Of a stretch of DNA of 64,000 nt, positions 1-64,000 are shown piece after piece. The stretch's first letter is position 1; each line of letters opens with the position of its first letter. The notes below the pieces were generated by a model. It was given only the letters and a program-made list of their open reading frames with translations. It did no database searches and had not been told where the DNA came from. A program made the position numbers and the translations under genes. The DNA is from Anaerotruncus massiliensis (ex Togo et al. 2026) (GTDB lineage: Bacteria > Bacillota > Clostridia > Oscillospirales > Ruminococcaceae): the NCBI RefSeq assembly GCF_900199635.1, contig NZ_LT962687.1, positions 2,728,541 to 2,792,540 of the forward strand. The letters are read 5' to 3'.

Positions 1-525
<525 letters not shown>

Positions 526-551
526 TCCGCCATTTCCTCCCGCGCCGCCGT

Positions 552-1937
552 TTACTGCACCGCCGCCAGCCGCTCGGGCGCGTCGGCGAAGATGTCGTTG
601 AGGTCGACGATCATCCGGTCGGCGGTCGTCACGACGATCAGCGTATCCCCCGGCTCGATCGTATCGTCGCCCTTGGGGATGATGATGCGGCCTTTCCGGT
701 TGATGCAGGCGATGAGGATGTCCGGCTTGAGGGTGATCTGCTGGAGGGTCTCCCCGAGGTGCCGGGTCGAGGGGCTTGCGAGGAATTCCAGCGCCTCCAC
801 CCGCTCGTCCACGATGCGGTGGAGCGCCAGCACCGAGCCGGTGGTGTTCTGCATCGCGCGCACATAGCGCACGATGTCGTTGGCGCAGAGCAGCTTCGGG
901 CTGATGACGCTGTCGATCCCCTTGTCGCGGATGACCTCGGTATATTCGGTGCGGTTGATCTTGGTGACCACCTTGGGGACGTGCAGGTAGTTGGCGAACA
1001 TCGAGATGAGCAGGTTCTCCTCGTCGATGTTGGTGAGCGTCACGACCGCGTCGGTCTGCTCAATCCCCTCGGCGCGCAGCACCGCCTGGCTCGAGCCGTC
1101 CGCGTGGACGATCTGGGCGCGGGGCAGCAGCTCGGCGAGCTGGTTGCAGCGGTCCTCCGACGTCTCGATGATCTTGACGCCGATGCCCGCCTCCTCCAGT
1201 TCCCGCGCGAGGTAGTAGGCGATCCGGCTGCCCCCCACGAGGATGGCGTTGCGCACCTTGATCTTCTCCAGTCCAAGGTGCTTGATGAGCGCCGTCAAAT
1301 CCTGGGTGGGCGCCGTGACATAGAGCTTGTCCCCCCGCTGGAGCCGGAAGGAGCCGTCGGGGATATAGACGCGGTCCTCCCGCTCCACGGCGCAGACGAG
1401 CACCTTGACCTTCGCGATCTTATACAGCTCGTTCAGCCGCTTGCCGCTGAGGATGCTCCCCTCCCGCAGCACGATCTCGACGATCTCCGCGCGCCCCTTC
1501 GCGAAGGAATCGCGCTTCAAAAAGGTCGGGAACTGCAGCAGGCGGAAGATCTCCTTTGCGGAGGCGCGCTCGGGGTTGATCATCATGCTCAGCCCCAGCT
1601 CCTCCCGCAGGAAAAAGAGCTGCTCAACATATTCCGGGTTGCGCATCCGCGCGATCGTGTGCTTGCAGCCGAGCTTGCGCGCGATGATGCAGCAGAGCAG
1701 GTTCAGCTCGTCCCCCGACGCCGCCGCGATCAGCAGGTCGCTGTTCTGCACGTCCGCCGCCTTCTGCACCCGCAGGCTCGCGCCGTTGCCGTGCACCGCC
1801 ATGACGTCGAAGATCTCCGCCGACTCGCGCAGCACCTGGCGGTTGTTGTCGATCACCACGATGTCATGCCCTTCCTTGGACAGGCGTTCCGTCAGCGTGC
1901 ATCCGACTTTTCCGTCGCCTACTATGACAATCTTCAT
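552..1937 (-). CDS. trkA: TrkA, regulatory NAD-binding subunit of the K+ transporter
   Basis: Cytoplasmic gating subunit that binds nucleotides and controls TrkH. The 461-aa length is that of full TrkA, with two RCK halves. The first Rossmann fold has GDGKVG at residues 7-12 and an acidic residue at the end of strand 2 (VVID); the second begins around residue 229 (NAILVGGSRIAYYLA). Each half ends in an RCK_C-type segment. It is the first gene of a trkA-trkH unit on the minus strand. Upstream at 2001-2047 there is a -10-like element and three 11-bp-spaced direct repeats, suggesting activation by an OmpR/PhoP-family regulator. Confidence 0.95.
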   Translation of the reverse strand: MKIVIVGDGKVGCTLTERLSKEGHDIVVIDNNRQVLRESAEIFDVMAVHGNGASLRVQKAADVQNSDLLIAAASGDELNLLCCIIARKLGCKHTIARMRNPEYVEQLFFLREELGLSMMINPERASAKEIFRLLQFPTFLKRDSFAKGRAEIVEIVLREGSILSGKRLNELYKIAKVKVLVCAVEREDRVYIPDGSFRLQRGDKLYVTAPTQDLTALIKHLGLEKIKVRNAILVGGSRIAYYLARELEEAGIGVKIIETSEDRCNQLAELLPRAQIVHADGSSQAVLRAEGIEQTDAVVTLTNIDEENLLISMFANYLHVPKVVTKINRTEYTEVIRDKGIDSVISPKLLCANDIVRYVRAMQNTTGSVLALHRIVDERVEALEFLASPSTRHLGETLQQITLKPDILIACINRKGRIIIPKGDDTIEPGDTLIVVTTADRMIVDLNDIFADAPERLAAVQ

Positions 1938-2000
1938 CTTTCCGTTTCGCCCCTACGCAGAGATTCCCGCGGCCGTCACGGCCGCGGGCACCCCATCTTT

Positions 2001-2047
2001 ATAGTATCTTTAGCTTTTCTTAACGTCGCTTTAATGCGATCTTAACA
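2001..2047 (-). promoter_or_regulatory. trkA promoter region with three 11-bp-period PhoP/OmpR-like repeats
   Basis: Read on the plus strand, TTAACG (2020), TTAATG (2031) and TTAACA (2042) recur at exactly 11-bp intervals. This matches the spacing and nearly the consensus of Gram-positive PhoP boxes, TT(A/C/T)A(C/T)A. On the minus strand a -10-like TACTAT (2006-2001) follows, and no good -35 precedes it, as expected for an activator-dependent promoter. The repeats point away from trkA, which is atypical. The regulator is inferred, not shown. Confidence 0.5.
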
Positions 2048-2116
2048 CAAATGACAGCGTTCGGCAAGTTTTGCGCGGCTTTTTCCGGTGAAAATTTGCC
2101 TCCTGCCAATAAGTGG

Positions 2117-2280
2117 GACGCAGGGGCGGTTTTCCCTCCGGAAAACCGCCCCTGCGGATGTTCCTTTTTTTCTTGTAAAAAGGAACCGAAAAATACGCCT
2201 GAAGGAAAAAAGTGTTCCGCGCTTTGCGAAACGCGACGGGGGCGCTTTTGAAAAAGCGCCCCCCGGCCCCGAAAACTTTT
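2117..2280 (-). repeat. Mosaic hairpin repeat downstream of the aminotransferase gene
   Basis: No gene in 1938-2338 apart from the trkA promoter. Read on the minus strand, i.e. downstream of the aminotransferase, the region holds a run of perfect hairpins: a GC stem with CTTTT/AAAAG at its tip (about 2233-2265), a smaller GC hairpin (2216-2233), a GTTCCTTTTT/AAAAAGGAAC hairpin (2159-2187) and a 16-bp GC-rich hairpin (2121-2154). The GTTCC hairpin and its flank recur in the same order at 31439-31490, downstream of phoR. Confidence 0.7.
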
Positions 2281-2338
2281 GTTTTATCAGACACGGCCGC
2301 AGCAAAGCGCCGCGACAGGCTTCCTTTCAAAAAAGCCG

Positions 2339-3505
2339 TTACTTCAACAACCCGCTGCTCTTTATCGCCTCGATCGCCCGGCGCATCTCGGGCTCGTCCT
2401 GGACGAGCGCGATGCGCAGATACCCGCGGCCGGAGGGGCCGAAGGCGCTGCCGGGGGTCATGAGCACGCCGGTTTTGGCGAGCAGCTCCTGGGCGAACGC
2501 CTGGTCGTCGGTCCGGCCCCCGGGGAGCTTGGCCCAGACGAACATCGTGGCGCGGGACCGCTCGACCGGCCAGCCGATCGCGGTGAGGCCGTCGCAGAGG
2601 ATGTCGCGCCGGTCCTGGTAGGCGCGGCGGGTCGCGGCGACGCACGACTGGTCGCCGGTGACCGCGGCGATGGCGGCCTTCTGGACGGGCAGAAACATAC
2701 CGTAATCCATGTTCGACTTGAGGGTGGAGAGCATCGACACGACCTCGCGGTTGCCGATACAGAAGCCGACCCGCGCGCCCGCCAGCCCGTAGGTCTTGGA
2801 GAGGGAGTTGAACTCGACGCCGACCTCCTTCGCGCCCGGAAAGCGCAAAAAGCTGCCGCAGCTCTCGCCGTCGAAGACGAGCTCGCTGTAGGCGTTGTCG
2901 TGCAGCACGATGATGCCGTATTTCCGCGCGAACGCGATCAGGTCGAGATAGAAGCTGTCGGGCGCGATGGCGGTGGTGGGGTTGTTCGGATAGGAGACGA
3001 CCATCAGCTTAGCCGCGCGGGCGACCTCCTCGGGGATCTCCGCAAGGTCGATGATGTAGCCGTTCTCCCGCCGCTGGGGCATGTACCAGAGCTTCGCGCC
3101 CGCGATGAGCGGCCCGCCGCCGAAGACGGGATAACAGGGATCGGGCACGAGCACCGTCTCCCCCTCGTCCACGACCGAAAGCGCGATGTGCGCGAGCCCC
3201 TCCTGCGAGCCGAGCAGCGAGACAACCTCACGGCGCGGGTCGACCTCCACGCCGTACCGCCGCCGGTACCACGCCGCCACCGCGTCCTGGAGCTCGGCGG
3301 TGTCGCTGATCGCGTAGACGTAGTTGCCCCTGTCCTGCGCGGCGGAGACCAGCGCGTCGATAACGTGCTGCGCGGGCGGGATGTTGGGGGTGCCCACGCT
3401 CAGGTCCACCACATGCCTGCCCTGCGCGAGCTGCTCCTTCTTCATGCCCAGCAGCACCGAAAAGATGCCCTCACCGAAACGGTCCATGCGTTTTGCAAAT
3501 TCCAC
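2339..3505 (-). CDS. PLP-dependent class I/II aminotransferase, LL-diaminopimelate/aspartate type
   Basis: Fold-type I PLP enzyme transferring amino groups between amino acids and 2-oxo acids. The 388-aa protein shows the aminotransferase hallmarks: PDPCYPVFGGG, SYPNNPTTA (PNNP), HDNAYSELVFDG, and the PLP-lysine motif SLSKTYGLAG near residue 236, then ARVGFCIGN. Overall it most resembles DapL/aspartate aminotransferases of Clostridia; the true substrate is not certain. I chose GTG at 3505 because AAGGGG lies nine bases upstream and because the promoter at 3543-3570 would place the RNA start inside a longer reading frame. The open frame continues far upstream into spoIID and is spurious there. 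ATG at 3487 is an alternative start. Confidence 0.85.
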   Translation of the reverse strand: MEFAKRMDRFGEGIFSVLLGMKKEQLAQGRHVVDLSVGTPNIPPAQHVIDALVSAAQDRGNYVYAISDTAELQDAVAAWYRRRYGVEVDPRREVVSLLGSQEGLAHIALSVVDEGETVLVPDPCYPVFGGGPLIAGAKLWYMPQRRENGYIIDLAEIPEEVARAAKLMVVSYPNNPTTAIAPDSFYLDLIAFARKYGIIVLHDNAYSELVFDGESCGSFLRFPGAKEVGVEFNSLSKTYGLAGARVGFCIGNREVVSMLSTLKSNMDYGMFLPVQKAAIAAVTGDQSCVAATRRAYQDRRDILCDGLTAIGWPVERSRATMFVWAKLPGGRTDDQAFAQELLAKTGVLMTPGSAFGPSGRGYLRIALVQDEPEMRRAIEAIKSSGLLK

Positions 3506-3542
3506 GTCTCTTTTCCCCTTTTCACGTCCGTATACAGCCTTC

Positions 3543-3570
3543 ATTTTAACATATTCTGGCCGATTTGCAA
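3543..3570 (-). promoter_or_regulatory. Sigma-A-like promoter of the aminotransferase gene
   Basis: Minus-strand TTGCAA (3570-3565), 16-nt spacer, TAAAAT (3548-3543). It lies just 3' of the spoIID stop and ~40 nt before the GTG start chosen for the aminotransferase. Confidence 0.5.
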
Positions 3571-3573
3571 CCC

Positions 3574-4665
3574 TCAGGACGCCGCCTCCCCGGCGATGAC
3601 GCCGAGCGTCGCGCCGGGATAGTAGTGCGCGAGGATCTCGTCGAAGGTGGCGCCCTGCCGCGCCAGATAGTCGGCGCCGTACTGGGAAAGCCCCACCCCG
3701 TGTCCGTAGCCCCGCACGGTAAAGGTGAAGGACGCGCCGTCGCAGGCGACCGTGAAGTCGGAGGAGCGCAGGCCGAGCAGGCTTCGGAGCTCCTTTCCGT
3801 GGATGGCCCGGTCCCCCGCCGTCATGCCGGTGACATAGCCCCCCTCCGAGCGTTCGGTCACCTTGAGCCACCCGGCCGGGTCCTCCCCGAGCGAGATGTC
3901 CGGCCAGGCGTTTTGCAGCTTTTCCGCCACCTCCTGCACCGGGAACCGTTCGGTCGTCTCATAGTCGGGCGCGAGGGTGTCCCCAAAGCTCTCGACCGGC
4001 ACGAGGTAGGGCTCGCTGCCCGTCCATACGTTGGAGGCGTCCTCGGTGGTGCCGCTGCTCATCGAGTGGTAGGCCGCCACGATCGGCTCCCCCTCCCAGG
4101 TGAGCAGGTAGGGGCACGCCTCGTCCGCCGCGCCGCAGATCGCCTTCCAGTAGGCGTCCGCCAGATCGCCGTACCGCTCGCGGAAGAGCTTTTCGGTCGT
4201 ATAGCTCTTCCAGCCCTGCGGGTCGGCGGAGAAGTCCGCCCCCTTGAGCGACTCGTCGGGCGCGGCGCGGTTCTGCTCCCGCAGGCGCAGCGCGTAGGTG
4301 TGCGCCGCCACCGCCTGCGCCTTGAGCGCCTCAGGGTGGAAGGTCGGCGGCATCTCGGCCGCGAGCGCCCCTCGCACATAGTCCCGCGCGCTCACCTCGA
4401 ACACCTTCCCCGTCCGATCGTCCAGGATCCGGAAGCCGTCGTCCGCCACCGTCACCGCGGGGGTTGTCCCGGAGGACGCCGCGGGCGCGGACGGGTCCTT
4501 TTCGGGCGCGGCCTGTCCCGTCCCGGCGGGCGCGGACGCCTGCGGCAAGGATGCATCTTCCCGGGGAGAATACTGCACCATGTCCACATTTCCCACAAGC
4601 GCCAAAAGGGGGATCAGAAACATCAAAAGGGCGAATACCAGCCCTGCCGCCACCCTGAACCGCAT
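3574..4665 (-). CDS. spoIID: SpoIID, stage II sporulation lytic transglycosylase
   Basis: SpoIID cleaves peptidoglycan glycan strands during engulfment of the forespore, working with SpoIIM and SpoIIP. The 363-aa product has one N-terminal membrane anchor (residues about 5-26), a Pro/Ala-rich linker, and the SpoIID domain. Recognisable motifs are VRGALAAEMPP, EALKAQAVAAHTYAL, SMSSGTTED and the C-terminal RGYGHGVGLSQYGA. The ATG at 4665 has AGGAGG at good spacing. Its presence indicates that the organism, or a recent ancestor, forms endospores. Monocistronic; no terminator is obvious before the downstream aminotransferase promoter. Confidence 0.93.
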   Translation of the reverse strand: MRFRVAAGLVFALLMFLIPLLALVGNVDMVQYSPREDASLPQASAPAGTGQAAPEKDPSAPAASSGTTPAVTVADDGFRILDDRTGKVFEVSARDYVRGALAAEMPPTFHPEALKAQAVAAHTYALRLREQNRAAPDESLKGADFSADPQGWKSYTTEKLFRERYGDLADAYWKAICGAADEACPYLLTWEGEPIVAAYHSMSSGTTEDASNVWTGSEPYLVPVESFGDTLAPDYETTERFPVQEVAEKLQNAWPDISLGEDPAGWLKVTERSEGGYVTGMTAGDRAIHGKELRSLLGLRSSDFTVACDGASFTFTVRGYGHGVGLSQYGADYLARQGATFDEILAHYYPGATLGVIAGEAAS

Positions 4666-4738
4666 TGCACTTCCTCCTATTTATGCAAGATTTCTATTTG
4701 GAAATTTCATTTTTGCCGCTTTTCGGCGGAAACGTCTA

Positions 4739-4767
4739 TTGACTTTCACACGTTACCGGAATACAAT
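4739..4767 (+). promoter_or_regulatory. Sigma-A promoter of citrate synthase
   Basis: TTGACT (4739-4744), 17-nt spacer, TACAAT (4762-4767), 56 nt before the citrate synthase start. Confidence 0.75.
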
Positions 4768-4822
4768 ATGAGATAACGCCCACCGGGCATCTGTGTGGAA
4801 AGAGGAAAGGAGCGCTCCCGTT

Positions 4823-6202
4823 ATGTACGGCAAAACGCCTGCTGCACCCAATGAGCAGCTCAATCAGGATATTCAATTACTATGCGGCGAGTACGCGCGG
4901 TATAACGGTTTCGATGAGGAACTGTGCAACAAATTCGGCGTCAAGCGCGGCCTGCGCAACGCGGACGGCACCGGCGTGGTCGCCGGGATCACGCAGGTCT
5001 GCAACGTCCACGGCTACCTGCTCAGCGAGGGGGAAAAGCTGCCGATCGACGGCGAGCTCACCTACCGCGGCTACAGCATCACCGACCTGATCGCGGGCGC
5101 GCAGGCCGAAAACCGCTACAGCTGCGAGGAGACCGCCTGGCTGCTGCTGCTCGGCTTCCTGCCCACCGGCGCGCAGCTCAACCGTTTTTCGGAGATCCTC
5201 GCGGACAACCGCGAGCTGCCCGAAAACTTCACCGAGGACATGATCATGAAGGTCGCGAGCCCCAACATCATGAACATGCTCGCGCGCTCGGTGCTCGCGC
5301 TCTACACCTACGACCCCCGGCCGGACGACTACTCGATCGAAAACGTCATGCGCCAGTCGATCGAGCTGATCGCGCGGATGCCGTCGATCATGGCGGCGGC
5401 CTACCAGGTGAAGAAGCGGGTGTACGACGGCCGCTCGATGTATTTGCATAATCCCAACCCCGAGTTTTCCACCGCGCAGAACATCCTGCGGATGCTGCGC
5501 TCGGACAAACAGTTCACCGAGGAGGAGGCCCACCTGCTCGACCTCTGCCTCACGCTGCACAGCGAACACGGCGGCGGCAACTGCTCCACCTTCGCGGTGC
5601 GGGTGCTCACCTCCGCGCAGACCGACACCTACTCGGCCATCGCGGCGGGCATCGGCGCGCTCAAGGGCCCCCGCCACGGCGGCGCGAACCACAAGGTGAT
5701 CGAGCAGCTCGAATACCTCAAGGCGAACGTCTACGACTGGGACGACGACAACGAGATTCGCGAATACCTGCGCAAGGCCGTCGCCGGGGAGGCGGGCGAC
5801 CGCTCGGGGCTCATCTACGGGATGGGGCACGCGGTCTACACGAAAAGCGATCCGCGCGCCCGGGTGCTCAAGCAGAACGCGATGAAGCTGGCCAAGGGCA
5901 CCGATTACGAGGGCGAGTTCCGCCTGCTCGACGCGGTCGAGCGGCTGGCGCCCGACGTGCTGCGGGAAAAGTGGGGCAGCGACCGGATCACCTGCGCCAA
6001 CGTCGACCTCTATTCGGGGCTTGTCTACCGGATGCTGCGCATCCCCGACGAGCTGCACACCCCCCTCTTCGCAATCGCGCGCACGGCGGGCTGGTGCGCC
6101 CACCGGCTGGAGGAGCTCTCGACCGGCAAAAAGATCATCCGTCCCGCCTACAAGTCGATCGTCGGCGCGCATTCCTACGTCCCCCTCGCGCAGCGCGGCT
6201 GA
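4823..6202 (+). CDS. gltA: Citrate synthase
   Basis: Condenses acetyl-CoA with oxaloacetate to citrate, the entry to the oxidative branch used for 2-oxoglutarate and glutamate synthesis in anaerobes. The 459-aa protein carries the catalytic signatures HSEHGGGN, GPRHGGAN, GMGHAVY and NVDLYSG, containing the two active-site histidines and the aspartate. ATG at 4823 is preceded by AAAGGAG; an in-frame ATG at 4793 lacks a site. The N-terminal region of ~45 residues before the core is longer than in type I enzymes but usual for Clostridial ones. It has its own promoter at 4739-4767 and is followed 59 nt later by a small PH-like gene on the same strand. Confidence 0.95.
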   Translation: MYGKTPAAPNEQLNQDIQLLCGEYARYNGFDEELCNKFGVKRGLRNADGTGVVAGITQVCNVHGYLLSEGEKLPIDGELTYRGYSITDLIAGAQAENRYSCEETAWLLLLGFLPTGAQLNRFSEILADNRELPENFTEDMIMKVASPNIMNMLARSVLALYTYDPRPDDYSIENVMRQSIELIARMPSIMAAAYQVKKRVYDGRSMYLHNPNPEFSTAQNILRMLRSDKQFTEEEAHLLDLCLTLHSEHGGGNCSTFAVRVLTSAQTDTYSAIAAGIGALKGPRHGGANHKVIEQLEYLKANVYDWDDDNEIREYLRKAVAGEAGDRSGLIYGMGHAVYTKSDPRARVLKQNAMKLAKGTDYEGEFRLLDAVERLAPDVLREKWGSDRITCANVDLYSGLVYRMLRIPDELHTPLFAIARTAGWCAHRLEELSTGKKIIRPAYKSIVGAHSYVPLAQRG

Positions 6203-6261
6203 ACCAGCCGTCAAATTTTCCGGAGCTGAGGCATCCGGTCGATTTTAAGGAGGCAAGGATC

Positions 6262-6636
6262 ATGAACGAAGCAAAACTGGAAAAGCAGAAGCAGAATCTG
6301 GTGGAATTGGGCGTCATGGACCCGTCGGACACCCTGGTCGACTATTTGCAGGCGAGCTACGTGGAGCGGCTGGTCGGAAAGATGGGCCCCTGGAAACAGG
6401 GGTGGGCCTACTTCACGGAGGAGCGGCTGATCGTTTTGACCGGGCTTCTGGCTGACAACATCGTTGTCCCCTACCGGAACATCCGGGAGCTCGGGAAATG
6501 CTCCCAACTCCTCGTCCCGATCGGCATCACGATCACCTACGAGGAGATGGAGACCGGCAAGCTCGTCACCGACAAGATCTCCATGATGAAGCGCGACAAG
6601 TGGATCGACTTTATGGCGCAAAAGGCCGGCATCTGA
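6262..6636 (+). CDS. Small PH/GRAM-like domain protein
   Basis: A 124-aa soluble protein, acidic and without signal peptide or membrane segment. The pattern GWAYFTEERLIVLTG, then VVPYRNIRELGKC and a terminal helix resembles bacterial PH-like (YdjZ/YvbH or GRAM type) domains, which are beta sandwiches of unclear ligand. The start at 6262 has AAGGAGG eight bases upstream. No terminator separates it from citrate synthase, so it may be cotranscribed. Function unknown; the domain call rests on the pattern of strands only. Confidence 0.75.
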   Translation: MNEAKLEKQKQNLVELGVMDPSDTLVDYLQASYVERLVGKMGPWKQGWAYFTEERLIVLTGLLADNIVVPYRNIRELGKCSQLLVPIGITITYEEMETGKLVTDKISMMKRDKWIDFMAQKAGI

Positions 6637-6702
6637 TTTTTATCCGGATGGGTCTCATCCGCTCCCCCGGCGCGGCGGCCCATCCAAAATGAGGGAAATA
6701 CA

Positions 6703-6738
6703 ATACCGCTTGACCGGGACCCGGTCAGGCGGTATAAT
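6703..6738 (+). promoter_or_regulatory. Sigma-A promoter buried in a 33-bp inverted repeat (candidate operator)
   Basis: TTGACC (6710-6715), 17-nt spacer, TATAAT (6733-6738). The stretch 6703-6735 is an inverted repeat of 15 pairs (one T:G) around a 3-nt centre, starting ATACCGC and ending GCGGTAT, so it covers both the -35 and most of the -10. A dimeric repressor sitting here would block polymerase. It drives the membrane protein gene at 6807. The leader has a second GC hairpin at 6772-6791, directly before the RBS. Confidence 0.7.
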
Positions 6739-6806
6739 TATTTAGATATCCATTTTCTGAAAATCAATTCCGGGGGCGCTCGCGCCCCCGTTTCACGGAG
6801 GCCGCC

Positions 6807-7730
6807 ATGACGAAAAACCGTCCGCTCTTCTTTTCCCTCGCGGGCTGCGCCGCAGTCTGCCTGATCCTGCGCGTCGTGCTCAAGCTCACCGCGGTCGACC
6901 CCGCCACCGGCTTTTACGAGGGCGGCGGCGCGCTCCCCCTCGTTTTCAACATCCTGCTGGGCGTTTCGGTCCTTCTGCTGCTGGCGGCCGGGTACCTCTC
7001 CGGGCGGAGGACGCGCGGCGCGTCCGTCACCTTCACCATCCCGCTCCGGGCGCTCGCCTTTGCGGCGGGAATCTCGCTCGCCGTCTGGGCGTTTCTGAAT
7101 GTGGAGGGGATCTTGGAAATCCTCCCCGAGGTCCTTACCCCCGATTCCCGACTGTTGTTTAAACTATTCTATTGTCTCTTCGTCGTTCTGTTCCGGTTGG
7201 TCCTGCCAATAGTCTTCATCTATGTTCTTGAGTGTATTGCCGGATTCGTCCCGAATCGGAAACTATGGAAAGACTTACCCGGAAAGGACGAACCGGATTT
7301 TGCCCACCCAATCAACCCGTTTGACCTTAGGGAGGCGCACGGTTATCTGCGGATGAACGGCTGGCTGATGCTGCTGCCGCTCGTGTGGGAGATCGGGGAG
7401 CTGCTCAGCTCCTTTATGGCCTACACCGCGCTGCGCAACGTCTCCGACCAGATGCTCACGATCGTCATGCTGATCCTGATGGCCCCCTTCCTGCTCGCGC
7501 ACGCGCGCATCCTGTCGGGCGTCGGCGCCGAAAAGGGCGTGCGCCAGCTTCTCTTCTTCGGGCCCGCCTTCGCCCTCTTCGCGATCGCCGTGCCGGGCGG
7601 CATGATCGCGGCCGCGCTCGCCGGGAAGACCGTCGCGCTCGGGCTTTCCCCCGCGGCCGCCGTCTTCTACTTCCTCTCGGGGCTCTACGCGGCGGCCCTC
7701 TGCCTCTCCCTCAGGCGCTCCGGCCGGTGA
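6807..7730 (+). CDS. Polytopic membrane protein of unknown function
   Basis: 307 aa with about eight hydrophobic helices (near residues 8-28, 45-65, 75-95, 110-140, 190-215, 222-240, 250-275, 280-300). I do not recognise the family. ATG at 6807 follows CACGGAGG. It has its own promoter within a palindrome and a bidirectional terminator after it. Odd feature: codons about 105-180 (bases 7120-7345) are markedly less GC-rich than the rest and use TTA, CTA, ATA and CCA codons that are almost absent elsewhere in the gene, while the frame stays open, as if this part was acquired or has a different history. Confidence 0.75.
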   Translation: MTKNRPLFFSLAGCAAVCLILRVVLKLTAVDPATGFYEGGGALPLVFNILLGVSVLLLLAAGYLSGRRTRGASVTFTIPLRALAFAAGISLAVWAFLNVEGILEILPEVLTPDSRLLFKLFYCLFVVLFRLVLPIVFIYVLECIAGFVPNRKLWKDLPGKDEPDFAHPINPFDLREAHGYLRMNGWLMLLPLVWEIGELLSSFMAYTALRNVSDQMLTIVMLILMAPFLLAHARILSGVGAEKGVRQLLFFGPAFALFAIAVPGGMIAAALAGKTVALGLSPAAAVFYFLSGLYAAALCLSLRRSGR

Positions 7731-7742
7731 TCTGCTCACGCC

Positions 7743-7780
7743 AAAAAAGCCCCGTTCCGCTTTCGCGGAACGGGGCTTTT
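7743..7780. terminator. Bidirectional intrinsic terminator
   Basis: A 12-bp perfect stem (7749-7760 with 7765-7776), preceded by six A and followed by four T, between convergent genes; it can serve both. Confidence 0.85.
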
Positions 7781-7793
7781 CTCATCTCTTTGA

Positions 7794-8555
7794 TTACGCG
7801 GCGGGCTGGGCGGCCGAATCGGCCTGCACCTGCTGGCCGTACTCGGGGAGCAGCTCGGAGGGCAGGTCGCGGATCGCCGTGAGCTGGTAGTGGTCCTTGA
7901 CCTTTTTCAGCTCGTAGATCATGTATTTGTCCGCCTCCGGCTTGCCGTCCTTGTCGGCGGTGGCCTGGGTCCAGGCGGTCGTCGGCTGGAGGTAGCCCAC
8001 CGTCAGCGTGTAGACGTCCCCCTTCTTGACCACCCGCTCGACGCTCGGCGTGTACATGCCCACCTGGCCGGTGACCGGCACGTAGTAGGTCCTGGTCTCC
8101 TCGTCGTAGACGTAGTTGTCGACGTAGTTGATCGTAAAGGTCTGGTGCTCCAGCTTCACGTCGGGGCCGTAGAGCCGGGCGCACGCCACATCCACGTCGG
8201 ACGCGGGCACCATGACGCGCTCGAGCGGGTCCTCCTGGTAGCTGGCGCGCTTTTCCCCGAGCATCGCGCTCCAAAGCGACGACTGCAGCAGGAAGAGGGG
8301 GTTCACGTCGGAGGGGGACTCGAAAGGCAGCGGGTCGAACATCAGCACCGGCGTGATGATCTGCTCGAACTTCTGTTTTTCGCGGGTATTGTCGAGCAGG
8401 CTCTGGGTGAAGCGTACGCAGAAGATGCCCACCGCGACGAGCCCCACCGCCGCCAGAAAGAGGAAGATCCCCCCGACCGGCGCGGCATATTTATTTTTCC
8501 GGTAGTGAAGCCCTTCGGCGGGGTCCCGCCGCGGGGCCTGATTCGTTTTCTCCAT
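7794..8555 (-). CDS. Hypothetical single-pass membrane protein
   Basis: 253 aa with a short cytoplasmic head, one transmembrane helix (about residues 27-48, AAPVGGIFLFLAAVGLVAVG) and a ~200-residue extracytoplasmic domain containing TINYVDNYVYDEETRTYYV and a Pro/Ala-rich end. No catalytic motif is visible and I do not know the family. Start ATG at 8555 follows AAAGGAC. It lies 23 nt after proA and is probably the last gene of the CNNM-proB-proA operon, ending at the terminator 7743-7780. Confidence 0.8.
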   Translation of the reverse strand: MEKTNQAPRRDPAEGLHYRKNKYAAPVGGIFLFLAAVGLVAVGIFCVRFTQSLLDNTREKQKFEQIITPVLMFDPLPFESPSDVNPLFLLQSSLWSAMLGEKRASYQEDPLERVMVPASDVDVACARLYGPDVKLEHQTFTINYVDNYVYDEETRTYYVPVTGQVGMYTPSVERVVKKGDVYTLTVGYLQPTTAWTQATADKDGKPEADKYMIYELKKVKDHYQLTAIRDLPSELLPEYGQQVQADSAAQPAA

Positions 8556-8578
8556 GCCAGTGTCCTTTCCGCGGTCCG

Positions 8579-9823
8579 TCAGCGGGTCTGGCCGCTGCCG
8601 GTCACGATGTATTTGCAGGAGCAGAGCTCATTGAGGCCCATCGGCCCGCGCGCGTGCAGCTTCTGGGTGGAGATGCCGATCTCCGCGCCGAAGCCGAACT
8701 CCCCGCCGTCGGTAAAGCGGGTGGACGCGTTGACGTAGACGGCCGCCGCGTCGATGCGCGAGGTGAACTCCTGCGCGTGCGAATAAGTTTCGGTGAGGAT
8801 CGCCTCCGAATGCCCGGTGGTGTACCGCTGGATGTGTTCGATCGCCTCGTCGAGGCTGTCGACCACCCGCAGCGCGAGGATATAGTCGTCAAACTCGGTG
8901 TCGTAGTCCTCCTCGGCGGCGGGGACGACGCCGGGGATGAGGGCGGCCGTGCGCGCGCAGCCGCGCAGCTCGACATGGTGGACGTCGAGCGCCTCCTTGA
9001 GCCTCGGCAAAAACGCCGCCGCGATCTCCCGGTGCACGAGCACCGTCTCCACCGCGTTGCAGACGGACGGGCGGGAGGTCTTGGCGTTGTCGCAGACGCG
9101 CACCGCCATCTCCAAATCGGCCGAGTCGTCCACATAGATGTGGCAGTTGCCCGCGCCCGTCTCGATGACGGGGACGCTCGCGCCCTTGACGACCGCCTGG
9201 ATGAGCCCCTTGCCGCCGCGCGGGATGAGCGCGTCGAGGTAGCCGTCGAGGGTCATCAGGTCGCCCGCGGAGGCGCGGGAGGTGTCGGTGACGAGCTGGA
9301 TGCCGTCGCGCGGGAGCCCCGCGCCCTCGAGCGCGCCGCACATGATCTCGGCGAACGCGGTGTTCGACCGGATGGCCTCCTTGCCGCCCCGCAGAATGCA
9401 GGCGTTGGCCGATTTGAGGCAGAGGCAGGCCGCGTCGACGGTGACGTTGGGGCGCGCCTCGTAGATCATGCCGACCACGCCGAGCGGCACCCGCACCTTT
9501 TCGATCTTGAGCCCGTTGGGGCGGCTGCCGCCGCCGATGATCTGCCCGACCGGGTCGGGCAGCTTCACGAGGTCGCGCACCGCCTCCGCGATGTCCGAAA
9601 TGCGCGCCGGAGTCAGCCGCAGGCGGTCCTGCATCGACGCGATCATGCCGTTTTCCTTTGCCGCCGCGAGGTCCTTTTCATTCTCGGCCAGCACCGCCGC
9701 CGCGTTCGCCTCGAGCGCCGCGGCGATCGCGGTAAGGGCCGCGTTCCGCTGCCCCGTGGTCGTGCACGCGAGCACGCGGGACGCCGCGCGGGCGCGTTTT
9801 CCGGTTTCGGTCAGGCTGTTCAT
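8579..9823 (-). CDS. proA: Gamma-glutamyl phosphate reductase
   Basis: Second step of proline synthesis: NADPH-dependent reduction of gamma-glutamyl phosphate to glutamate semialdehyde. 414 aa, the usual length, in the aldehyde dehydrogenase fold. Motifs include GMIYEARPNVTVDAA, LRGGKEAIRSN, IPRGG, the catalytic cysteine in SRPSVCNAVET and NASTRFTDGGEFGFGAEIGIST. ATG at 9823 has AAAAGGAGG upstream, inside the tail of the proB frame. The proB frame continues 146 nt into proA, an unusually long overlap. Confidence 0.97.
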   Translation of the reverse strand: MNSLTETGKRARAASRVLACTTTGQRNAALTAIAAALEANAAAVLAENEKDLAAAKENGMIASMQDRLRLTPARISDIAEAVRDLVKLPDPVGQIIGGGSRPNGLKIEKVRVPLGVVGMIYEARPNVTVDAACLCLKSANACILRGGKEAIRSNTAFAEIMCGALEGAGLPRDGIQLVTDTSRASAGDLMTLDGYLDALIPRGGKGLIQAVVKGASVPVIETGAGNCHIYVDDSADLEMAVRVCDNAKTSRPSVCNAVETVLVHREIAAAFLPRLKEALDVHHVELRGCARTAALIPGVVPAAEEDYDTEFDDYILALRVVDSLDEAIEHIQRYTTGHSEAILTETYSHAQEFTSRIDAAAVYVNASTRFTDGGEFGFGAEIGISTQKLHARGPMGLNELCSCKYIVTGSGQTR

Positions 9824-10652
9824 CTGCGCCGCCTCCTTTTGATGGGGGTGTCCGTTTCGCCGCGGGGAAGTAGGTTCCGATCTCCGCGTTTTCAAACAGG
9901 TCGTAGAGCTTTTTCGGCTGCGCACCGTTCATGATGACCATGTCGATGCCCGCCGCCGTCGCGAGTCCGGCGGCGTGGAGCTTGGTGATCATGCCGCCGG
10001 TGCCGCGCGCGCTGCCCGCGCCCGCGGCGCACGCCTCGATCTCGGGCGTGATCTCGTCCACCTCGTGCAGCAGCTTCGCGCCGGGGTTTTCGCGCGGGTC
10101 GCCGTCGTAGAGGCCGTCGATGTCGCTCAAAATGACCAGCAGGTCCGCGCCCGCCAGCTCCGCCACCGTCGCCGAGAGGGTGTCGTTGTCGCCGAAGGTG
10201 GCCGCGTGCTCGATCTCCTCCGTGCAGACCGTGTCGTTCTCGTTGACGATCGGGATCGTGCCCAGGCCGAGCAGCCGCTCGAACGTGTTCTGGACGTTGC
10301 GCTTGCGCATCGGGTCGTCGACCACGTCGCGGGTCAGCAGAACCTGCGACGTGACGTGGTTATATTCGGAAAAGTGCTTGTCGTAGATGTACATCAGCTC
10401 GCACTGCCCGATGGCGGCCACCGCCTGCTTGCCGGGCATGTCGGCGGGCTTCTCATGCAGCCCGAGCTTGCCGACCCCCACGGCCATGGCGCCGGAGGAG
10501 ACGAGCACGACCTGCCGGCCGCTGTTCTCGATGTCGGCGAGCACCTTCACGAGCTGCTCCACCCGCCGGATGTTGAGAAGCCCGCTCTCGTGGGTGAGGG
10601 TGGACGATCCGACCTTCACCACGACCCGCCTGGCCTTTGAAAAATCCCTCAT
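9678..10652 (-). CDS. proB: Glutamate 5-kinase with a ~60-residue read-on tail overlapping proA
   Basis: First step of proline synthesis: phosphorylates glutamate; feedback inhibition by proline is known for the family. The amino-acid-kinase domain is complete (VVVKVGSSTLT, LVSSGAMAVG, INENDTV-like NENDTV, LSDIDGLYDGDP, GTGGMITKLHAA). There is no PUA domain, and the domain ends at GTYF near residue 260. No stop codon follows; the frame reads on through the proA RBS and 146 nt of proA, adding an Arg-rich tail with no similarity to a known domain. Start chosen at ATG 10652, nine bases after GGGGAG; ATG 10658 is too close to the site. Confidence 0.92.
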   Translation of the reverse strand: MRDFSKARRVVVKVGSSTLTHESGLLNIRRVEQLVKVLADIENSGRQVVLVSSGAMAVGVGKLGLHEKPADMPGKQAVAAIGQCELMYIYDKHFSEYNHVTSQVLLTRDVVDDPMRKRNVQNTFERLLGLGTIPIVNENDTVCTEEIEHAATFGDNDTLSATVAELAGADLLVILSDIDGLYDGDPRENPGAKLLHEVDEITPEIEACAAGAGSARGTGGMITKLHAAGLATAAGIDMVIMNGAQPKKLYDLFENAEIGTYFPAAKRTPPSKGGGADEQPDRNRKTRPRGVPRARVHDHGAAERGPYRDRRGARGERGGGAGRE

Positions 10653-10689
10653 ATTCATCTGCTCCCCGTCCCGCGAAGCGGGAACGATA

Positions 10690-12000
10690 TTATTCGTCTT
10701 TCTTTTTGTCCGCCCGCCGCCCCTCGCCGGGGCCGGGCTCCTCCTCGAGGGTCGGGATCCGCTCGACGCGCAGCGAAAGGATCCGCTGCTCCTCCACCTC
10801 GGACACGGTGACCACCAGGTCGCGGTAGCCGTACTGCTCGCCCGCCTCGGGGATGTGGCCGAGCATCTCCATCGCCCAGCCGCCCGCGGTATTGTAATCG
10901 CTCTCAAAGCTCCGGTCGTCCTCGCCGAGCTCCTCGAGCATCTCAAAGACGTTCATGTCGCCGCTTACGATATAGGTGCCGCGGCCGACCTGCACGAAGT
11001 CGTCCCGCACCTCGTCCGACTCGTCCCAGATGTCGCCGACGAGCTGTTCGAGCACGTCCTCCATCGTGACGATACCCATCGTGCCGCCGTAATCGTCGGT
11101 GACGACCGCCAAGTGCAGCTTTTTCGCCTTGAACTCGGCGAGCAGGGTGGAGATCCGCATCGTCTTGTGCACGAAGACGCAGTCGGTCACGAGGTGGGAA
11201 AGGCGGGTGTCGGACTTCTGCACGACCGCCTTGAGCAGGTCGCGCACCTGCAAAACGCCGATGATGTTGTCGACGGTGCCCCGGTAGACGGGGATGCGGG
11301 AGAAGTGCGCGCCGAGCACCACCTCGAGCGCCTCGTCGAGCGGGTCCTCGACGTCGATCGTGACGAGGTCGACGCGCGGGGTCAGGATCTCCTGCACGGT
11401 GATCTCGTCAAAGTCGAGGGCCGACTGCACGAGATCGCTCTCCTGCTCCTCGAGCACGCCCTCCTGCTCGATCGATTCGACGATGTATTTGAGCTCCTCC
11501 TCGGTGACGGAGGGCTGCGCCTCCGCGCCCTTCAAAAGGCGCAGGGAAAGCTCCTTGATCTTGACGAAGAAGAAGACCACGGGGGTCAGCAGCTTGATGA
11601 AGAACTGGAGCAGGCCGCCCGTCTTCATGGCGATCGACTCGCTGTTCTCCTTCGCCAGCGTTTTCGGCAGGATTTCTCCAAAGATCAGTACCAGGATGGT
11701 CATCACCGTTGTAGCGATCGCCGCGCCCGAGGCGCCGAAGACCGCCGTCGCGATCACCGTGGCAATCGACGCGCTCGCCATGTTGACGACGTTGTTGCCC
11801 ACCAGGATGGTCGAGAGCAGGCGGTCGAAGTCGTCCACGACCGCGAGCGCCCGTTTCGCTTTTTTGTTTCCGCCGTCCGCGTAGTTCTTCATGCGGATCT
11901 TGTTGAGGGACGAATAGGCCGTCTCACTCGCGGAGAAAAAGGCGGAGAAGCAAAGCAGTACCACCAAAACCAGGTATAATATGCCGCTTGTACTGTCCAA
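10690..12000 (-). CDS. CNNM/CorC-type transporter with CBS pair (hemolysin C family)
   Basis: Membrane protein of the CNNM/MgpA/YhdP group, linked to Mg2+ export or metal-ion balance. Order: DUF21 membrane domain with four helices (to about residue 150; FSASETAYSSLN, GNNVVNMASAS, FGEILPKTLA), a CBS pair (about 200-320; TPRVDLVTID, DDYGGTMGIVTMEDVLEQ) and a C-terminal CorC_HlyC domain (about 340-420). A longer frame begins at ATG 12018 with no RBS before it; GGAGG at 12015-12011 instead serves TTG at 12000, giving a start (M)DSTSGILYL that fits relatives. First gene of an operon with proB (37 nt gap) and proA. Confidence 0.88.
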   Translation of the reverse strand: MDSTSGILYLVLVVLLCFSAFFSASETAYSSLNKIRMKNYADGGNKKAKRALAVVDDFDRLLSTILVGNNVVNMASASIATVIATAVFGASGAAIATTVMTILVLIFGEILPKTLAKENSESIAMKTGGLLQFFIKLLTPVVFFFVKIKELSLRLLKGAEAQPSVTEEELKYIVESIEQEGVLEEQESDLVQSALDFDEITVQEILTPRVDLVTIDVEDPLDEALEVVLGAHFSRIPVYRGTVDNIIGVLQVRDLLKAVVQKSDTRLSHLVTDCVFVHKTMRISTLLAEFKAKKLHLAVVTDDYGGTMGIVTMEDVLEQLVGDIWDESDEVRDDFVQVGRGTYIVSGDMNVFEMLEELGEDDRSFESDYNTAGGWAMEMLGHIPEAGEQYGYRDLVVTVSEVEEQRILSLRVERIPTLEEEPGPGEGRRADKKKDE

Positions 12001-12118
12001 GAAAAAACCAACCTCCATATTGTCGTTAGAATTTTGTACGGGTGTACAGATGCTATCATAGCAAATATCCCGCCCGATAACAATTGATTATAGCATATAT
12101 TCACCGAAAATTCAATTT

Positions 12119-12358
12119 TTCCAGGGGGCCTTTTGCAAAAGGCCCCTGGAAGCCCCTCCCAGGGAACTTTTGAAAAAGTTCCCCCGGACCCCCTCAAAAC
12201 TTTTGATTCAACGTTTTCGCCCGCCCGCTCAAAGTTTTCGCCCGCCTTTTTCAAAAGGCGGCGGGGTCAAGGGGCGGAGCCCCTTGCCGCGCTTCGCAAA
12301 GCGCGGCAGCTTATCCTGAGAAGCGCTTTTTTTGGTTCTTTTTTTCAAGAAAAAAAAG
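12119..12358 (+). repeat. Mosaic hairpin repeat between pnp and the CNNM gene
   Basis: No gene in 12019-12397. The gap is a chain of perfect hairpins: 12119-12148, 12160-12184 (CTTTTGAAAAAG tip), 12252-12264, 12270-12289 (AAGGGGC, loop gga, GCCCCTT), 12290-12310, and GTTC-T7/A-run 12334-12360. The segment 12259-12289 recurs base for base at 28711-28740, and 12160-12212 closely matches 28530-28575. Here the element runs opposite to both flanking genes. Confidence 0.7.
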
Positions 12359-12385
12359 AACGGGCCCGCCGGAAGGCGGGCCCGT
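12349..12385 (-). terminator. pnp terminator
   Basis: Ten-bp GC stem with GGAA-type loop (12361-12384), followed on the minus strand by TTCTTTTTTTT, 13 nt after the pnp stop. Confidence 0.85.
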
Positions 12386-12397
12386 GAAACTGGTCTT

Positions 12398-14521
12398 TTA
12401 CTGCTGCTTGGCGGCGTTCTTTTTGGCCTCCATGGCGATGAGCGCGTCGCGGCGGGAGAGGTTGATGCGGCCCTGCTGGTCGATCTCGGTGACCTTGACG
12501 ATGACCTCGTCGCCGGGGGCGACGACATCCTCGACCTTCTCGACGCGGCCCATATCGAGCTTGGAGATGTGCACGAGGCCCTCCTTGCCGGGGGCGAGCT
12601 CGACGAAGGCGCCGAAGTTCATCAGGCGGGTTACCTTGCCCTTGTAGATCGCGCCGACCTCGGGGTCGTTGACGATCGTCTCGATGATCGAGACGGCGCG
12701 GCGGATGCCGTCCGCGTCGACCGACGAGACCACGACGGTGCCGTCGTCGTCGATGTCGATCTTGACGCCGCAGTCGGCGGAGATCTTCTGGATGACCTTG
12801 CCGCCCGAACCGATGACCTCGCGGATCTTGTCGGGGTTGATGTGGATGCTCTTCACCTTGGGCGCGTACTTGGAGAGCTCCTCACGCGGCGCGGGGATGG
12901 CCGGCAGCATGATGTCGTTCAGGATATACATGCGCGCCTGGTAGGTCTTCTCGAACGCCTCTTTGATCATGTCGTAGTTGAGGCCCTTGATCTTGAGGTC
13001 CATCTGGATGGCGGTGATGCCCTTTTCGGTGCCGCCGACCTTGAAGTCCATGTCGCCGAAGAAGTCCTCGAGCCCCTGGATGTCGACCATCGTCATCCAG
13101 CGGTCGCCCTCGGTAATCAGTCCGCAGGAGATGCCCGCGACGGGGCGCTTGATCGGCACGCCCGCGTCCATCAGCGCCAGCGTGGAGCCGCAGATGGAGC
13201 CCTGCGAGGTGGAGCCGTTGGAGGAGAGCACCTCAGAGACGAGGCGGATGGTGTAGGGGAACTCCTCAAGCGACGGAATCATCGGCTCGAGGGCGCGCTC
13301 GGCGAGCGCGCCGTGACCGATCTCGCGGCGGCCGGGGCCGCGGCTGGGCTTGGTTTCGCCCGTCGAATAGGAGGGGAAGTTGTAGTGGTGGATGTAGCGC
13401 TTCTGGTCCTGGTCGTCGATGCCGTCGAGCTTCTGGGCCTCGCTGACGGTGCCGAGCGTGCAGATGGTCAGCACCTGGGTCTGGCCGCGGGTAAACATGC
13501 CGGAGCCGTGGACGCGGGGCAGCAGGCCGACCTCGGCGGCCAGCGGGCGGATCTCGTCCATCTTGCGGCCGTCGACGCGCTTCTGCTCGTCGAGCAGCCA
13601 GCGGCGGACGACGAATTTCTGGAGCTGGTAGAACGCCTCGTCGATCTGGGCGGCGTTGGACTTCTCCTCGTCGTCGAACTGCGCGTGGACGCGCTCCTCG
13701 ACGGGGGCAAGGCGCTCGTCGCGCACGCTCTTGTCGTCGGTGTCGAGCGCGGCGCGCACGTCCTCGATGGCGAACTCCTTGACCGCCTCGAAGAGGTCGG
13801 CGGGGACCTTGACCGACTCGAAGGCGAACTTCGGCTTGCCGATCTCGGCCTGGATCTCCTTGATCTTGCGGACCATCTTCTTGATCTCGGTGTGGCCCTG
13901 GATGATCGCGTCGAGCATGACGTCGTTGGCGACCTCGTTGGCGCCCGCCTCGATCATGCAGATGACGTCCTCGTCCGCCGCGACGGTCAGGTGCAGGTCG
14001 CTCTTCGCGCGCTGCTCGGCGGTCGGGCAGACGACGATCTCGCCGTCGACAAGCCCGACGTTGACACCGGCGATCGGTCCGTTCCAGGGGATATCGGAGA
14101 TGGTCAGCGCGAGCGAAACGCCGCACATGCCGGCGATCTCGGGCGGGCAGTCGGCGTCGACCGACATGACGGTCATGACGACCGAGCAGTCGTTGCGCAT
14201 GTCCTTGGGGAAGAGCGGGCGGATGGGGCGGTCGACGAGGCGGGAGTTGAGGATCGCCTTGTCGGAGGGGCGCGCCTCGCGCTTGATGAAGGAGCCGGGG
14301 ATCTTGCCGACCGAATAGAGCTTCTCCTCGAAGTCGACCGACAGCGGGAAAAAGTCGATGCCCTCGCGGGGCTTCTTGGAGGCGGTGACGTTGCAGAGCA
14401 CGACCGTCTCGCCCCAGCGCACGAGGATCGACGCGTTGGACAGGCAGCACATCTTGCCCGTTTCAAAGGTCATTTTCTTGCCGCCGTATTCGATTTCGTA
14501 TACCTTGTAGTTTTCAAACAT
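12398..14521 (-). CDS. pnp: Polyribonucleotide nucleotidyltransferase (PNPase)
   Basis: 3'-5' phosphorolytic exoribonuclease and polyadenylating enzyme; trimeric, part of RNA degradosome-like assemblies. 707 aa with the full order: RNase PH 1 (to about residue 210), helical domain, RNase PH 2 (about 310-545; STGETKPSRGPGRREIGHGALAERAL, GSICGSTLALMDAGVP), KH (INPDKIREVIGSGGKVIQ) and S1 (YKGKVTRLMNFGAFVELAPGKEGLVHISK). The start ATG 14521 follows GGAGG by eight bases; the reading frame extends further upstream without support. It lies downstream of rpsO, the classic Firmicutes and proteobacterial arrangement, with a large leader hairpin between the two. Confidence 0.98.
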   Translation of the reverse strand: MFENYKVYEIEYGGKKMTFETGKMCCLSNASILVRWGETVVLCNVTASKKPREGIDFFPLSVDFEEKLYSVGKIPGSFIKREARPSDKAILNSRLVDRPIRPLFPKDMRNDCSVVMTVMSVDADCPPEIAGMCGVSLALTISDIPWNGPIAGVNVGLVDGEIVVCPTAEQRAKSDLHLTVAADEDVICMIEAGANEVANDVMLDAIIQGHTEIKKMVRKIKEIQAEIGKPKFAFESVKVPADLFEAVKEFAIEDVRAALDTDDKSVRDERLAPVEERVHAQFDDEEKSNAAQIDEAFYQLQKFVVRRWLLDEQKRVDGRKMDEIRPLAAEVGLLPRVHGSGMFTRGQTQVLTICTLGTVSEAQKLDGIDDQDQKRYIHHYNFPSYSTGETKPSRGPGRREIGHGALAERALEPMIPSLEEFPYTIRLVSEVLSSNGSTSQGSICGSTLALMDAGVPIKRPVAGISCGLITEGDRWMTMVDIQGLEDFFGDMDFKVGGTEKGITAIQMDLKIKGLNYDMIKEAFEKTYQARMYILNDIMLPAIPAPREELSKYAPKVKSIHINPDKIREVIGSGGKVIQKISADCGVKIDIDDDGTVVVSSVDADGIRRAVSIIETIVNDPEVGAIYKGKVTRLMNFGAFVELAPGKEGLVHISKLDMGRVEKVEDVVAPGDEVIVKVTEIDQQGRINLSRRDALIAMEAKKNAAKQQ

Positions 14522-14554
14522 TGCAGTTCCTCCGTAATCAAAATATTTTATCTC

Positions 14555-14643
14555 ACGGAGCTGCGTACTTTTTAGCAAGTATTTCAGCGTTCGAGGGGAA
14601 TTCGAGCGCTCAAGTAACTGCTAAAAGGACGCCCACAGCTCCG
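14555..14643 (-). promoter_or_regulatory. Long imperfect leader hairpin between rpsO and pnp
   Basis: An extended fold-back: ACGGAGCTG (14555-14563) pairs with CAGCTCCGT (14635-14643), CTTTTTAGCA with TGCTAAAAG further in, and an inner GCGTTCGA/TCGAGCGC stem. In E. coli an RNase III-cut double strand in this place mediates PNPase autoregulation; the position and shape suggest the same here. A second 14-bp hairpin (14668-14700) without a T-run lies between this and rpsO and may be a processing site. Confidence 0.6.
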
Positions 14644-14707
14644 TAAAATTCTTCTGGATGATGCATCGAAAGGCAGGCGGACGCTCCGCCTGCCTTTCGT
14701 TTATGAC

Positions 14708-14974
14708 TTACTTGCGCAGGCCCAGCTTGGCAATCAGCGCGCGGTAGCGGTTGATGTCCTTTTTGGCCAGATAGTTGAGCAGGTTTCTCCGCTGGCCGAT
14801 CATCTTAAAGAGGCCGCGGCGGGAATGATGGTCCTTCTTGTGGGTCTTGAGGTGCTCGGTGAGGTCGGCGATCCTCTTGGTGAGGATGGCAACCTGGACT
14901 TCCGGCGAACCGGTGTCGCCCTCATGGGTGGCGTTCTGGAGAATGACTTCCTGTTTTTCTTCCTTGCGGATCAT
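14708..14974 (-). CDS. rpsO: 30S ribosomal protein S15
   Basis: Primary 16S rRNA-binding protein of the 30S platform. 88 aa, exactly the family length; [37 protein letters not shown] and the [12 protein letters not shown] region are typical. ATG at 14974 (MIRKEEKQ) sits eight to nine bases after AAAGGTGA; a GTG at 14986 would overlap that site. Own promoter at 15097-15125 and a ~115-nt structured leader. Confidence 0.98.
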
Positions 14975-15090
14975 GTTGGGAATCACCTTTCATGTTAAAT
15001 TTGCCTTGATCTCAGGGACAGGCGGGTGACATCCCGTTCGGCTCTTCGCCCGGGCGTAAAACCCTGTCTCCGTGAAAAAGGTCACATCAA
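14975..15090 (-). promoter_or_regulatory. rpsO structured leader (candidate S15 autoregulatory RNA)
   Basis: Between the inferred RNA start and the rpsO RBS the minus strand can form AGACAGG/CCTGTC closing a multibranch structure with GTGACC/GTCAC-like and GCCCGGGC arms. S15 represses its own mRNA in several bacteria through unrelated leader structures; whether this one binds S15 is inference. Confidence 0.4.
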
Positions 15091-15096
15091 TTGTTT

Positions 15097-15125
15097 ATTG
15101 TAGCATAGTGTTGACCGAATGTAAA
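15097..15125 (-). promoter_or_regulatory. Sigma-A promoter of rpsO-pnp
   Basis: Minus-strand TTTACA (15125-15120), 17-nt spacer, TACAAT (15102-15097), directly after the ribF stop. Confidence 0.75.
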
Positions 15126-15139
15126 GGGATCATGCCCCT

Positions 15140-16084
15140 TTATTTTCCGTTTTTTTCGGCAATGTACCGTTCCGCGACGGGCAGGGAGGCCGCCGCGTCC
15201 GCCTGAATCTGGCGTTTGAGCTCCCCGACCGACGGGAACTTCCGCTCCCCCCGCAGAAACCGCAGCAGCCGCACCTCGACCGCCTGCCCGTAGAGGTCGC
15301 CCGAAAAGCCGATGATGTAGGTCTCCGAGTTGACGGCGGACGCGTTCTCCACCGTCGGGCGCAGCCCGATGTTGGTGACCGCCGGGCGCAGGACCCCGTC
15401 CACCCGCGCCGCCGCCGCGTAGACCCCGTGGCGCAGCCGCACAAAATCGGCGGGGAACCGCTGGTTGATCGTCGGGGAGTCGATCGTGCGGCCGAGCCGC
15501 TTGCCGTGCACGACGGTGAAGTCGTAACCGAACGCCCGCCCGAGCAGCTCGCCGGCGGTTTCGACCTCCCCCTCGCCGAGCAGACGGCGGATGCGGGTGC
15601 TGCTCACCCGCTCGCCCCCCCACAGCACGGCCGGGACGACGTCCACCTCGACGCCGCGCGCCGCGCAGAGGGTTTTCAGCATCGGCACGTCCCCCGCGGC
15701 GTCCCGCCCGAACCGGAAGTCGTCGCCGCAGCAGACGACCGCCGCGCCGAGCCGCCGCACGAGCACCTCGTCGACGAATTCCTCCGGCGGCATGGCGGAA
15801 AAATCGGTGAAGTCGGGGGAGAGCAGCAGCCGCACCCCCCATTTCTCGAGCATGTGGAACTTTTTCGTCTCGGTGATGATCTCGCAGTTGTCGCATTTGC
15901 GGGCGGGGTGCCCGCTGTGGATCGTAAAGGTGAAGACGCCGGGGGTGAGCCCCGCCTCCCCGGCCCGTTCGACGGCGCGGCCGATCACCGCGGCGTGCCC
16001 GATGTGCAGCCCGTCGAAAAAGCCGCAGGCGACGGCCGACCGGCCGGCCGGGGCCGCCTCGGCGATCGTATGAAAGACCCGCAA
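15140..16084 (-). CDS. ribF: Bifunctional riboflavin kinase / FAD synthetase
   Basis: Converts riboflavin to FMN and FMN to FAD. 314 aa: N-terminal nucleotidyltransferase domain (VACGFFDGLHIGHAAVI near residues 18-34; GDDFRFG; SSTRIRRLL) and C-terminal riboflavin kinase domain (GRTIDSPTINQRFP, GVYAAAARVDG, NIGLRPTV). Start is TTG at 16084: GGAGG within the last codons of truB stands eight bases before it, and the truB stop is only three bases away, so translation is likely coupled. Member of the rimP-to-ribF operon. Confidence 0.95.
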   Translation of the reverse strand: MRVFHTIAEAAPAGRSAVACGFFDGLHIGHAAVIGRAVERAGEAGLTPGVFTFTIHSGHPARKCDNCEIITETKKFHMLEKWGVRLLLSPDFTDFSAMPPEEFVDEVLVRRLGAAVVCCGDDFRFGRDAAGDVPMLKTLCAARGVEVDVVPAVLWGGERVSSTRIRRLLGEGEVETAGELLGRAFGYDFTVVHGKRLGRTIDSPTINQRFPADFVRLRHGVYAAAARVDGVLRPAVTNIGLRPTVENASAVNSETYIIGFSGDLYGQAVEVRLLRFLRGERKFPSVGELKRQIQADAAASLPVAERYIAEKNGK

Positions 16085-16087
16085 GGG

Positions 16088-16993
16088 CTACACCTCCAGC
16101 GTAAATAGTTTAACCATCCGGAATTCCCCGTTTTTCACCTCCGCCGTCCCGAGGAAGGTCTCCTCCCCCAGATAGACCGCGAAGGGGCCCTCCCCCCCGG
16201 GGCGGGCGACGCGCGCCGGGTCGAGGCGCACGCCGTTTAAAAACATCTTCGCCTGCTTTTCGCTGAGGCGCGCCCTGGGCAGCCCCGCGAAGGCCGCGCC
16301 CACCGGGAGCAGCGCTTCCGCAAACCGGCCCTCCCGCGCGAGATCCCCGGCCTCCCCGATCGTGACGCAGTCGGCGAGCGTGAAGCCCGCCGCCATCGTG
16401 CGCCGCAGCCCGGTCATGACCGCGCCGCATCCGAGCGCCTCGCCGATATCGGCCACCAGCGTGCGGATGTAGGTCCCCTTGGAGCAGTGCACGTCGATCC
16501 GGCAGGTGTGGGACGCCCCGTCCCACGAGACGAAGTCGAGCGAATGGATGGTGACGGGGCGGGCCTTGCGCTCCACCTCCACCCCCTGCCGCGCAAGCTC
16601 GTAAAGGCGTTTGCCCTCCACCCGCAGGGCGGAGTACATGGGCGGCACCTGCATGATCTCCCCCGTGAAACGCGCGGCGGCCTTTCGCACGTCCGCCTCT
16701 GAGACCCCCGAAGGGTCCCGCTCACAGAGCACCCTGCCCGTCGCGTCCTGCGTGTCGGTGGTCACGCCGAGCCGGAAATCCGCGAGGTAGCGCTTGTCCT
16801 GCCGGGGCAGAATGTCGCACGCCTTGGTCGCGCGGCCGAAAAAAAGCGGAAGCACGCCCGTCGCCATCGGATCGAGCGTCCCCGCGTGGCCGACGCGGCG
16901 GGTGCCCGCGATCCCGCGCAGCTTCGCCACCACGTCAAACGATGTAAAGCCTTCCGGCTTGTCTATGCAAAGGATCCCGTTTTGTTCCGCCAT
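16088..16993 (-). CDS. truB: tRNA pseudouridine(55) synthase
   Basis: Makes the universal pseudouridine 55 in the T-loop of tRNAs. 301 aa. Motifs: LCIDKPEGFTSFDVV, the catalytic aspartate in GHAGTLDPMATGVLP, KRYLADFRLG, YSALRVEGKRLYELAR and CSKGTYIRTL. A short C-terminal PUA-like part follows. ATG at 16993. Lies between nrnA and ribF as in other Firmicutes; upstream gap 26 nt. Confidence 0.96.
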   Translation of the reverse strand: MAEQNGILCIDKPEGFTSFDVVAKLRGIAGTRRVGHAGTLDPMATGVLPLFFGRATKACDILPRQDKRYLADFRLGVTTDTQDATGRVLCERDPSGVSEADVRKAAARFTGEIMQVPPMYSALRVEGKRLYELARQGVEVERKARPVTIHSLDFVSWDGASHTCRIDVHCSKGTYIRTLVADIGEALGCGAVMTGLRRTMAAGFTLADCVTIGEAGDLAREGRFAEALLPVGAAFAGLPRARLSEKQAKMFLNGVRLDPARVARPGGEGPFAVYLGEETFLGTAEVKNGEFRMVKLFTLEV

Positions 16994-17019
16994 ATGTCTT
17001 CCTGTCCCTTATCCTTCCC

Positions 17020-18003
17020 TCAAACGGGGGTGAGTTCGGTCCGGAGCTCCTCCACCAGGCGGGCCTTGACCTCCTCGAGCGTCCCCTCGAGGGTGCAGCC
17101 CGCCGCGCGGGCATGTCCGCCTCCGCCCAGGCGGGCGCAGGCCGCGGACGAGTTCACATGCTCGCTGCTGCGCATCGAGACGCGCCAGCGGCGCTCCTCC
17201 TTCTGCTGGAGCATCACCGCGACGTCCACCCCTTCGATCTGCCGCGGGACGGCCGCGATGCCCTCCATATCCTCCTCGGGCACGCCCGTCTCCACGATCG
17301 CCCGCCGGGTCATGACGGTGATCACCATGCGGTGGTCGTAGTGGTATTCCAGCGTGTCCATGACCCGGCGCTCGAGCTCCATGCGCGCGACCGACTTGGT
17401 CTCGAACATCATCTTGTTGATGCGGTAGCTGTCGATGCCGGTGCGCATCATCTCGGCCGCGAGGATGTGGGTGCGGGCGGTCGTGTTAGAGTAGCGGAAG
17501 CACCCCGTGTCGGTCGCCAGCCCCGTGTAGATGCACACCGCCATGCGGTAGTCGATCCCCACGCCGAGCTCCTGGATGATGCAGTAGATCGATTCCACCG
17601 TGGCGGCGGCGCCGGTGTCGAGCAGCAGGTTTTCCGCGTAGCGGGTGTTGGAGGGGTGGTGGTCGACGCAGAGGCCGATCCTCCCCTCATACCGCGGGCG
17701 CAGGTCCCCCAGAAGCTGCACGTCCGCGATGTCCACCGCGACCACCAGCTCGGGGGCAAACGCCGGCTGGTCCTCCCCGGTGAAGCCGGGGTACATGAAG
17801 CAGTAGCGCGGCGGGAACCCGTCCGGGCATTCGATCCGCGCGGTCTTGCCGAGCGCGCGCAGCGCGCCGAGCAGCGCGAAGCCGCTGCCCAGCGTGTCGC
17901 CGTCCGGCTTCTGGTGGCAGAGGATCACGATACGGTCCGCCCCGCGGATGATCGCGGCCGCGCCCGCGGCGTCCACCGGTCTGCTGGTTCCCAATTGCGT
18001 CAC
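17020..18003 (-). CDS. nrnA: DHH/DHHA1 phosphoesterase, NrnA type (nanoRNase / pAp phosphatase)
   Basis: Degrades 2-5 nt RNA oligomers and 3'-phosphoadenosine 5'-phosphate in relatives. 327 aa with N-terminal DHH domain (CHQKPDGDTLGSGFAL, VDIADV, VDHHPSNTRYAE; metal-binding Asp/His) and C-terminal DHHA1 domain (MRSSEHVNSSAACARLGGGGHARAAG). The start is GTG at 18003, one base past the rbfA stop TGA, implying coupling. The rbfA-nrnA-truB order is conserved in Firmicutes and supports NrnA over c-di-AMP-specific relatives. Confidence 0.92.
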   Translation of the reverse strand: MTQLGTSRPVDAAGAAAIIRGADRIVILCHQKPDGDTLGSGFALLGALRALGKTARIECPDGFPPRYCFMYPGFTGEDQPAFAPELVVAVDIADVQLLGDLRPRYEGRIGLCVDHHPSNTRYAENLLLDTGAAATVESIYCIIQELGVGIDYRMAVCIYTGLATDTGCFRYSNTTARTHILAAEMMRTGIDSYRINKMMFETKSVARMELERRVMDTLEYHYDHRMVITVMTRRAIVETGVPEEDMEGIAAVPRQIEGVDVAVMLQQKEERRWRVSMRSSEHVNSSAACARLGGGGHARAAGCTLEGTLEEVKARLVEELRTELTPV

Positions 18004-18004
18004 C

Positions 18005-18346
18005 TCACTTCTGAAGGTCGTTTAACATCCTGGCGATATCCGCGCTGTGGGCGATCGAATCGTCCGCCACAAAGCTGAACTCGGGGAGCCTGCGCAGCTT
18101 GAGCCGGCTGTTCAGCTCGTGCTTGATGAAGCCGGCCGCGCTCGTGAGCCCCTTGACGGCGCTTTTGGCCGCCTCGAGGCCGTCCATCGAGCTGATGTAG
18201 ACCTTGCAGGAGCTCAGATCCTTCGCAAGGTCGAGCTTTACGATCGACAGCAGCCCCGTGATGCGCGGGTCCTTGAGGGAGCGCATGATGTCGCTCAACT
18301 CCCGTTTGACGTCCTCTTCCGTTCTGGAAGCCCTGTAAGAGCCCAT
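18005..18346 (-). CDS. rbfA: 30S ribosome-binding factor A
   Basis: Late 30S maturation factor that binds near the 5' helix of 16S rRNA. 113 aa, KH-fold; RTEEDVKRELSDIMRSLKDPRI at the N-terminus and KVYISSMDGLEA in the middle fit the family. ATG 18346 follows GGAGGGC. Immediately after infB (gap 45 nt), before nrnA (1 nt). Confidence 0.95.
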   Translation of the reverse strand: MGSYRASRTEEDVKRELSDIMRSLKDPRITGLLSIVKLDLAKDLSSCKVYISSMDGLEAAKSAVKGLTSAAGFIKHELNSRLKLRRLPEFSFVADDSIAHSADIARMLNDLQK

Positions 18347-18391
18347 GACGAGCCCTCCTTCCGGTCACTTTCGCGGGGAAGCCCCGCGCTG

Positions 18392-20992
18392 TTAGGATTC
18401 GCGATATTCCTCGATTTCATACGCCTCGAAGATGTCGCCCTCCTTGATGTCGTTGAACTTGTTGAGCCCGGTGCCGCACTCGTAGCCCTTCGCGACCTCC
18501 TTGACGTCGTCCTTGAAGCGCTTGAGGGAGGCCAATTTATCGTCGGCGATGATGATGCCGTCGCGCACGACGCGGATCTCCGCGTTGCGGGTGATCTTGC
18601 CCTCGAGCACGTAGCAGCCCGCGACGGTGCCCACGCCGGTGATCTTGTAGACCTGGCGGACCTCGGCGCGGCCGAGCTCGACCTCGCGGGTCTTGGGCGT
18701 CAGCATGCCCTTGATGGCCGTCTCGACGTCGTTGATGGCGTCGTAGATGATGCGGTAGAACCGCAGCTCGACGCCGTCGCGCTCGGCGTTCTCCTTGGCG
18801 ACGGGGTCGGGACGGACGTTGAAGCCGACGATGATCGCGTTGGACGCGTCGGCGAGCATGACGTCGCTCTCGCTGACCGCGCCGACCGCGCCGTGGATAA
18901 CCTTGACGCGCACCTCTTCGTTCGAGAGCTTTTCAAGCGACTGCTTGACGGCCTCGACCGAGCCCTGCACGTCGGCCTTGACGATGATGGGCAGCTCCTT
19001 GACGTCGCCCTGGGAGATGTGGCTGAAGAGGTTGTCGAGGGTGACCTTCTCGTAGGCGCTGAACTGCGCCTCCTTCTGCTCGTGCTTGCGCTGCTCGACG
19101 AGCTCCTTGGCGAGGCGCTCGTCCTCGACGGCGTTGAGCACGTCGCCCGCCTCCGGCACGTCGTCCAGGCCGGTGATCTCCACCGGCGTCGAGGGGCCGG
19201 CCTCCTCCACCCGCTCTCCGCGGTCGTTGAGCATGACGCGCACGCGCCCGAAGGTGCTGCCCGCGATGACCGCGTCGCCCGCATGCAGCGTGCCCGTCTG
19301 GACGAGGATCGTCGCGACGGGGCCGCGGCCCTTGTCGAGCTTCGCCTCGATGACGGTGCCGCGCGCCATGCGGTCGGGGTTGGCCTTGAGTTCGCTCGTG
19401 TCCGCGACGAGCTGGATCATCTCGAGCAGGTCGGGGATGCCGTCGCCGCTCTTGGCCGAGACGGGCATGCAGGGCACGTCGCCGCCCCACGCCTCGGGCA
19501 CCAGCTCGTATTCGGTCAGCTCCTGCATCACCTTGTCGGGGTTCGCGTGGGGCTTATCCATCTTGTTGATCGCCACGATGATCGAGACGCCCGCCGCCTT
19601 GGCGTGGTTGATCGCCTCGACCGTCTGGGGCATGATGCCGTCGTCCGCCGCGACCACGATGACCGCGATGTCGGTGACCTGCGCGCCGCGGGCGCGCATC
19701 GAGGTGAACGCCGCGTGTCCGGGGGTGTCGAGGAAGGTGACCGGGCGGTCGTTGACCATGACCTGGTAGGCGCCGATGTGCTGGGTGATGCCGCCGGCCT
19801 CCCCCTCGGTCACGTTGGTGTTGCGGATCGCGTCGAGCAGGGAGGTCTTGCCGTGGTCGACGTGGCCCATGACCACGACGATGGGCGGGCGCTCGACGAG
19901 GGTGGAGTCGTCGTCCTCGTTCTCCACCTGGAAGAGGCGGTCCTCGATCGTGACGACGACCTCCTTCTCGACCTTCGCGCCGATCTCCATGGCGACCATG
20001 GCGGCGGTGTCGTAGTCGATCGTGTCGCTGATCGACGCCATCACGCCGAGCGTCATGAGCCGCTTGATGACCTCGGAGGCGGTCAGGTGCAGCCGCGCGG
20101 CCAGCTCGCCCACCGTCATCTCCTCGGGCAGGGCGACCTCGAGGTTCTTGCGGCGCTGGCGCTCCAGCTCCAGGCGGCGCATCTTGGCGTCCTCCCGCTC
20201 CTTGCGGGACATGACCGGCTTGCCGCGGCGGCGCTCGGCGCTGCGCTGGGTCAGCTTCTGCTTCTGCGCGGTCATATTCTGGTTGCCCACCTTCTGCTGG
20301 GCGAGGGTGTCGTATTTCTCGTTGTAGCGGTCGAGCTCCACCTGCGTGGCGCCCGCGCGCATATCCACCGTCGCGGAGCCGCGCTGGCGCGGCGGCTGGT
20401 TCCGGTTGGGCTGCTGCGGCGGCTGCGCCGCCGGGCGGGGCGGCTGCGGGCGGTTCTGCTGGCCGCCCTGGCCCTGCTGGGGCGCCGGACGTCCCTGCTG
20501 CGGGCGGTTCTGGTTAAAGCCGCCCTGCTGGGGCCTGCCGTTCTGCTGCGGCCGGTTCTGGCCCTGGCCGCCCTGCTGCGGACGCCCGTTCTGCTGCGGG
20601 CGGTTCTGCTGGCCGCCCTGCTGCTGCGGACGCGCGGGGGCCGCCGCCTGCGGGGCGGGGGCCTTCGGCTGCTGCGCCGCGCGCTGGGCCGCGGCCTGGC
20701 GCGCCGCCTCCTGACGGGCGGCCTCCTGGGCCGCGCGCGCCTGCTCGGCGGCCTGCCGGGCGGCTTCCTGCGCGGCTTCCTTCCTGGCGCGCCCCGCCGC
20801 GAAGTATTCGTCGAAGCTCTCCACCTGGTTCTGGTTGGTGTAGTGGTTGAAGATCACGCTGAGCTCCTGCTCGTTGAGGGCGGTCATGCTCTTGCGCTCC
20901 CCCTGGAAATTCGCCGCGAGCAGGTCGACGACCTCCTTGCTCGCAACGCCGAGATCCTTCGCGACCTCGTGGACCCTGTACTTTTCTATCAT
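18392..20992 (-). CDS. infB: Translation initiation factor IF-2 with a Gln/Pro/Asn-rich repeat linker
   Basis: GTPase that brings initiator tRNA to the 30S subunit. 866 aa: IF2_N helix bundle (1-60), a low-complexity linker (about 68-205) with tandem [13 protein letters not shown]-type units and Ala/Arg/Gln-rich runs, a second IF2_N (about 290-340), then the G domain with GHVDHGKT near residue 375, DTPGH, NKMDKP and SAKSGDG, followed by domains II-IV. The linker is encoded by degenerate DNA repeats around 20440-20640, which could change length by slippage. Start ATG 20992 follows AGGAGG. Confidence 0.97.
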
Positions 20993-21083
20993 AGAATCAA
21001 ATCCTCCTCTTAGTCCGTAGTGACGGTACCTGACGTTCGCAAACCACAGCCGTCACCGCGGAGTTGGAACGCTTTCCCGGGAT

Positions 21084-21410
21084 CTATTGTTCGGCCGTCT
21101 CCGCCCCCTCCGGGGGGAGCAGGCCGGCGATCATCTTTGCAAAACCGCCGTCGCACACCGCGAACACGCCGTAACGCTTGCCCGCCGTGGCCCACAGCTC
21201 ATCCATCGTGCGCGGGATCATCCGCAGGGGGACCTTCCCCTCTTCGCACGCGAACCGCATCTGGCGCACCGTGCGTTCGGCCGCGTCCGACGCGAGCAGC
21301 ACCAGCCGGGCGCCGCCTTTCATAATCTCTTCCCGTACCACGTCCCCGCCCATTTTGAGCCTGCCCGCCTTGCGGCAGAGGGAGAGGGCCGAGAGCAGCT
21401 TATCATTCAT
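21084..21410 (-). CDS. ylxQ: L7Ae/L30e-family ribosomal protein YlxQ
   Basis: K-turn-binding RNA protein of the nusA-infB operon. 108 aa; LSLCRKAGRLKMGGDVV, ARLVLLASDAAERT and VFAVCDGGFAKMIA fit YlxQ/RplGA. Its ATG overlaps the ylxR stop (ATGA), indicating coupling. Whether it is a ribosome subunit or a regulatory RNA binder is unsettled for the family. Confidence 0.92.
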   Translation of the reverse strand: MNDKLLSALSLCRKAGRLKMGGDVVREEIMKGGARLVLLASDAAERTVRQMRFACEEGKVPLRMIPRTMDELWATAGKRYGVFAVCDGGFAKMIAGLLPPEGAETAEQ

Positions 21411-21678
21411 CCGGAGGTTCCCCCATTTCTCGCTCGAGGCGCTCGTACACCTCGTCGGGGATTTTACAGTCGAACGCGCGCTCGAGCCGGCGCGCCTTGC
21501 GCGCCTTTTTGAGGCAGTCGGGGTTCTGGCAGAGGTAGGCGCCGCGGCCCGATTTTTTTCCCGTCGGGTCGAGCAGGATCTCCCCCTCCGGCGTGCGAAC
21601 CACCCGCACGAGCTCCTTTTTCGGCCTGTGCTCGGCGCATCCCGAACACATGCGCACCGGCTGTTTTTTCTGTACCAT
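21403..21678 (-). CDS. ylxR: YlxR, RNA-binding / RNase P-associated small protein
   Basis: 91 aa DUF448 protein with the family signature RMCSGCAEHRPKKELVRVVR near the N-terminus, then GRGAYLC and CLKKARKARRLERAF. Family members bind RNA, and reports link YlxR to RNase P activity. ATG 21678 has GGAGGAAA upstream. Sits between nusA and ylxQ as usual; overlaps ylxQ by 8 nt. Confidence 0.95.
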   Translation of the reverse strand: MVQKKQPVRMCSGCAEHRPKKELVRVVRTPEGEILLDPTGKKSGRGAYLCQNPDCLKKARKARRLERAFDCKIPDEVYERLEREMGEPPDE

Positions 21679-21724
21679 CTTTTCCTCCTTGTCGCGCCCG
21701 CGCTCGCGGGCCGGGGTCGGGAAG

Positions 21725-22783
21725 TTATTCGCCGTAGAAGCCGCTCTCCGGCTTGATGTCGATCTTCCAGCCGGTCAGCTTGGCGGCGAGGCGGGCGTTC
21801 TGGCCCTTGTTGCCGATCGCCAGCGAAAGCTGGTGGTCGGGCACCGTGACCTTGCAGCTCTTGGCCCCCTCGGGGTCGAGCTCGACCCCCAGCACGTCGG
21901 CCGGGGAGAGCGCCGCCGCGATGAATTCGGCCGGGTCGGCGGAATATTTGACCACGTCGATCTTTTCCCCGCCCAGCTCGTCGACGATCGCCGACACGCG
22001 CTGGCCCTTGGGACCGATGCAGGCGCCCACCGGGTCGACGTTCTCGTCGTTCGACCAGACGGCAATCTTGGTGCGGCTGCCCGCCTCGCGGGAGATCGAC
22101 TTGACCTCGATCGTGCCGTCGAAGATCTCGGGCACCTCCATCTCGAAGAGGCGCTTGACCAGCCCCGGATGGGTGCGGGAGATCATGATGCGCGGGCCCT
22201 TTTCGCCGTTGACCACGTCGACGACGTAGACCTTGACGCGCGAGTTGTCAGGGAACTCCTCGCCGGGGACCTGCTCGCTCTTGGGCAGGATCGCCTCCGA
22301 CTTGCCGATCTCCAGCGTGACGTTGCCCTTCTTGGGGTCGGTCTTGATGACCGTGGCGGTCACGATGTCGTGCTGGCGGGAGGAATACTCCTCAAAGAGC
22401 TGGCCGCGCTCCACCTCGCGGATGCCCTGGCGGATGACGTGCTTGGCGGTCTGGGCCGCGATGCGGCCGAACTGCTTGGTGTCGAGCGGGATCTCCACCA
22501 CGTCGCCGAGCGTCGCGCCGCTCTGGTATTTGGCGGCCTCCTCCGGGAGGAGCTCCTGCGCCGGGTCGAGCACGTCGTCGACCACCGTCTTGCGCATCGC
22601 CACATAGAACCGGCCGGTGCCGGGGTCGATCTCCACGACGCTGTCCTCGGACGCGCCCATGTCCCGGCGGATCGCGTTGCCGATCGCGGTCGCGATCTTT
22701 TCCGCCAGAAGGCTTCGCGGGATGCCCTTTTCCTTTTCAAGAAGCGCCAGAGCCTCAAAAAATTCGGTGTTGCTCGTTTCCAT
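21725..22783 (-). CDS. nusA: Transcription termination/antitermination factor NusA
   Basis: RNA polymerase-bound factor controlling pausing, termination and antitermination. 352 aa: N-terminal polymerase-binding domain, S1 (about 130-200; HDIVTATVIKTDPKKGNVTLEIG), KH1 (GACIGPKGQRVSAI) and KH2 (LSLAIGNKGQNARLAAKLTGW). It ends right after KH2 without the acidic repeats of proteobacterial NusA, as in Firmicutes. Start ATG 22783. Second gene after rimP. Confidence 0.97.
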   Translation of the reverse strand: METSNTEFFEALALLEKEKGIPRSLLAEKIATAIGNAIRRDMGASEDSVVEIDPGTGRFYVAMRKTVVDDVLDPAQELLPEEAAKYQSGATLGDVVEIPLDTKQFGRIAAQTAKHVIRQGIREVERGQLFEEYSSRQHDIVTATVIKTDPKKGNVTLEIGKSEAILPKSEQVPGEEFPDNSRVKVYVVDVVNGEKGPRIMISRTHPGLVKRLFEMEVPEIFDGTIEVKSISREAGSRTKIAVWSNDENVDPVGACIGPKGQRVSAIVDELGGEKIDVVKYSADPAEFIAAALSPADVLGVELDPEGAKSCKVTVPDHQLSLAIGNKGQNARLAAKLTGWKIDIKPESGFYGE

Positions 22784-22825
22784 TTTTCGGTTGCCTCCAT
22801 CAATGTCGTAATCCGGGCTTTCCCG

Positions 22826-23314
22826 TTAAAATTCTTCGTACAGCCGCACAAACGCGGTCTCGGCCAGGGTGAAGGCCATCTCCACGTCCCCGTCCAGCTC
22901 GACCGAGATCGTCCCATCCTCATGGTATGCGGAAAGGGTCCCGATAAAGTCGCGCTCCCCCTCCACCGGCCGGATGAGCCGCACCAGCACGTCGGAGCCG
23001 AGGTACTTCCTGAAATGCCAGTCCTTCGTCAGCCGCCGCTCGACGCCGGGCGAGCCGACCTCCAGCGTATAGCTCTGGGGGATCGGGTCCTTTTCATCCA
23101 GCAGGTCGCTCATCGCGCGGGAAAACGCCTCGCATTCGTCGATCGTCACGCCGCCGTCCGCGTCCTTGTCGATAAAGTAGCGCAGGTACCAGCCCGCGCC
23201 CTCCTTTTCAAACACGACGTCCCACAGATAGACGCCGATCCCCTCGGCCACCGGCGCGGCCAGTTCCGCGCAGACCGCGGCCGTGTTGGGGCGCTTGCCC
23301 TTTGGCTGGGTCAA
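22826..23314 (-). CDS. rimP: Ribosome maturation factor RimP
   Basis: 30S subunit assembly factor. 162 aa with the N-terminal DUF150 fold (APVAEGIGVYLWDVVFEKEG, YFIDKDADGGVTIDECEAFSRAMSD) and the C-terminal SH3-like part (SPGVERRLTKDWHFRKYLG). Start is TTG at 23314, seven bases after GGAGG; the longer frame from GTG 23332 would contain that site. First gene of the nusA-infB operon; a 12-bp hairpin stands just before it. Confidence 0.94.
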   Translation of the reverse strand: MTQPKGKRPNTAAVCAELAAPVAEGIGVYLWDVVFEKEGAGWYLRYFIDKDADGGVTIDECEAFSRAMSDLLDEKDPIPQSYTLEVGSPGVERRLTKDWHFRKYLGSDVLVRLIRPVEGERDFIGTLSAYHEDGTISVELDGDVEMAFTLAETAFVRLYEEF

Positions 23315-23337
23315 CCAAATCCCTCCATACACAAAGG

Positions 23338-23363
23338 AAAGAGTGAGGTCAACCTCACTCTTT
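23338..23363 (-). promoter_or_regulatory. Leader hairpin directly upstream of rimP
   Basis: Perfect inverted repeat of 12 bp around two bases, AAAGAGTGAGGT pairing with ACCTCACTCTTT. On the minus strand it is followed by a U-rich run (CTCTTTCCTTT) and then the rimP RBS, so it could act as an attenuator of the nusA operon. NusA is known to control its own operon in E. coli; here that is only a suggestion. Confidence 0.55.
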
Positions 23364-23487
23364 CACAGTTGTTACTATTCTTACAGTAATATACTCTATC
23401 ACAATTTTTTCCGGATTGCAAGCGGTTATCCCCTTTTTCCTGCGATTTCAGGGGCTTTGCGGCCCTTTCTGGTCCGAAAATCCGCCC

Positions 23488-24096
23488 TTACCAGCTCTCG
23501 GCGAAGGCCGCCGCCTGTTTTTTCGCGCCACGCAGGATCGCTTCGGGGTCGTTGCCGACGATGTCCAGCCCGTGCGTCCACAGGTAATCGAACCCGTCCA
23601 CCCCGAACATCGCGCAGATGCCCCGCAGGTAGGAAAGCGCCGTCCCGTACAGCGACAGGTCCTCGTGCGTGAAGTCGCCGCCGCTCGTTGTGATCAGCAG
23701 CATCTTCTCCCCCCGGCACAGCCCCCGCAGCCTGCCGTCCGGCTCGGGCGAAAAGGTGATGCCGCTCACGCTCACCCGCTCGATATAGACCTTGAGCAGC
23801 GCGGGGAAGCTCAAATCCCAATAGGGCGCAGCGATGACGATCTTGTCCGCCGCCGCGAACTGCCGCGCCAGCTTGAAATAGTCGTCCGCCTGCCCGCCCC
23901 GCGCAAGCAGCGCGTCGCGGTATTCCAGCTCCTTACCCGTGAAATAGGCGAGCCCCAGCCCCGCCAGCGTCAGCTCCTCGATTTCATCCCGCGGATGCTG
24001 CTCCCGGTAGGCATTCATGAACGCCTCCGCCACCGCGTAGGTCCGGGAGACCTCCCACCCGCGCGCGCAGGCGTCGACAAAAAGTACCTTTGACAT
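23488..24096 (-). CDS. Flavodoxin-fold NAD(P)H-dependent oxidoreductase, azoreductase-like
   Basis: 202 aa, FMN-dependent NADH:quinone/azo reductase type (AzoR fold). Evidence: SKVLFVDACARGWEVSRTYAVAEAF at the N-terminus (phosphate-binding loop position), DKIVIAAPYWDLSFPALLKVYIERV, and the TTSGGDFTHED loop. The true electron acceptor is unknown. ATG at 24096 with GGAGGAACACGC upstream. It stands alone; upstream is ~1.1 kb of non-coding repeat region A. Confidence 0.85.
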   Translation of the reverse strand: MSKVLFVDACARGWEVSRTYAVAEAFMNAYREQHPRDEIEELTLAGLGLAYFTGKELEYRDALLARGGQADDYFKLARQFAAADKIVIAAPYWDLSFPALLKVYIERVSVSGITFSPEPDGRLRGLCRGEKMLLITTSGGDFTHEDLSLYGTALSYLRGICAMFGVDGFDYLWTHGLDIVGNDPEAILRGAKKQAAAFAESW

Positions 24097-24180
24097 GCGT
24101 GTTCCTCCTGTTTCTCGGGCGTTCCCCCGGGATGATGATCCTTTTCTCCATTATAGGGTACCGCCGAAATGAAGTCAATT

Positions 24181-25168
24181 GCCGGGGATTCTCCTTGGAT
24201 TTTCCGCCCAGGGGCCGGAGGGCCTTTTTTGCGCCCCTCCGGGGCGCACCTTGTAAGAGATTCTGCCGCAGGCAGTTCCTCTATGGGAATCCAAAGGGGC
24301 GTAAGCCCCTTTGAACGCGCGTCGCCGCGCAGCGGCGCTCCGGCGAAGCCGGGCAGCGCGTTTTAGCCGGGGCCCGCCCCGGCGGCGGTTTTGGATTTGC
24401 CGCGCTGCGCCCGGCGGGGCTTAGACGGGAATTGCCGCCCGTGGGCGGCAAGAATCACGAGCGCGTTCCGCCGCGCACCACGGGTTCCTTTTCGGACGGA
24501 CGAAAAGGAACCAAAAGTCCGCCTAAGAACCCTCCGCCGGGTTCTTAGGAATCTCCGGGAGTGCCTTGCCATAACCCGCAAACTGCCGCCGCTCCCCACG
24601 GGTACACCAGCTGAGGGCTCAATTCAGGTTACGGACGCACCCAACAACCGAAGCCGGATGGTTCGCCGTGGACGCACGGCGGAAAACAACGCCCGTTCCG
24701 GGCGTTCGCGCGCTCTGCGCGCGTGCGCGGCGAAGCCGCGCAGTTTTCCGCCTCCCTGTGAGAGATGCGAGCGAAATAAAAGCGGCCGTGCCTCCCCGGA
24801 TGCACTTCCGATACGGTTCCGGAGACTCACCGGCAGAGGCATTGCGCCCGCGGCGCGGCGGCCGGCGGGATGCTGTAGGCTCGTTCGCTCATCCGTGGAC
24901 GGGGCGCCGCCGACTTTGGCCGCAGGCCAACCGGAGGCGGCGCGGGGGTCGCAGGGGCAAAGCCCCTCGTGCCCTTCTTTGGTTCCTTTCTTGGGCAAGC
25001 AAGAAAGGAACTCGCTGTCGGTCGACTACCGACAAGCTCCGCCGCTCCCTGAGCGGCAAATCTAAGCCTGCCGTCGGTCGACTACCGACAAGCTCTGCCG
25101 CTCGATGAGCGGATAATCTAAATCCGCCGTCGGCCGACTACCGACAAGCTCTGCCGCTCCCTGAGCGG
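24181..25168 (+). repeat. Structured non-coding repeat region A (~1 kb), paralogue of region B
   Basis: No credible gene in 24097-25210. The sequence is a chain of perfect hairpins, colinear with 47161-48213 over about 1 kb (identical blocks at 24393-24420, 24480-24560 and 24650-24760, gaps elsewhere). Hairpins include 24231-24247, 24290-24310, 24432-24451, 24483-24512 (12 bp), 24522-24549 (11 bp), a four-way junction 24678-24752, 24902-24942 and 24982-25011 (12 bp), then a 56-bp tandem array. Compared with region B, the stems at 24432-24451 and 24982-25011 differ by compensatory changes. Small open frames here are conserved poorly and look accidental. Confidence 0.85.
24678..24752 (+). ncRNA. 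75-nt four-way-junction module, copy A
   Basis: A 10-bp closing stem (24678-24687 with 24743-24752) encloses three hairpins placed edge to edge: 8 bp/loop TTC (24688-24706), 7 bp/loop TCT (24707-24723), 8 bp/loop GAA (24724-24742). Every base outside the triloops is paired and the junction has no linkers. Region B has the same module with the same stems and changed loops. Whether it acts as RNA or as a DNA cruciform is not known. Confidence 0.65.
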
Positions 25169-25170
25169 CA
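25017..25170 (+). repeat. Tandem 56-bp double-hairpin repeats, array A (three units)
   Basis: GTCGG starts at 25017, 25073 and 25129, a constant 56-bp period. Each unit has hairpin 1 (GTCGGT, 5-nt loop, ACCGAC), a short spacer, hairpin 2 (GCCGCT or CCGCT, 5-nt loop, AGCGG(C)) and an AATCTAA-type linker. Stems are constant while loops vary (CCCTG, CGATG). The array ends at the acyl-CoA synthetase terminator. Confidence 0.85.
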
Positions 25171-25210
25171 AAAAAAGAATCGCCGCACCCTGCCGGGCGC
25201 GGCAAAAAAA
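25170..25210 (-). terminator. Acyl-CoA synthetase terminator
   Basis: Minus strand: GC hairpin 25203-25182 followed by GATTCTTTTTTT, immediately after the stop codon. Confidence 0.75.
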
Positions 25211-26875
25211 TTATTTCTGAGAGTCCTCCAGCCGAATCTGCTTGCGCTTGATCTTGCCGGAGGTGGTTTTGGGCAGCTCGCTCACGAACTCGACGATGCG
25301 CGGATATTTATAGGGGGCGGTCTCCTTTTTGACGTGGTTCTGGAGCTCCTTTTTGAGCGCGTCGGAGGGTTCGTAGCCTCGGGCGAGCACGACGGTGGCC
25401 TTGACGACCTGTCCGCGCACGGGGTCGGGCGCGGCGGTGACGGCGCACTCGAGCACCGACGGATGGGTCATGAGCGCCGATTCGACCTCGAAGGGACCGA
25501 TGCGGTAGCCCGAGCACTTGATCACGTCGTCGTTGCGGCCGACAAACCAGATATAGCCGTCGCTGTCCCGCCAGGCGGTGTCGCCGGTGGAATACATGTT
25601 GTCAAAGAAGGCGTCCTCGTTGGCGGCGGGGTCGTCGCGGTATTCGACGAGCAGGCCCGCCGGACGGAATTTGTCGAGGTTTTTGACGACGATCGTGCCG
25701 ACGATGCCGTCCTCGCAGGAGTTGCCGTCCTCGTCGACGATGTCGAGGTCGTAGAGGGGCGAAAACTTGCCGGTCGAGCCGGGCTTGATCGGGAACCACG
25801 GGAAGTTCGCGATGATGACCGTCGTCTCCGACTGGCCGAAGCCCTCGGTGAGCTCCAGCCCGGTCGCCTCCTTCCAGCGGTTGAAGACCTCGGGATTGAG
25901 CGGCTCGCCCGCGATCGTGCATTTTTTGAGGGAGGAGAGATCGTATTTCGAGAGGTCCTCCTTGATGAGGAAGCGGTAGACGGTAGGCGGCGCGCAGAAG
26001 GTCGTCGGCCGCAGGTGCTCGACCGTCTCAAGCATATGCCTGGGGTCAAATTTGCCCTCGGTGTCGTATGCCACGATCACCGCGCCGCAGATCCACTGGC
26101 CGTAAATCTTGCCCCAGCCGAATTTCGCCCAGCCCGAATCGGCCGACACGAAATGCAGCCCGCCCTCCTCCACCTGGTGCCAGTAGTTGGCGGTGGTGAT
26201 GTGCCCGAGCGGATAGGCGTAGTTGTGGACGATGAGCTTGGGCATCCCGGTGGTGCCGGAGGTGAAATACCCGAGCATGAGGTCGTGGACGTCGGTGGCC
26301 GCCACCCCCGTGGGGCGCGGAAAAACGGAGGGATACGCCGCCGCCTCGGCGCGCAGGTCGATGCAGTCCGCCGGGACATGCGCCCCGACCACCGCCACCT
26401 GTTCGAGGGTCTTGCAGGCGGGACGCACCTGCGCGATGTTGCGGAGCAGCTCGTCGTCGTCCACCGTGCAGATCATCTTGACGCCCGCCTTGTTGCAGCG
26501 GTATTCGATGTCGTGCGGCATGAGCTGGAAGGTGGCCGGGATGACCACCGCGCCGATGCGGTGGAGCGCCAGCATGCACACCCACGCCTCCACCCGCTGT
26601 TTGAGCACGAGCAGGACGAAATCGCCCTTTTCGACGCCGTAATGCGTGAAGAAATTCGCCATGCGGCAGGAATATTCCGAGAGGTCCTTAAAGGTGTAGC
26701 GCCGCTCCTCGCGGGCGTCGTTCACCCAGACGAGCGCGGGCTTTTCGGGGTCTTTGGCCCACTCGTCGATCACATCATAGGCAAAGTTGAAATCCCCGGG
26801 CACGTTGAGGCGGTAGTTCGCCTTGAAATCCTCGTACGAGTCAAACCCGGTACGGGGTAAAAATTTTTCGATCAT
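25211..26875 (-). CDS. AMP-forming acyl-CoA/acetyl-CoA synthetase family enzyme
   Basis: ANL-superfamily ligase activating a carboxylic acid through acyl-AMP to acyl-CoA. 554 aa. Motifs: YFTSGTTGMPKLIVHNY (P-loop), GFGQSETT, YSTGDTAWRDSDGYIWFVGRNDDVIKCSGYRIGPFEVE, and the catalytic lysine in PKTTSGKIKRKQ. The family is close to medium-chain acyl-CoA synthetases (MACS/AcsM-like); the substrate cannot be read from sequence. ATG 26875 fits relatives (MIEKFLPRTGFDSYEDF); GTG 26887 is an alternative and neither has a strong RBS. It follows the XRE-cupin regulator by 39 nt, so regulator and enzyme are probably one operon. Confidence 0.9.
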   Translation of the reverse strand: MIEKFLPRTGFDSYEDFKANYRLNVPGDFNFAYDVIDEWAKDPEKPALVWVNDAREERRYTFKDLSEYSCRMANFFTHYGVEKGDFVLLVLKQRVEAWVCMLALHRIGAVVIPATFQLMPHDIEYRCNKAGVKMICTVDDDELLRNIAQVRPACKTLEQVAVVGAHVPADCIDLRAEAAAYPSVFPRPTGVAATDVHDLMLGYFTSGTTGMPKLIVHNYAYPLGHITTANYWHQVEEGGLHFVSADSGWAKFGWGKIYGQWICGAVIVAYDTEGKFDPRHMLETVEHLRPTTFCAPPTVYRFLIKEDLSKYDLSSLKKCTIAGEPLNPEVFNRWKEATGLELTEGFGQSETTVIIANFPWFPIKPGSTGKFSPLYDLDIVDEDGNSCEDGIVGTIVVKNLDKFRPAGLLVEYRDDPAANEDAFFDNMYSTGDTAWRDSDGYIWFVGRNDDVIKCSGYRIGPFEVESALMTHPSVLECAVTAAPDPVRGQVVKATVVLARGYEPSDALKKELQNHVKKETAPYKYPRIVEFVSELPKTTSGKIKRKQIRLEDSQK

Positions 26876-26914
26876 GTTTTTTTGCACCGCTTTCTTAAAT
26901 TCTCTGGTCCGCGT

Positions 26915-27463
26915 TCATTCGTTGATGATGGTCAGGAATTTTACCGGGCCGCCCACGGCGCGCTGTCCGTGCGGCGTCATCGGGTTGAAGAACGCGCTGT
27001 CGCCGGCCTCGAGAAGAAATTCCCGGGAACCGATTACCAGCTGTACGGTGCCTTTTAAGACGTAGTTGAACTCCTGCCCGCCGTGCACGACGAGCTCGGG
27101 GGGATTTTCCATCGGCTCCAGATCGACCACCATCGGGTCGAACTGGCGGCCGATATAGTTGAAGGCGAGAGAACTGAATTTGTAGCCCTTGTACCGCTCC
27201 ACCGACACGCCCCGCCCCTGGCGCACGATGGTGTAGTCGCTCATGCGGGGGGCGTCCCCGGTCAGGAGCACCGTGGGGTCGACGTTCAGCGCCGCCGCTA
27301 CCGCGTAGATCACTCCTATCGGAATGTCGGATTCGGCGTTCTCGTACTGGTTGTACTCCGCTACCGATACGTTCACCTGCTTTGCAAGGTCGGCCGCGTC
27401 TACGTCGAGGATCTCGCGCAGCTCGCGGATGCGTTGGGCAATCTGCTTGATCTGGTCGTTCAT
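26915..27463 (-). CDS. XRE-family regulator with C-terminal cupin domain
   Basis: 182 aa: N-terminal helix-turn-helix (about 8-62; LAKQVNVSVAEYNQYENAESDIP) and C-terminal cupin_2 domain (about 110-180; LVVHGGQEFNYVLKGTVQLVIG, LEAGDSAFFNPMTPHGQRA). Such proteins sense small metabolites through the cupin barrel and often control the neighbouring catabolic gene; here that is the acyl-CoA synthetase 39 nt downstream. ATG 27463 follows AGGAGG. The promoter 27510-27538 overlaps a GGGATATCCC palindrome, a possible autoregulatory operator. Confidence 0.9.
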   Translation of the reverse strand: MNDQIKQIAQRIRELREILDVDAADLAKQVNVSVAEYNQYENAESDIPIGVIYAVAAALNVDPTVLLTGDAPRMSDYTIVRQGRGVSVERYKGYKFSSLAFNYIGRQFDPMVVDLEPMENPPELVVHGGQEFNYVLKGTVQLVIGSREFLLEAGDSAFFNPMTPHGQRAVGGPVKFLTIINE

Positions 27464-27498
27464 GATGCTCCTCCTTCTTTCAAAAGTCGTGCGAAAAG

Positions 27499-27538
27499 GG
27501 ATATCCCATATTTTACACTTTAACAGGGTAAATGGCAA
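27499..27538 (-). promoter_or_regulatory. Promoter and palindrome of the XRE-cupin / acyl-CoA synthetase operon
   Basis: Minus-strand TTGCCA (27538-27533), 17-nt spacer, TAAAAT (27515-27510). The 10-bp palindrome GGGATATCCC (27499-27508) lies at the expected RNA start, a good place for a repressor. Confidence 0.65.
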
Positions 27539-27620
27539 GGAAAATTTTTTGATTCATATTGGGCCAAAACCCGAGCCCGCAAAAATTTCGTGCTATGATG
27601 ACCGCGGGAGGGATGAAAAA

Positions 27621-27866
27621 ATGACCGACAAGGAACGGTTTTATTTATGTCTGGCGGAGGTGCTGCGGGAGCTGCGGGCGGAACACGGATGGAGCGTGAG
27701 GGAGCTTTCGCGGGAAAGCGGGATGAGCGAGCGGCTCATCCGCAAGCTCGAACGCGGCACCGACGTGGGGCGGGTCGGCGCTGGAAAAATCATGGGGCTT
27801 GCCGATGCGTTCGGCGTGACGCCTTACGAGGTCTTCCGGCGGGTCGACGAGCGGATGGGGCAATAA
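27621..27866 (+). CDS. Small XRE-family DNA-binding protein
   Basis: 81 aa, consisting only of a helix-turn-helix: VRELSRESGMSERLIRKLERG as recognition region and an AGKIMGLADAFGVTPYEVFRR second half. ATG 27621 has GGAGGG eight bases upstream; an extended -10 (TGCTATGAT, about 27590) lies ahead. Divergent from the XRE-cupin gene and 84 nt before xpt. Probably a transcription regulator; targets unknown. Confidence 0.8.
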   Translation: MTDKERFYLCLAEVLRELRAEHGWSVRELSRESGMSERLIRKLERGTDVGRVGAGKIMGLADAFGVTPYEVFRRVDERMGQ

Positions 27867-27881
27867 AATTCTCTTTCCCCA

Positions 27882-27910
27882 TTGAACAAATCGGCGGGAT
27901 GCGCTAAACT
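27882..27910 (+). promoter_or_regulatory. Sigma-A promoter of xpt
   Basis: TTGAAC (27882-27887), 17-nt spacer, TAAACT (27905-27910). The leader would be only ~35 nt, too short for the purine riboswitch that often precedes xpt. Confidence 0.6.
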
Positions 27911-27950
27911 GTTGACAACGAACCGTGTCGAATTTAGGAGGGAACCCGCT

Positions 27951-28529
27951 ATGGAACTGCTGAAACAGCGCATCCTCAAAGACGGCCACGTCAAGGCCGG
28001 CAACGTCCTCAAGGTGGACAACTTCCTCAACCACCAGATGGACGTGGCCCTTTTTGCCGAGATCGGCAAGGAGTTCAAGCGCCGCTTTGCCGGCTGCGGC
28101 GTCACCAAGATTCTGACCATCGAGGCGTCCGGGATCGGCATCGCCTGCCTGACCGCCGAACAGTTCGGCGTGCCGGTGGTCTTCGCCAAGAAGAGCCAGT
28201 CGAAAAACATCGACGGCGAGGTCTACACCACCCGTGTGGAGTCCTTCACCCACGGGCGGGTCTACGACATCATCGTCTCCAAAAAGTTCCTCTCCCCCGA
28301 GGACCGCGTCCTGCTCATCGACGACTTCCTCGCCAAGGGCAGCGCGCTCAACGGGCTTTGCCAGCTCGTCGAGGATTCGGGCGCGACGCTTGTGGGCGCG
28401 GGCATCGTGATCGAAAAGGGCTTCCAGGAGGGCGGCGAGCTCATCCGCGGACGGGGCGTGCGGGTGGAATCGCTCGCCATCGTCGACGCGATGGACCCGG
28501 AAACGGGGTCGGTTACGTTTAGAGACTAG
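27951..28529 (+). CDS. xpt: Xanthine phosphoribosyltransferase
   Basis: Purine salvage: xanthine plus PRPP to XMP. 192 aa, the usual length. [14 protein letters not shown] and [12 protein letters not shown] at the N-terminus, [11 protein letters not shown], and the PRPP-binding motif [14 protein letters not shown] are typical of Firmicutes Xpt. ATG 27951 follows TAGGAGGG. Followed by a mosaic hairpin repeat. Confidence 0.96.
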
Positions 28530-28800
28530 GGGAACTTTTGAAAAAGTTCCCCTGGACCCCTCAAAACTTTTGATGCAGGCGCGGCGCTTTCCACTCCGCG
28601 CGCGCGTCCCGTGAGATAATGAACTCACCAGACAAAAATTTTCGCCGCCACTTGCCCTGCGGGCAAATGGTGTCCCCATTCGGGCCGTCGCTTCGCGACA
28701 CCTTTTTAAAGGCGGCGGGGTCAAGGGGCGGAGCCCCTTGTGGTTCTTTTTCAAGAAAAAAAAGAACAGGGGCCCGCCGCGACGCGCTCGCGGCGGGCTC
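28528..28800 (+). repeat. Mosaic hairpin repeat downstream of xpt
   Basis: Starts at the xpt stop: hairpin GGGGAACTTTT/AAAAGTTCCCC (28528-28552), a TCAAAACTTTTGATGC block, the 75-nt module described separately, AAGGGGC/GCCCCTT (loop gga, 28722-28739), a GTTC-T/A hairpin (28743-28768) and a 14-bp GC hairpin (28776-28802). Blocks recur at 12160-12360 and 39529-39660. Confidence 0.75.
28643..28717 (+). repeat. 75-nt hairpin module, copy D
   Basis: CGCCGCC (28643-28649) pairs with GGCGGCG (28711-28717), enclosing TTGCCC-tgc-GGGCAA (28652-28666) and a second arm GGTGTC/GACACC (28669-28702), which competes with GTCGC-ttc-GCGAC. The reverse complement at 39529-39602 is identical except for one base in a T-run. 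Confidence 0.85.
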
Positions 28801-28823
28801 GCATTTCTTTCGGAGGGGGGCCT

Positions 28824-31388
28824 ATGATGCCCGCGGTCACAGCGCCGGCGTTCACGCTCAACGACGAGCAGCGGATCGCCGCCGAAACCTTTACGGACAA
28901 CCTGCTGGTGCTCGCGGGCGCGGGCACCGGCAAGACGAACACGCTTGCCTGCCGGGTGGCGAACCTGCTTTCCGGTGGGCTGGCAAAACCGGAGGAGATT
29001 CTCTGCCTCACCTTCACCAACCGCGCCTGCCGCGAGATGACCGAGCGGGTGGAGCGGATGGCGGGGGAGGCGGCGCGCGGCGTGACGGTCAAGACGGTCC
29101 ACGCCTTCTGCGCGTGGCTGCTGCGGGAGACCCCCGGCGTTTTCACCGACGTGGGGCCGGACTTTTCCGTCTGCGACGCCGACGACGCGCGGGAGATCCT
29201 CCGGGAGGTCGTCTTCGAGGTGGTGGGGCGCGAGCCGGGCGACCAGGCGCTGCGGGTTTTGCAGGATTTCACCGGGCTGGTCAAGGACTGCTGGCTCGCC
29301 CGCCCGCAGGAGGACTGCTCCGCCGCCGCGGCGTGGGCGTTTGTCCACCGGCGGGAGGAGGTCGAGCGGGTGTGCGTCGGCCCCGACCGCCGGTTCGACC
29401 CCAAATTCCACCGCTTCCTCGTCAAATACGGCGCGTCGGTCGTGCGCCTCTACAACCTGAAGCTCCTGTCGAACGGCCTGCTCGACTTTTCCGACCTGCT
29501 CATCCGCGCCTTTGCGCTGCTCGCCGACCCGCGCGCCTCCGCCCTCTGGCGGGAGCGGTTCCGCTTTGTCCACGTCGACGAGGTGCAGGACGTGAGCCTC
29601 GCGGAATACGGGCTTCTCTCCAAGCTCTGCGGGAACGCCCGGGTGCTCCTCTGCGGCGACTTCAACCAGACGATCTACCAGTGGCGCGGCTCCGACCCCG
29701 GCGCGCTTATCGCGCGCTTTACCGAGGAATTCCATCCGCGCGTGATTGAATTCACCGTCAACTACCGCAGCAGCCCCGGCCTGCTCGCCGCCGGGAACGC
29801 CTTTCTCGCGAACGCCTTCGGGCGGGGGCCGGGCGGCGGGGGGCATGTGGAATTCGGCGGCGACGTGGTCGTCCGCTCCTTCGACACCCCGGCCGACGAA
29901 ATCCACTGGATCTACGGGCAGATCGCCTCCCTCGGGCTCACCGACTTTTCCCGCGCCGCGATCATCACCCGCACCAACAAGGTCTGCGCCGACGTGTGCG
30001 GCATCCTGCGCGCCAGCCGCCTCGACGACAGCCTGCCGCCCGTGCGGTTCATGCTCGCGGACGAGCTGCGGCTGCTCAAGCGCGCCGAGGTGAAGGACGC
30101 GCTCGCCTGCGTCTCCGTCGCCGCGAACCCCCGGGACGGGGAGGCGCTTGCCCGCGTGCTCAAGCGGCTGGTCAAGGGGGTCGGCCCCGCGACGGTGGGC
30201 GCGGTCGCCGCCAACTACCGCGAGGGCGGCGGGGCCGCGCTCGCCGACTTTTTCGACCCGCGCACCAGAAATACCGGCGACTTCTTTTCCCCGCTGCTCG
30301 ACGCGCTCGCGGAGGGCCGCGTCGTCGTCTACGACGTGGAATCCACCGGCACCGACGTCTATTCCGACGAGATCGTGCAGATGGCCGCCGTGCGCCTCGA
30401 CCCCGCCGGGAATGTCTCCGAGCGGTTCGAGCGGTTTCTGCGGCCGTCGAGGCCGGTCGGGGACTCCGAAAAGGTCCACGGCTTTACCGACGGCTTCCTC
30501 GCGGAGCGCGGGGAGGACCCCGCGAAGGCGCTGGGGGATTTCCTCCGGTTCTGCGAGGGGTGTGTGATCGTCGGGCACAACGTCGCCTTCGACGTTGCGA
30601 TCACCCGCCGGAACCTCGCGCGCAGCGGCGCGCCGGGAGAGTTCGGCAACGTCTGGTACGACACCCTCGACCTCTCCCGCCGCTACCTCAAAAACCTCGA
30701 AAACCACAAGCTCCTGACCGTGGCGGCGGCGCTCGGCGCGGCAAACGACCCCACCCACAACGCGATGGACGACATCCTCGCCACCGCCGATGTGCTCTGC
30801 GCGCTTGTAAAGGGATACCTCCTGCCGGGGCAGGAGGCGCGGCGCGCCTTCTACGCGAAATACCTGCCCCGCCTCGCGGGCGCGGCCTCCCTCGTGGAGA
30901 CCGCCCGCCGGGAGGCGGAGGGGCTCGGCGGGCCCGCCGCCGCGCGGATGCTGCTCGACCGGTTCGGGGTGTGGGAGCTCTATGACGGCGCGCCCGAAAA
31001 GCGCGCGAATTTGCAGCTCTTCCTCGACTTCGCGGACGACTTCTGCGATCCCGCCCAGCCGCCCGCGCGGCAGCTCTCCGCCCTGCTCGAGCTCTCCGCC
31101 CTCTCGTCGAGCGAGCTCGACCGCATGAGCCGCTCCGCCAACAAGGTCGCGGTCATCACCGCCCACCAATCCAAGGGGTGCGAGTTCGATTACGTCTTCC
31201 TGCCCGTCCTGCAGGAGGGGGTCTTCCCCACCTTCCAGGCGGCCAGGTCGGGCGAGCTGGAGGAGGAGAAGCGGGTCTTCTACGTCTCGATCACCCGCGC
31301 GCGGAAAAAGCTCTTCCTCACCTGGTCGCGCTGCGGGATGAACAACTACCCATCCAAGCCCAGCCGCTTCCTCGGGATGCTGGGGTGA
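28824..31388 (+). CDS. UvrD/Rep-family helicase with an internal DEDDh 3'-5' exonuclease domain
   Basis: SF1A ATP-dependent DNA helicase, probably in repair or recombination. 854 aa from ATG 28824 (CGGAGGGG upstream). Helicase motifs: Walker A LAGAGTGKT (30-38), CLTFTNRACREMTERV, motif II FVHVDEVQDVS, GDFNQTIYQWRGSDP, and late motifs VITAHQSKGCEFDYVFLP (about 776) and RVFYVSITRARKKLFLTW (about 815). Between them, residues ~495-665 form a DnaQ-like exonuclease: VYDVESTGTD (500), KVHGFTDGFL, VGHNVAFDVAI and H-x4-D HNAMDD (645), so the full DEDDh set is present. The exonuclease thus interrupts helicase domain 2A rather than being fused to an end. Confidence 0.9.
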   Translation: MMPAVTAPAFTLNDEQRIAAETFTDNLLVLAGAGTGKTNTLACRVANLLSGGLAKPEEILCLTFTNRACREMTERVERMAGEAARGVTVKTVHAFCAWLLRETPGVFTDVGPDFSVCDADDAREILREVVFEVVGREPGDQALRVLQDFTGLVKDCWLARPQEDCSAAAAWAFVHRREEVERVCVGPDRRFDPKFHRFLVKYGASVVRLYNLKLLSNGLLDFSDLLIRAFALLADPRASALWRERFRFVHVDEVQDVSLAEYGLLSKLCGNARVLLCGDFNQTIYQWRGSDPGALIARFTEEFHPRVIEFTVNYRSSPGLLAAGNAFLANAFGRGPGGGGHVEFGGDVVVRSFDTPADEIHWIYGQIASLGLTDFSRAAIITRTNKVCADVCGILRASRLDDSLPPVRFMLADELRLLKRAEVKDALACVSVAANPRDGEALARVLKRLVKGVGPATVGAVAANYREGGGAALADFFDPRTRNTGDFFSPLLDALAEGRVVVYDVESTGTDVYSDEIVQMAAVRLDPAGNVSERFERFLRPSRPVGDSEKVHGFTDGFLAERGEDPAKALGDFLRFCEGCVIVGHNVAFDVAITRRNLARSGAPGEFGNVWYDTLDLSRRYLKNLENHKLLTVAAALGAANDPTHNAMDDILATADVLCALVKGYLLPGQEARRAFYAKYLPRLAGAASLVETARREAEGLGGPAAARMLLDRFGVWELYDGAPEKRANLQLFLDFADDFCDPAQPPARQLSALLELSALSSSELDRMSRSANKVAVITAHQSKGCEFDYVFLPVLQEGVFPTFQAARSGELEEEKRVFYVSITRARKKLFLTWSRCGMNNYPSKPSRFLGMLG

Positions 31389-31390
31389 AA

Positions 31391-31545
31391 AAGAGGACGC
31401 CAAGGGGGCCGCTTCCCAGCCGGGAAGCGGCCCCCTTTCCGATGTTCCTTTTTATCCTGTAAAAAGGAACCGAAAAACACGCCTGAAGGATGGGGATTCC
31501 GCGCCTGCGGGCGCGCCGGGAGCACTGCCCGAATCAAAGGTTTCG
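31391..31545 (-). repeat. Mosaic hairpin repeat between the helicase and phoR genes
   Basis: Read on the minus strand, downstream of phoR: a hairpin at the phoR 3' end (31556-31575), a GC hairpin (31498-31516), a CTTCAGGCGT block with the GTTCCTTTTT/AAAAAGGAAC hairpin (31443-31469), then a 15-bp GC hairpin (31402-31438). Same module order as 2117-2280. Confidence 0.7.
31402..31438 (+). terminator. Helicase gene terminator
   Basis: Fifteen-bp GC stem closed by AA/TT with a short loop, ending in TTT, 13 nt after the stop codon. Confidence 0.7.
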
Positions 31546-33255
31546 GGTTTCAGGGGGCTTTTCAAAGCCCCCCGAGAAAGGCAGGCGCACGGTGACGGAG
31601 GTGCCGGCGCCGGGCGCGGATTCGAGCGAGATCGAGCCGCCGTGGCGCTCGACGATGTGCTTGACGATCGAAAGGCCCAGCCCGGTGCCGCCCGTCTGCT
31701 TGGAGCGGGACTTGTCCACGCGGTAAAACCGCTCGAAGATGCGCGCCTGGTGCTCGCGCGGGATGCCGATGCCGGTGTCCGCCACCGTGACGGCGGCCCA
31801 GTCTCCCTCGCGGCGGACGCTCAGGTCGACGCGGCCGCCCGGGCGGTTATATTTGACGGCGTTGTCCGCGAGGTTGCAGACGAGCTCGTCGAGCATCTGC
31901 CGGCTGCCCCGCACCGTGACGAGATCGCCCGAGACGGCGATCGCCACCTGCTTCTGCTCCGCGGGGAAGCGCAGCGCCTCGGCCGCCCCCTCGCAGAGGG
32001 CGCGCAGCTCGACCGGCTCGTCCTCGACGGCGCCCGACTGCTCGATGCGGGAGAGGCGGATGATGTCGTCGGTCAGCGCGATCAGCCTGCGGGCCTCGCT
32101 GTAGATCCGCCCGGCGAACCGCTTGACGTCCTCCTCCCCGGAGGCCATGCCGTTTTGGAGCATCTCGGCAAAGCCGGAGATCGAGGTGAGCGGGGTTTTG
32201 AGCTCGTGGGAGACGTTGGCGGTGAACTCGCGGCGCACCTGCTCCGCCCGCTGCTGCTCGGTGACGTCGAGCAACAGGACGATCGTGCCCGCGACCTGTC
32301 CGCCGTCCTCCCGCACGGGGCTGGCGAAGGCGTGGCAGGCGCGCCCGTCCCGTTCGAGGACCACGTCGGCGCCTTCGCCGCCGGCCGCGCGCTCGATGCA
32401 CGCGCCCAGCTCGGCGTCGCGGGTGACGACGAGGACGTTTTTCCCCCCGTATTCCCCCGCCGGGCTTCCCAGCAGGGAGAGGGCCGCCGCGTTGACCGAG
32501 AGGACCTCCTTCTCCCGGCCGAGCAGGAGCAGCCCCTCCTTCATGTTGGAGGTGATCGTTTTGATCGTGTCGCGCTCGGCGCGCAGCCGCTCCATCTGCT
32601 CGCCGATCAGGCGGTTCTTTTCGCGCAGCTTCCGGTAGAAGGGCTCGAGCTCCTCATAGCCGCGCAGGCTGTCGGTGTTTTCGAGGTCCTCCGCCAGCGC
32701 CTCCACCGGCCGCACCAGCCGCCGGGTCAGGCGGGAGGCCAGCAGCATGCTCAGCAGCAGGGTGACGAGCACGATGCCCGCCATGAGCGGGATCACCCCC
32801 GCGAAGACCGCGCCGATGCTGCGGGTCTGCTTGGAGACGCGCAGGACGCTGCCGTCGGGCAGGGCGGCCGCGTAGTAGCAGGTGTCGAGCCCCATCGTCT
32901 CGGAGCGGCGGATGTCCTCGCCGCTGCCCACGCTGAGCGCCTCCCGCACCTCGGGGCGGTCGAGATGGTTCTCCATGCCCGCGCGGTCGTTGTCCGAGTC
33001 GAAGAGCACCCCGCCCTCCGGGGTGATGAGGGTGACGCGGAAGCTATCGAACCGGATGTCCAGGCTGGAGAGGTAGTCCAGCCTCTCCTCTCCCGTGTAG
33101 GCGACCGACCGGGCGATTAGCTTGTGTTCGTCGCGCAGCTCCTGCTGCACCTGCCGCACGAGCAACCCGTGGGCCGACCAGAGGGTCAGCGCCGCCGTGA
33201 GCAGCGCCATGCCGATCGCCGCGGCGCACAGGCTCCAATATACGTTCCGTTTCAT
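31534..33255 (-). CDS. phoR: PhoR-type sensor histidine kinase
   Basis: Membrane kinase of the phosphate-starvation two-component system. 573 aa: TM1 (about 8-28), extracytoplasmic sensor (30-155), TM2 (about 158-178), HAMP, PAS domain (about 235-340), HisKA with HELKTPLTSISGFAEML, and HATPase (NLADNAVKYNRPGG, DTGIGIP, GTGLGLSIVKHIVERHGG). All catalytic boxes are present. ATG 33255 follows AGGAGACC, 26 nt after phoP. Last gene of the pst-pho operon; its 3' end overlaps a mosaic hairpin element. Confidence 0.93.
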   Translation of the reverse strand: MKRNVYWSLCAAAIGMALLTAALTLWSAHGLLVRQVQQELRDEHKLIARSVAYTGEERLDYLSSLDIRFDSFRVTLITPEGGVLFDSDNDRAGMENHLDRPEVREALSVGSGEDIRRSETMGLDTCYYAAALPDGSVLRVSKQTRSIGAVFAGVIPLMAGIVLVTLLLSMLLASRLTRRLVRPVEALAEDLENTDSLRGYEELEPFYRKLREKNRLIGEQMERLRAERDTIKTITSNMKEGLLLLGREKEVLSVNAAALSLLGSPAGEYGGKNVLVVTRDAELGACIERAAGGEGADVVLERDGRACHAFASPVREDGGQVAGTIVLLLDVTEQQRAEQVRREFTANVSHELKTPLTSISGFAEMLQNGMASGEEDVKRFAGRIYSEARRLIALTDDIIRLSRIEQSGAVEDEPVELRALCEGAAEALRFPAEQKQVAIAVSGDLVTVRGSRQMLDELVCNLADNAVKYNRPGGRVDLSVRREGDWAAVTVADTGIGIPREHQARIFERFYRVDKSRSKQTGGTGLGLSIVKHIVERHGGSISLESAPGAGTSVTVRLPFSGGFEKPPETRNL

Positions 33256-33281
33256 CTTGGTCTCCTTTTGGCGCCGCGCGC

Positions 33282-33959
33282 CTATTCCCCGATCTTGTAG
33301 CCCACGCCCCGCACCGTGCGGATGATCTCCCCGCAGGCGCCCAGCTTATGGCGGAGCGATTTGATGTGCATGTCGACGGTGCGGCTCTCCCCCTCGTAGT
33401 CGAAGCCCCACACCCGTTCCATAATCTTTTCGCGGGTGAGCACGAGGCCCTGGTTTTTGAGCAGGAAGGCGAGCAGCTCGAACTCCTTGTAGGTGAGGGC
33501 GACCGGCTCCCCGGCGGCCGTGACGGCGCGCCTGCCCGGGTCGAGGGAGACCTCCCCGTAAAGGAGCGGCGCGGGCTCCTCGCCGGGACCCGCCCGGCGC
33601 AGCACCGCGCGCACGCGGGAGAGCAGCTCCATGACCCCGAAGGGCTTGGTGACGTAGTCGTCGGCGCCCGCGTCGAGGCCCTTCACCTTGTCGTATTCGG
33701 TGGCGCGCGCGGTCAGCATGATGACGGGGATGTCCGCCGTGCGCACCGATTCCTTCATGCGGCGCAGGATGGCCAGCCCGTCGTCCCCCGGCAGCATGAT
33801 GTCGAGCAGCACGAGGGAAGGCGCAAACGCGTCGCACGCCTCCCAGAACGCGTCGGCGCGTTCGAAGCCGCGCGCCTCATAGCCGCTGCTCACCAGCGCG
33901 TAGAGCACCAGCTCGCGGATGCTCTCGTCGTCCTCCACCAGATAGACCCTCGCGGCCAT
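33282..33959 (-). CDS. phoP: PhoP/PhoB-type response regulator
   Basis: 225 aa OmpR-family regulator: receiver domain with acidic pocket (VEDDESIRELV), phosphoacceptor Asp in LLDIMLPGDDG, LTARA, and switch lysine in VTKPFG; C-terminal winged helix with LTYKEFELLAFLLKNQG and ESRTVDMHIKSLRHKLG. It probably binds the 11-bp-period repeats found upstream of pstS. ATG 33959 after GAGGGGAC. Lies between phoU and phoR. Confidence 0.94.
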   Translation of the reverse strand: MAARVYLVEDDESIRELVLYALVSSGYEARGFERADAFWEACDAFAPSLVLLDIMLPGDDGLAILRRMKESVRTADIPVIMLTARATEYDKVKGLDAGADDYVTKPFGVMELLSRVRAVLRRAGPGEEPAPLLYGEVSLDPGRRAVTAAGEPVALTYKEFELLAFLLKNQGLVLTREKIMERVWGFDYEGESRTVDMHIKSLRHKLGACGEIIRTVRGVGYKIGE

Positions 33960-33981
33960 TCAAGTCCCCTCCGTTTCCGGG

Positions 33982-34638
33982 TCAGATGACCCGCTCGTTG
34001 CCGTGTTCGCCGGTGATCGAAAAGACCACCCACTCGGCGATGTTGGTCGCGTGGTCGCCGATCCGCTCGAAGTATTTGGCGACCATCACAAGGTCGATCG
34101 CCTCTTCCCCGTCCGCGCCGTCCTCCCGGATGAGGCGGACGATATCGTCCCGCACCTGGTTGAAGAGGTCGTCGACGATGTCGTCGCAGGCGATGACCGC
34201 CCGCGCCCGGTCGAGGTCGCGCGCCACGAACGCGTCGACCGCCCCCGTGACCATGCGGACGGTCGCCCACGCCATCTGCGGGATGTGCTCGAGCGAGCCG
34301 GCGCAGCCGTCGTCGATCAGGCGGAGCGCGATCTCGGAGATGTCCTCCGCCTGGTCGCCGATCCGCTCCATGTCGGTGATCATCTTGAGCGCGGTGGAGA
34401 TCATCCGCAGGTCGGCCGCGACCGGCTGCTGCTGGAGCAGCAGCCGCAGGCAGCGGCGCTCGATCTGCTTTTCCTTCTCGTCCACCCGCGCGCCCTGCCC
34501 GATCGCCTGCCGGGCGAGCGCGGGGTCCTTTTCGAGCAGCGCGCGGGAGGCGTCGTCGATCGCCCGCTCGATGAGCGCGCCCATCTCGATCAGCTCGTTG
34601 TTGAGCGCGGAAAGCTCCTGGTCAAACCGGTTCCTCAT
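33982..34638 (-). CDS. phoU: Phosphate signalling protein PhoU
   Basis: Links the Pst transporter to PhoR signalling and keeps the Pho response off when phosphate is plentiful. 218 aa, all-helical, with two PhoU repeats (RFDQELSALNNELIEMG and ERIGDQAEDISEIAL; the second repeat carries FERIGDHATNIAEWV). The E/DxxxD metal-binding patterns are visible. ATG follows the pstB stop directly (TAG then ATG). Confidence 0.96.
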   Translation of the reverse strand: MRNRFDQELSALNNELIEMGALIERAIDDASRALLEKDPALARQAIGQGARVDEKEKQIERRCLRLLLQQQPVAADLRMISTALKMITDMERIGDQAEDISEIALRLIDDGCAGSLEHIPQMAWATVRMVTGAVDAFVARDLDRARAVIACDDIVDDLFNQVRDDIVRLIREDGADGEEAIDLVMVAKYFERIGDHATNIAEWVVFSITGEHGNERVI

Positions 34639-35391
34639 CTATCCGAACCTCCCCGTGATATAGTCCTCGGTGCGCTTGTCCTTCGGCATCGAGAAGAGGT
34701 CTTCGGTCGCGCCGAACTCAACCACCTCGCCCAGCAGAAAAAACGCCGTCTCGTCCGAAATGCGGGTGGCCTGCTGCATGTTGTGGGTGACGATGATGAT
34801 CGTGTAATTCTTTTTCAATTCTAACACAAGGTCCTCGATCTTGGAAGTGGAAATCGGGTCGAGGGCGCTGGTGGGTTCGTCCATCAAGAGCACCTCCGGC
34901 TCGACCGCCAGCGCGCGGGCGATGCACAGCCGCTGCTGCTGCCCGCCCGACAGCCCGAGCGCCGGCTTTTTGAGCCGGTCCTTCACTTCCTCCCAGATCG
35001 CCGCGTCCCGCAGGGATTTCTCCACGATCCCGTCGAGCCGCGCGCGGGAACGGACGCCGTGGGTGCGCGGCCCGTAGGCGATGTTGTCGTAGACGCTCAT
35101 CGGAAAGGGATTGGGCTTCTGGAAAACCATCCCCACCCGCCTGCGCAGCAGGTTCACGTCCATGTCCCCGTAGACGTCCTCCCCGTCGAGCAGCACCCGC
35201 CCGGTGATGCGGCAGCCCTCCACGAGGTCGTTCATCCGGTTGAGGGATTTGAGCAGGGTCGACTTGCCGCAGCCCGACGGGCCGATGAACGCGGTGATCG
35301 CCCGTTCCCCGAGTGAAAGCTCCACGTTTTTAAGCGCCTGGAAGTCGCCGTAAAAGAGGTCGAGGCCCTCGATTTGAAATTTGTCCTTCAT
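34639..35391 (-). CDS. pstB: Phosphate ABC transporter ATP-binding protein
   Basis: ATPase of the high-affinity phosphate importer. 250 aa: Walker [11 protein letters not shown]-loop [14 protein letters not shown], signature LSGGQQQR, Walker [15 protein letters not shown]-loop VTHN. PstB-specific SLNRMNDLV is present. ATG 35391 overlaps no other gene; pstA ends 8 nt before. A longer open frame upstream is spurious. Confidence 0.97.
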
Positions 35392-35399
35392 CCTGTTCC

Positions 35400-36293
35400 C
35401 TAGCCTTTCGTAAGCCGCCTGGCGACCACCGCCGAGAGGGTGTTGATGAGCAGCACCGTGACCAGCAGCACGACAGCCGTCGCGTATGCCTCGTTGGTGT
35501 GGAGCCCCTCGCTCGAGAGCACGTACATGTGGATGGCGAGCGTCCGCCCCGACAGGAAGAGCGCGTCCTTCCCGCCCGGGATCTGCGCGACGGTGCCCGC
35601 CGTATAGATGAGCGCCGCCGTCTCGCCGACGATCCTGCCGATGGCGAGGATCACCCCCGCCAGAATCCCCGGCACCGCCGAGGGCAGCACCACCTTGAAG
35701 ACGGTGCGCAGCCTGCCCGCGCCCAGACCGAAGCTCGCCTCGCGGAAGGAGTCGGGCACCGATTTGAGGGCCTCCTCGGTGGTGCGCATGATGAGCGGGA
35801 GGATCATGATCGCCAGCGTGCACGCGCCCGAAAGGAGCGAAAAGCCCCAGTGCAGCGCGGTGACGAAGAAGAGCATCCCGAAGAGCCCGTAGACGATCGA
35901 GGGGATGCCGCTGAGCGTTTCGGAGGTGATCCGCACCAGCCCGACGAGCCGGTTGCCGCGGCGGGCGTATTCGACGAGGTAGATCGCCGTGAAGATACCC
36001 AGCGGCGCGGCGATGAGCAGCGAGAGAAGGGTCATCATCACCGTCGTGACGACCGCCGGGAAGAGGGAGACGTTGACCGAGTTGTAGGTCAGCTCAAAGA
36101 GGGAGGGGGTGATGTGGGGCGCCCCCCTGACGAGGATGTACCCGATGATGAAGAGCAGCGTCGCGGCCGTCAGCAGCGCCGCGAGCCCGACCAGCAGGAA
36201 GAGCAGCAGCGAGAGGGGCCGGCGCAGGTAGGACCGGGCCCGCTGGCGGAGGCTCACGCGGTTGACGGCGGGGAGGCCGTGGATGTCGCGCAT
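35400..36293 (-). CDS. pstA: Phosphate ABC transporter permease PstA
   Basis: Inner permease subunit. 297 aa with six membrane helices; the EAA-type loop [31 protein letters not shown] is the ATPase contact, and [12 protein letters not shown] is typical for PstA. Its ATG shares one base with the pstC stop (TGATG), so the permeases are translationally coupled. Confidence 0.96.
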
Positions 36294-37162
36294 CAGTCCA
36301 TCCTCCTTTTGAGCAGCGAAAAGCAGAGATTGATGAGCAGGATAAAGACGAAGAGCACGACGCCGGTGGCGATAAGCGCCTCCCGGTGGAGCCCCGAGGC
36401 GTAGCCCATCTCCATGACGATGTTCGCCGTCAGCGTGCGCACCCCCTTGAAGAGGCCCGCCGGCATCCGCGGCTGGTTGCCGGCGACCATGATGACCGCC
36501 ATCGTCTCGCCGATGGCGCGGCCGACGCCGAGCACCACCCCCGCGAGAATGCCGCTTTTGGCGGCGGGCAGCACCGCGAAAAAGACGGCGCGCTCATGGG
36601 TCGCGCCCAGGGCGAGCGCGCCCTCGTAGTAGCTCTGCGGCACGGCGCGCAGCGCCGATTCGGACACGCCGATGACCGTCGGCAGGATCATGATCCCCAG
36701 CAGGATCGAGGCGGCCAGGATGCTGCTGCCGTTCACCGCGCCGAGCCTCCGGAAATGCTCCCGGATGAAGGGGACGATGACCACCATCCCGAAAAAGCCG
36801 TAGACGATCGAGGGGATGCCCGCCATCAGCTGGACGGCGGGCCCCAGCACCCGGTAGGCGGGGCGGGGGCAGAACCGCGCGAGGAAGACGGCGGCCAGGA
36901 TGCCGACCGGCACGCCGAGGAGGATCGCGCCGCCCGTCACATAGACGCTTCCGAGGATCATCGGGAAGATGCCGAAGGAGGCGGGCACGTCCTGGGGGGC
37001 CCACTTGCGCCCGAGCAGGAATTCCCCCGCGCCGATCTCCCCGATCGCCGGGATGCCGCCCATGAAGAGGAAGAGGCAGATCACGGCCACCGCCGCGATC
37101 GACGCGAGCGCGCAGGCCAAAAAGAGGATTTCCATCCCTTTTTCCTTGATTTTACCGGACAT
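36293..37162 (-). CDS. pstC: Phosphate ABC transporter permease PstC
   Basis: Partner permease of PstA. 289 aa with about six helices; [19 protein letters not shown] and the coupling loop SALRAVPQSYYEGALALGATHERAVFFAVLP are diagnostic. ATG 37162 after AAAGGAGAC. Separated from pstS by 165 nt containing a hairpin, which may reduce expression relative to the binding protein. Confidence 0.96.
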   Translation of the reverse strand: MSGKIKEKGMEILFLACALASIAAVAVICLFLFMGGIPAIGEIGAGEFLLGRKWAPQDVPASFGIFPMILGSVYVTGGAILLGVPVGILAAVFLARFCPRPAYRVLGPAVQLMAGIPSIVYGFFGMVVIVPFIREHFRRLGAVNGSSILAASILLGIMILPTVIGVSESALRAVPQSYYEGALALGATHERAVFFAVLPAAKSGILAGVVLGVGRAIGETMAVIMVAGNQPRMPAGLFKGVRTLTANIVMEMGYASGLHREALIATGVVLFVFILLINLCFSLLKRRMD

Positions 37163-37245
37163 CGGCGAAGTCTCCTTTGCTGCCCGCGCGGGGCGGTCTG
37201 GCGGAGGGCGGCCGGGCGGGAAACCCGCCCGGTCCCCGGCATGGG

Positions 37246-37273
37246 AAAGGGGCGGATGCTCATCCGCCCTTTT
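37246..37273 (-). terminator. Intercistronic hairpin between pstS and pstC
   Basis: Ten-bp GC-rich stem (GGGCGGATG arm) followed on the minus strand by CTTTCCC. A weak terminator that would leave pstS more abundant than pstCAB, a common arrangement for binding proteins. Confidence 0.55.
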
Positions 37274-37327
37274 CCGGAGGAAAGAAATGAAAAGGAAGAA
37301 AGCGTTCTATCGGAAGCGGGAACCGGC

Positions 37328-38284
37328 TCAGCCGGCCACCGCGCTCCACGCGGTCGCCGCGCCGGTGAAGATCTCCTTTACCTGCGCGCTGGTGAGGTCC
37401 CCGACCGGGTTGCCGGGGGCGACCACGACCGCGATGCCGTCGTTGGCGATGACGGTCGCGGAGAGGGCCGCGGCCTCCTCGTCCTTAAGCTCGCGGGAGG
37501 CCATGCCGATGTCGCAGGTGCCGTCCATCGCGGCGGTCATGCCGGAGGTGGAATCGCTTGTCTGGATCTCGATCACGGCGGCGGGATTTAACGCGGTGTA
37601 GGCCTCCTTGAGCTTCTCCATGACCGGGGAGACGGAGGAGGAGCCGGCCACGACGATCTTGCCCTCGGGCTTGCCGCCCGCATAGGCGGCCGCGTCGGCG
37701 GCGGCCCTGATGTAGCCGTTGTCCTCAATGATCTGCTGGCCCTCGGCGCTCATGATGAAATCCAGGAAGTCCTTCGCGATGCCGGACGCCTCCCCCTTGA
37801 CCGCGACGTTGAAGGGGCGCGCGACCTTGTAGACGCCGGAGGCGACGTTCGCGGCGGTCGCTTCGGCGCCGTCGATCTTCACAGCCTTGACGGTGTCGTT
37901 GAGGGAGCCCAGCGAGATGTAGCCGATCGCGTAGGGATCGCCGGCAACGGTCGTCATGACCACGTTGGTCTGGTTGGCGATCGTGGCCTCCTCGGTGGTG
38001 CGGTCGACCTTGGTGCCGTCCTCACCCTTCTCCTCGATGCCGAAGAGCTCGATGAAGGCGCCGCGCGTGCCGGAGCCGGGCTCGCGGGAGATGACCGAGA
38101 TCGGGTTGGAGGCGTCAAAGTCGGAGGCGGGCGCCTCGGACGGCGCGGCCTCGGAGGCCGGGGTCCCGGAGGCGGGAGCCGCCGCGTCCGGGGCGGCGGG
38201 TTCGCCGACGGGGGCGGAGGAGCAGCCTGCCAGCGCGGAGAGCATCATCAGGGAAGCAAGCGCTGTCGCAAAAATCTTTTTCAT
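37328..38284 (-). CDS. pstS: Phosphate-binding lipoprotein PstS with swapped halves
   Basis: Extracellular substrate-binding lipoprotein of the Pst importer. 318 aa from ATG 38284 (AAAGGTG upstream): signal peptide with lipobox LAGC (Cys21), an Ala/Pro/Ser-rich linker to about residue 58, then two lobes. The order is unusual: the block with VISREPGSGTRGAF, TTVAGDPYAIGYISLGSL and KDFLDFIMSAEGQ (residues 62-200), which in classic PstS is C-terminal, comes first; the block VVAGSSSVSPVMEKL, DIGMASRELKDEE, NDGIAVVVAPGNP, VKEIFTG (208-318), normally N-terminal, comes last. Phosphate-contact segments from both halves are intact. I recall similar permuted forms in other gut Clostridia. Confidence 0.93.
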   Translation of the reverse strand: MKKIFATALASLMMLSALAGCSSAPVGEPAAPDAAAPASGTPASEAAPSEAPASDFDASNPISVISREPGSGTRGAFIELFGIEEKGEDGTKVDRTTEEATIANQTNVVMTTVAGDPYAIGYISLGSLNDTVKAVKIDGAEATAANVASGVYKVARPFNVAVKGEASGIAKDFLDFIMSAEGQQIIEDNGYIRAAADAAAYAGGKPEGKIVVAGSSSVSPVMEKLKEAYTALNPAAVIEIQTSDSTSGMTAAMDGTCDIGMASRELKDEEAAALSATVIANDGIAVVVAPGNPVGDLTSAQVKEIFTGAATAWSAVAG

Positions 38285-38332
38285 TGTTTTCACCTTTCTT
38301 TACTGGTTGTTCCGTTCCTGAGGTACGCGATA

Positions 38333-38388
38333 AGAATACCTTCCCCATGTAAAAACGCAAGCCGCGCCGTGTAAAAACTGCGTAAAAT
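38333..38388 (-). promoter_or_regulatory. pstS promoter with PhoP-box repeats
   Basis: On the minus strand TTTACG (38386-38381), TTTACA (38375-38370) and TTTACA (38353-38348) lie at 11 and 22 bp spacing, i.e. in register on one 11-bp period, and match the PhoP consensus TT(A/C/T)A(C/T)A. A -10-like TATTCT follows at 38338-38333, with no separate -35. This is the layout expected for activation by the PhoP encoded in the same operon. Confidence 0.65.
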
Positions 38389-38389
38389 T

Positions 38390-38715
38390 ATGTGCAAACC
38401 GCCAAAAAACCGGCTTGCCGTTTGGCGAACCCGACAGGCTTCATTGTTACGAAACAATTTGGACAGACAATCCCCCGATAAATGTCAAAAAATCTTCAAA
38501 CGGGTTTCACATCTGCCCGGTATACTGAAGCCACTCCAAAACGAAAGGCGGGATGCCATCGGGACGAGACCCAGCTGTATTTTCCCAATACCGATCCTGA
38601 TCTTTTCTTTCTTCTCCTCATACAATACTGTCAGCCCGCCGGGCGGCCGGAATACCGGCCCGGCGGGCGGGACAGACCAACGTCCGCCTGCGCCTCGCGC
38701 GCAGTTTCAGATAGA
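38390..38715. other. Intergenic stretch without a recognisable gene
   Basis: Between the rubrerythrin terminator and the pstS control region. It holds a strong GC hairpin at 38633-38668 (10 + 6 bp, AATA loop) without a T-run. The part 38500-38630 is less GC-rich, with short A/T runs; I tried to match it to known riboswitches without success. Nothing else seen. Confidence 0.5.
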
Positions 38716-38753
38716 TAAAAAAGGGGAACGGCCCGCGGGCCGTTCCCCTTTTT
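38716..38753 (-). terminator. Rubrerythrin terminator
   Basis: Near-perfect palindrome: six A, a 12-bp GC stem (GGGGAACGGCCC arm) and six T, seven nt after the rubrerythrin stop. It can work in both directions. Confidence 0.85.
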
Positions 38754-38760
38754 TGAGTGC

Positions 38761-39306
38761 TCAGTAGTTTTCCGCCTTGACCTGGAACCACGCCTGCGGC
38801 TTTTCGCAGACGGGGCATTTGGGCGGGGGCGTGGTGCCCTCATAGATGTGCCCGCAGTTGAGGCAGATCCAGGTGACGCTCTGCGGTTTCTGGAAGACGG
38901 TGTTGCCGTCCACGTTGCCCTTGAGGTGCTGGAACCGCTGCATGTGCTCCTGCTCGATCTTCGCCACCAGCTCGAACAGCGTCGCGATCCGGTCGAAGCC
39001 CTCCTCGCGCGCCTCCTTCGCAAAGGTCGGGTACATCGTCTCGTACTCGTACTGCTCGCCGTCCGCCGCCGCCTGTAGATTGTCGGTCGTCGGCTGCATG
39101 CCGTTATGCAGGATCTTGAACCAGATCTCCGCGTGCTCCTTCTCGTTGTTCGCCGTCTCGAGGAAGAGGTCCCCGATCTGCTGGAAACCGTCCTCCTTCG
39201 CCTTCGCCCCGAAAAAGGTGTATTTGTTGCGCGCCTGGCTTTCGCCCGCGAAGGCCGCCAGCAGGTTTGCCTCGGTTTTGGAACCCTTTAAAATTTTCTG
39301 CTGCAT
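38761..39306 (-). CDS. rbr: Rubrerythrin
   Basis: Non-haem diiron peroxidase protecting anaerobes from hydrogen peroxide. 181 aa: ferritin-like four-helix domain with ExxH-type ligands (AFAGESQARNKYTFF, ETANNEKEHAEIWFK, KIEQEHMQRF) and C-terminal rubredoxin-like domain with WICLNCGHIY and PKCPVCEKPQAWF (Fe-Cys4). ATG 39306 follows AAAGGAG. Single gene with its own terminator. Confidence 0.97.
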   Translation of the reverse strand: MQQKILKGSKTEANLLAAFAGESQARNKYTFFGAKAKEDGFQQIGDLFLETANNEKEHAEIWFKILHNGMQPTTDNLQAAADGEQYEYETMYPTFAKEAREEGFDRIATLFELVAKIEQEHMQRFQHLKGNVDGNTVFQKPQSVTWICLNCGHIYEGTTPPPKCPVCEKPQAWFQVKAENY

Positions 39307-39484
39307 GGTCAAATCTCCTTTGCCAAAATTCTATCCATAGAATTCCCATGCGCGATCCGTTTCATACGGGGCGGGCGAAAAATTTGCGGGAGGGGCCTTC
39401 TTTCTTTTCTATCGCAAAAGAAAGAAGCAAGGAAAAGGTTCCCAAAGCGGGGCCTGCGGGCCCGGGTCAAGGGCTCCGCCCTCG

Positions 39485-39522
39485 AAAATGCCCGGCGTTC
39501 CTTCCGGAACGCCGGGCATTTT
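39485..39522 (-). terminator. mrp terminator
   Basis: AAAA, a 12-bp stem (TGCCCGGCGTTC arm, CTTCC loop) and TTTT; symmetric, so it could stop transcription in either direction. Confidence 0.75.
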
Positions 39523-39528
39523 CTCACC

Positions 39529-39602
39529 CGCCGCCTTTAAAAAGGTGTCGCGAAGCGACGGCCCGAATGGGGACACCATTTGCCCGCAGGGCAAGTGGCG
39601 GC
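39529..39602 (-). repeat. 74-nt hairpin module, copy E (inverted copy of D)
   Basis: Reverse complement of 28643-28717 with a single one-base length difference in the T-run. It lies 3' of mrp in mrp sense orientation, as D lies 3' of xpt. Near identity over 11 kb suggests recent spread or gene conversion. Confidence 0.85.
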
Positions 39603-39669
39603 GAAACGTTTTATTTGCCCTCACGGGCGGCGCCACGCCGGAATCGAAAGTTCACTGGGGGGAACGCTT

Positions 39670-40509
39670 TCAGGAGGGTTTCCCCAGCGCCTCCACCGCG
39701 TCGGCGGCGGAATCCATCCAGTCGCCCTCGAACAGCTCCACGACGCCCTTGTCGCAGACGGACGCCAGCGCGGGGTCGAGCGGCAGCTTGGCGAGCACGG
39801 GCAGCCCGTAGCGGGCCGCGATTTCGTCGACGTGGCTTTCGCCGAAGATGTTGATCCGCCTGCCGCAGTCGGGGCACTCGACATAGCTCATGTTCTCCAC
39901 GATGCCCAGAATGGGGATGTTCATGAGCCGGGCCATCTTGACCGCCTTCTCGACGACCATCTCGACCAGCTCCTGCGGGGAGGCCACCACGACGATCCCG
40001 TCGAGCGGGATCGACTGGAAGACGGTCAGCGGCACGTCCCCCGTTCCGGGCGGCATGTCGACGAAGAGGAAGTCGACGTCGTTCCAGATCACGTCGGTCC
40101 AGAACTGCTTGACCACCCCCGCGATCACCGGGCCGCGCCACACGACCGGGTCGCTCTCGTTCTCGAGCAGCAGGTTGATCGAGATCACGTCGACGCCCGT
40201 CTTGGTGCGCACCGGCAGGATCGCCTCGCCCATGCCCGACGCCTTTTCATGCAGGCCGAACGCCTTGGGGATCGACGGGCCGGTCACGTCGGCGTCCATG
40301 ATGCCGGTGTGGTGGCCGCGCCGGTTGAGCAGCACCGCCAGCATCGAGGTGACCAGGGATTTTCCCACGCCGCCCTTGCCGCTGACCACGCCCACCACCT
40401 TGCGGACGCTGCTCAGCTCGTGGGGCTTCTCGAGGAAATCCTCCGGCTTCATCTGCCGTTCGGCGCAGTTTTCGCCGCACGACTCACAGTTGTGTGTACA
40501 TTCGCTCAT
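39670..40509 (-). CDS. mrp: Mrp/NBP35-family iron-sulfur cluster carrier ATPase
   Basis: P-loop ATPase that carries and transfers Fe-S clusters. 279 aa: N-terminal Cys-rich segment (CTHNCESCGENC, residues 4-15), deviant Walker A GKGGVGKS (near 45), DADVTGPSIP, MPPGTGDVPLT, and the CxxC motif YVECPDCGRRINIFGE that binds the bridging cluster. ATG 40509 with AAAGGAG ten bases ahead. Stands alone; related to the Fe-S theme of the 4Fe-4S membrane protein upstream. Confidence 0.95.
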   Translation of the reverse strand: MSECTHNCESCGENCAERQMKPEDFLEKPHELSSVRKVVGVVSGKGGVGKSLVTSMLAVLLNRRGHHTGIMDADVTGPSIPKAFGLHEKASGMGEAILPVRTKTGVDVISINLLLENESDPVVWRGPVIAGVVKQFWTDVIWNDVDFLFVDMPPGTGDVPLTVFQSIPLDGIVVVASPQELVEMVVEKAVKMARLMNIPILGIVENMSYVECPDCGRRINIFGESHVDEIAARYGLPVLAKLPLDPALASVCDKGVVELFEGDWMDSAADAVEALGKPS

Positions 40510-40620
40510 GCAATCAGAACTCCTTTACAGGGCCCCGTTTGAAAACAGGCCCGAATACCATAGCTAACAGTATATTGCGGGCGGGCGGGTTTGTCAACGT
40601 CCTCCACCAAAACGGTAGAA

Positions 40621-40649
40621 TTAAAAATTCCGCGAAAGTGTGCTATAAT
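40621..40649 (+). promoter_or_regulatory. Plus-strand promoter directed into the 3' end of the 4Fe-4S gene
   Basis: TTAAAA (40621-40626), 17-nt spacer, TATAAT (40644-40649) preceded by TGC (extended -10). No plus-strand gene follows for 960 nt; the RNA would be antisense to the 4Fe-4S membrane protein gene. Confidence 0.45.
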
Positions 40650-40673
40650 AGGCGCGGGCGGCGCGCGGCCGGG

Positions 40674-41498
40674 TCAGATGTGCAGCGCCTTTTGGGGGCA
40701 CTCCTCCACGCATTGGAAGCAGAGGATGCACTCGGTGCCGTTTTTCCGCCCGCGGGAGTTGTCCACCATATCCACGTCCATCGGGCAGACCTTCCTGCAC
40801 CGGCCGCAGGACACGCACCGGCTGGTATCATTCTTGACGCGCAGGAGGGAAAAATAACTTGTCGGCTTCAAAAAAACCGTAACCGGGCAGAGATATTTGC
40901 AGAACGCCCGGTTGTCCCGGAAGCCGAACGCCAGCGCGGCGCCAGCCGCGTAGTAGAGGAGATTCCCGGCGAGAAAGCTCCAAAACAGGATCTTGTCCCT
41001 GCCGGCGGCGCCCAGCAGGAAGAGGCCGCCCACAAAGACGAGGGATGCGGCGAACACGATGTACCGGACAAAGCCGAGCTTTTTCCGGGGCCCCCGGGGA
41101 ACCCGGAAGGGCAAAAGGTCCAGGACCATCGCCGTCCAGCAGGCGTACCCGCACCAGCCCCGCCCGAAGAGGAGCGGCCCGAAGATTTTCGCAACCGCGT
41201 AGTGGATGGTCGCCGCCTCGAACACGCCGGAAAAAAGGTAGTACCAAAAGCCTTCGATCTGCATGTTTTCCCCGCGCAGGACGCCGAGGTAGAGCAGCAT
41301 GTAGAGGCCGACGGCGAACTGCACCAGGCGGCGGGCGTATTTGACATGCCGGCCGTAGAAAAACACGCCGAGCGCGAGGCAGGCGCCAATGTAGGTAAAA
41401 TTGAACAGGTAGAACCGGCTGCCGAGCGTGAGCCAGAGGGTCACCGCGACGGCCTCGAACAGAAGCCACAGCAGCGCCGGGAATCCGTATTTTTTCAC
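40674..41498 (-). CDS. Membrane 4Fe-4S protein (NapH/NosR-like)
   Basis: 274 aa polytopic protein with five to six membrane helices, an internal pair of Cys motifs (GRGWCGYACW and FCKYLCPV) and two C-terminal 4Fe-4S clusters: CVSCGRCRKVCP and CILCFQCVEECP. This resembles NapH/CcoG/NosR-type quinol-linked electron carriers. Electron donor and acceptor are unknown. Start is GTG 41498 with GAGGAAACG upstream. No partner enzyme is adjacent; dinB diverges on the other side. Confidence 0.88.
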   Translation of the reverse strand: MKKYGFPALLWLLFEAVAVTLWLTLGSRFYLFNFTYIGACLALGVFFYGRHVKYARRLVQFAVGLYMLLYLGVLRGENMQIEGFWYYLFSGVFEAATIHYAVAKIFGPLLFGRGWCGYACWTAMVLDLLPFRVPRGPRKKLGFVRYIVFAASLVFVGGLFLLGAAGRDKILFWSFLAGNLLYYAAGAALAFGFRDNRAFCKYLCPVTVFLKPTSYFSLLRVKNDTSRCVSCGRCRKVCPMDVDMVDNSRGRKNGTECILCFQCVEECPQKALHI

Positions 41499-41608
41499 GA
41501 TCGTTTCCTCATTTCAACGGCGCGGTCGCCGTGCCGTCCGTATCAGTTTACCGCAAAACCGCGAAGATTTCCACCATTTTGAACGAACAAGCGCCGGGAG
41601 GGGATTTC

Positions 41609-42838
41609 ATGGACCGCGTGATCCTGCACTGCGACTGCAACGCCTTTTACGCCTCGGTGGAGACGCTCCTGCGTCCCGAGCTGGAAAGGGTGCCGATGGC
41701 GGTGTGCGGCGACCCGGAAAGCCGTCACGGCATCATCCTCGCCAAAAACGAGCGGGCCAAAAAATTCGGCGTGGCCACCGCCGAGACGATCTGGCAGGCA
41801 AAGCGCAAATGCCCCGGCCTCACCCTCGTGCCGCCCCACCGGGGGGAGTACGTCAAATACTCCCGGCTGGTCAACGAGATCTACCAGCGCTACACCGACC
41901 AGGTCGAGCCGTTCGGCATCGACGAGTCTTGGCTCGACGTGACGGGCAGCCAGAACCTCTTCGGGACGGGGCCGGAGATCGCCGACGAGATCCGCCGGAC
42001 CGTGCGGGAGGAGCTGGGGCTCACCGTGTCGGTGGGGGTCAGCTTCAACAAGGCGTTCGCCAAGCTCGGCAGCGACTACAAAAAGCCCGACGCCACCACC
42101 GTCATCTCCCGCGAAAACTTCCGCCGGATCGTCTGGCCGCTGCCGGTGGGCGCGCTGCTCTACGTGGGGAAGGCCGCGCAGGAGACGCTCGCGCAGCTCC
42201 AGGTGCGCACGATCGGCCAGCTGGCCGCCTGCGACCGCGCGCTCGTCGCGAAGCGGCTGGGCAAGATGGGCGAGATGATCCACGACTACGCCAACGGGCT
42301 CGATATGAGCCCCGTGCGCGCGGCGGACGACGCGCGGGAAATCAAATCGGTCGGCAACGGCATGACCTACCGCCGCAACCTCGTGGGGCTGGAGGACATC
42401 CGCCTCGCGGTCCTGACCCTCAGCGATTCGGTGTCCGCCCGGATGCGGCGGCACGGGGTCAAATGCCGGACGGTGCAGGTGCTCATCCGCGACCCCGGCT
42501 TCAAATCGATCTCCCGCCAGCGCGCGCTGCCCGCGCCCACCCATCTGGGAAAGGAGATCGCCGAGGCGGCGCTTTCGATCATCCGCGACGCGTGGGACCT
42601 GCGCGCGCCCATCCGCATGATCACGATCACCGGCGCGAACCTCACCGACGCCGGCGGCGCGGGGGAGCAGCTCTCCCTCTTCGCGCCGCCCGACGACGAG
42701 AGCCGGGAGAAGCGGGAGCGGCTCGAGGCCGCGATGGACGGCATCCGCGAGAAGTTCGGGCAGGACGCCATCGGCCCCGCCGGGGTGCTCGGCAACGACA
42801 TCGGCATCGGCGGGGCGGGCTGGAACAAGGACGAATGA
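41609..42838 (+). CDS. dinB: Y-family DNA polymerase IV
   Basis: Error-prone translesion polymerase. 409 aa from ATG 41609 (GGGAGGGG upstream). Catalytic acidic residues in DCNAFYASVE and GIDESWLDV; little-finger domain in the second half. A C-terminal QLSLF motif (GEQLSLFAPP) is the sliding-clamp binding peptide. The reading frame begins further upstream without RBS. I looked for a LexA box ahead of the gene and did not find a convincing one. Confidence 0.95.
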   Translation: MDRVILHCDCNAFYASVETLLRPELERVPMAVCGDPESRHGIILAKNERAKKFGVATAETIWQAKRKCPGLTLVPPHRGEYVKYSRLVNEIYQRYTDQVEPFGIDESWLDVTGSQNLFGTGPEIADEIRRTVREELGLTVSVGVSFNKAFAKLGSDYKKPDATTVISRENFRRIVWPLPVGALLYVGKAAQETLAQLQVRTIGQLAACDRALVAKRLGKMGEMIHDYANGLDMSPVRAADDAREIKSVGNGMTYRRNLVGLEDIRLAVLTLSDSVSARMRRHGVKCRTVQVLIRDPGFKSISRQRALPAPTHLGKEIAEAALSIIRDAWDLRAPIRMITITGANLTDAGGAGEQLSLFAPPDDESREKRERLEAAMDGIREKFGQDAIGPAGVLGNDIGIGGAGWNKDE

Positions 42839-42849
42839 CGCCCCGTTTC

Positions 42850-42925
42850 CGTAAGAATGCCGTAAGAATCTTTTGCGGCTTCGTTCATAATTCCGCCATG
42901 TTTTGTGGACGCGCGGTGCTATAAT
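42850..42925 (+). promoter_or_regulatory. Promoter of the WG-repeat lipoprotein with two 11-bp-spaced direct repeats
   Basis: CGTAAGAAT occurs at 42850 and 42861, exactly 11 bp apart, as in sites for OmpR-family regulators. An extended -10 (TGC TATAAT, 42917-42925) follows about 50 nt later and leads to the gene at 43031. Confidence 0.5.
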
Positions 42926-43030
42926 GAAATTGGGAAATCGCGGGAGCGGGCAGGAAAACGCCCGGAATTGCGCACTGTTCCTGTGAAACCCGCACGGACG
43001 GCGAATTCGCCCTAGAAAGGGGACTGTCAT

Positions 43031-44677
43031 ATGAAAAAGACCGCATTGCTGCTGGCGCTGCTGCTGGCCCTCTCCGGCTGCCAGCCCGCCGCGCCCGTCG
43101 AGGCGCAGAACGGCGGGAGCGCTTCCTCCGCCGCGGAGGAGTCCGCCCCGGCGTCAGGCCCGGCGGACGAGGACTCCCGGGAGAACCCCGCCCCGCAGGC
43201 GGACGCCTCCTACGTCGACGCGCCCGAGCCGGACGAGCCCCCGCAGACGACGGTCGGCGCGATCGAGCTGCCCGCCGAACCGGCCTCCTCCGACGCCGGC
43301 TATTCGGTCGACCTGCTCACCCCCGCGCAGTACGACCTCTACTACCCGCTCAACCGGGGCGGCTACCGGCAGTTCCAGACCGCCGACTTCTTCCCGCTGG
43401 GGCAGGGCGGCAAATACGCCGTCGCCAACCGGAACGGCAGGCTGCTGACCAACGTGGAATACGAGCTCGGCATCGAGGGCTGGAACTCGATCGACGGCAT
43501 GGTGCCGCTCAAAAAGGACGGCAAGGCGGGCGCGATCGACGCGGCCGACGGCTCCGTGCTCGTGCCGTTTGAATACGACGACGTGTGGTGCGCCAGCGGC
43601 AGCGACGGGAGCGGCCTCTACAGGGTGCAGAAGGGCGACGCCGTCGAGATGATCGACCGCACGGGCGTCACCCGCTTTTCGATGGAGCGCGGGGACGACT
43701 TCACGGCGCTCAAAAAACGGTTCGTGCTCTATAAGGACGGGATGCTGCGCTTTTATAACCAGCAGTACTCCCCCATCGCCAACTTCGCCTGCGACGGGAT
43801 GGAGGTCGTCTCCAGCCCCCGCACCAACGAGGGGGGCCGCGACCTGATCGCCTTTGATTACGAGGGCGCGTGGGGCCTCGCGGACAGCGACGGCAAATTC
43901 CTGACCGACCCGGTCTACGACGAGATCGGCTATTTCACCGGCTCCTACGCGGTGGTCACCCAGAACGGCAAGCGCGGCATCATCAACGACCGCGGCAAGG
44001 TGGTCGTCAAGCCCGAATGGGACGACATCACCCTCTATAAAAGCAGCGCGAGCGTCTGCAAGGACAACCGCTGGGGCGTCATCACCGACATCGACAGCGG
44101 CGAGCCCGCCGTCAAGCCCTCCTATGACTACATCATGGGCTTCGGGGATTACGGCTACGCCTGCTTCGAGCGCAACGGCAAGTTCGGCATCATGGACAAG
44201 GAGGGCAACGAGATCGTTCCCGCGCGGTACGACGGCACCCTCTCGACCTCCCGCTCGCTCGACAAGGGCTACTATATCCTCGAAAGCGGCGACGGCCCCT
44301 TTAACAGCGGCATCGTCGACGGCCGGGGCCGCGTCATCATCCCGACCGACCACTACGTCCAGCCGGGCGCGGACGGGGAAAAGCTTAACCTCGTCCTGAC
44401 CCCCTCGGGCAAGTGGGGCTTTGCCAACGACCGCGGGCAGTTCGTCATCGACGCGCAGTTTGAAAACGCCTCCCCCTTCATCAGCGGCAAAAACGTCGCC
44501 TTCGTCCAGAAGGACGGCAAAATCTGCCTGGTCAACCGCAAGGGCGAGCTCGTGCTCAAAACCGTCTTCAGCGACCTCATCGGCTACAACCCCGATACCA
44601 TGGTCTGCGCCATGGAGTATACCGCCGCGGACGGCACCGTCAAGGGCTGCCTCGTCAAGGTGAACCTCCCCGCCTAG
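43031..44677 (+). CDS. WG-repeat lipoprotein
   Basis: 548 aa secreted lipoprotein: signal peptide with lipobox ALSGC (Cys17), an acidic Ser/Ala/Glu/Pro linker to about residue 90, then tandem WG/KWG repeats (NGKRGIINDRGKVVVKPEWDD, NRWGVITD, NGKFGIMDKEGNEIVPARYD, SGKWGFANDRGQFVIDAQFE), a beta-propeller-like fold. Function unknown; probably a surface sensor or adhesin-like scaffold. ATG 43031 is ten bases after AAAGGGG. The promoter at 42850-42925 has OmpR-type repeats, so it may be stress regulated. Confidence 0.88.
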   Translation: MKKTALLLALLLALSGCQPAAPVEAQNGGSASSAAEESAPASGPADEDSRENPAPQADASYVDAPEPDEPPQTTVGAIELPAEPASSDAGYSVDLLTPAQYDLYYPLNRGGYRQFQTADFFPLGQGGKYAVANRNGRLLTNVEYELGIEGWNSIDGMVPLKKDGKAGAIDAADGSVLVPFEYDDVWCASGSDGSGLYRVQKGDAVEMIDRTGVTRFSMERGDDFTALKKRFVLYKDGMLRFYNQQYSPIANFACDGMEVVSSPRTNEGGRDLIAFDYEGAWGLADSDGKFLTDPVYDEIGYFTGSYAVVTQNGKRGIINDRGKVVVKPEWDDITLYKSSASVCKDNRWGVITDIDSGEPAVKPSYDYIMGFGDYGYACFERNGKFGIMDKEGNEIVPARYDGTLSTSRSLDKGYYILESGDGPFNSGIVDGRGRVIIPTDHYVQPGADGEKLNLVLTPSGKWGFANDRGQFVIDAQFENASPFISGKNVAFVQKDGKICLVNRKGELVLKTVFSDLIGYNPDTMVCAMEYTAADGTVKGCLVKVNLPA

Positions 44678-44700
44678 TTCCGAAAGCTGAGAAAAAGAAA

Positions 44701-44733
44701 AAAAGCCGCCCGCAAGGGCGGCTTTCCTTTTTG
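44701..44733 (+). terminator. WG-repeat lipoprotein terminator
   Basis: AAAGCCGCCC stem, GCAA loop, GGGCGGCTTT, then CCTTTTT; 24 nt after the stop. Confidence 0.85.
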
Positions 44734-44836
44734 GCGCTTTTGAAAAGCGCCGTGAAATTTTGGTCCAGGCGGGGCGCCATCCGTGCCCGCCGGTCCCGAA
44801 GTCGGTTCCGTGCATCAACCTTTGCCAAAAAATGCA

Positions 44837-44865
44837 TTGAACACGCCGGGGATTTATGGGATAAT
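44837..44865 (+). promoter_or_regulatory. Sigma-A promoter of fbp
   Basis: TTGAAC (44837-44842), 17-nt spacer, GATAAT (44860-44865). It implies a ~258-nt leader before the fbp start. Confidence 0.65.
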
Positions 44866-45031
44866 AGCCGGAGAGCGGTCATTGCCCCGAAACGGGATAT
44901 GCCGCGGCGTCACCGGCAGGCCGTGCCAAAAGTCCTTTACACACAGGGCGGGGGTCCTGCGCGCGGGCGCGGCTGAATGAATAAAAGCCGTTCGCGCCAA
45001 GGGCGGCGGGCGGCCTGTATCAACGGTTCTT

Positions 45032-45090
45032 TGCCGCCGCCTGCCCTTCGGGCGGACGGCGTCCCCATCCGGGCGGTCGTTGTGTACGGC
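45032..45090 (+). repeat. Diverged copy F of the 75-nt module in the fbp leader
   Basis: Aligns without gaps to 28642-28700 (GCCGCC, TGCCC, triloop TTC, GGGCG, GTCCCCAT, CGGGC, GTCG blocks). It lies inside the inferred fbp 5' leader. The rest of 44734-45129 shows a CTTTT/AAAAG hairpin (44734-44750) and no further gene. Confidence 0.55.
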
Positions 45091-45129
45091 AGGCTTTCCT
45101 TCAGGAAGGCCGGAAGGAGGAGAAAACAG

Positions 45130-47115
45130 ATGGACAAAGGGAGCGGACGGGTGAGCGACCTGCGGTATTTGCAGCTGCTTGCCCGGCAATACCCGAACAC
45201 GCGGGCGGCAAGCAGCGAGATCATCAATCTCCAGGCGATCCTCAACCTGCCCAAGGGCACCGAGCATTTCATGTCCGACCTGCACGGGGAGTACGAGGCG
45301 TTTTTACATATCCTCAACAGCGCGTCGGGCGCGGTGCGGGAAAAATGCGACATCCTCTTTGAAAACACGATGACGCGGGAGGAGCGCGCGCGCCTGGCCA
45401 CGCTGATCTACTATCCCGAGGAGAAGCTGCGGGAGATCCACGAGACGGTCGGGGACATCGGGGAGTGGTATAAGCTCACCCTTCACCGGCTGATCGAGAT
45501 CTGCCGGCTCGTCACCTCCAAATACACCCGGTCCAAGGTGCGCAAGGCGCTGCCCGCGGACTACGCCTATATCATCGACGAGCTGCTCAACACCAACTAC
45601 GAGGTGCACAACAAAAAGGACTACTATGAAAACATCCTCTCGACGATCATCCATCTCGGCCGCGCGGAGGATTTCATCACCGCGGTGTCCGGGGTCATCA
45701 AGACGCTGATCGTCGACCACCTGCACATTGTGGGGGACATCTTCGACCGGGGCCCCCGCGCCGACATCATCCTCGATTCCCTCATGGCGCACCATTCGGT
45801 GGACATCCAGTGGGGCAACCACGACGTGCTCTGGATGGGTGCGGCCACCGGCAGCCGCACCTGCATCGCGACGGTGCTCAACAACTCGATCACCTACAAC
45901 AACCTCGAGGTGATCGAGACCGGTTACGGCATCAGCCTGCGCCCGCTGGCGCTCTTCGCCAACGAGGTTTACCGCGACGTGGACGTCTCGCGCTTCCTGC
46001 CCAAGGGGCCGGTCGACGCGGCCACCTTCGACGCCAAGGACGCCGCGCTCGCCGCGCGGATGCACAAGGCGATCGCGGTCATCCTCTTCAAGCTCGAGGG
46101 GCAGATCATTTTACGCAACCCGGCATTCGGCATGGACGACCGGCTCCTGCTCGACAAGATCGACTACGCGAACCGCACCGTGCGGATCGGGGGGGCCGAC
46201 TTCCCGCTGCGGGACACCGAGCTTCCCACCGTCGACCGCGCGAACCCCTACGCCCTCTCCCCCGAGGAGGAGCGGGTCATGGCGCAGCTCAAGGCGGCCT
46301 TCCTCAGCAGCGAGAAGCTCCAGCGGCACGCGCGCTTCCTCTACACCAAGGGCGGGCTTTACAAATGCTACAACGGCAACCTGCTCTATCACGGCTGCAT
46401 CCCGATGAACGACGACAGTTCCTTCATGGAATTTTCCATCGGCTGCGAAAAGCTCGCGGGCCGGGCCTTTTTCGACCACGCGGAGGCGCTGGCCCGGCAG
46501 GGCTATTACGCCCCCGAGGGCTCGTCCGAAAAACAGTCAGGCAAGGACTTTTTGTGGTTCCTCTGGTGCGGGCGCAACTCCCCCCTCTTCGGGCGGGACC
46601 ACATCGCCACCTTTGAGCGGGCGCTCGTCCCCGACGAGACGACGTGGGTGGAGCGCAAAAACCCCTATTACTCCTACTACAACGACGCGGACGTCTGCAT
46701 CCGCATTCTGCGGGAGTTCAGCCTGGAGGGCCCCCACTGCCACATCGTGAACGGCCATGTGCCGGTCAAGTCGAAGGACGGGGAGAATCCCATCAAGGCG
46801 GGCGGGCGGCTGATCGTCATCGACGGCGGCTTCTGCCGCGCCTACCAGCCGACCACCGGCATCGCGGGCTACACCCTGATCTACAACTCCTGGGGCATCC
46901 GCATCGCCTCCCACGAGCCCTTCTCCGGGCGGGAAAACGCCATCCGCAACAACAAGGACATCGTCTCCACCTCGGTGGTGTTCGAGCGGATGGAATCCCG
47001 CATCAAGATCGCCGAGACCGACATCGGCGAGGAACTTCGGCGCAACATCGAGGACCTCAAATGGCTGCTTATCGCCTTTAAAACCGGAGAGATCAAAGAG
47101 AGGAATTCCTATTGA
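45130..47115 (+). CDS. fbp: Class III fructose-1,6-bisphosphatase
   Basis: Gluconeogenic phosphatase of the Firmicutes type, unrelated to FBPase I. 661 aa, the family's usual size. The metallophosphatase centre is visible: MSDLHGEYEAF, GDIFDRGPRADIILD, WGNHDVLWMGAA; later NGHVPVKSKDGENPIKAGG and DGGFCRAYQ complete the site. ATG 45130 follows GGAGGAGAA; an upstream in-frame ATG (44977) reaches into the repeat-like leader and is not supported. Own promoter with a long leader, strong terminator after it. Confidence 0.96.
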   Translation: MDKGSGRVSDLRYLQLLARQYPNTRAASSEIINLQAILNLPKGTEHFMSDLHGEYEAFLHILNSASGAVREKCDILFENTMTREERARLATLIYYPEEKLREIHETVGDIGEWYKLTLHRLIEICRLVTSKYTRSKVRKALPADYAYIIDELLNTNYEVHNKKDYYENILSTIIHLGRAEDFITAVSGVIKTLIVDHLHIVGDIFDRGPRADIILDSLMAHHSVDIQWGNHDVLWMGAATGSRTCIATVLNNSITYNNLEVIETGYGISLRPLALFANEVYRDVDVSRFLPKGPVDAATFDAKDAALAARMHKAIAVILFKLEGQIILRNPAFGMDDRLLLDKIDYANRTVRIGGADFPLRDTELPTVDRANPYALSPEEERVMAQLKAAFLSSEKLQRHARFLYTKGGLYKCYNGNLLYHGCIPMNDDSSFMEFSIGCEKLAGRAFFDHAEALARQGYYAPEGSSEKQSGKDFLWFLWCGRNSPLFGRDHIATFERALVPDETTWVERKNPYYSYYNDADVCIRILREFSLEGPHCHIVNGHVPVKSKDGENPIKAGGRLIVIDGGFCRAYQPTTGIAGYTLIYNSWGIRIASHEPFSGRENAIRNNKDIVSTSVVFERMESRIKIAETDIGEELRRNIEDLKWLLIAFKTGEIKERNSY

Positions 47116-47120
47116 TTTTG

Positions 47121-47156
47121 AAAAGGCCGCCCTTTTGGGCGGCCTTTCCTTTTTTT
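47121..47156 (+). terminator. fbp terminator
   Basis: AAAGGCCGCCC stem, TTTT loop, GGGCGGCCTTT, CCTTTTTTT; six nt after the stop. Confidence 0.9.
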
Positions 47157-47719
47157 GATTTTCCGCCCTGCGGGCAGAGGCTTTTTTGCGCCCCTCCAGG
47201 GCGCTTTGGATTTGCCGCACTGCGTCTGGCAAGCCTTTTACGCGCCCCTCTGGGGCGCTTTCAATGCGCCGCCTTTGGCGGCATAGATTGCCGGGTCACG
47301 CCCCGGCGGGCGGTTTTAGATTTGCCGCGCTGCGCCCGGCGGGGCTTTCACGGGAATTGCCGCTTTCCAAGCGGCAAGAATCACGAGCGCGTTCCGCCGC
47401 GCGCCACGGGTTCCTTTTCGGACGGACGAAAAGGAACCAAAAGTCCGCCTAAGAACCCTCCGCCGGGTTCTTAGGAATCTCCGGGAGTACCTTGCCAGTA
47501 CCCGCAGGTTACCGTCACACCCCACGGGTACACCAGCTGTGGGCACAACTCAGGTTGCGGGTGCTCCCAACAGGTAGGAATGGAAGGCGCGGCGAGCTTG
47601 TCGGGTAGGGGCACATGCATCGCTTGACCGATCGCGGGGTCAGTTGCGGGCAGGGGCCGCAGCTGACATACGCCCTGCGCTCCCAACGACCGAAGCCGGA
47701 TGGCTCGCCGAAGACGCAC

Positions 47720-47794
47720 GGCGGAAAACAACGCCCGTCCCGGGCGTTCGCGCGCCTTGCGCGCGTGCGCGGCGTAGCCGCGCAGTTTTCCGCC
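47720..47794 (+). ncRNA. 75-nt four-way-junction module, copy B
   Basis: Same geometry and length as copy A: 10-bp closing stem, three abutting hairpins. Loops differ (TCC, CTT-type, GTA) while all stems stay paired. Confidence 0.65.
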
Positions 47795-48074
47795 TCCCCG
47801 TGGGAGATGCGCGCCACGCAAAAGCGGACGTGCCTCCCCGAACGCACGTCCGATTCGGTTCTGGAGACTCGCCGGCAGAGGCATTGCGCCCGCGGCGCGG
47901 CGGCTGACGGGATGCTGTAAGCTTGTTCGCTGATCCGTGACAGGGCGCCGCCGACTTTGGCCGTAGGCCAACTGGAGGCGACGCGGGGGTCAAGGGGGCA
48001 TGGCCCCCTGCGGCTTCTTTCCCCCATTTCTTGTCCGTACAAGAAATGGGGCCGCCCGCCGGGGCGGGACCCGG

Positions 48075-48213
48075 CAACTACGCCGCTCGACGAGCGGTAT
48101 GTCTAAGGGGTCGCTGTCGGTCGACTACCGACAAGCTACGCCGCTCGATGAGCGGACAATCTAAAACCGCCGTCGGTCGGCCACCGACAACCTCCGCCGC
48201 TCGCCGAGCGGCA
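48075..48213 (+). repeat. Tandem 56-bp double-hairpin repeats, array B
   Basis: GTCGG at 48116 and 48172 (56 bp apart), preceded by a partial unit with hairpin 2 only (48080-48096). Hairpin stems match array A; loops are CGACT, CGGCC, CGACG, CGATG and CGCCG. Confidence 0.85.
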
Positions 48214-48218
48214 AACCC

Positions 48219-48776
48219 CTACAAGTCCATTGCCAAATCGCGCGCGGCCTCCAGCCATTCGCTCTTCGCGGCATCGCCGATGTCGCCGAGGCCGGACGCC
48301 ACGAGGATACCGCGGTCCTCCCAGCCGAGATAGTCGGCCATGACCTCGTAGTTTGCGACGGCGGGCTCGAAGTCGTCCTCCTCCTCGGAGGCGCCGCAGA
48401 GGATGAGCGCGCTCTCCTTGTCCGCGAACGCCCGGCGCTTGTCGTCGCCGTGGCAGAGCGGGTAGAACCGGTCGATGACGGCCTTGAGCTGGGCGGGAAA
48501 TCCAAAGTAATAGATCGGCGCGGCAAAGACGATCATGTCCGCCACATTGAGTTTGGGATAGAGCTTCTGCATGTCGTCCTGCTGGACGCAGGGCAGGCCG
48601 TCCTTTTTCCAGCAGCGCTCGCACGCCTGGCAGCCCGCGATCTTCATGCCGCTGACCCGCAGGACCTCGGTCTCATGCCCCTTTTCCCGCGCCGCGGCGG
48701 CGAACGCCTCCGCGAGGACCTGGCTGTTGCCCTTTGGGCGCGGACTCCCCACCAATACCAGGATGTTCTTTTTCAT
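48219..48776 (-). CDS. Iron-sulfur flavoprotein / NADPH-dependent FMN reductase family
   Basis: 185 aa flavodoxin-fold protein: ILVLVGSPRPKGNSQVLAEAF binds FMN phosphate, and the CQACERCWKKDGLPC pattern (CxxCxxC...C) is the compact 4Fe-4S motif of Isf-type proteins. AAPIYYFGFPAQLKAVIDRF is also typical. Likely an electron carrier or reductase in redox stress. ATG 48776 with GGAGGAATGTGGC upstream; 19 nt after degV, so one operon. Confidence 0.9.
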   Translation of the reverse strand: MKKNILVLVGSPRPKGNSQVLAEAFAAAAREKGHETEVLRVSGMKIAGCQACERCWKKDGLPCVQQDDMQKLYPKLNVADMIVFAAPIYYFGFPAQLKAVIDRFYPLCHGDDKRRAFADKESALILCGASEEEDDFEPAVANYEVMADYLGWEDRGILVASGLGDIGDAAKSEWLEAARDLAMDL

Positions 48777-48795
48777 GCCACATTCCTCCGTCCGG

Positions 48796-49629
48796 TCAAA
48801 ATGCGATGATGACGCCGCCTTCGTTCGCATACATTGTACTGATGCCGCGGGTGGGGGCGACGACGATCTCCTTGAAGTTGTAGCGGCGGGCGGCCTCCGC
48901 GCGGATGAAATGCGCCTGCCGTTCATTGTTGCAGTGGGTGATGACGAGGGTGCGGTCGGAGAAATTACTCCGCCGCTCGCCGATGATGTCGACCAGCCTT
49001 GTGAAGGCGCGCACCGAGCCGCGCGCCTTTTCATAGAGCTTGATTTCGCCGGCGTCCCCCATCATGATCGGACGCAGCGACATCGCGGACGCGACATAGC
49101 CGGTCAGCCTGCCCATACGGCCCGCCTTGATGAGGGTGTCGAGGTTCTCCACGATGAAATAGGTCTTCATCCCGTGGATGAACGCGGTGACCTCGCGGAC
49201 GATCTCGTCGAACGCCATCCCCGCCTCGGCGCACTCCTTGATCCGGATGCCGACGGCGATCTCCCCGGCGGACGCGGAGAGGGAATCAAAGACGTGCACA
49301 CGGTGGCCCGGATGCTCCGATTCGACCATCTCCCTGGCGACCATCGCGCTGTTGTAGGAGCCGCTCAGCTTGGAGGAAAGGGTGACCGCGAAGACCTCCT
49401 CCGCCTCGAGAAAGAGCCTCGCCCACACGTCGGGCGCGGGACAGGCGGATTTCGGGATGTGGCGGCTCTGCTTCATGGCCGCGAGAAACCGCGGGATGTC
49501 CATCGAATCGTCATCGACGTAGCTCACGTCGTCGAGCAGGATGGTCAGCGGCGCCGTCCGAGCGTTCAGCGGCCCGGTAAGCGCGGGAACCAGCTCGCAG
49601 CAGCTGTCGGCAACCAGTTTGTATTCCAT
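48796..49629 (-). CDS. DegV/FakB family fatty-acid-binding protein
   Basis: 277 aa. The family binds long-chain fatty acids and, as FakB, presents them to the kinase FakA. Seen: VADSCCELVPAL, SSKLSGSYNSA, VHVFDSLSASAGEI, GRMGRLTGYVAS, APTRGISTMYANEGGVI. No fakA gene is in the window, so the kinase partner is an inference. ATG 49629 follows AAAGGACC. Own promoter 49774-49802. Confidence 0.92.
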   Translation of the reverse strand: MEYKLVADSCCELVPALTGPLNARTAPLTILLDDVSYVDDDSMDIPRFLAAMKQSRHIPKSACPAPDVWARLFLEAEEVFAVTLSSKLSGSYNSAMVAREMVESEHPGHRVHVFDSLSASAGEIAVGIRIKECAEAGMAFDEIVREVTAFIHGMKTYFIVENLDTLIKAGRMGRLTGYVASAMSLRPIMMGDAGEIKLYEKARGSVRAFTRLVDIIGERRSNFSDRTLVITHCNNERQAHFIRAEAARRYNFKEIVVAPTRGISTMYANEGGVIIAF

Positions 49630-49773
49630 CGTTTCAGGTCCTTTCCACCGCGGCCCCAGCGCCCTCCGCCGCAATCCAAAACGGACCCGCCGTTTTGCGG
49701 CCGCCCCGGCGGCCGGTCCGCCCACGGCGGACGATTGCGGCGCGTGCGCGCCGCGAAATTTACAGTTAGGTTT

Positions 49774-49802
49774 ATCATACCGCAGTTTGCCCGATAAATC
49801 AA
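49774..49802 (-). promoter_or_regulatory. Sigma-A promoter of degV
   Basis: Minus-strand TTGATT (49802-49797), 17-nt spacer, TATGAT (49779-49774). With the feoA promoter it accounts for the 310-nt gap 49630-49939; the remainder shows only GC hairpins. Confidence 0.65.
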
Positions 49803-49848
49803 TGCGCGTGGCAGGGAATGTTGTGCAAAAAGCCGCCGCCCGCTCCAC

Positions 49849-49877
49849 TTGACAAAGGATATGGGATGGCGTATCAT
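49849..49877 (+). promoter_or_regulatory. Sigma-A promoter of feoAB
   Basis: TTGACA (49849-49854), 17-nt spacer, TATCAT (49872-49877). No clear Fur or DtxR palindrome overlaps it. Confidence 0.75.
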
Positions 49878-49939
49878 GTAAGCCGTGGCTAACAATTCGA
49901 TTGGAAACGTCCTGCAACCGCAGGCAATGAGGGGTACAT

Positions 49940-50176
49940 ATGACACTGGATCAACTGGGCGTGGGAAACAGCGGCATCATTTTGAAGGTCGGCGGCGCGG
50001 GCGCCCTGCGCAGGCGGCTGCTCGACATGGGCCTCACCCCGAAGACGCGGGTGATGGTGCGCAAGGTCGCGCCGATGGGCGACCCGATCGAACTGCACCT
50101 GCGCGGGTACGAGCTGACCCTGCGGCTTGAGGACGCGCGGGAGATCGAACTGGAAGCAGAGGAGGACGCGCAATGA
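49940..50176 (+). CDS. feoA: Ferrous iron transport protein A
   Basis: 78-aa SH3-like cytoplasmic partner of FeoB. GGAGALRRRLLDMGLTPKTRVMV and DPIELHLRGYELTLR are typical. ATG 49940 follows GAGGGG. Its 3' end overlaps feoB by 4 nt. Confidence 0.95.
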   Translation: MTLDQLGVGNSGIILKVGGAGALRRRLLDMGLTPKTRVMVRKVAPMGDPIELHLRGYELTLRLEDAREIELEAEEDAQ

Positions 50177-52317
50177 TCTTCGCGCTTGCGGGCAACCAGA
50201 ACTGCGGCAAGACCACCCTCTTCAACCAGCTGACCGGCTCCAACCAGCACGTGGGGAACTTCCCCGGCGTGACGGTGGAGCGCAAGGAGGGGGTCGTCAC
50301 CCGCGCGGGACGCGGGGCGATTCCCCGCCTGTGGCACCGGATGCGGCAGGAGGAGCGGCACCGCGCGTTCCATGAGGCGGCGCGGGACAACGCGCTGCGC
50401 GAGGCGCGGGACGCCATGCGGGAGGCGCACGAGGACCGCCGCCGCCTCGGCGAGATCCGGGTCGTCGACCTGCCGGGCATCTACTCCCTCTCCCCCTATA
50501 CGAACGAGGAGATCGTCACGCGCGATTTTCTGCTGGATTCCCACCCCGACGGGATCATCAACATCGTCGACGCGACCAACATCGAGCGCAACCTCTATCT
50601 GACGCTCCAGCTCATCGAGCTGCACATCCCGATGGTCGTGGCGCTCAATATGATGGACGAGTTCCGTGCGAACGGCGGCACGATCAAGATCAAAAAGCTC
50701 TCGGAGGAGCTGGGGGTTCCCGTCGTGCCGATCTCGGCGGTCAAAAACGAGGGCATCGACGAGCTCATCCACGCGGCGGCCGCGACCGCCGCCGCGCGGC
50801 AGCTCCCCGCGCGGCTCGACTTCTGCTCGGGCGCGGTGCACCGCTGCATCCACGCGGTCGCCCACCTCGTCGAGGACCACGCCGAACGCATCGGCGTGCC
50901 GCCGCGCTTTGCCGCCACCAAGCTGGTGGAGGGGGACGCGCCGATGATGGAGCGGCTGGCGCTCTCGGAAAATGAGAAGGACATGGTCGAGCACAGCGTC
51001 ACCGAGATGGAACAGGAGCTGGGCACCGACCGGGAGGCGGCGCTCGCCGACATGCGTTACTGCTTCATCGACGATTTGGTGCGCACCGCGGTGGTCAAGC
51101 CGGGAGAAAGCCGCGAGCACGTGCGCAGCGTGCGGATGGACGCGGTGCTCACCCACAAATATTTCGCCATCCCCATCTTCCTGGCTATCATGCTGCTCAT
51201 CTTCTGGCTGACCTTCGGGGTGATCGGCAGCTTTTTGAGCGACCTGCTGTCGACGGGCATCGACGCCGTCACCGCCTCCGTCTCGTCGGCGCTCGGCGCC
51301 TACGGGCTCAACCCCGTCGTCCACTCGCTGGTCATCGACGGCGTCTTCGCGGGGGTCGGGAGCGTGCTCTCCTTCCTGCCGATCATCGTCGTGCTCTTCT
51401 TTTTCCTCTCGATGCTCGAGGACAGCGGCTATATGGCGCGCGTCGCCTTCGTCATGGACAAGCTGCTGCGCAAGATCGGTCTTTCGGGCCGCTCCTTCGT
51501 GCCGATGCTCATCGGCTTCGGCTGCTCGGTGCCCGCCATCATGGCGACCCGCACCCTCTCGAGCGAGCGGGACCGCCGCATGACCATCCTGCTCACCCCC
51601 TTCATGTCCTGCAGCGCCAAGCTGCCGATCTACGCGATGTTCACCATGGCCTTCTTCCCCAGCCACCGCGCGCTCGTCATGATCTGCCTCTATGCGGGGG
51701 GCATGGCCGTCGGGGTGCTCTGCGGGCTGGTGCTCAAAAACACCGCCTTCCACGGCAAGCCGGTGCCCTTCGTCATGGAGCTGCCCAACTACCGCATGCC
51801 CAGCCCCAAGAGCGTCTTCCTGCTGCTGTGGGACAAGGCCAAGGACTTTCTGACCCGCGCCTTCACGGTGATCTTCATCGCCACGATCGTCATCTGGTTT
51901 TTACAGACCTTCGACACCCGGCTCAACGTGGTCGCCGCGGGCGGCGAGGCGAGCATGCTCGCCTCCTTCGGGCGGTTCCTTTCGCCCATCTTCGCGCCGC
52001 TCGGCTTTACCGACTGGCGCGCCTCCACCGCGCTGCTGACCGGCTTTTCCGCCAAGGAGGCGGTCGTCAGCACGCTGGCCGTGCTCACCGGCACCAATAC
52101 CGCGACCCTCCCCGCCGCGCTCGCCGGCATCTTCACCCCCGCGGCGGCCGTCGCGTTCCTCACCTTTACACTGCTCTACACCCCCTGCGTCGCGGCCGTC
52201 GCGGCCGTCAAGCGGGAGCTCGGCGGCGGGCACGCGGCGGCCATGGCGGTCTGCCAGAGCGGGCTCGCGTGGGTGGTGGCGTTCTTCGTCTACCGCGCCG
52301 CCCTGCTGTTCGTCTGA
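50173..52317 (+). CDS. feoB: Ferrous iron transporter FeoB with an insertion in the G domain
   Basis: GTPase-coupled Fe(II) uptake permease. 714 aa: N-terminal G domain (G1 GNQNCGKT at 7-14; NFPGVTVERKEG; G3 DLPG at 99-102; G4 NMMD), helical GDI domain, then two Gate domains with conserved cysteines (GFGCSVPAIMATRTL, FMSCSAKLPIY) and about nine helices. Between switch I and G3, where relatives have ~14 residues, there are ~58; the extra ~44 (about 44-93) are Arg/Ala/Glu-rich and probably helical. Frame and conserved residues on both sides are intact, so this is not an artefact of a frameshift. Confidence 0.96.
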   Translation: MIFALAGNQNCGKTTLFNQLTGSNQHVGNFPGVTVERKEGVVTRAGRGAIPRLWHRMRQEERHRAFHEAARDNALREARDAMREAHEDRRRLGEIRVVDLPGIYSLSPYTNEEIVTRDFLLDSHPDGIINIVDATNIERNLYLTLQLIELHIPMVVALNMMDEFRANGGTIKIKKLSEELGVPVVPISAVKNEGIDELIHAAAATAAARQLPARLDFCSGAVHRCIHAVAHLVEDHAERIGVPPRFAATKLVEGDAPMMERLALSENEKDMVEHSVTEMEQELGTDREAALADMRYCFIDDLVRTAVVKPGESREHVRSVRMDAVLTHKYFAIPIFLAIMLLIFWLTFGVIGSFLSDLLSTGIDAVTASVSSALGAYGLNPVVHSLVIDGVFAGVGSVLSFLPIIVVLFFFLSMLEDSGYMARVAFVMDKLLRKIGLSGRSFVPMLIGFGCSVPAIMATRTLSSERDRRMTILLTPFMSCSAKLPIYAMFTMAFFPSHRALVMICLYAGGMAVGVLCGLVLKNTAFHGKPVPFVMELPNYRMPSPKSVFLLLWDKAKDFLTRAFTVIFIATIVIWFLQTFDTRLNVVAAGGEASMLASFGRFLSPIFAPLGFTDWRASTALLTGFSAKEAVVSTLAVLTGTNTATLPAALAGIFTPAAAVAFLTFTLLYTPCVAAVAAVKRELGGGHAAAMAVCQSGLAWVVAFFVYRAALLFV

Positions 52318-52332
52318 CGAAAGGAGTTTTCC

Positions 52333-52497
52333 ATGCATCCGATCGATTATCTGGTTCTCGGCCTGCTCGCGCTGCTCGTGGTGCTGGCGGTGCGCTACGC
52401 GGTCCGCCACCGGGGCAGGTGCGGGGGCGGCTGCGCCGGCTGCCCCCACGCGGACGGGTGCCGCTCCCCGAGAAAGCGGGACCCCGGGCCGAAATAA
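52333..52497 (+). CDS. FeoB-associated Cys-rich membrane protein
   Basis: 54 aa: one N-terminal membrane helix (LVLGLLALLVVLAVRY) and a cytoplasmic Cys cluster RCGGGCAGCPHADGC, the pattern of FeoB-associated Cys-rich proteins. ATG 52333 follows AAGGAG, 15 nt after feoB, so it is the third gene of the feo operon. Role in Fe(II) uptake is presumed from context. Confidence 0.85.
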   Translation: MHPIDYLVLGLLALLVVLAVRYAVRHRGRCGGGCAGCPHADGCRSPRKRDPGPK

Positions 52498-52515
52498 CGC
52501 GCCTTTATAAACCAA

Positions 52516-52558
52516 GGCTCCCCCACCGCGCCGGGCGCGGTGGGGGAGCCGTTCTTTT
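52516..52558 (+). terminator. feo operon terminator
   Basis: Fifteen-bp perfect stem (GGCTCCCCCACCGCG arm) with a short loop, then GTTCTTTT. Confidence 0.9.
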
Positions 52559-52578
52559 GCCCGGACGGCGCGTCCACG

Positions 52579-53307
52579 CTAACGGGGGGCGCGCACCCGG
52601 ATCGCGCCGAGCACCCGGCCGATCGGTTCCTGGACCAGCAGGTCGGCCTGGCCGTCCATCGGCGTCGCGGACTTGTTGATGACGGCGATCTTCCCGCCGC
52701 AGTAGCGGATGAGCCCCGCCGCCGGATAGACGGCCAGCGAGGTGCCGCCGATGATCAGCAGGTCGCAGGCGGAGATCTCCTGCACCGCGCGTTCGAGGGT
52801 GCCGCCGTCGAGGCTCTCCTCGTAGAGCACCACGTCGGGCTTGACCACGCCCCCGCAGACGCACCGGGGCACCCCCTGTGACGCGAGGATGAAGCGCGCG
52901 TCGTAAAATCTGCGGCAGTCCATGCAGTAGTTCCGGTGGACCGACCCGTGCAGCTCGAGCACCTCCCTGCTGCCCGCCGCCTGGTGCAGGCCGTCGATGT
53001 TCTGGGTGATGACGGCGGAGAGCCTGCCCGCCGCCTCCATCTCGGCGAGCTTGAGGTGCGCGGGGTTCGGCTTGGCGTCGGGCGCAAGCATCTTGGCGCG
53101 GTAAAATTCATAGAATTCCTCCGGCCTGCGCGTGAAAAAGGTGTGGCTGATGATCGTTTCGGGCGGGTATTTGTACTGCTGGTTATAGAGCCCGTCCACG
53201 CTGCGGAAATCGGGGATGCCGCTTTCGGTCGAGACGCCCGCCCCGCCGAAAAAGACGATTCTGGCGCTCCTGTCGATCAATTCCTGGAGTTTTTCCGTGC
53301 CGGTCAT
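52579..53307 (-). CDS. SIR2-family NAD-dependent protein deacylase
   Basis: Sirtuin removing acyl groups from lysines with NAD+. 242 aa: [27 protein letters not shown], catalytic His in ELHGSVH, zinc site with CMDC and [25 protein letters not shown]. All catalytic elements are present. ATG 53307 follows AAGGAGG. Single gene; convergent with feo. Confidence 0.94.
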
Positions 53308-53475
53308 CGAAATTCCTCCTTGTAGCATTTTGTCGAAAATCTTCTAACTGTAATATCAATTTTGGTAGAACATGCCTGATTGTCCCAGTGATTTTCCTGT
53401 CCGTCCCGCTTGTAAAAAATCTCCTGACATTAACTGTAAAACAACCCTTTAATTGTAAAAATTTTCAAAAAGGGG

Positions 53476-53609
53476 TTGATTTTTCCTGAAAAATGTGATA
53501 GACTAATCTTGTTAAAAAATAATCAAAATTGATCAAACTCGACTTACTTCTCTCTTCCACACACACATAGATCGAAAAAAGCGGGCTGTGTCGCACAGTC
53601 CGCTTTTTT
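53476..53609 (+). ncRNA. Candidate small RNA from an AT-rich intergenic island
   Basis: Promoter TTGATT (53476-53481), 17-nt spacer, TAGACT (53499-53504), then an intrinsic terminator at 53575-53609, giving a predicted RNA of about 95-100 nt. No open frame with an RBS lies between. The whole stretch 53330-53570 is strikingly AT-rich for this genome. The terminator also fits the gene ending at 53620 on the other strand, so its use by the plus strand is not certain. Confidence 0.4.
53575..53609. terminator. Bidirectional terminator
   Basis: AAAAAA, 10-bp stem (GCGGGCTGTG arm with one G:T), loop TCG, TTTTTT. Confidence 0.85.
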
Positions 53610-53619
53610 CCGCCCTTTT

Positions 53620-54321
53620 TTAACGGACCGCCTTGCGCAGCGCGCGGATCTCCGCCTTCGTCCGGGCGTCCACCCGGTTGGATTCCACGATCTTCTGCAG
53701 CGCCATGCGGCGGGTCTGCGGGTCGAACGCCTCCCCCTCGAGCAGGGGCAGCGTCCGTTCGGGGAACTTGACATAGCAGACGGACAGCGCCCACGCGACC
53801 GCCATTTTGACATAGTACCCCTCGTGGCGCACCGCCCGCAGAAGGGACAGGACCTCGCCGATGTACTCCTCGTCGACGTAGTAGTCCATCAGCATGACCA
53901 CCGCGAAGCGAACCTCGAATTCCGCCCCGCCCGCAAAATAGGGCCGCAGGAAGGCGAGCGTCTCCGCCCGGTGCTTTTTCACCAGCTTGAGCCCGGCGCA
54001 GACGCTGTCGTTCACCGCCCAGTTGCCGATCTTGGGGATGAATTCCCGCAGGCGCCCGAACAGCTCGTCCGGCTCCATTTTCGCGCACCCGAACACGAGC
54101 CCCTGGAGCATCGTCTCCTCGTAGGTGTCCGTTTGGGCGGCGGCGAGGTAGCCCCGCCAGTCCCCGCGGGCGAGCTCCCGCGCGAGCTGGCGCAGCGCGG
54201 GGATGCGCACGCCGAGCAGGTTTTCCACCTCGGGCACCAGCTTCTGGTGGAAGGCGCGGTAGCCGGGATCGGCCATCGCGCGCAGGCGCTCTTTCAGCGC
54301 CGCATATTCTTCCGTCGTCAC
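53620..54321 (-). CDS. DNA alkylation repair protein (AlkD-like HEAT-repeat glycosylase)
   Basis: 233 aa all-helical HEAT-like protein; the family excises 3- and 7-methylpurines without base flipping. GVRIPALRQLARELARG, IPKIGNWAVNDSVCAGLK, EFEVRFAVVMLMDYYVD and VKMAVAWALSVCYVKFPE fit AlkD/YwqB-type proteins. Start is GTG 54321, eight bases after GGAGG and overlapping the stop of the previous gene by 4 nt. Last gene of the glycosylase-luxS operon. Confidence 0.88.
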   Translation of the reverse strand: MTTEEYAALKERLRAMADPGYRAFHQKLVPEVENLLGVRIPALRQLARELARGDWRGYLAAAQTDTYEETMLQGLVFGCAKMEPDELFGRLREFIPKIGNWAVNDSVCAGLKLVKKHRAETLAFLRPYFAGGAEFEVRFAVVMLMDYYVDEEYIGEVLSLLRAVRHEGYYVKMAVAWALSVCYVKFPERTLPLLEGEAFDPQTRRMALQKIVESNRVDARTKAEIRALRKAVR

Positions 54322-54662
54322 CGGGATTTCCTCCTCTCCCTCGGCGCGGTCAGCTCCCAGCTGTGGTCGATCATCCCGCGCAGCGTCTCCTCCTCCAGCC
54401 CGCCGTTTACGTCGACGGTGTTCCAGTGGGTCTTGTTCATGTGGTAGCCGGGCGTCACCTGCGGATGGACCTTGCGCCAGAATTCCGCCTGCATCGGCTC
54501 GCATTTGAGGTTCATGAGCAGCTTCCCCTCCCGCTCGAAGACCATGGCGAAAATCTTGTGGGTGCCCCGGTGGCGCAGGACCGCCCACTCGTCGCCGAAC
54601 GGGTAGTCCTCATAGGCGTCCGGCCAGGTGAGGCAGAGGCCGGTCAGTTCCCGGCCGGTCAT
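54318..54662 (-). CDS. MmcQ/YjbR family protein
   Basis: 114 aa, CyaY-like fold: DAYEDYPFGDEWAVLRH, KIFAMVFEREGKLLMNLKCEP, PGYHMNKTHWNTVDV. Members are thought to bind DNA or act with repair systems, but no reaction is established. Its ATG overlaps the luxS stop (ATGA) and its stop overlaps the AlkD-like start. Confidence 0.9.
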   Translation of the reverse strand: MTGRELTGLCLTWPDAYEDYPFGDEWAVLRHRGTHKIFAMVFEREGKLLMNLKCEPMQAEFWRKVHPQVTPGYHMNKTHWNTVDVNGGLEEETLRGMIDHSWELTAPRERRKSR

Positions 54663-55120
54663 GCGCGGTACGCCATCCGCTCGGGCGTCCAGCCGTCGAG
54701 CACCGCCGCGTAGTCCGCCGCCGCAGCCTTCGCGCCCGCGAGGTCGTGGTCACGGAAATTGCCGCACTCGGCCTCCGCCGCGCCGGGGATCTCCCCCTCG
54801 AAGCCCGCAATGAACCGGAAGGTCTCCCGCAGCAGGGAGATGACCTCCTCCTTCGGGATGCTGTCGCGGGTCAGGAAATAAAAGCCCGTGCGGCAGCCCA
54901 TCGGTCCGACGTAGACGATCCCGTCGGTCCAGCGGCTGTTGCGCACATAGGTGGCGAAGAGGTGCTCGATCGTGTGCAGCGCCCCGTTTTCGAGATAGAT
55001 CCCCGCGTTGGGGGTGCACATGCGCAGGTCGTAGGTGACCACGTCCCCGTCGATGCGGGAGACGTAGAGGCCCTTTTCCAGTTTGGTGTGGTCGACGCAG
55101 AAGCTGGCAATCCGGTTCAT
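54659..55120 (-). CDS. luxS: S-ribosylhomocysteine lyase LuxS
   Basis: Cleaves S-ribosylhomocysteine to homocysteine and DPD, the AI-2 precursor; part of the activated methyl cycle. 153 aa with metal ligands HTIEH (49-53) and the Cys of AECGN, plus catalytic Cys76 in GPMGCRTGFYF. ATG 55120 is 2 nt after the upstream glycosylase stop. Unusually, it sits between DNA-repair genes rather than next to pfs/mtn or methionine genes. Confidence 0.97.
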   Translation of the reverse strand: MNRIASFCVDHTKLEKGLYVSRIDGDVVTYDLRMCTPNAGIYLENGALHTIEHLFATYVRNSRWTDGIVYVGPMGCRTGFYFLTRDSIPKEEVISLLRETFRFIAGFEGEIPGAAEAECGNFRDHDLAGAKAAAADYAAVLDGWTPERMAYRA

Positions 55121-55122
55121 AT

Positions 55123-55620
55123 TCAGTCCTCCAGATAATCAAGTACCGCCCGGTAGGCCTCCACGAGCCGCTCAAAGGAACAGGCGCAGTTCGCGGGGCT
55201 GGGCGAGGGCAGCGCCAGGGCCGAAAGCCCCGTGCGCGGCCGGATGTGGGTTTGGTAAAGGCCGGCGGCCCGCCTGCCCGTCGTAAAGACGGCGCGGATG
55301 TCCGCCGCCGCGAGGATCGGCGTGAGATCGTTGGCGACGGGGTTTTGGATGCTCGCGTCCGACGCGCCCTCGATGTCGCAGGAGGCGAGCACGTCCCACA
55401 GCGCGATCCCCCGCCGCAGGGCGAGCGCGCGCTTTTCCGGGACCGTTTGGGGCGCGGGCTCGTCCAGCGCCGCGGCGAGCGCCCGCCAGAAGCGGTTCTG
55501 CGGGTGGCCGTAATAGAAGCCCTGCTCCCGCGACTTGGGGGAGGGCATCGTCCCGAGGATGAGCACGCGGGAGCGCGCGTCATAGACGGGCGGGATGGTA
55601 TGTACGATGTGCGCGGGCAT
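55123..55620 (-). CDS. DNA-deoxyinosine / mismatch-specific uracil-DNA glycosylase (MUG family)
   Basis: 165 aa UDG-fold enzyme of the hypoxanthine-DNA glycosylase group: LILGTMPSPKSREQGFYYGHPQNRFW, ALWDVLASCDIEGASD, FTTGRRAAGLY, LPSPSPAN. It removes deaminated bases. ATG 55620 after GGGAGGCG. First gene of a four-gene operon (glycosylase, luxS, YjbR, AlkD-like) with 2-nt gaps or 4-nt overlaps. Confidence 0.88.
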   Translation of the reverse strand: MPAHIVHTIPPVYDARSRVLILGTMPSPKSREQGFYYGHPQNRFWRALAAALDEPAPQTVPEKRALALRRGIALWDVLASCDIEGASDASIQNPVANDLTPILAAADIRAVFTTGRRAAGLYQTHIRPRTGLSALALPSPSPANCACSFERLVEAYRAVLDYLED

Positions 55621-55683
55621 GGCGGACGCCTCCCTTTCCGGGTGATGGGGTGCGGCTGGACTTTGCGGGGCGCGGCGGGAACG

Positions 55684-55782
55684 CGGGGCGGCGGCGGGAT
55701 GCCCGCGCGGAGCGCGGGCCGCGGACGCTTCGCGTCCGCGCGCGGGGGCCTGCGGCCCCCGCAATCCCGCCGCCCGGCCCCG
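55684..55782 (-). ncRNA. Four-way-junction element C downstream of cinA
   Basis: Sequence unrelated to regions A and B but the same design: an outer stem (55684-55689 with 55777-55782), an 11-bp inner closing stem (55690-55700 with 55764-55774), and three nearly abutting hairpins with triloops: 8 bp/GGA (55701-55719), 9 bp/TTC (55720-55740), 9 bp/TGC (55742-55762). It lies 20 nt after the cinA stop. Confidence 0.6.
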
Positions 55783-55801
55783 TGTCCGCACGGCGCCCCG
55801 T

Positions 55802-57064
55802 TTATTCCGGACGGCTCTGCGCCGCCCGGAGGATCTGCGCGAGCGCGTGGGAGGAGGCGAGATAGCGGATGAACTCCCGCTCGCCGTAATCGAAGCCCCT
55901 GCCGAGGCGCAGCTCGACGACGTCGTTCAGCCATTCGCTGCTGATTCCGACATAGACGAGCCCGACCGGCTTTTCGTCGGTGCCGCCGTCCGGCCCGGCG
56001 ACGCCGGTGGTCGAAACGCCGATGTCCGCACCCGAGAGCCGGCGGACGCCGTCGGCCATCTCCCGCGCGGTCTGCGGGGAGACGGCGCCGTACCGCGCGA
56101 GCGTCGAGCCCTGCACGCCGAGCAGGCGCTCCTTGGCCCCGTTCGCGTAGGTGACCGCGCCGCAGCCGAACACCTCCGAGCTGCCTGGCACGTCGGTCAG
56201 CCGCTTGGCGATGTAGCCGCCCGTGCAGCTCTCCGCGGCGGCCGCCGTGAGCCCCGCGTCCTTGAGGGCGCGCACCGCGGCGGTCTGGAGGTTGTCGACG
56301 TCCACGCCGTAGATGTACTGCGGATACCGCTCCCTGAGGCTGGCGATGACCGGCTCCATCAGCCGCTCCGCCTCCGCCTCCGTCGGAGCCGAGGCGGTGA
56401 CGCGCAGCATCACCTCGCCGTCCTTGGCGTAGGGGGCGAGGGTGGGATTTTTCATCGCCTGCATCTCGCCGCGCAGCTGGCTTTCGAGCGTGCTCTCGCC
56501 GATTCCGAAGAAGTAGATGCAGTGGGAGCGCAGTACATGGTCGGCGCGCTTCGCCAGATAGGGCAGCACCTGCCGCTCGAACATGGGGGTCATCTCGCGG
56601 GGCGGACCGGGCAGCATGATCGCCGTCTTGCCCTTCCCCTCGATGATCGCGCCCGGCGCGGTGCCGTTGCGGTTTTCCAGCACGGTGCAGCCGCGCGGCA
56701 TCATCGCCTGCTTGAGGTTCGATTGGCACATCGGGCGCTTCATGCCGCCGAAATACGCCTCGATGGCGCGCGCCGACGGCTCGTGCATCTCGAGCGGCAG
56801 GCCGAACCAGTCGGCGATCGTCTCCTTGCTGAGGTCGTCGTAGGTGGGGCCGAGACCGCCCGTCGTGATGACGATGTCGTTGCGCGCGAACGCCTCGTCG
56901 AGCGCCTCGCGCAGGCGTTCGGGGTTGTCGCCGACCGCCGTGTGGCGGTAGACGTTGACCCCCAGCTCCGCCAGCCCCCGGGAGAGCACCTGGGAGTTGG
57001 TGTTGACGATGTTGCCGAGCAGGATCTCGGTTCCGATACAGAGGATTTCCGCCGATTCTGACAT
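55802..57064 (-). CDS. cinA: CinA-family nicotinamide mononucleotide deamidase / competence-damage protein
   Basis: 420 aa: N-terminal MoCF-like domain (ILCIGTEILLGNIVNTNSQ, TTGGLGPTYDDLSKETIA, LPGPPREM) and C-terminal NMN amidohydrolase domain (AAAESCTGGYIAKRLTDVPGSS, STTGVAGPDGGTDEKPVG). The family recycles NMN in the pyridine nucleotide cycle. ATG 57064 is the start supported by GGAGATAG; the longer frame is not. Divergent from the DEAD-box gene. Confidence 0.94.
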   Translation of the reverse strand: MSESAEILCIGTEILLGNIVNTNSQVLSRGLAELGVNVYRHTAVGDNPERLREALDEAFARNDIVITTGGLGPTYDDLSKETIADWFGLPLEMHEPSARAIEAYFGGMKRPMCQSNLKQAMMPRGCTVLENRNGTAPGAIIEGKGKTAIMLPGPPREMTPMFERQVLPYLAKRADHVLRSHCIYFFGIGESTLESQLRGEMQAMKNPTLAPYAKDGEVMLRVTASAPTEAEAERLMEPVIASLRERYPQYIYGVDVDNLQTAAVRALKDAGLTAAAAESCTGGYIAKRLTDVPGSSEVFGCGAVTYANGAKERLLGVQGSTLARYGAVSPQTAREMADGVRRLSGADIGVSTTGVAGPDGGTDEKPVGLVYVGISSEWLNDVVELRLGRGFDYGEREFIRYLASSHALAQILRAAQSRPE

Positions 57065-57203
57065 GCTTGCTATCTCCAATCCAATTGGTTTATACACAGC
57101 TATTATATCACAGTCCCCCCGGTATTTGCATCGGCTTTTCGGGAAAGCGCGCCGCAAAACCCCTCTTTTTGGCGCGCGGACCGGGAAAAAAGGCCGCATC
57201 CCC

Positions 57204-57233
57204 TTTACTCATGCGGGTCCGTTATGATATAAT
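57204..57233 (+). promoter_or_regulatory. Promoter of the DEAD-box helicase gene
   Basis: TTTACT (57204-57209), 18-nt spacer, TATAAT (57228-57233) with upstream TGA (extended -10). Confidence 0.6.
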
Positions 57234-57266
57234 AAAGCGGTTTATGATGAAGGAGCGTTATAAGGA

Positions 57267-58418
57267 ATGGCACAATACAGTGATTTCAATCTTTCGGAAG
57301 AGACGTTGAAAGCGGTGGAGCGGATGGGCTTCACCGAGATGACCGAGATCCAGGAGAAGGCGATCCCGGTCATGATGGAGGGCAGGGAGATCATCGCCAA
57401 GGCCCCCACCGGCACAGGCAAGACCTGCGCCTTCGGCATCCCGATCATGGAGAAGATCGACCCCGAAAAGCCCGCGGTGCAGGCGATCGTCCTCTGCCCG
57501 ACCCGCGAGCTCTCCACCCAGATCGTGGAGGAGCTGCGCCAGCTCGCCTATTTCCGGCCCGACATCAAGGTGGTGGCCGTCTACGGCGGCCAGCCGATCG
57601 ATAAACAGATCAACGCCCTCAAGCGGGGGGCGCAGATCGTCGTCGCCACGCCGGGGCGGATGCTCGACCACATGCACCGCCGCACGATCAACCTTACGCA
57701 GGTGAAGATCGCGGTGCTCGACGAGGCGGACGAGATGCTCGACATGGGCTTCTACCGGGACGTCTGCAAAATCCTCGACCGCCTGCCCAAGGAGCGCCAG
57801 ATGGTGATGTTCTCCGCCACCATCTCCCGCGAGGTCATGGACATCGGCTGGCTCTACCAGCGGGACAACGTCGAGCTGACCGTCGAGCCGGTGCAGGACA
57901 GCCAGCCCAGGATCCGCCAATACATGCTCGAAACGGTGGGCCGCCAGAAGATGGCCGACCTCTGCTATATCCTGAAAGAAAACGACTACCACCGGGTCAT
58001 GGTCTTCTGCAACACCAAGTACACGACCACCAGCATCAGCAACCTGCTGCGGGAGCGCGGCTTCAACGCCGACTGCCTCAACGGGGACATGCGCCAGTCG
58101 GAGCGCAACAAGATCATGGCCGACTTCCGCGCGGGCAAGATCGAAATTCTGGTCGCCACCGACGTGGCCGCGCGCGGCATCGACGTCGAGGACGTCGACG
58201 CGGTGGTCAACTACGAGATCCCGCTCGAAAACGAGTACTACACCCACCGCATCGGGCGCACCGGCCGCGCGAAGAAGGAGGGCGCCTCCTACATCTTCTA
58301 CAGCCAGGACGACCTCAAGCGGCTGCGCAACATCATCCGCTACACCCGCTCGCAGGTGACCGAACTCGAATTCGACGAGAACGGCGACCTGGTCGAAAAG
58401 GGCCTCTTCCAGGCGTAA
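57267..58418 (+). CDS. DEAD-box ATP-dependent RNA helicase
   Basis: RNA-remodelling ATPase, probably in cold adaptation, ribosome assembly or mRNA decay. 383 aa, only the two RecA cores: Q motif (FNLSEETLKAVERMGFTEMTEIQEKAIP), AKAPTGTGKT, PTREL, DEADEMLDMGF, SAT, and HRIGRTGRAKKEG. It lacks the C-terminal RNA-binding extensions of CsdA or DbpA, so a specific name is not justified. ATG 57267 after AAGGA. Confidence 0.95.
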   Translation: MAQYSDFNLSEETLKAVERMGFTEMTEIQEKAIPVMMEGREIIAKAPTGTGKTCAFGIPIMEKIDPEKPAVQAIVLCPTRELSTQIVEELRQLAYFRPDIKVVAVYGGQPIDKQINALKRGAQIVVATPGRMLDHMHRRTINLTQVKIAVLDEADEMLDMGFYRDVCKILDRLPKERQMVMFSATISREVMDIGWLYQRDNVELTVEPVQDSQPRIRQYMLETVGRQKMADLCYILKENDYHRVMVFCNTKYTTTSISNLLRERGFNADCLNGDMRQSERNKIMADFRAGKIEILVATDVAARGIDVEDVDAVVNYEIPLENEYYTHRIGRTGRAKKEGASYIFYSQDDLKRLRNIIRYTRSQVTELEFDENGDLVEKGLFQA

Positions 58419-58427
58419 GAACGATCG

Positions 58428-58477
58428 AAAGCCTCCCGGCGTTTCCCTTGGAAACGCCGGGAGGCTTTTTCTGTTTT
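58428..58477 (+). terminator. DEAD-box gene terminator
   Basis: Sixteen-bp perfect stem (GCCTCCCGGCGTTTCC arm, loop CTT) then TTTTTCTGTTTT. Confidence 0.93.
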
Positions 58478-58496
58478 GCGTTCCCGGGCGGTCCCG

Positions 58497-59105
58497 CTAG
58501 ATCTCCACGCCCGCCTCGCGCAGCGCGCGCCGCAGCGCGTCGACGTCGCCGCCGTAGACGAACCCCGCCATGCCGGCGTCCTTCGCCGCGGCGATGTTGG
58601 CGGGCATGTCGTCGATAAAGAAGCACTCCGCCGCCGAAAGCCCGTACCGGGTGAGCAGCGTTTCGTAGATCGCGGGGTCCGGCTTCACCTGCCGCACGAA
58701 GGCGGAGACCACCTCCCCGTCGAAGCAGTCACGGCAGGGGATCGCCTCCCGGTAGGCGGTGAACCGCGTGCCCGCGTTGGAGAGCAGGTAGACGCGGTAG
58801 CCCCTGCCCTTGAGCTCCCGCGCGAGCGCGTTCACCCCGGGGATGGGCGGGAAGTGCAGGTGCCACTCCCGGAAGAGGCGCGCCGTCCCCGGCCACAGCC
58901 GTTCGGGCAGGTCCCGGAGCACGCGGACGATCGCCTCGTCCTCCTCCATCGCGCCCGCGTCGAGCGCGGGCCACTCCGCCCCGCCGAAGAGCCGCGCGCC
59001 CACCGCGCGGCAGTCCTCCTCATCGGAAAAGAACTCCCGCAGGAAGGAGTCCGGGTCCCAGCGCATCAGGACGTTTCCCATGTCAAAGACGATGTTTCTG
59101 ATCAT
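58497..59105 (-). CDS. HAD-superfamily phosphatase
   Basis: 202 aa HAD hydrolase of the subfamily IA type: NIVFDMGNVLM (nucleophile Asp), LLSNAGTRF, KPDPAIYE and FFIDDMPANIAAAKDAGM. Alpha-helical cap between motifs I and II. Substrate unknown (family acts on small phosphates or haloacids). ATG 59105 follows AAAGGAG. Precedes nothing on the strand; the prolyl-tRNA editing gene is 11 nt upstream, so the two are cotranscribed. Confidence 0.9.
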   Translation of the reverse strand: MIRNIVFDMGNVLMRWDPDSFLREFFSDEEDCRAVGARLFGGAEWPALDAGAMEEDEAIVRVLRDLPERLWPGTARLFREWHLHFPPIPGVNALARELKGRGYRVYLLSNAGTRFTAYREAIPCRDCFDGEVVSAFVRQVKPDPAIYETLLTRYGLSAAECFFIDDMPANIAAAKDAGMAGFVYGGDVDALRRALREAGVEI

Positions 59106-59116
59106 ATCCTTCTCCT

Positions 59117-59605
59117 TTACAGCGTCACCCAGCGGATCTCGTTTCCGTTTCCTTCCACCACCCGCAGGATGTCCGCGAGGGACAGCCACACGGTCGCCGT
59201 GTTGTCGTTCGGGTGCACGCCGAGACACGGGAACCGTTCGAGCCCCCGGTCGAAGACGACCTCCACCGCCGCGTCCGCGTCGTTGAGGACCCCGAGCGGC
59301 GTGACCTCCCCCTGTTTGAGGCCGAGGTATTTTTCCAGCCGCTCGGCCGACGCGAAGCTCAGCTTGGAGCTTTCCAGCTGTGCGGCAAGCGCGCGCAGGT
59401 CGGCGCGCGCCTCCCCCGGCACCACCACGAGAAAGTGCCGCCTGCCCTTCGCGTCCCGCAGGAAGAGGTTTTTGCAGACCTCCCCCTTCGCCGTGAGGCC
59501 GAGTGCATCCATCTCGCCGATCGTAAAGACCGCCGGGTGCTCGGTGACCTCATAGGAGACGCCCAGCTCCTCCAGCCGGGCGAACACCTTTTCACGTTCC
59601 GTCAT
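59117..59605 (-). CDS. Prolyl-tRNA-editing hydrolase, ProX/PrdX (YbaK-like)
   Basis: Free-standing editing domain that deacylates Ala-tRNA(Pro). 162 aa with the YbaK/ProX fold: SYEVTEHPAVFTIGEMDAL, the lysine in EVCKNLFLRDAKGRRHFLVV, GLKQGEVTPLGVLND and LGVHPNDNTATVWLS. ATG 59605. In an operon with the HAD phosphatase downstream. Confidence 0.92.
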   Translation of the reverse strand: MTEREKVFARLEELGVSYEVTEHPAVFTIGEMDALGLTAKGEVCKNLFLRDAKGRRHFLVVVPGEARADLRALAAQLESSKLSFASAERLEKYLGLKQGEVTPLGVLNDADAAVEVVFDRGLERFPCLGVHPNDNTATVWLSLADILRVVEGNGNEIRWVTL

Positions 59606-59722
59606 GTCGTTTCCCCCTTTCAGGCTACCCTATTTATAGCACGGCGCGCCCCCGTCTGGCAAGCCGCCCGCGGGGAAATCCCGCCGTGCGGGGATTTGCG
59701 GCGGGAAAATTTTGCCGACCCC

Positions 59723-59751
59723 TTGACGAACGTCGAAAGAATGGGTATAAT
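59723..59751 (+). promoter_or_regulatory. Consensus sigma-A promoter of the T-box leader
   Basis: TTGACG (59723-59728), 17-nt spacer, TATAAT (59746-59751), about 30 nt before Stem I. Confidence 0.85.
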
Positions 59752-59784
59752 AGCATCTACAAAATGTTTTTATAAAAATTGTGA

Positions 59785-60059
59785 AAGACGCTGAAAAGAA
59801 GAGTAGGCCGCGAAAGCTACCACAGAGAGCCCCGTCAGGTGAAAGGGGGCGTGGCGGAAGCGGCTGAAGATGGTCTTGGAGTCTCGCGGGCGAAAGCTTT
59901 TAGTTCGCGACGGGTTCACCCGTTACAGTGACAGGCGGTCGGTATCGAGCCGGACGCCGGTGAGGCCTCCGCCGCAAGGCGGCGGCGAATCAAGGTGGTA
60001 CCGCGAAAGCACGCGCTTTCGCCCTTGGACGGGATGTCCATGCGGCGGAGGCTTTTTTT
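59785..60059 (+). promoter_or_regulatory. T-box leader with methionine specifier and intrinsic terminator
   Basis: tRNA-sensing leader RNA. Stem I: AGAC/GTCT base, K-turn TGA/GGA (59792-59794, 59878-59880), specifier loop with AGTA (59802-59805) opposite GAA (59866-59868), specifier ATG at 59870-59872 followed by a purine, and upper stem GGCCGC/GCGGCT. The T-box sequence AAGGTGGTACCGCG is at 59992-60005; its TGGT bulge pairs an ACCA tRNA end, right for tRNA-Met (discriminator A). The terminator pairs 59965-59975 with 60042-60052 (11 bp) before seven T. No plus-strand gene follows until metN at 60689; mscL lies between on the opposite strand. Other specifiers (GAT, TGG) fit the loop less well. 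Confidence 0.88.
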
Positions 60060-60142
60060 ATTGCTTTGCAATAAATCCCGTCCGGACTGTTCCCGCCGGG
60101 ACGTTAAATTGCCCGCGGGCCGGGGCCGGCGGGCGGCGGAGA

Positions 60143-60568
60143 TCATTTTTCCTCCCGCGCCTTGAGCAGGTCGCGGATCTCGGTCAGCAGGACCACATCC
60201 GCCGGCGGCGCGGGCGGGGCCTTGGGCGCCTCCTCCTTTTTGCGGCGGAATTTGCCGAGCAGCCGGATCATCACAAAGACGGTGAAGGAAATGATCAGAA
60301 AGTTGATGATCTGGTTTAAGAAGCTGCCGTAGCGGATGGCCACCTCGGGGATCTCCCCGGAAGCGGGCGCCAGCACGATGCGCAGGTCGGAGAAGTTCAC
60401 GCCGCCGATCAGCCAGCCCACGAACGGCATGATGACCTCCTGCACCAGCGAGTTGACGATCGCGGTGAAGGCGGTGCCGACGACGATGCCGACAGCCATG
60501 TCCGCGACGTTGCCGCGCGCGATAAACGCTTTGAAATCCTTCCAGAATCCCTGTTTTTCCTCTTTCAT
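60143..60568 (-). CDS. mscL: Large-conductance mechanosensitive channel
   Basis: Pentameric channel opening under membrane tension to release solutes. 141 aa: N-terminal amphipathic helix, TM1 (NVADMAVGIVVGTAFTAIVNSLV), periplasmic loop, TM2 (QIINFLIISFTVFVMIRLLG) and charged C-terminal helix. ATG 60568 with AAGGAAG upstream. It is transcribed towards the T-box leader and is divergent from metN with 120 nt between starts. Confidence 0.96.
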   Translation of the reverse strand: MKEEKQGFWKDFKAFIARGNVADMAVGIVVGTAFTAIVNSLVQEVIMPFVGWLIGGVNFSDLRIVLAPASGEIPEVAIRYGSFLNQIINFLIISFTVFVMIRLLGKFRRKKEEAPKAPPAPPADVVLLTEIRDLLKAREEK

Positions 60569-60688
60569 AAAAGCACTTCCTTTTTCGGTTCCATATTGGG
60601 CGTTCCCCCGCAGAAAAGTGTAATCGGAATTCCCGCGGATGTCAACCAGTTTCGCCGGGCGGCGCGTTACAGTACAGGAGGGTTCTTT

Positions 60689-61435
60689 GTGATCCAGATC
60701 AGCCATCTCACCAAAATCTTCAACGACAAATCGGGCGAGGTCGTCGCGCTGCACGACGTCAACCTCGAAATCGGCCGGGGGGACATCTTCGGCATCATCG
60801 GCATGAGCGGCGCGGGAAAATCCACCCTGCTGCGCTGCCTTTCGACCCTCGAAAAGCCCACCTCGGGCGCGATCACCCTCGACGGGGTCGACCTGGCCAC
60901 CCTCACGGGCAAGCAGCTCATCGACACCCGCCGCAAGATGGGGGTCGTCTTCCAGGGCTACAACCTGCTCATGCAGCGCACCGTGCGCCAGAACGTGGCC
61001 TTCCCGCTCGCGCTCGAGCGCGCCGACAGGGCCGGGGTGAACGCCCGCGTCGACGAGCTGCTCGAGCTGGTGGGCCTCTCGGAAAAGGCGGAGAGCTACC
61101 CCTCCCAGCTCTCGGGCGGACAGAAGCAGCGGGTGGCGATCGCCCGCGCGCTGGCCACCAGCCCCGAGGTGCTGCTCTGCGACGAGCCGACCTCCGCGCT
61201 CGACTCCCTGACCACCAAGAACATCCTCGAGCTGCTGCACAACATCAACAAGAAGCTCAACGTCACGATCGTCATCATCACCCACGAGATCGCGGTGGTC
61301 AAGGCGATCTGCAACAAGGTCGCGGTCATCGACACCGCCGAGTTCGTCGAGTGGGGCGACACCGCCGAGATCTTCAAGAACCCCAGGAGCGACATGACCA
61401 GGCTCCTGCTGGGATACGAGGTGATGAAGAAATGA
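60689..61435 (+). CDS. metN: Methionine ABC transporter ATP-binding protein
   Basis: ATPase of the D/L-methionine importer MetNIQ. 248 aa from GTG 60689 (AGGAGGG upstream): Walker [11 protein letters not shown]-loop [12 protein letters not shown], signature LSGGQKQR, Walker [14 protein letters not shown]-loop ITHEIAVV. It ends after the ABC domain, without the C-terminal ACT-like (NIL) regulatory domain that carries methionine inhibition in E. coli MetN. Overlaps metI by 4 nt (ATGA). Confidence 0.95.
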
Positions 61436-62100
61436 TCGAGCTGCTGCAAAAATACGGCCCCCTGCTGTGGGAAAACACCTATATCACCCTGCTGATGGTG
61501 GCGGCGGCCACCCTCTTCGCCTACGTCTTCGGCCTGCCGATGGGGGTGCTCCTCAAGGTCACCGACCGCGGCGGCATCATGGAAAACCGCGCCTTCAACT
61601 CCGCGTTCGGCTGGATCGTCAACATCCTGCGCTCGCTCCCCTTCGTCATCCTCATGGTCGCCCTCATCCCCCTCACCCGCCTGATCGTCGGCAAGGCGAT
61701 CGGCCCGGCGGCGGCCTGCGTGCCCCTCATCATCGCGGCGGCGCCCTTCGTGGCGCGGCTCGTGGAAAGCTCGCTCTCCGAGATCGACAACGGCGTCATC
61801 GAGGCCGCCAAGTGCATGGGCGCCACCAACTGGCAGATCATCACCCGCGTCATGATCCCCGAGGCGGTTCCCTCCCTCATCCGGGGGCTCTCGATCACCA
61901 CCATCACGCTGATCGGCTACTCCGCCATGGCGGGCGCGGTCGGCGGCGGCGGGCTCGGCGACGTGGCGCTCCGCTACGGCTACCACCGCTATCAGGCGGA
62001 CGTCATGATGATCACGATCGTCCTGCTCGTCATCATCGTCTGCATCATCCAGATCGTCTTCGACCACCTGGCCAGCCGGGTGGACAAGCGCAACCGTTAA
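61432..62100 (+). CDS. metI: Methionine ABC transporter permease
   Basis: 222 aa with five membrane helices; the coupling loop [29 protein letters not shown] and the [27 protein letters not shown] segment are typical MetI. Translation is coupled to metN by the ATGA overlap. Confidence 0.96.
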
Positions 62101-62183
62101 CTTTTGCGTGATCAACCGGGATGCGGCCGCTCCCGGTATGATATAAATCCCATTTTTTTGCTGATTGAAAAGGAGAAATGAAT

Positions 62184-63068
62184 ATGAAAAAGCTCGCGAA
62201 ACTGCTGGCGCTCCTGCTGGCGCTGACGCTCGCCTTCTCGCTCGCCGCGTGCGGCGGCGAACCCGCCCCCGCCGGGACCCCCTCGTCCGAAGCCCCCGCC
62301 GAGGCCGCTCCCTCTGAGGACGCCGCCGAGCCCGCCGCCGAACTGGCCGTCCTCAAGGTCGGCGCTTCCCCGGCGCCCCACGCCGAGATCCTCGAGCAGG
62401 TGAAGCCGGCCCTCGCCGAGCAGGGCATCGACCTGCAGATCGTCGAGTTCACCGACTACGTCATGCCCAACAAGGCGCTCGACGCGGGCGACATCGACGC
62501 GAACTACTTCCAGCACTTCCCCTACCTCGAAAACTTCGACGCCGAAAACGGCACCGACCTCGTCTCCGCCGCGGCGATCCACTTTGAGCCGCTCGGCGTC
62601 TACCCCGGCAAGACCGCGTCCCTCGACGCGCTGGCCGACGGCGCGACGGTCGCCGTCCCGAACGACCCCACCAACGAGGCGCGCGCGCTGCTGCTGCTCG
62701 AGAAGCTCGGCTACATCAAGCTGACCGAAGGCGCCGGCCTTGAGGCCACCCCGCTCGACATCACCGAGAACACCAAGAACCTCAAGTTCCAGGAGCTCGA
62801 GGCCGCCCAGCTCCCGAACGTGCTGCCCGATGTCGACCTCGCGGTCATCAACGGCAACTACGCGGTGGGCGCCGGCATCGCCGACTCGGTGCTGACCACC
62901 GAGGACAAGGATTCCGAGGCCGCGCAGGAGTTCGCGAACATCATTGCCGTGCGCAACGGCGACGAAAGCCGCGACGACATCAAAAAGCTGGTCGCCGCCC
63001 TTGAGAGCGACGAGGTCGCCGCCTTCATCATCGAGAAGTACAGCGGCACCGTCATCCCCGTGTTCTGA
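62184..63068 (+). CDS. metQ: Methionine-binding lipoprotein (NlpA family)
   Basis: Substrate-binding lipoprotein of MetNIQ. 294 aa: signal peptide with lipobox LAAC, an Ala/Glu/Pro linker to about residue 55, then the NlpA domain ([64 protein letters not shown]). ATG 62184 is eight bases after AAGGAG; ATG 62178 is too close to it. A TATGAT-like element near 62137 might add an internal promoter. Confidence 0.96.
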
Positions 63069-63084
63069 GAAACCCCACAGAAAA

Positions 63085-63123
63085 GCCGCCCGGCGGGAAA
63101 TCCCGCCGGGCGGCTCTTTTTTT
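63085..63123 (+). terminator. metNIQ terminator
   Basis: Thirteen-bp GC stem (GCCGCCCGGCGGG arm) with AAAT loop, then TCTTTTTTT. Confidence 0.92.
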
Positions 63124-63124
63124 G

Positions 63125-63589
63125 TCACGGCCCGTTCGGATCGGAGGACCAGTCGGTAAGCTCCTCCCCGCCACGGAACCAGCGGCGGGACCCGTCCGCC
63201 TTGACAAGGCGGACCCCCTCGTCGGGGTAGTCGCAGACGTCCGAATCCTCCACCGTGCCGACGTCGAGAATTTCAAGCTCCTCCGTCCCGGAGTTGTAGA
63301 ACGCGTGGGCCAGCCCCATCCCCGCGGGCTTCGCAAAAAAGTCTCCCGCCTCGACCGGGACCGTCTCCCCGCCGAGCCGCAGCGTTCCGCTGCCGCGCAG
63401 CAGGAGGAAGAATTCCTCCTGCCGGGAATGGCTGTGGTACTTGGTGCTCCACCGGCCCGGCGGTACCCGGTCGACGTTGACGTAGAGTCTCCGGCCGCCC
63501 CCGGCCGCGCCGAGCAGCAACGTGCGCAGCTCCCCCGCGCTGCGCAAGACGAATTCTTCCCCAATATGGTTTACGTTTTGTAGCTGCAT
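63125..63589 (-). CDS. Cupin-domain protein
   Basis: 154 aa single cupin barrel: KYHSHSRQEEFFLLLRGSGTLRLGG (metal-binding HxH and E) and AGDFFAKPAGMGLAHAFYN (second motif His). Probably a small metal-dependent enzyme or sugar-binding protein; substrate unknown. ATG 63589 follows GGAAGGG; the longer frame from GTG 63607 has no site. 14 nt after the upstream gene. Confidence 0.85.
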   Translation of the reverse strand: MQLQNVNHIGEEFVLRSAGELRTLLLGAAGGGRRLYVNVDRVPPGRWSTKYHSHSRQEEFFLLLRGSGTLRLGGETVPVEAGDFFAKPAGMGLAHAFYNSGTEELEILDVGTVEDSDVCDYPDEGVRLVKADGSRRWFRGGEELTDWSSDPNGP

Positions 63590-63603
63590 TTCTGTTCCCT
63601 TCC

Positions 63604-64000
63604 TCACTCCTCAGGCGCCGGGTGGTGCCGGTTGGAGAGATACTCCCAGCCGCCGTCCGCGCGGTCGCGGACGGTCAACTCGCAGCGCTCCCCCGTCTCG
63701 TAAAAGCCCATGCCGACAAAGTCGACCAAGAGCGTAAAGCTCCCGTCCGGGTTGTCGGTTTTGGAAACCACCTCCGGCACGCGGAAGTCGGTGCCGCCCC
63801 AGAAGCCCTGCCACGCGTACACCTGCCGCTGCGGGTCGTAAGCGGAGAGAAGGTGGAGCTGCTCCGCCGTCACGGGGAAATGGGCGGTCAGCGTTCCGTC
63901 CACCTCCTCCGCCGGCACCGCGTAGGGGTATTCGGTCCCCGGCGTGTAGGGCTCGGGATAGGCGTCCATGATCGTCCTGCCCGTCCGCGCCGTCAAAAGG
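63604..64000 (-). CDS. Hypothetical protein, C-terminal part (runs off right edge)
   Basis: The frame is open to the window edge; a TTG at 63996 and ATG near 63969 are possible internal starts, but the gene may begin outside. The visible ~130 residues contain VYAWQGFWGGTDFRVPEVV and a beta-rich pattern ending GGWEYLSNRHHPAPEE, without a motif I recognise. Confidence 0.6.
   Translation of the reverse strand, partial: LLTARTGRTIMDAYPEPYTPGTEYPYAVPAEEVDGTLTAHFPVTAEQLHLLSAYDPQRQVYAWQGFWGGTDFRVPEVVSKTDNPDGSFTLLVDFVGMGFYETGERCELTVRDRADGGWEYLSNRHHPAPEE

Follow-up and report, generated by a model that had tools for sequence, protein, structure and literature searches.

The window analysed here, a stretch of 64,000 nucleotides from the genome of Anaerotruncus massiliensis (contig NZ_LT962687.1, positions 2,728,541 to 2,792,540), holds two hairpin-rich regions, A and B, of about 1 kb each. 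These raise the questions of what kind of sequence they represent, whether their folds are kept by selection, and by which means such regions could have reached their present positions.

Two copies of a dispersed intergenic repeat

Both A and B belong to one non-coding repeat of approximately 1 kb, of which about 50 core copies are found in the A. massiliensis genome. Their original description as colinear paralogues holds, given the same order of modules in both regions and shared blocks which align in one orientation. In a comparison with A, positions 140-422 and 528-1065 of the B query display 89% and 83% identity, respectively, and B carries one additional module of about 115 bp. Direct reading also bears out the compensated differences that had been pointed out earlier: stem 24982-25011 of A (GTTCCTTTCTTG/CAAGAAAGGAAC) and stem 48022-48051 of B (CCCCATTTCTTG/CAAGAAATGGGG) keep 12 of 12 pairs with four of them replaced on both sides, and two C-G pairs are exchanged for T-A pairs between stems 24432-24451 (A) and 47357-47377 (B). 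The observation on A and B is real; the differences between their stems are mostly swaps between discrete, ready-made hairpin types, i.e. module exchange. The hairpins belong to a few recurring types, and region A extends to about 25181 with three 56-nt units at its tail.

Copy counts rest on pattern searches, the similarity list having scored 40 of 130 candidates. With up to 2 mismatches allowed, the core pattern GGCAGAGGCATTGCGCC was found 50 times in the 3.15 Mb genome, in forward orientation in 29 cases and in reverse orientation in 21; one of these sites (C7:1436119, with 2 mismatches) looks spurious, and the reversed-pattern control gave 2 sites. Genome-wide, 57 sites matched the right-end hairpin pattern and 25 the pattern of the type 1 left-end hairpin, each with 0 control matches. 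Hence, chance is excluded as the source of these copies. Forty copies were fetched with their flanks and dissected.

Along the chromosome, core copies are depleted around the terminus, with 8 of 44 located in that half (C7 about 1.02-2.12 Mb; p=1.3e-5, calculated without the C7:1436119 site and the copies on contigs C4 and C6). The same half holds 13 of 53 end-hairpin loci and 12 of 35 HTH_3 control loci, and in view of the latter, part of the depletion may be a general bias. The dnaA gene is located at 3.013 Mb, and the sampled GC skew flips sign between 1.45 and 1.6 Mb. The window itself contains further end-like hairpins at 2150-2215, 12316-12361, 31444-31489 and 39401-39449 (16.8-29.7 bits with R1, a model of the end motif). 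Those at 2150 and 31444 both contain GTTCCTTTTT..AAAAAGGAACCGAAAAA.ACGCCTGAAGG and seem to represent another, smaller family of repeats.

Architecture of the element

The element is a modular mosaic composed almost entirely of hairpins. Each copy is arranged in the order left hairpin array, end motif, M1 module, slot, right module, inverted end motif and array of 56-nt units (Table 1). In the end motif, a hairpin (about 12 bp) is followed by an A-rich linker, by a short strand complementary to the loop of that hairpin in many copies, and by a second hairpin. Both ends of the element thus carry the same kind of motif, the right one in mirror orientation to the left one. In A, B and most fetched copies the slot is filled by a non-coding four-way-junction module, and the place of this module in A is the position at which gene-bearing copies carry small genes; M1 adjoins the genes in L179 and L181 as well.

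Around this common plan, individual parts vary. The left array of A includes an extra multi-hairpin stretch at about 24262-24365 (bounds by eye), its right-array units are partly reverse-complementary to units of the left array, and modules similar to the extra one of B are found in L045 and L048. Cassettes may also be located within the second hairpin of either side, in mirror orientation (left in L016; right in L014, L015, L042 and L047). Terminal inverted repeats are only partial in A (66-75% over 44-89 bp) and B (65-69% over 70-166 bp), while long inverted ends enclose the genes of L202 (271 bp, 90%) and L181 (194 bp, 93%) and are also present in L218 from another family of the class (223 bp, 90%). 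Several copies immediately follow a hairpin of the neighbouring gene that resembles an intrinsic terminator (e.g. window 47122-47150, L182, L180).

Table 1 Features of element copies A and B (window coordinates) and loci with genes at the element
Feature	Position	Strand	Remarks
Element copy A, whole	24181..25181	+	one of 40 fetched copies L009-L048 (A = L043)
Left hairpin array of A	24181..24482	+	short hairpins with AGATTT/GAATT-like linkers between them
Left end motif of A, hairpin 1 GGTTCCTTTTCGGACGGACGAAAAGGAACC	24483..24512	+	model R1, 49.1 bits
Left-end loop strand CGGAC of A	24497..24501	+	partner GTCCG 24517-24521; linker AAAA 24513-24516
Hairpin 2, left end of A (TAAGAACCC...GGGTTCTTA)	24524..24547	+	both-side changes at a pair in up to 11 of 23 copies
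M1 module of A	24552..24649	+	bounds by eye
Four-way-junction (cruciform-like) module, interior slot of A	24678..24752	+	
Right interior module of A	24753..24969	+	contains GGCAGAGGCATTGCGCC
Right end motif of A, inverted	24970..25011	-	R1 39.6 bits, minus strand; strand TGCCC 24970-24974, linker 24975-24981, hairpin 24982-25011, loop strand GGGCA
Right hairpin array of A	25014..25181	+	three 56-nt units
Element copy B, whole	47154..48213	+	direct reading and alignment with A
Left end motif of B, hairpin 1	47409..47438	+	R1 49.1 bits
Extra module of B	47572..47687	+	without counterpart in A; ends in a second CTCCCAAC
Four-way-junction module of B	47720..47794	+	
Right end motif of B, inverted	48009..48051	-	TGCGG 48009-48013, hairpin 48022-48051; R1 33.7 bits, minus strand
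Right hairpin array of B	48054..48211	+	three units of about 56 nt
L202 (this genome)			XRE and 68 aa protein; inverted ends
L203 (this genome)			XRE and 89 aa protein; left end only seen
L204 (this genome)			XRE; right end only seen
L036, L183, L207 (this genome)			XRE
L179 (this genome)			RHH_3
L181 (this genome)			85 aa protein and 50 aa protein
L029, L040			XRE genes beside end hairpins
L060 (other genome)			XRE and DUF6809 (27.2 bits, cut-off 27)
L108 (other genome, Anaerotruncus sp.)			two Arc-like, one above cut-off
L218 (other genome)			59 aa protein; below cut-off TnpV (15.3 bits) and RHH_7 (14.6 bits)

Mirrored ends and loop-flank pairing

A detector for the end motif gave 169 matches in 894 kb compared to 6 after base-by-base shuffling of the same loci; it demanded loop pairing, and the scanned loci had been fetched for their resemblance to the element. 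Neighbouring end motifs less than 3.5 kb apart faced inward in 44 cases and outward in 8. In further sets, loop pairing had not been required in the search. One of them comprises 68 unique motifs of 37 organisms, 39 of which display at least 4 Watson-Crick pairs between loop and flank; combining each loop with the flank of a different organism gives an expectation of 12.0 (maximum 21 in 300 draws). A wider set of 171 unique motifs contains 95 with at least 4 pairs (20.8 expected, maximum 32 in 200 draws) and 40 with at least 5 (4.1 expected), the null serving as a guide and not as a probability, as related sequences are not independent. By group, at least 4 pairs are formed in 20 of 34 unique motifs of this genome, 69 of 112 from other non-proteobacterial organisms and 6 of 25 from Proteobacteria (null 2.8). 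The paired strands include CGGAC/GTCCG, GCGCCC/GGGCGC, TGCCC/GGGCA, GCGAT/ATCGC, CGGG/CCCG, ATGCAC/GTGCAT and AGCAT/ATGCT, and within one genome the end sequences vary while the architecture stays. Model R1 was built from 60 of the 101 listed motifs, about 15 of those 101 looking like false detections.

At the left end of B, loop CGGAC (47423-47427) pairs with GTCCG (47443-47447) as in A. When copies are counted instead of unique motifs, 4 or more Watson-Crick pairs are reached by only 23 of the 50 right ends of this genome. Three pairs are formed by the loops GCCGCC (11 copies) and TACGGA (16 of 50 and thereby the commonest right-end loop, B included). TACGGA is a one-base variant of TGCGGA (7 copies, 5 pairs) and keeps its pairing only via G.T on the + strand of the element. 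In B, accordingly, the right loop CCGTA (48035-48039) forms 3 consecutive Watson-Crick pairs, and 5 only with one G.T on that strand. Loop-flank pairing is thus common and covarying, not universal, and it is stronger evidence of covariation than the stem changes of the left core discussed below.

Small repressor genes in the interior slot

The slot is filled either by the cruciform-like module or by one or two small genes, including genes of Cro/CI-type and of Arc/ribbon-helix-helix repressors (Table 1). Pfam matches among the slot proteins comprise HTH_3, RHH_3 and Arc. Small HTH_3 genes (<150 aa) are located at most 900 bp from an end hairpin in 9 of 29 cases compared to 1.0 expected (p=0.0002, circular shift), and 0 of 23 larger HTH_3 genes are; this test used the 69 end-hairpin positions on C7 among the matches listed (51 of 57 sites on the + strand). 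The 18 proteins examined were confirmed to be encoded in their loci, one of them without its first residue and one without its first three. Five XRE and two ribbon-helix-helix proteins match phage regulator families of PHROGs (phrog_3, phrog_4, phrog_8, the Arc-like phrog_3180 and phrog_228), and two other small proteins tested gave no PHROGs match. From an anti-phage library, only helix-turn-helix proteins found a match (control-protein, HTH and similar models), with none for three non-XRE proteins. The 50 aa protein of L181 looks ribbon-helix-helix-like by eye and lacks such a Pfam match.

Not every interval between end motifs is of this type. No repressor gene was seen by eye in the long interiors of L059, L077, L101 and L125, and the longer frames enclosed by L087 and by one L108 interval may be ordinary host genes. 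In L181, L203 and L060, proteins of 83-89 aa are encoded near the repressor gene on the same or the other strand; one reaches DUF6809 (PF20648) and two match nothing. Region L108:1123-1290 encodes a 28-aa peptide which we take to resemble a holin-like type I toxin; it has no NCBIfam match. C4 antisense RNA acts in the immunity of phages P1 and P7, and such an RNA is located in Pseudomonas peradeniyensis at L111:4765-4849 (RF01695, 73.7 bits, cut-off 45), at a distance of about 470 nt inward from the left end motif and beside a 79 aa protein without Pfam match; a right end was not found in L111.

Selection on the fold and the question of strand

That A and B are not protein-coding, as originally proposed, is borne out by the interior of the element, which lacks a codon-phase signal (minor-allele fractions of.096,.093 and.097 for the three phases). 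Of the six frames, none is open in every copy of the GC-rich core, the best one being open in 30 of 39, and a coding origin was rejected on the missing phase signal and the lack of a Pfam match. The statement that neither region carries a transposase likewise stands as far as tested, with 0 Pfam matches at E<=0.01 for the 8 open reading frames of A and B.

Whether selection acts on the fold, the central point of the original prediction, can be answered in part. Speaking for it are the many copies, a structure that is kept as the sequence changes, and a loop pairing far above the cross-organism null. The stems add less: in 23 copies of the left core, 92 both-side Watson-Crick changes were counted, many of them reflecting discrete hairpin types, and the A/B differences from which the claim had been drawn are mostly swaps of such types. 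In addition, palindrome correction by template switching could produce both-side stem changes without selection and hence mimic stem covariation, while it does not readily explain loop pairing.

G.T and A.C mismatches are equally frequent (33 versus 38, 150 versus 150 and 9 versus 9), so that no strand is favoured overall; RNA is not favoured over DNA and, the TACGGA loop apart, neither strand is supported. This bears on the first alternative reading, in which the element would act as RNA: transcripts arriving from either neighbour would meet the same hairpin first, the element would terminate transcription or protect the mRNA 3' end, and copies would persist for that function. The mirrored ends, which present the same motif first from either side, agree with such a role, as do the orientation of neighbouring genes (3' end toward the element for the right-hand gene in 28 of 40 loci and for the left-hand gene in 20 of 40, by a simple ORF heuristic) and the + strand G.T pairing of the commonest right-end loop. 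Nevertheless, we consider an RNA function unlikely, since besides the missing G.T excess, terminator-like hairpins of the neighbouring gene already precede several copies, a 3'-UTR device would not be expected to enclose genes, and Rfam offers no match. At gathering score (Rfam 15), A and B gave nothing, which rejects a known structured RNA, and the only match in the window is a T-box leader elsewhere (59782-60029, RF00230, 101.9 bits). In 11 related loci, the search returned the C4 RNA of L111 and two tRNAs in L107 and nothing else. A Pseudomon-groES score at 24275-24383 (30.9 bits, cut-off 50) was attributed to coincidence, as can arise with GC-rich hairpins.

Distribution and mobility

The search proposed originally was directed at Oscillospiraceae, a scope that proved too narrow. 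The pattern GGTTCCTTTTN{6,12}AAAAGGAACCAAAA matches at least 109 stretches in genome contigs, and among the 80 loci listed, 23 belong to Pseudomonas (10), Lysobacter (10) and Inhella (3), the rest to Oscillospiraceae, other Clostridia and further bacteria; some members are gene-bearing. The flank TTCCGCCC..GGGCG, which lies outside the query, recurs in both groups, and mirrored end pairs are also present in Inhella L106 and Pseudomonas L069. Within the class Clostridia, R1 matches 85 of 391 genomes, 56 of them with one match and 16, the own genome included, with at least 4, where at most 16 candidates were scored per genome, E-values are rough and chance alone should yield about 4 of the 391 genomes at E<=0.01. 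In genomes with many copies, copies are more alike within than between genomes.

An occupied and an empty state can be compared at the flhO-flhP spacer (gene names read from the protein sequences). It measures about 600 bp with a related element in G002 and G006, whose right halves differ, and is short and element-free in G001, G003, G004, G005, G007 and G008, i.e. 2 of 8 congeners are occupied. R1 end motifs occur at these loci in G002 and G006 only, with a second pair further upstream in both. G002 and G006 are close relatives (query gene 96% identical), and loss or local expansion could account for the pattern as alternatives to movement. In the own genome, G009 and G010, the query gene of this junction had no match. 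At the FBPase gene next to B, none of 10 congener loci gave an R1 match below E 0.1 in the downstream region; as a clean empty site this neighbourhood was rejected, as the next gene differs and synteny is not conserved in the loci read. Carriage by plasmids or phages was likewise rejected, as a 550-base query taken from A matched none of the plasmid and phage records; viral contigs contained no match to the hairpin pattern.

From these sequence comparisons we infer that the element probably moves. At a probability of roughly 0.58, A and B are copies of a non-autonomous dispersed element with MITE-like behaviour and structured ends, mobilised in trans. A protein acting in trans would recognise its ends, in the form of either folded single strands of DNA or inverted sites in the duplex, and would transfer the unit to places between genes; recombination between copies would account for the turnover of arrays and modules, and the repressor genes would be passengers, possibly conferring phage immunity. 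Neither a mobilising enzyme nor an autonomous copy was found; no transposase exceeded the cut-off among the proteins tested, and the genome-wide search covered Y1_Tnp.

A second alternative is the conventional case, rather unlikely in our view, of MITEs derived from a DDE or HUH transposon, whose ends would be ordinary transposase-binding inverted repeats with incidental hairpins. Dispersed copies and the long terminal inverted repeats of L202, L181 and L218 (194-271 bp, 90-93%) point that way, and the 59 aa protein of L218 weakly matches the transposon-encoded TnpV (15.3 bits, cut-off 27). Excerpts of Silby et al. 2009 (PMC2718517) explain the inverted-repeat-flanked intergenic repeats of P. 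fluorescens in the same manner. Opposed to this, each end of the present element forms a hairpin in which loop and flank covary between organisms, a single genome contains different end sequences on a constant architecture, and Y1_Tnp, the transposase family searched genome-wide, is absent. A target-site duplication was not established, the flanks of L202 and L218 being read by eye, because the outer arrays vary in length and blur the ends. Least probable is neutral palindrome-rich DNA, spread by ectopic recombination and copy-back replication with template switching keeping stems perfect without selection, which would suit the module shuffling, variable unit numbers, both-side changes and lack of strand asymmetry, but fails to account for a loop-flank pairing that involves no local palindrome and yet covaries across organisms, for the recurrence of the mirrored end order in other families, and for the enrichment of small repressor genes near end hairpins.

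Building on the preferred reading of a trans-mobilised element, a bolder and so far doubtful extension may be formulated: a cross-phylum class of mobile cassettes defined by fold, whose mirrored hairpin-pseudoknot ends would be bound as single-stranded DNA, possibly by a host-encoded protein, and which would shuttle phage-type repressors (Cro/CI-like, Arc-like and, at one Pseudomonas locus, C4 antisense RNA) and thereby spread superinfection immunity between sites.

Comparison with known systems

Several known systems share individual traits with this element. Integron gene cassettes are small genes moved beside attC hairpin sites, which are folded as single-stranded DNA; the likeness lies in small genes at hairpin sites, whereas here two mirrored ends flank the gene. 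The ends of IS200/IS605 elements are hairpins of the same strand, so hairpin ends are common to both, but the present element displays mirror symmetry and no Y1 transposase. REP-type repeats with RAYT transposases were reportedly described by Nunvar et al. in 2010; a RAYT/IS200 origin was rejected here, as Y1_Tnp (PF01797) has 0 matches in the own genome (G000, 98.75% complete), with matches in 5 of 14 known genomes in the control search.

According to excerpts of Bertels and Rainey 2011 (PMC3116915), REPINs and BIMEs are likewise intergenic, mosaic and present in many copies, their inverted hairpins being thought to form single-stranded DNA or mRNA structures. In contrast to their doublets of short repeats, the units found here are short hairpins within a mosaic of about 1 kb, with loop-flank pairing, a swappable, gene-holding interior and no RAYT-type Y1_Tnp. 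The STAXI motif, in the available text of Weinberg et al. 2010 (PMC2864571), is a repeated pseudoknot occurring two to three times in tandem near genes of DNA-handling proteins; as here, a fold is repeated, which its authors consider perhaps to be folded single-stranded DNA, and it is occasionally located near c4 antisense RNA. A cmscan of the window and the 11 related loci gave no STAXI match. The intergenic repeats of P. fluorescens, as described in the excerpts of Silby et al. 2009 (PMC2718517), measure 50-352 bp, with several families flanked by inverted repeats and a bias to spacers of convergent genes. Compared by description, these repeats and MITEs resemble the present element in being non-autonomous, in several cases inverted-repeat-flanked and biased to convergent genes; they differ in that no parent transposon was seen here and that the fold is kept while end sequences vary.

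A description of this element family was not found in the open-licence papers searched, nor in the available parts of PMC8040213 and PMC12306157. As far as these searches tell, the expectation of an undescribed family was justified, and the family is real and widespread. Hairpin-bearing intergenic repeats are commonly classified as REPs or MITEs and followed no further. Compared to these, the present element has ends whose structure lends itself to testing one base pair at a time; forms with and without genes coexist in one genome, and relatives are found in many families. Hence, it makes testable what moves repeats without a transposase of their own, and whether the orphan small repressor genes of gut bacteria spread as passengers of such repeats.
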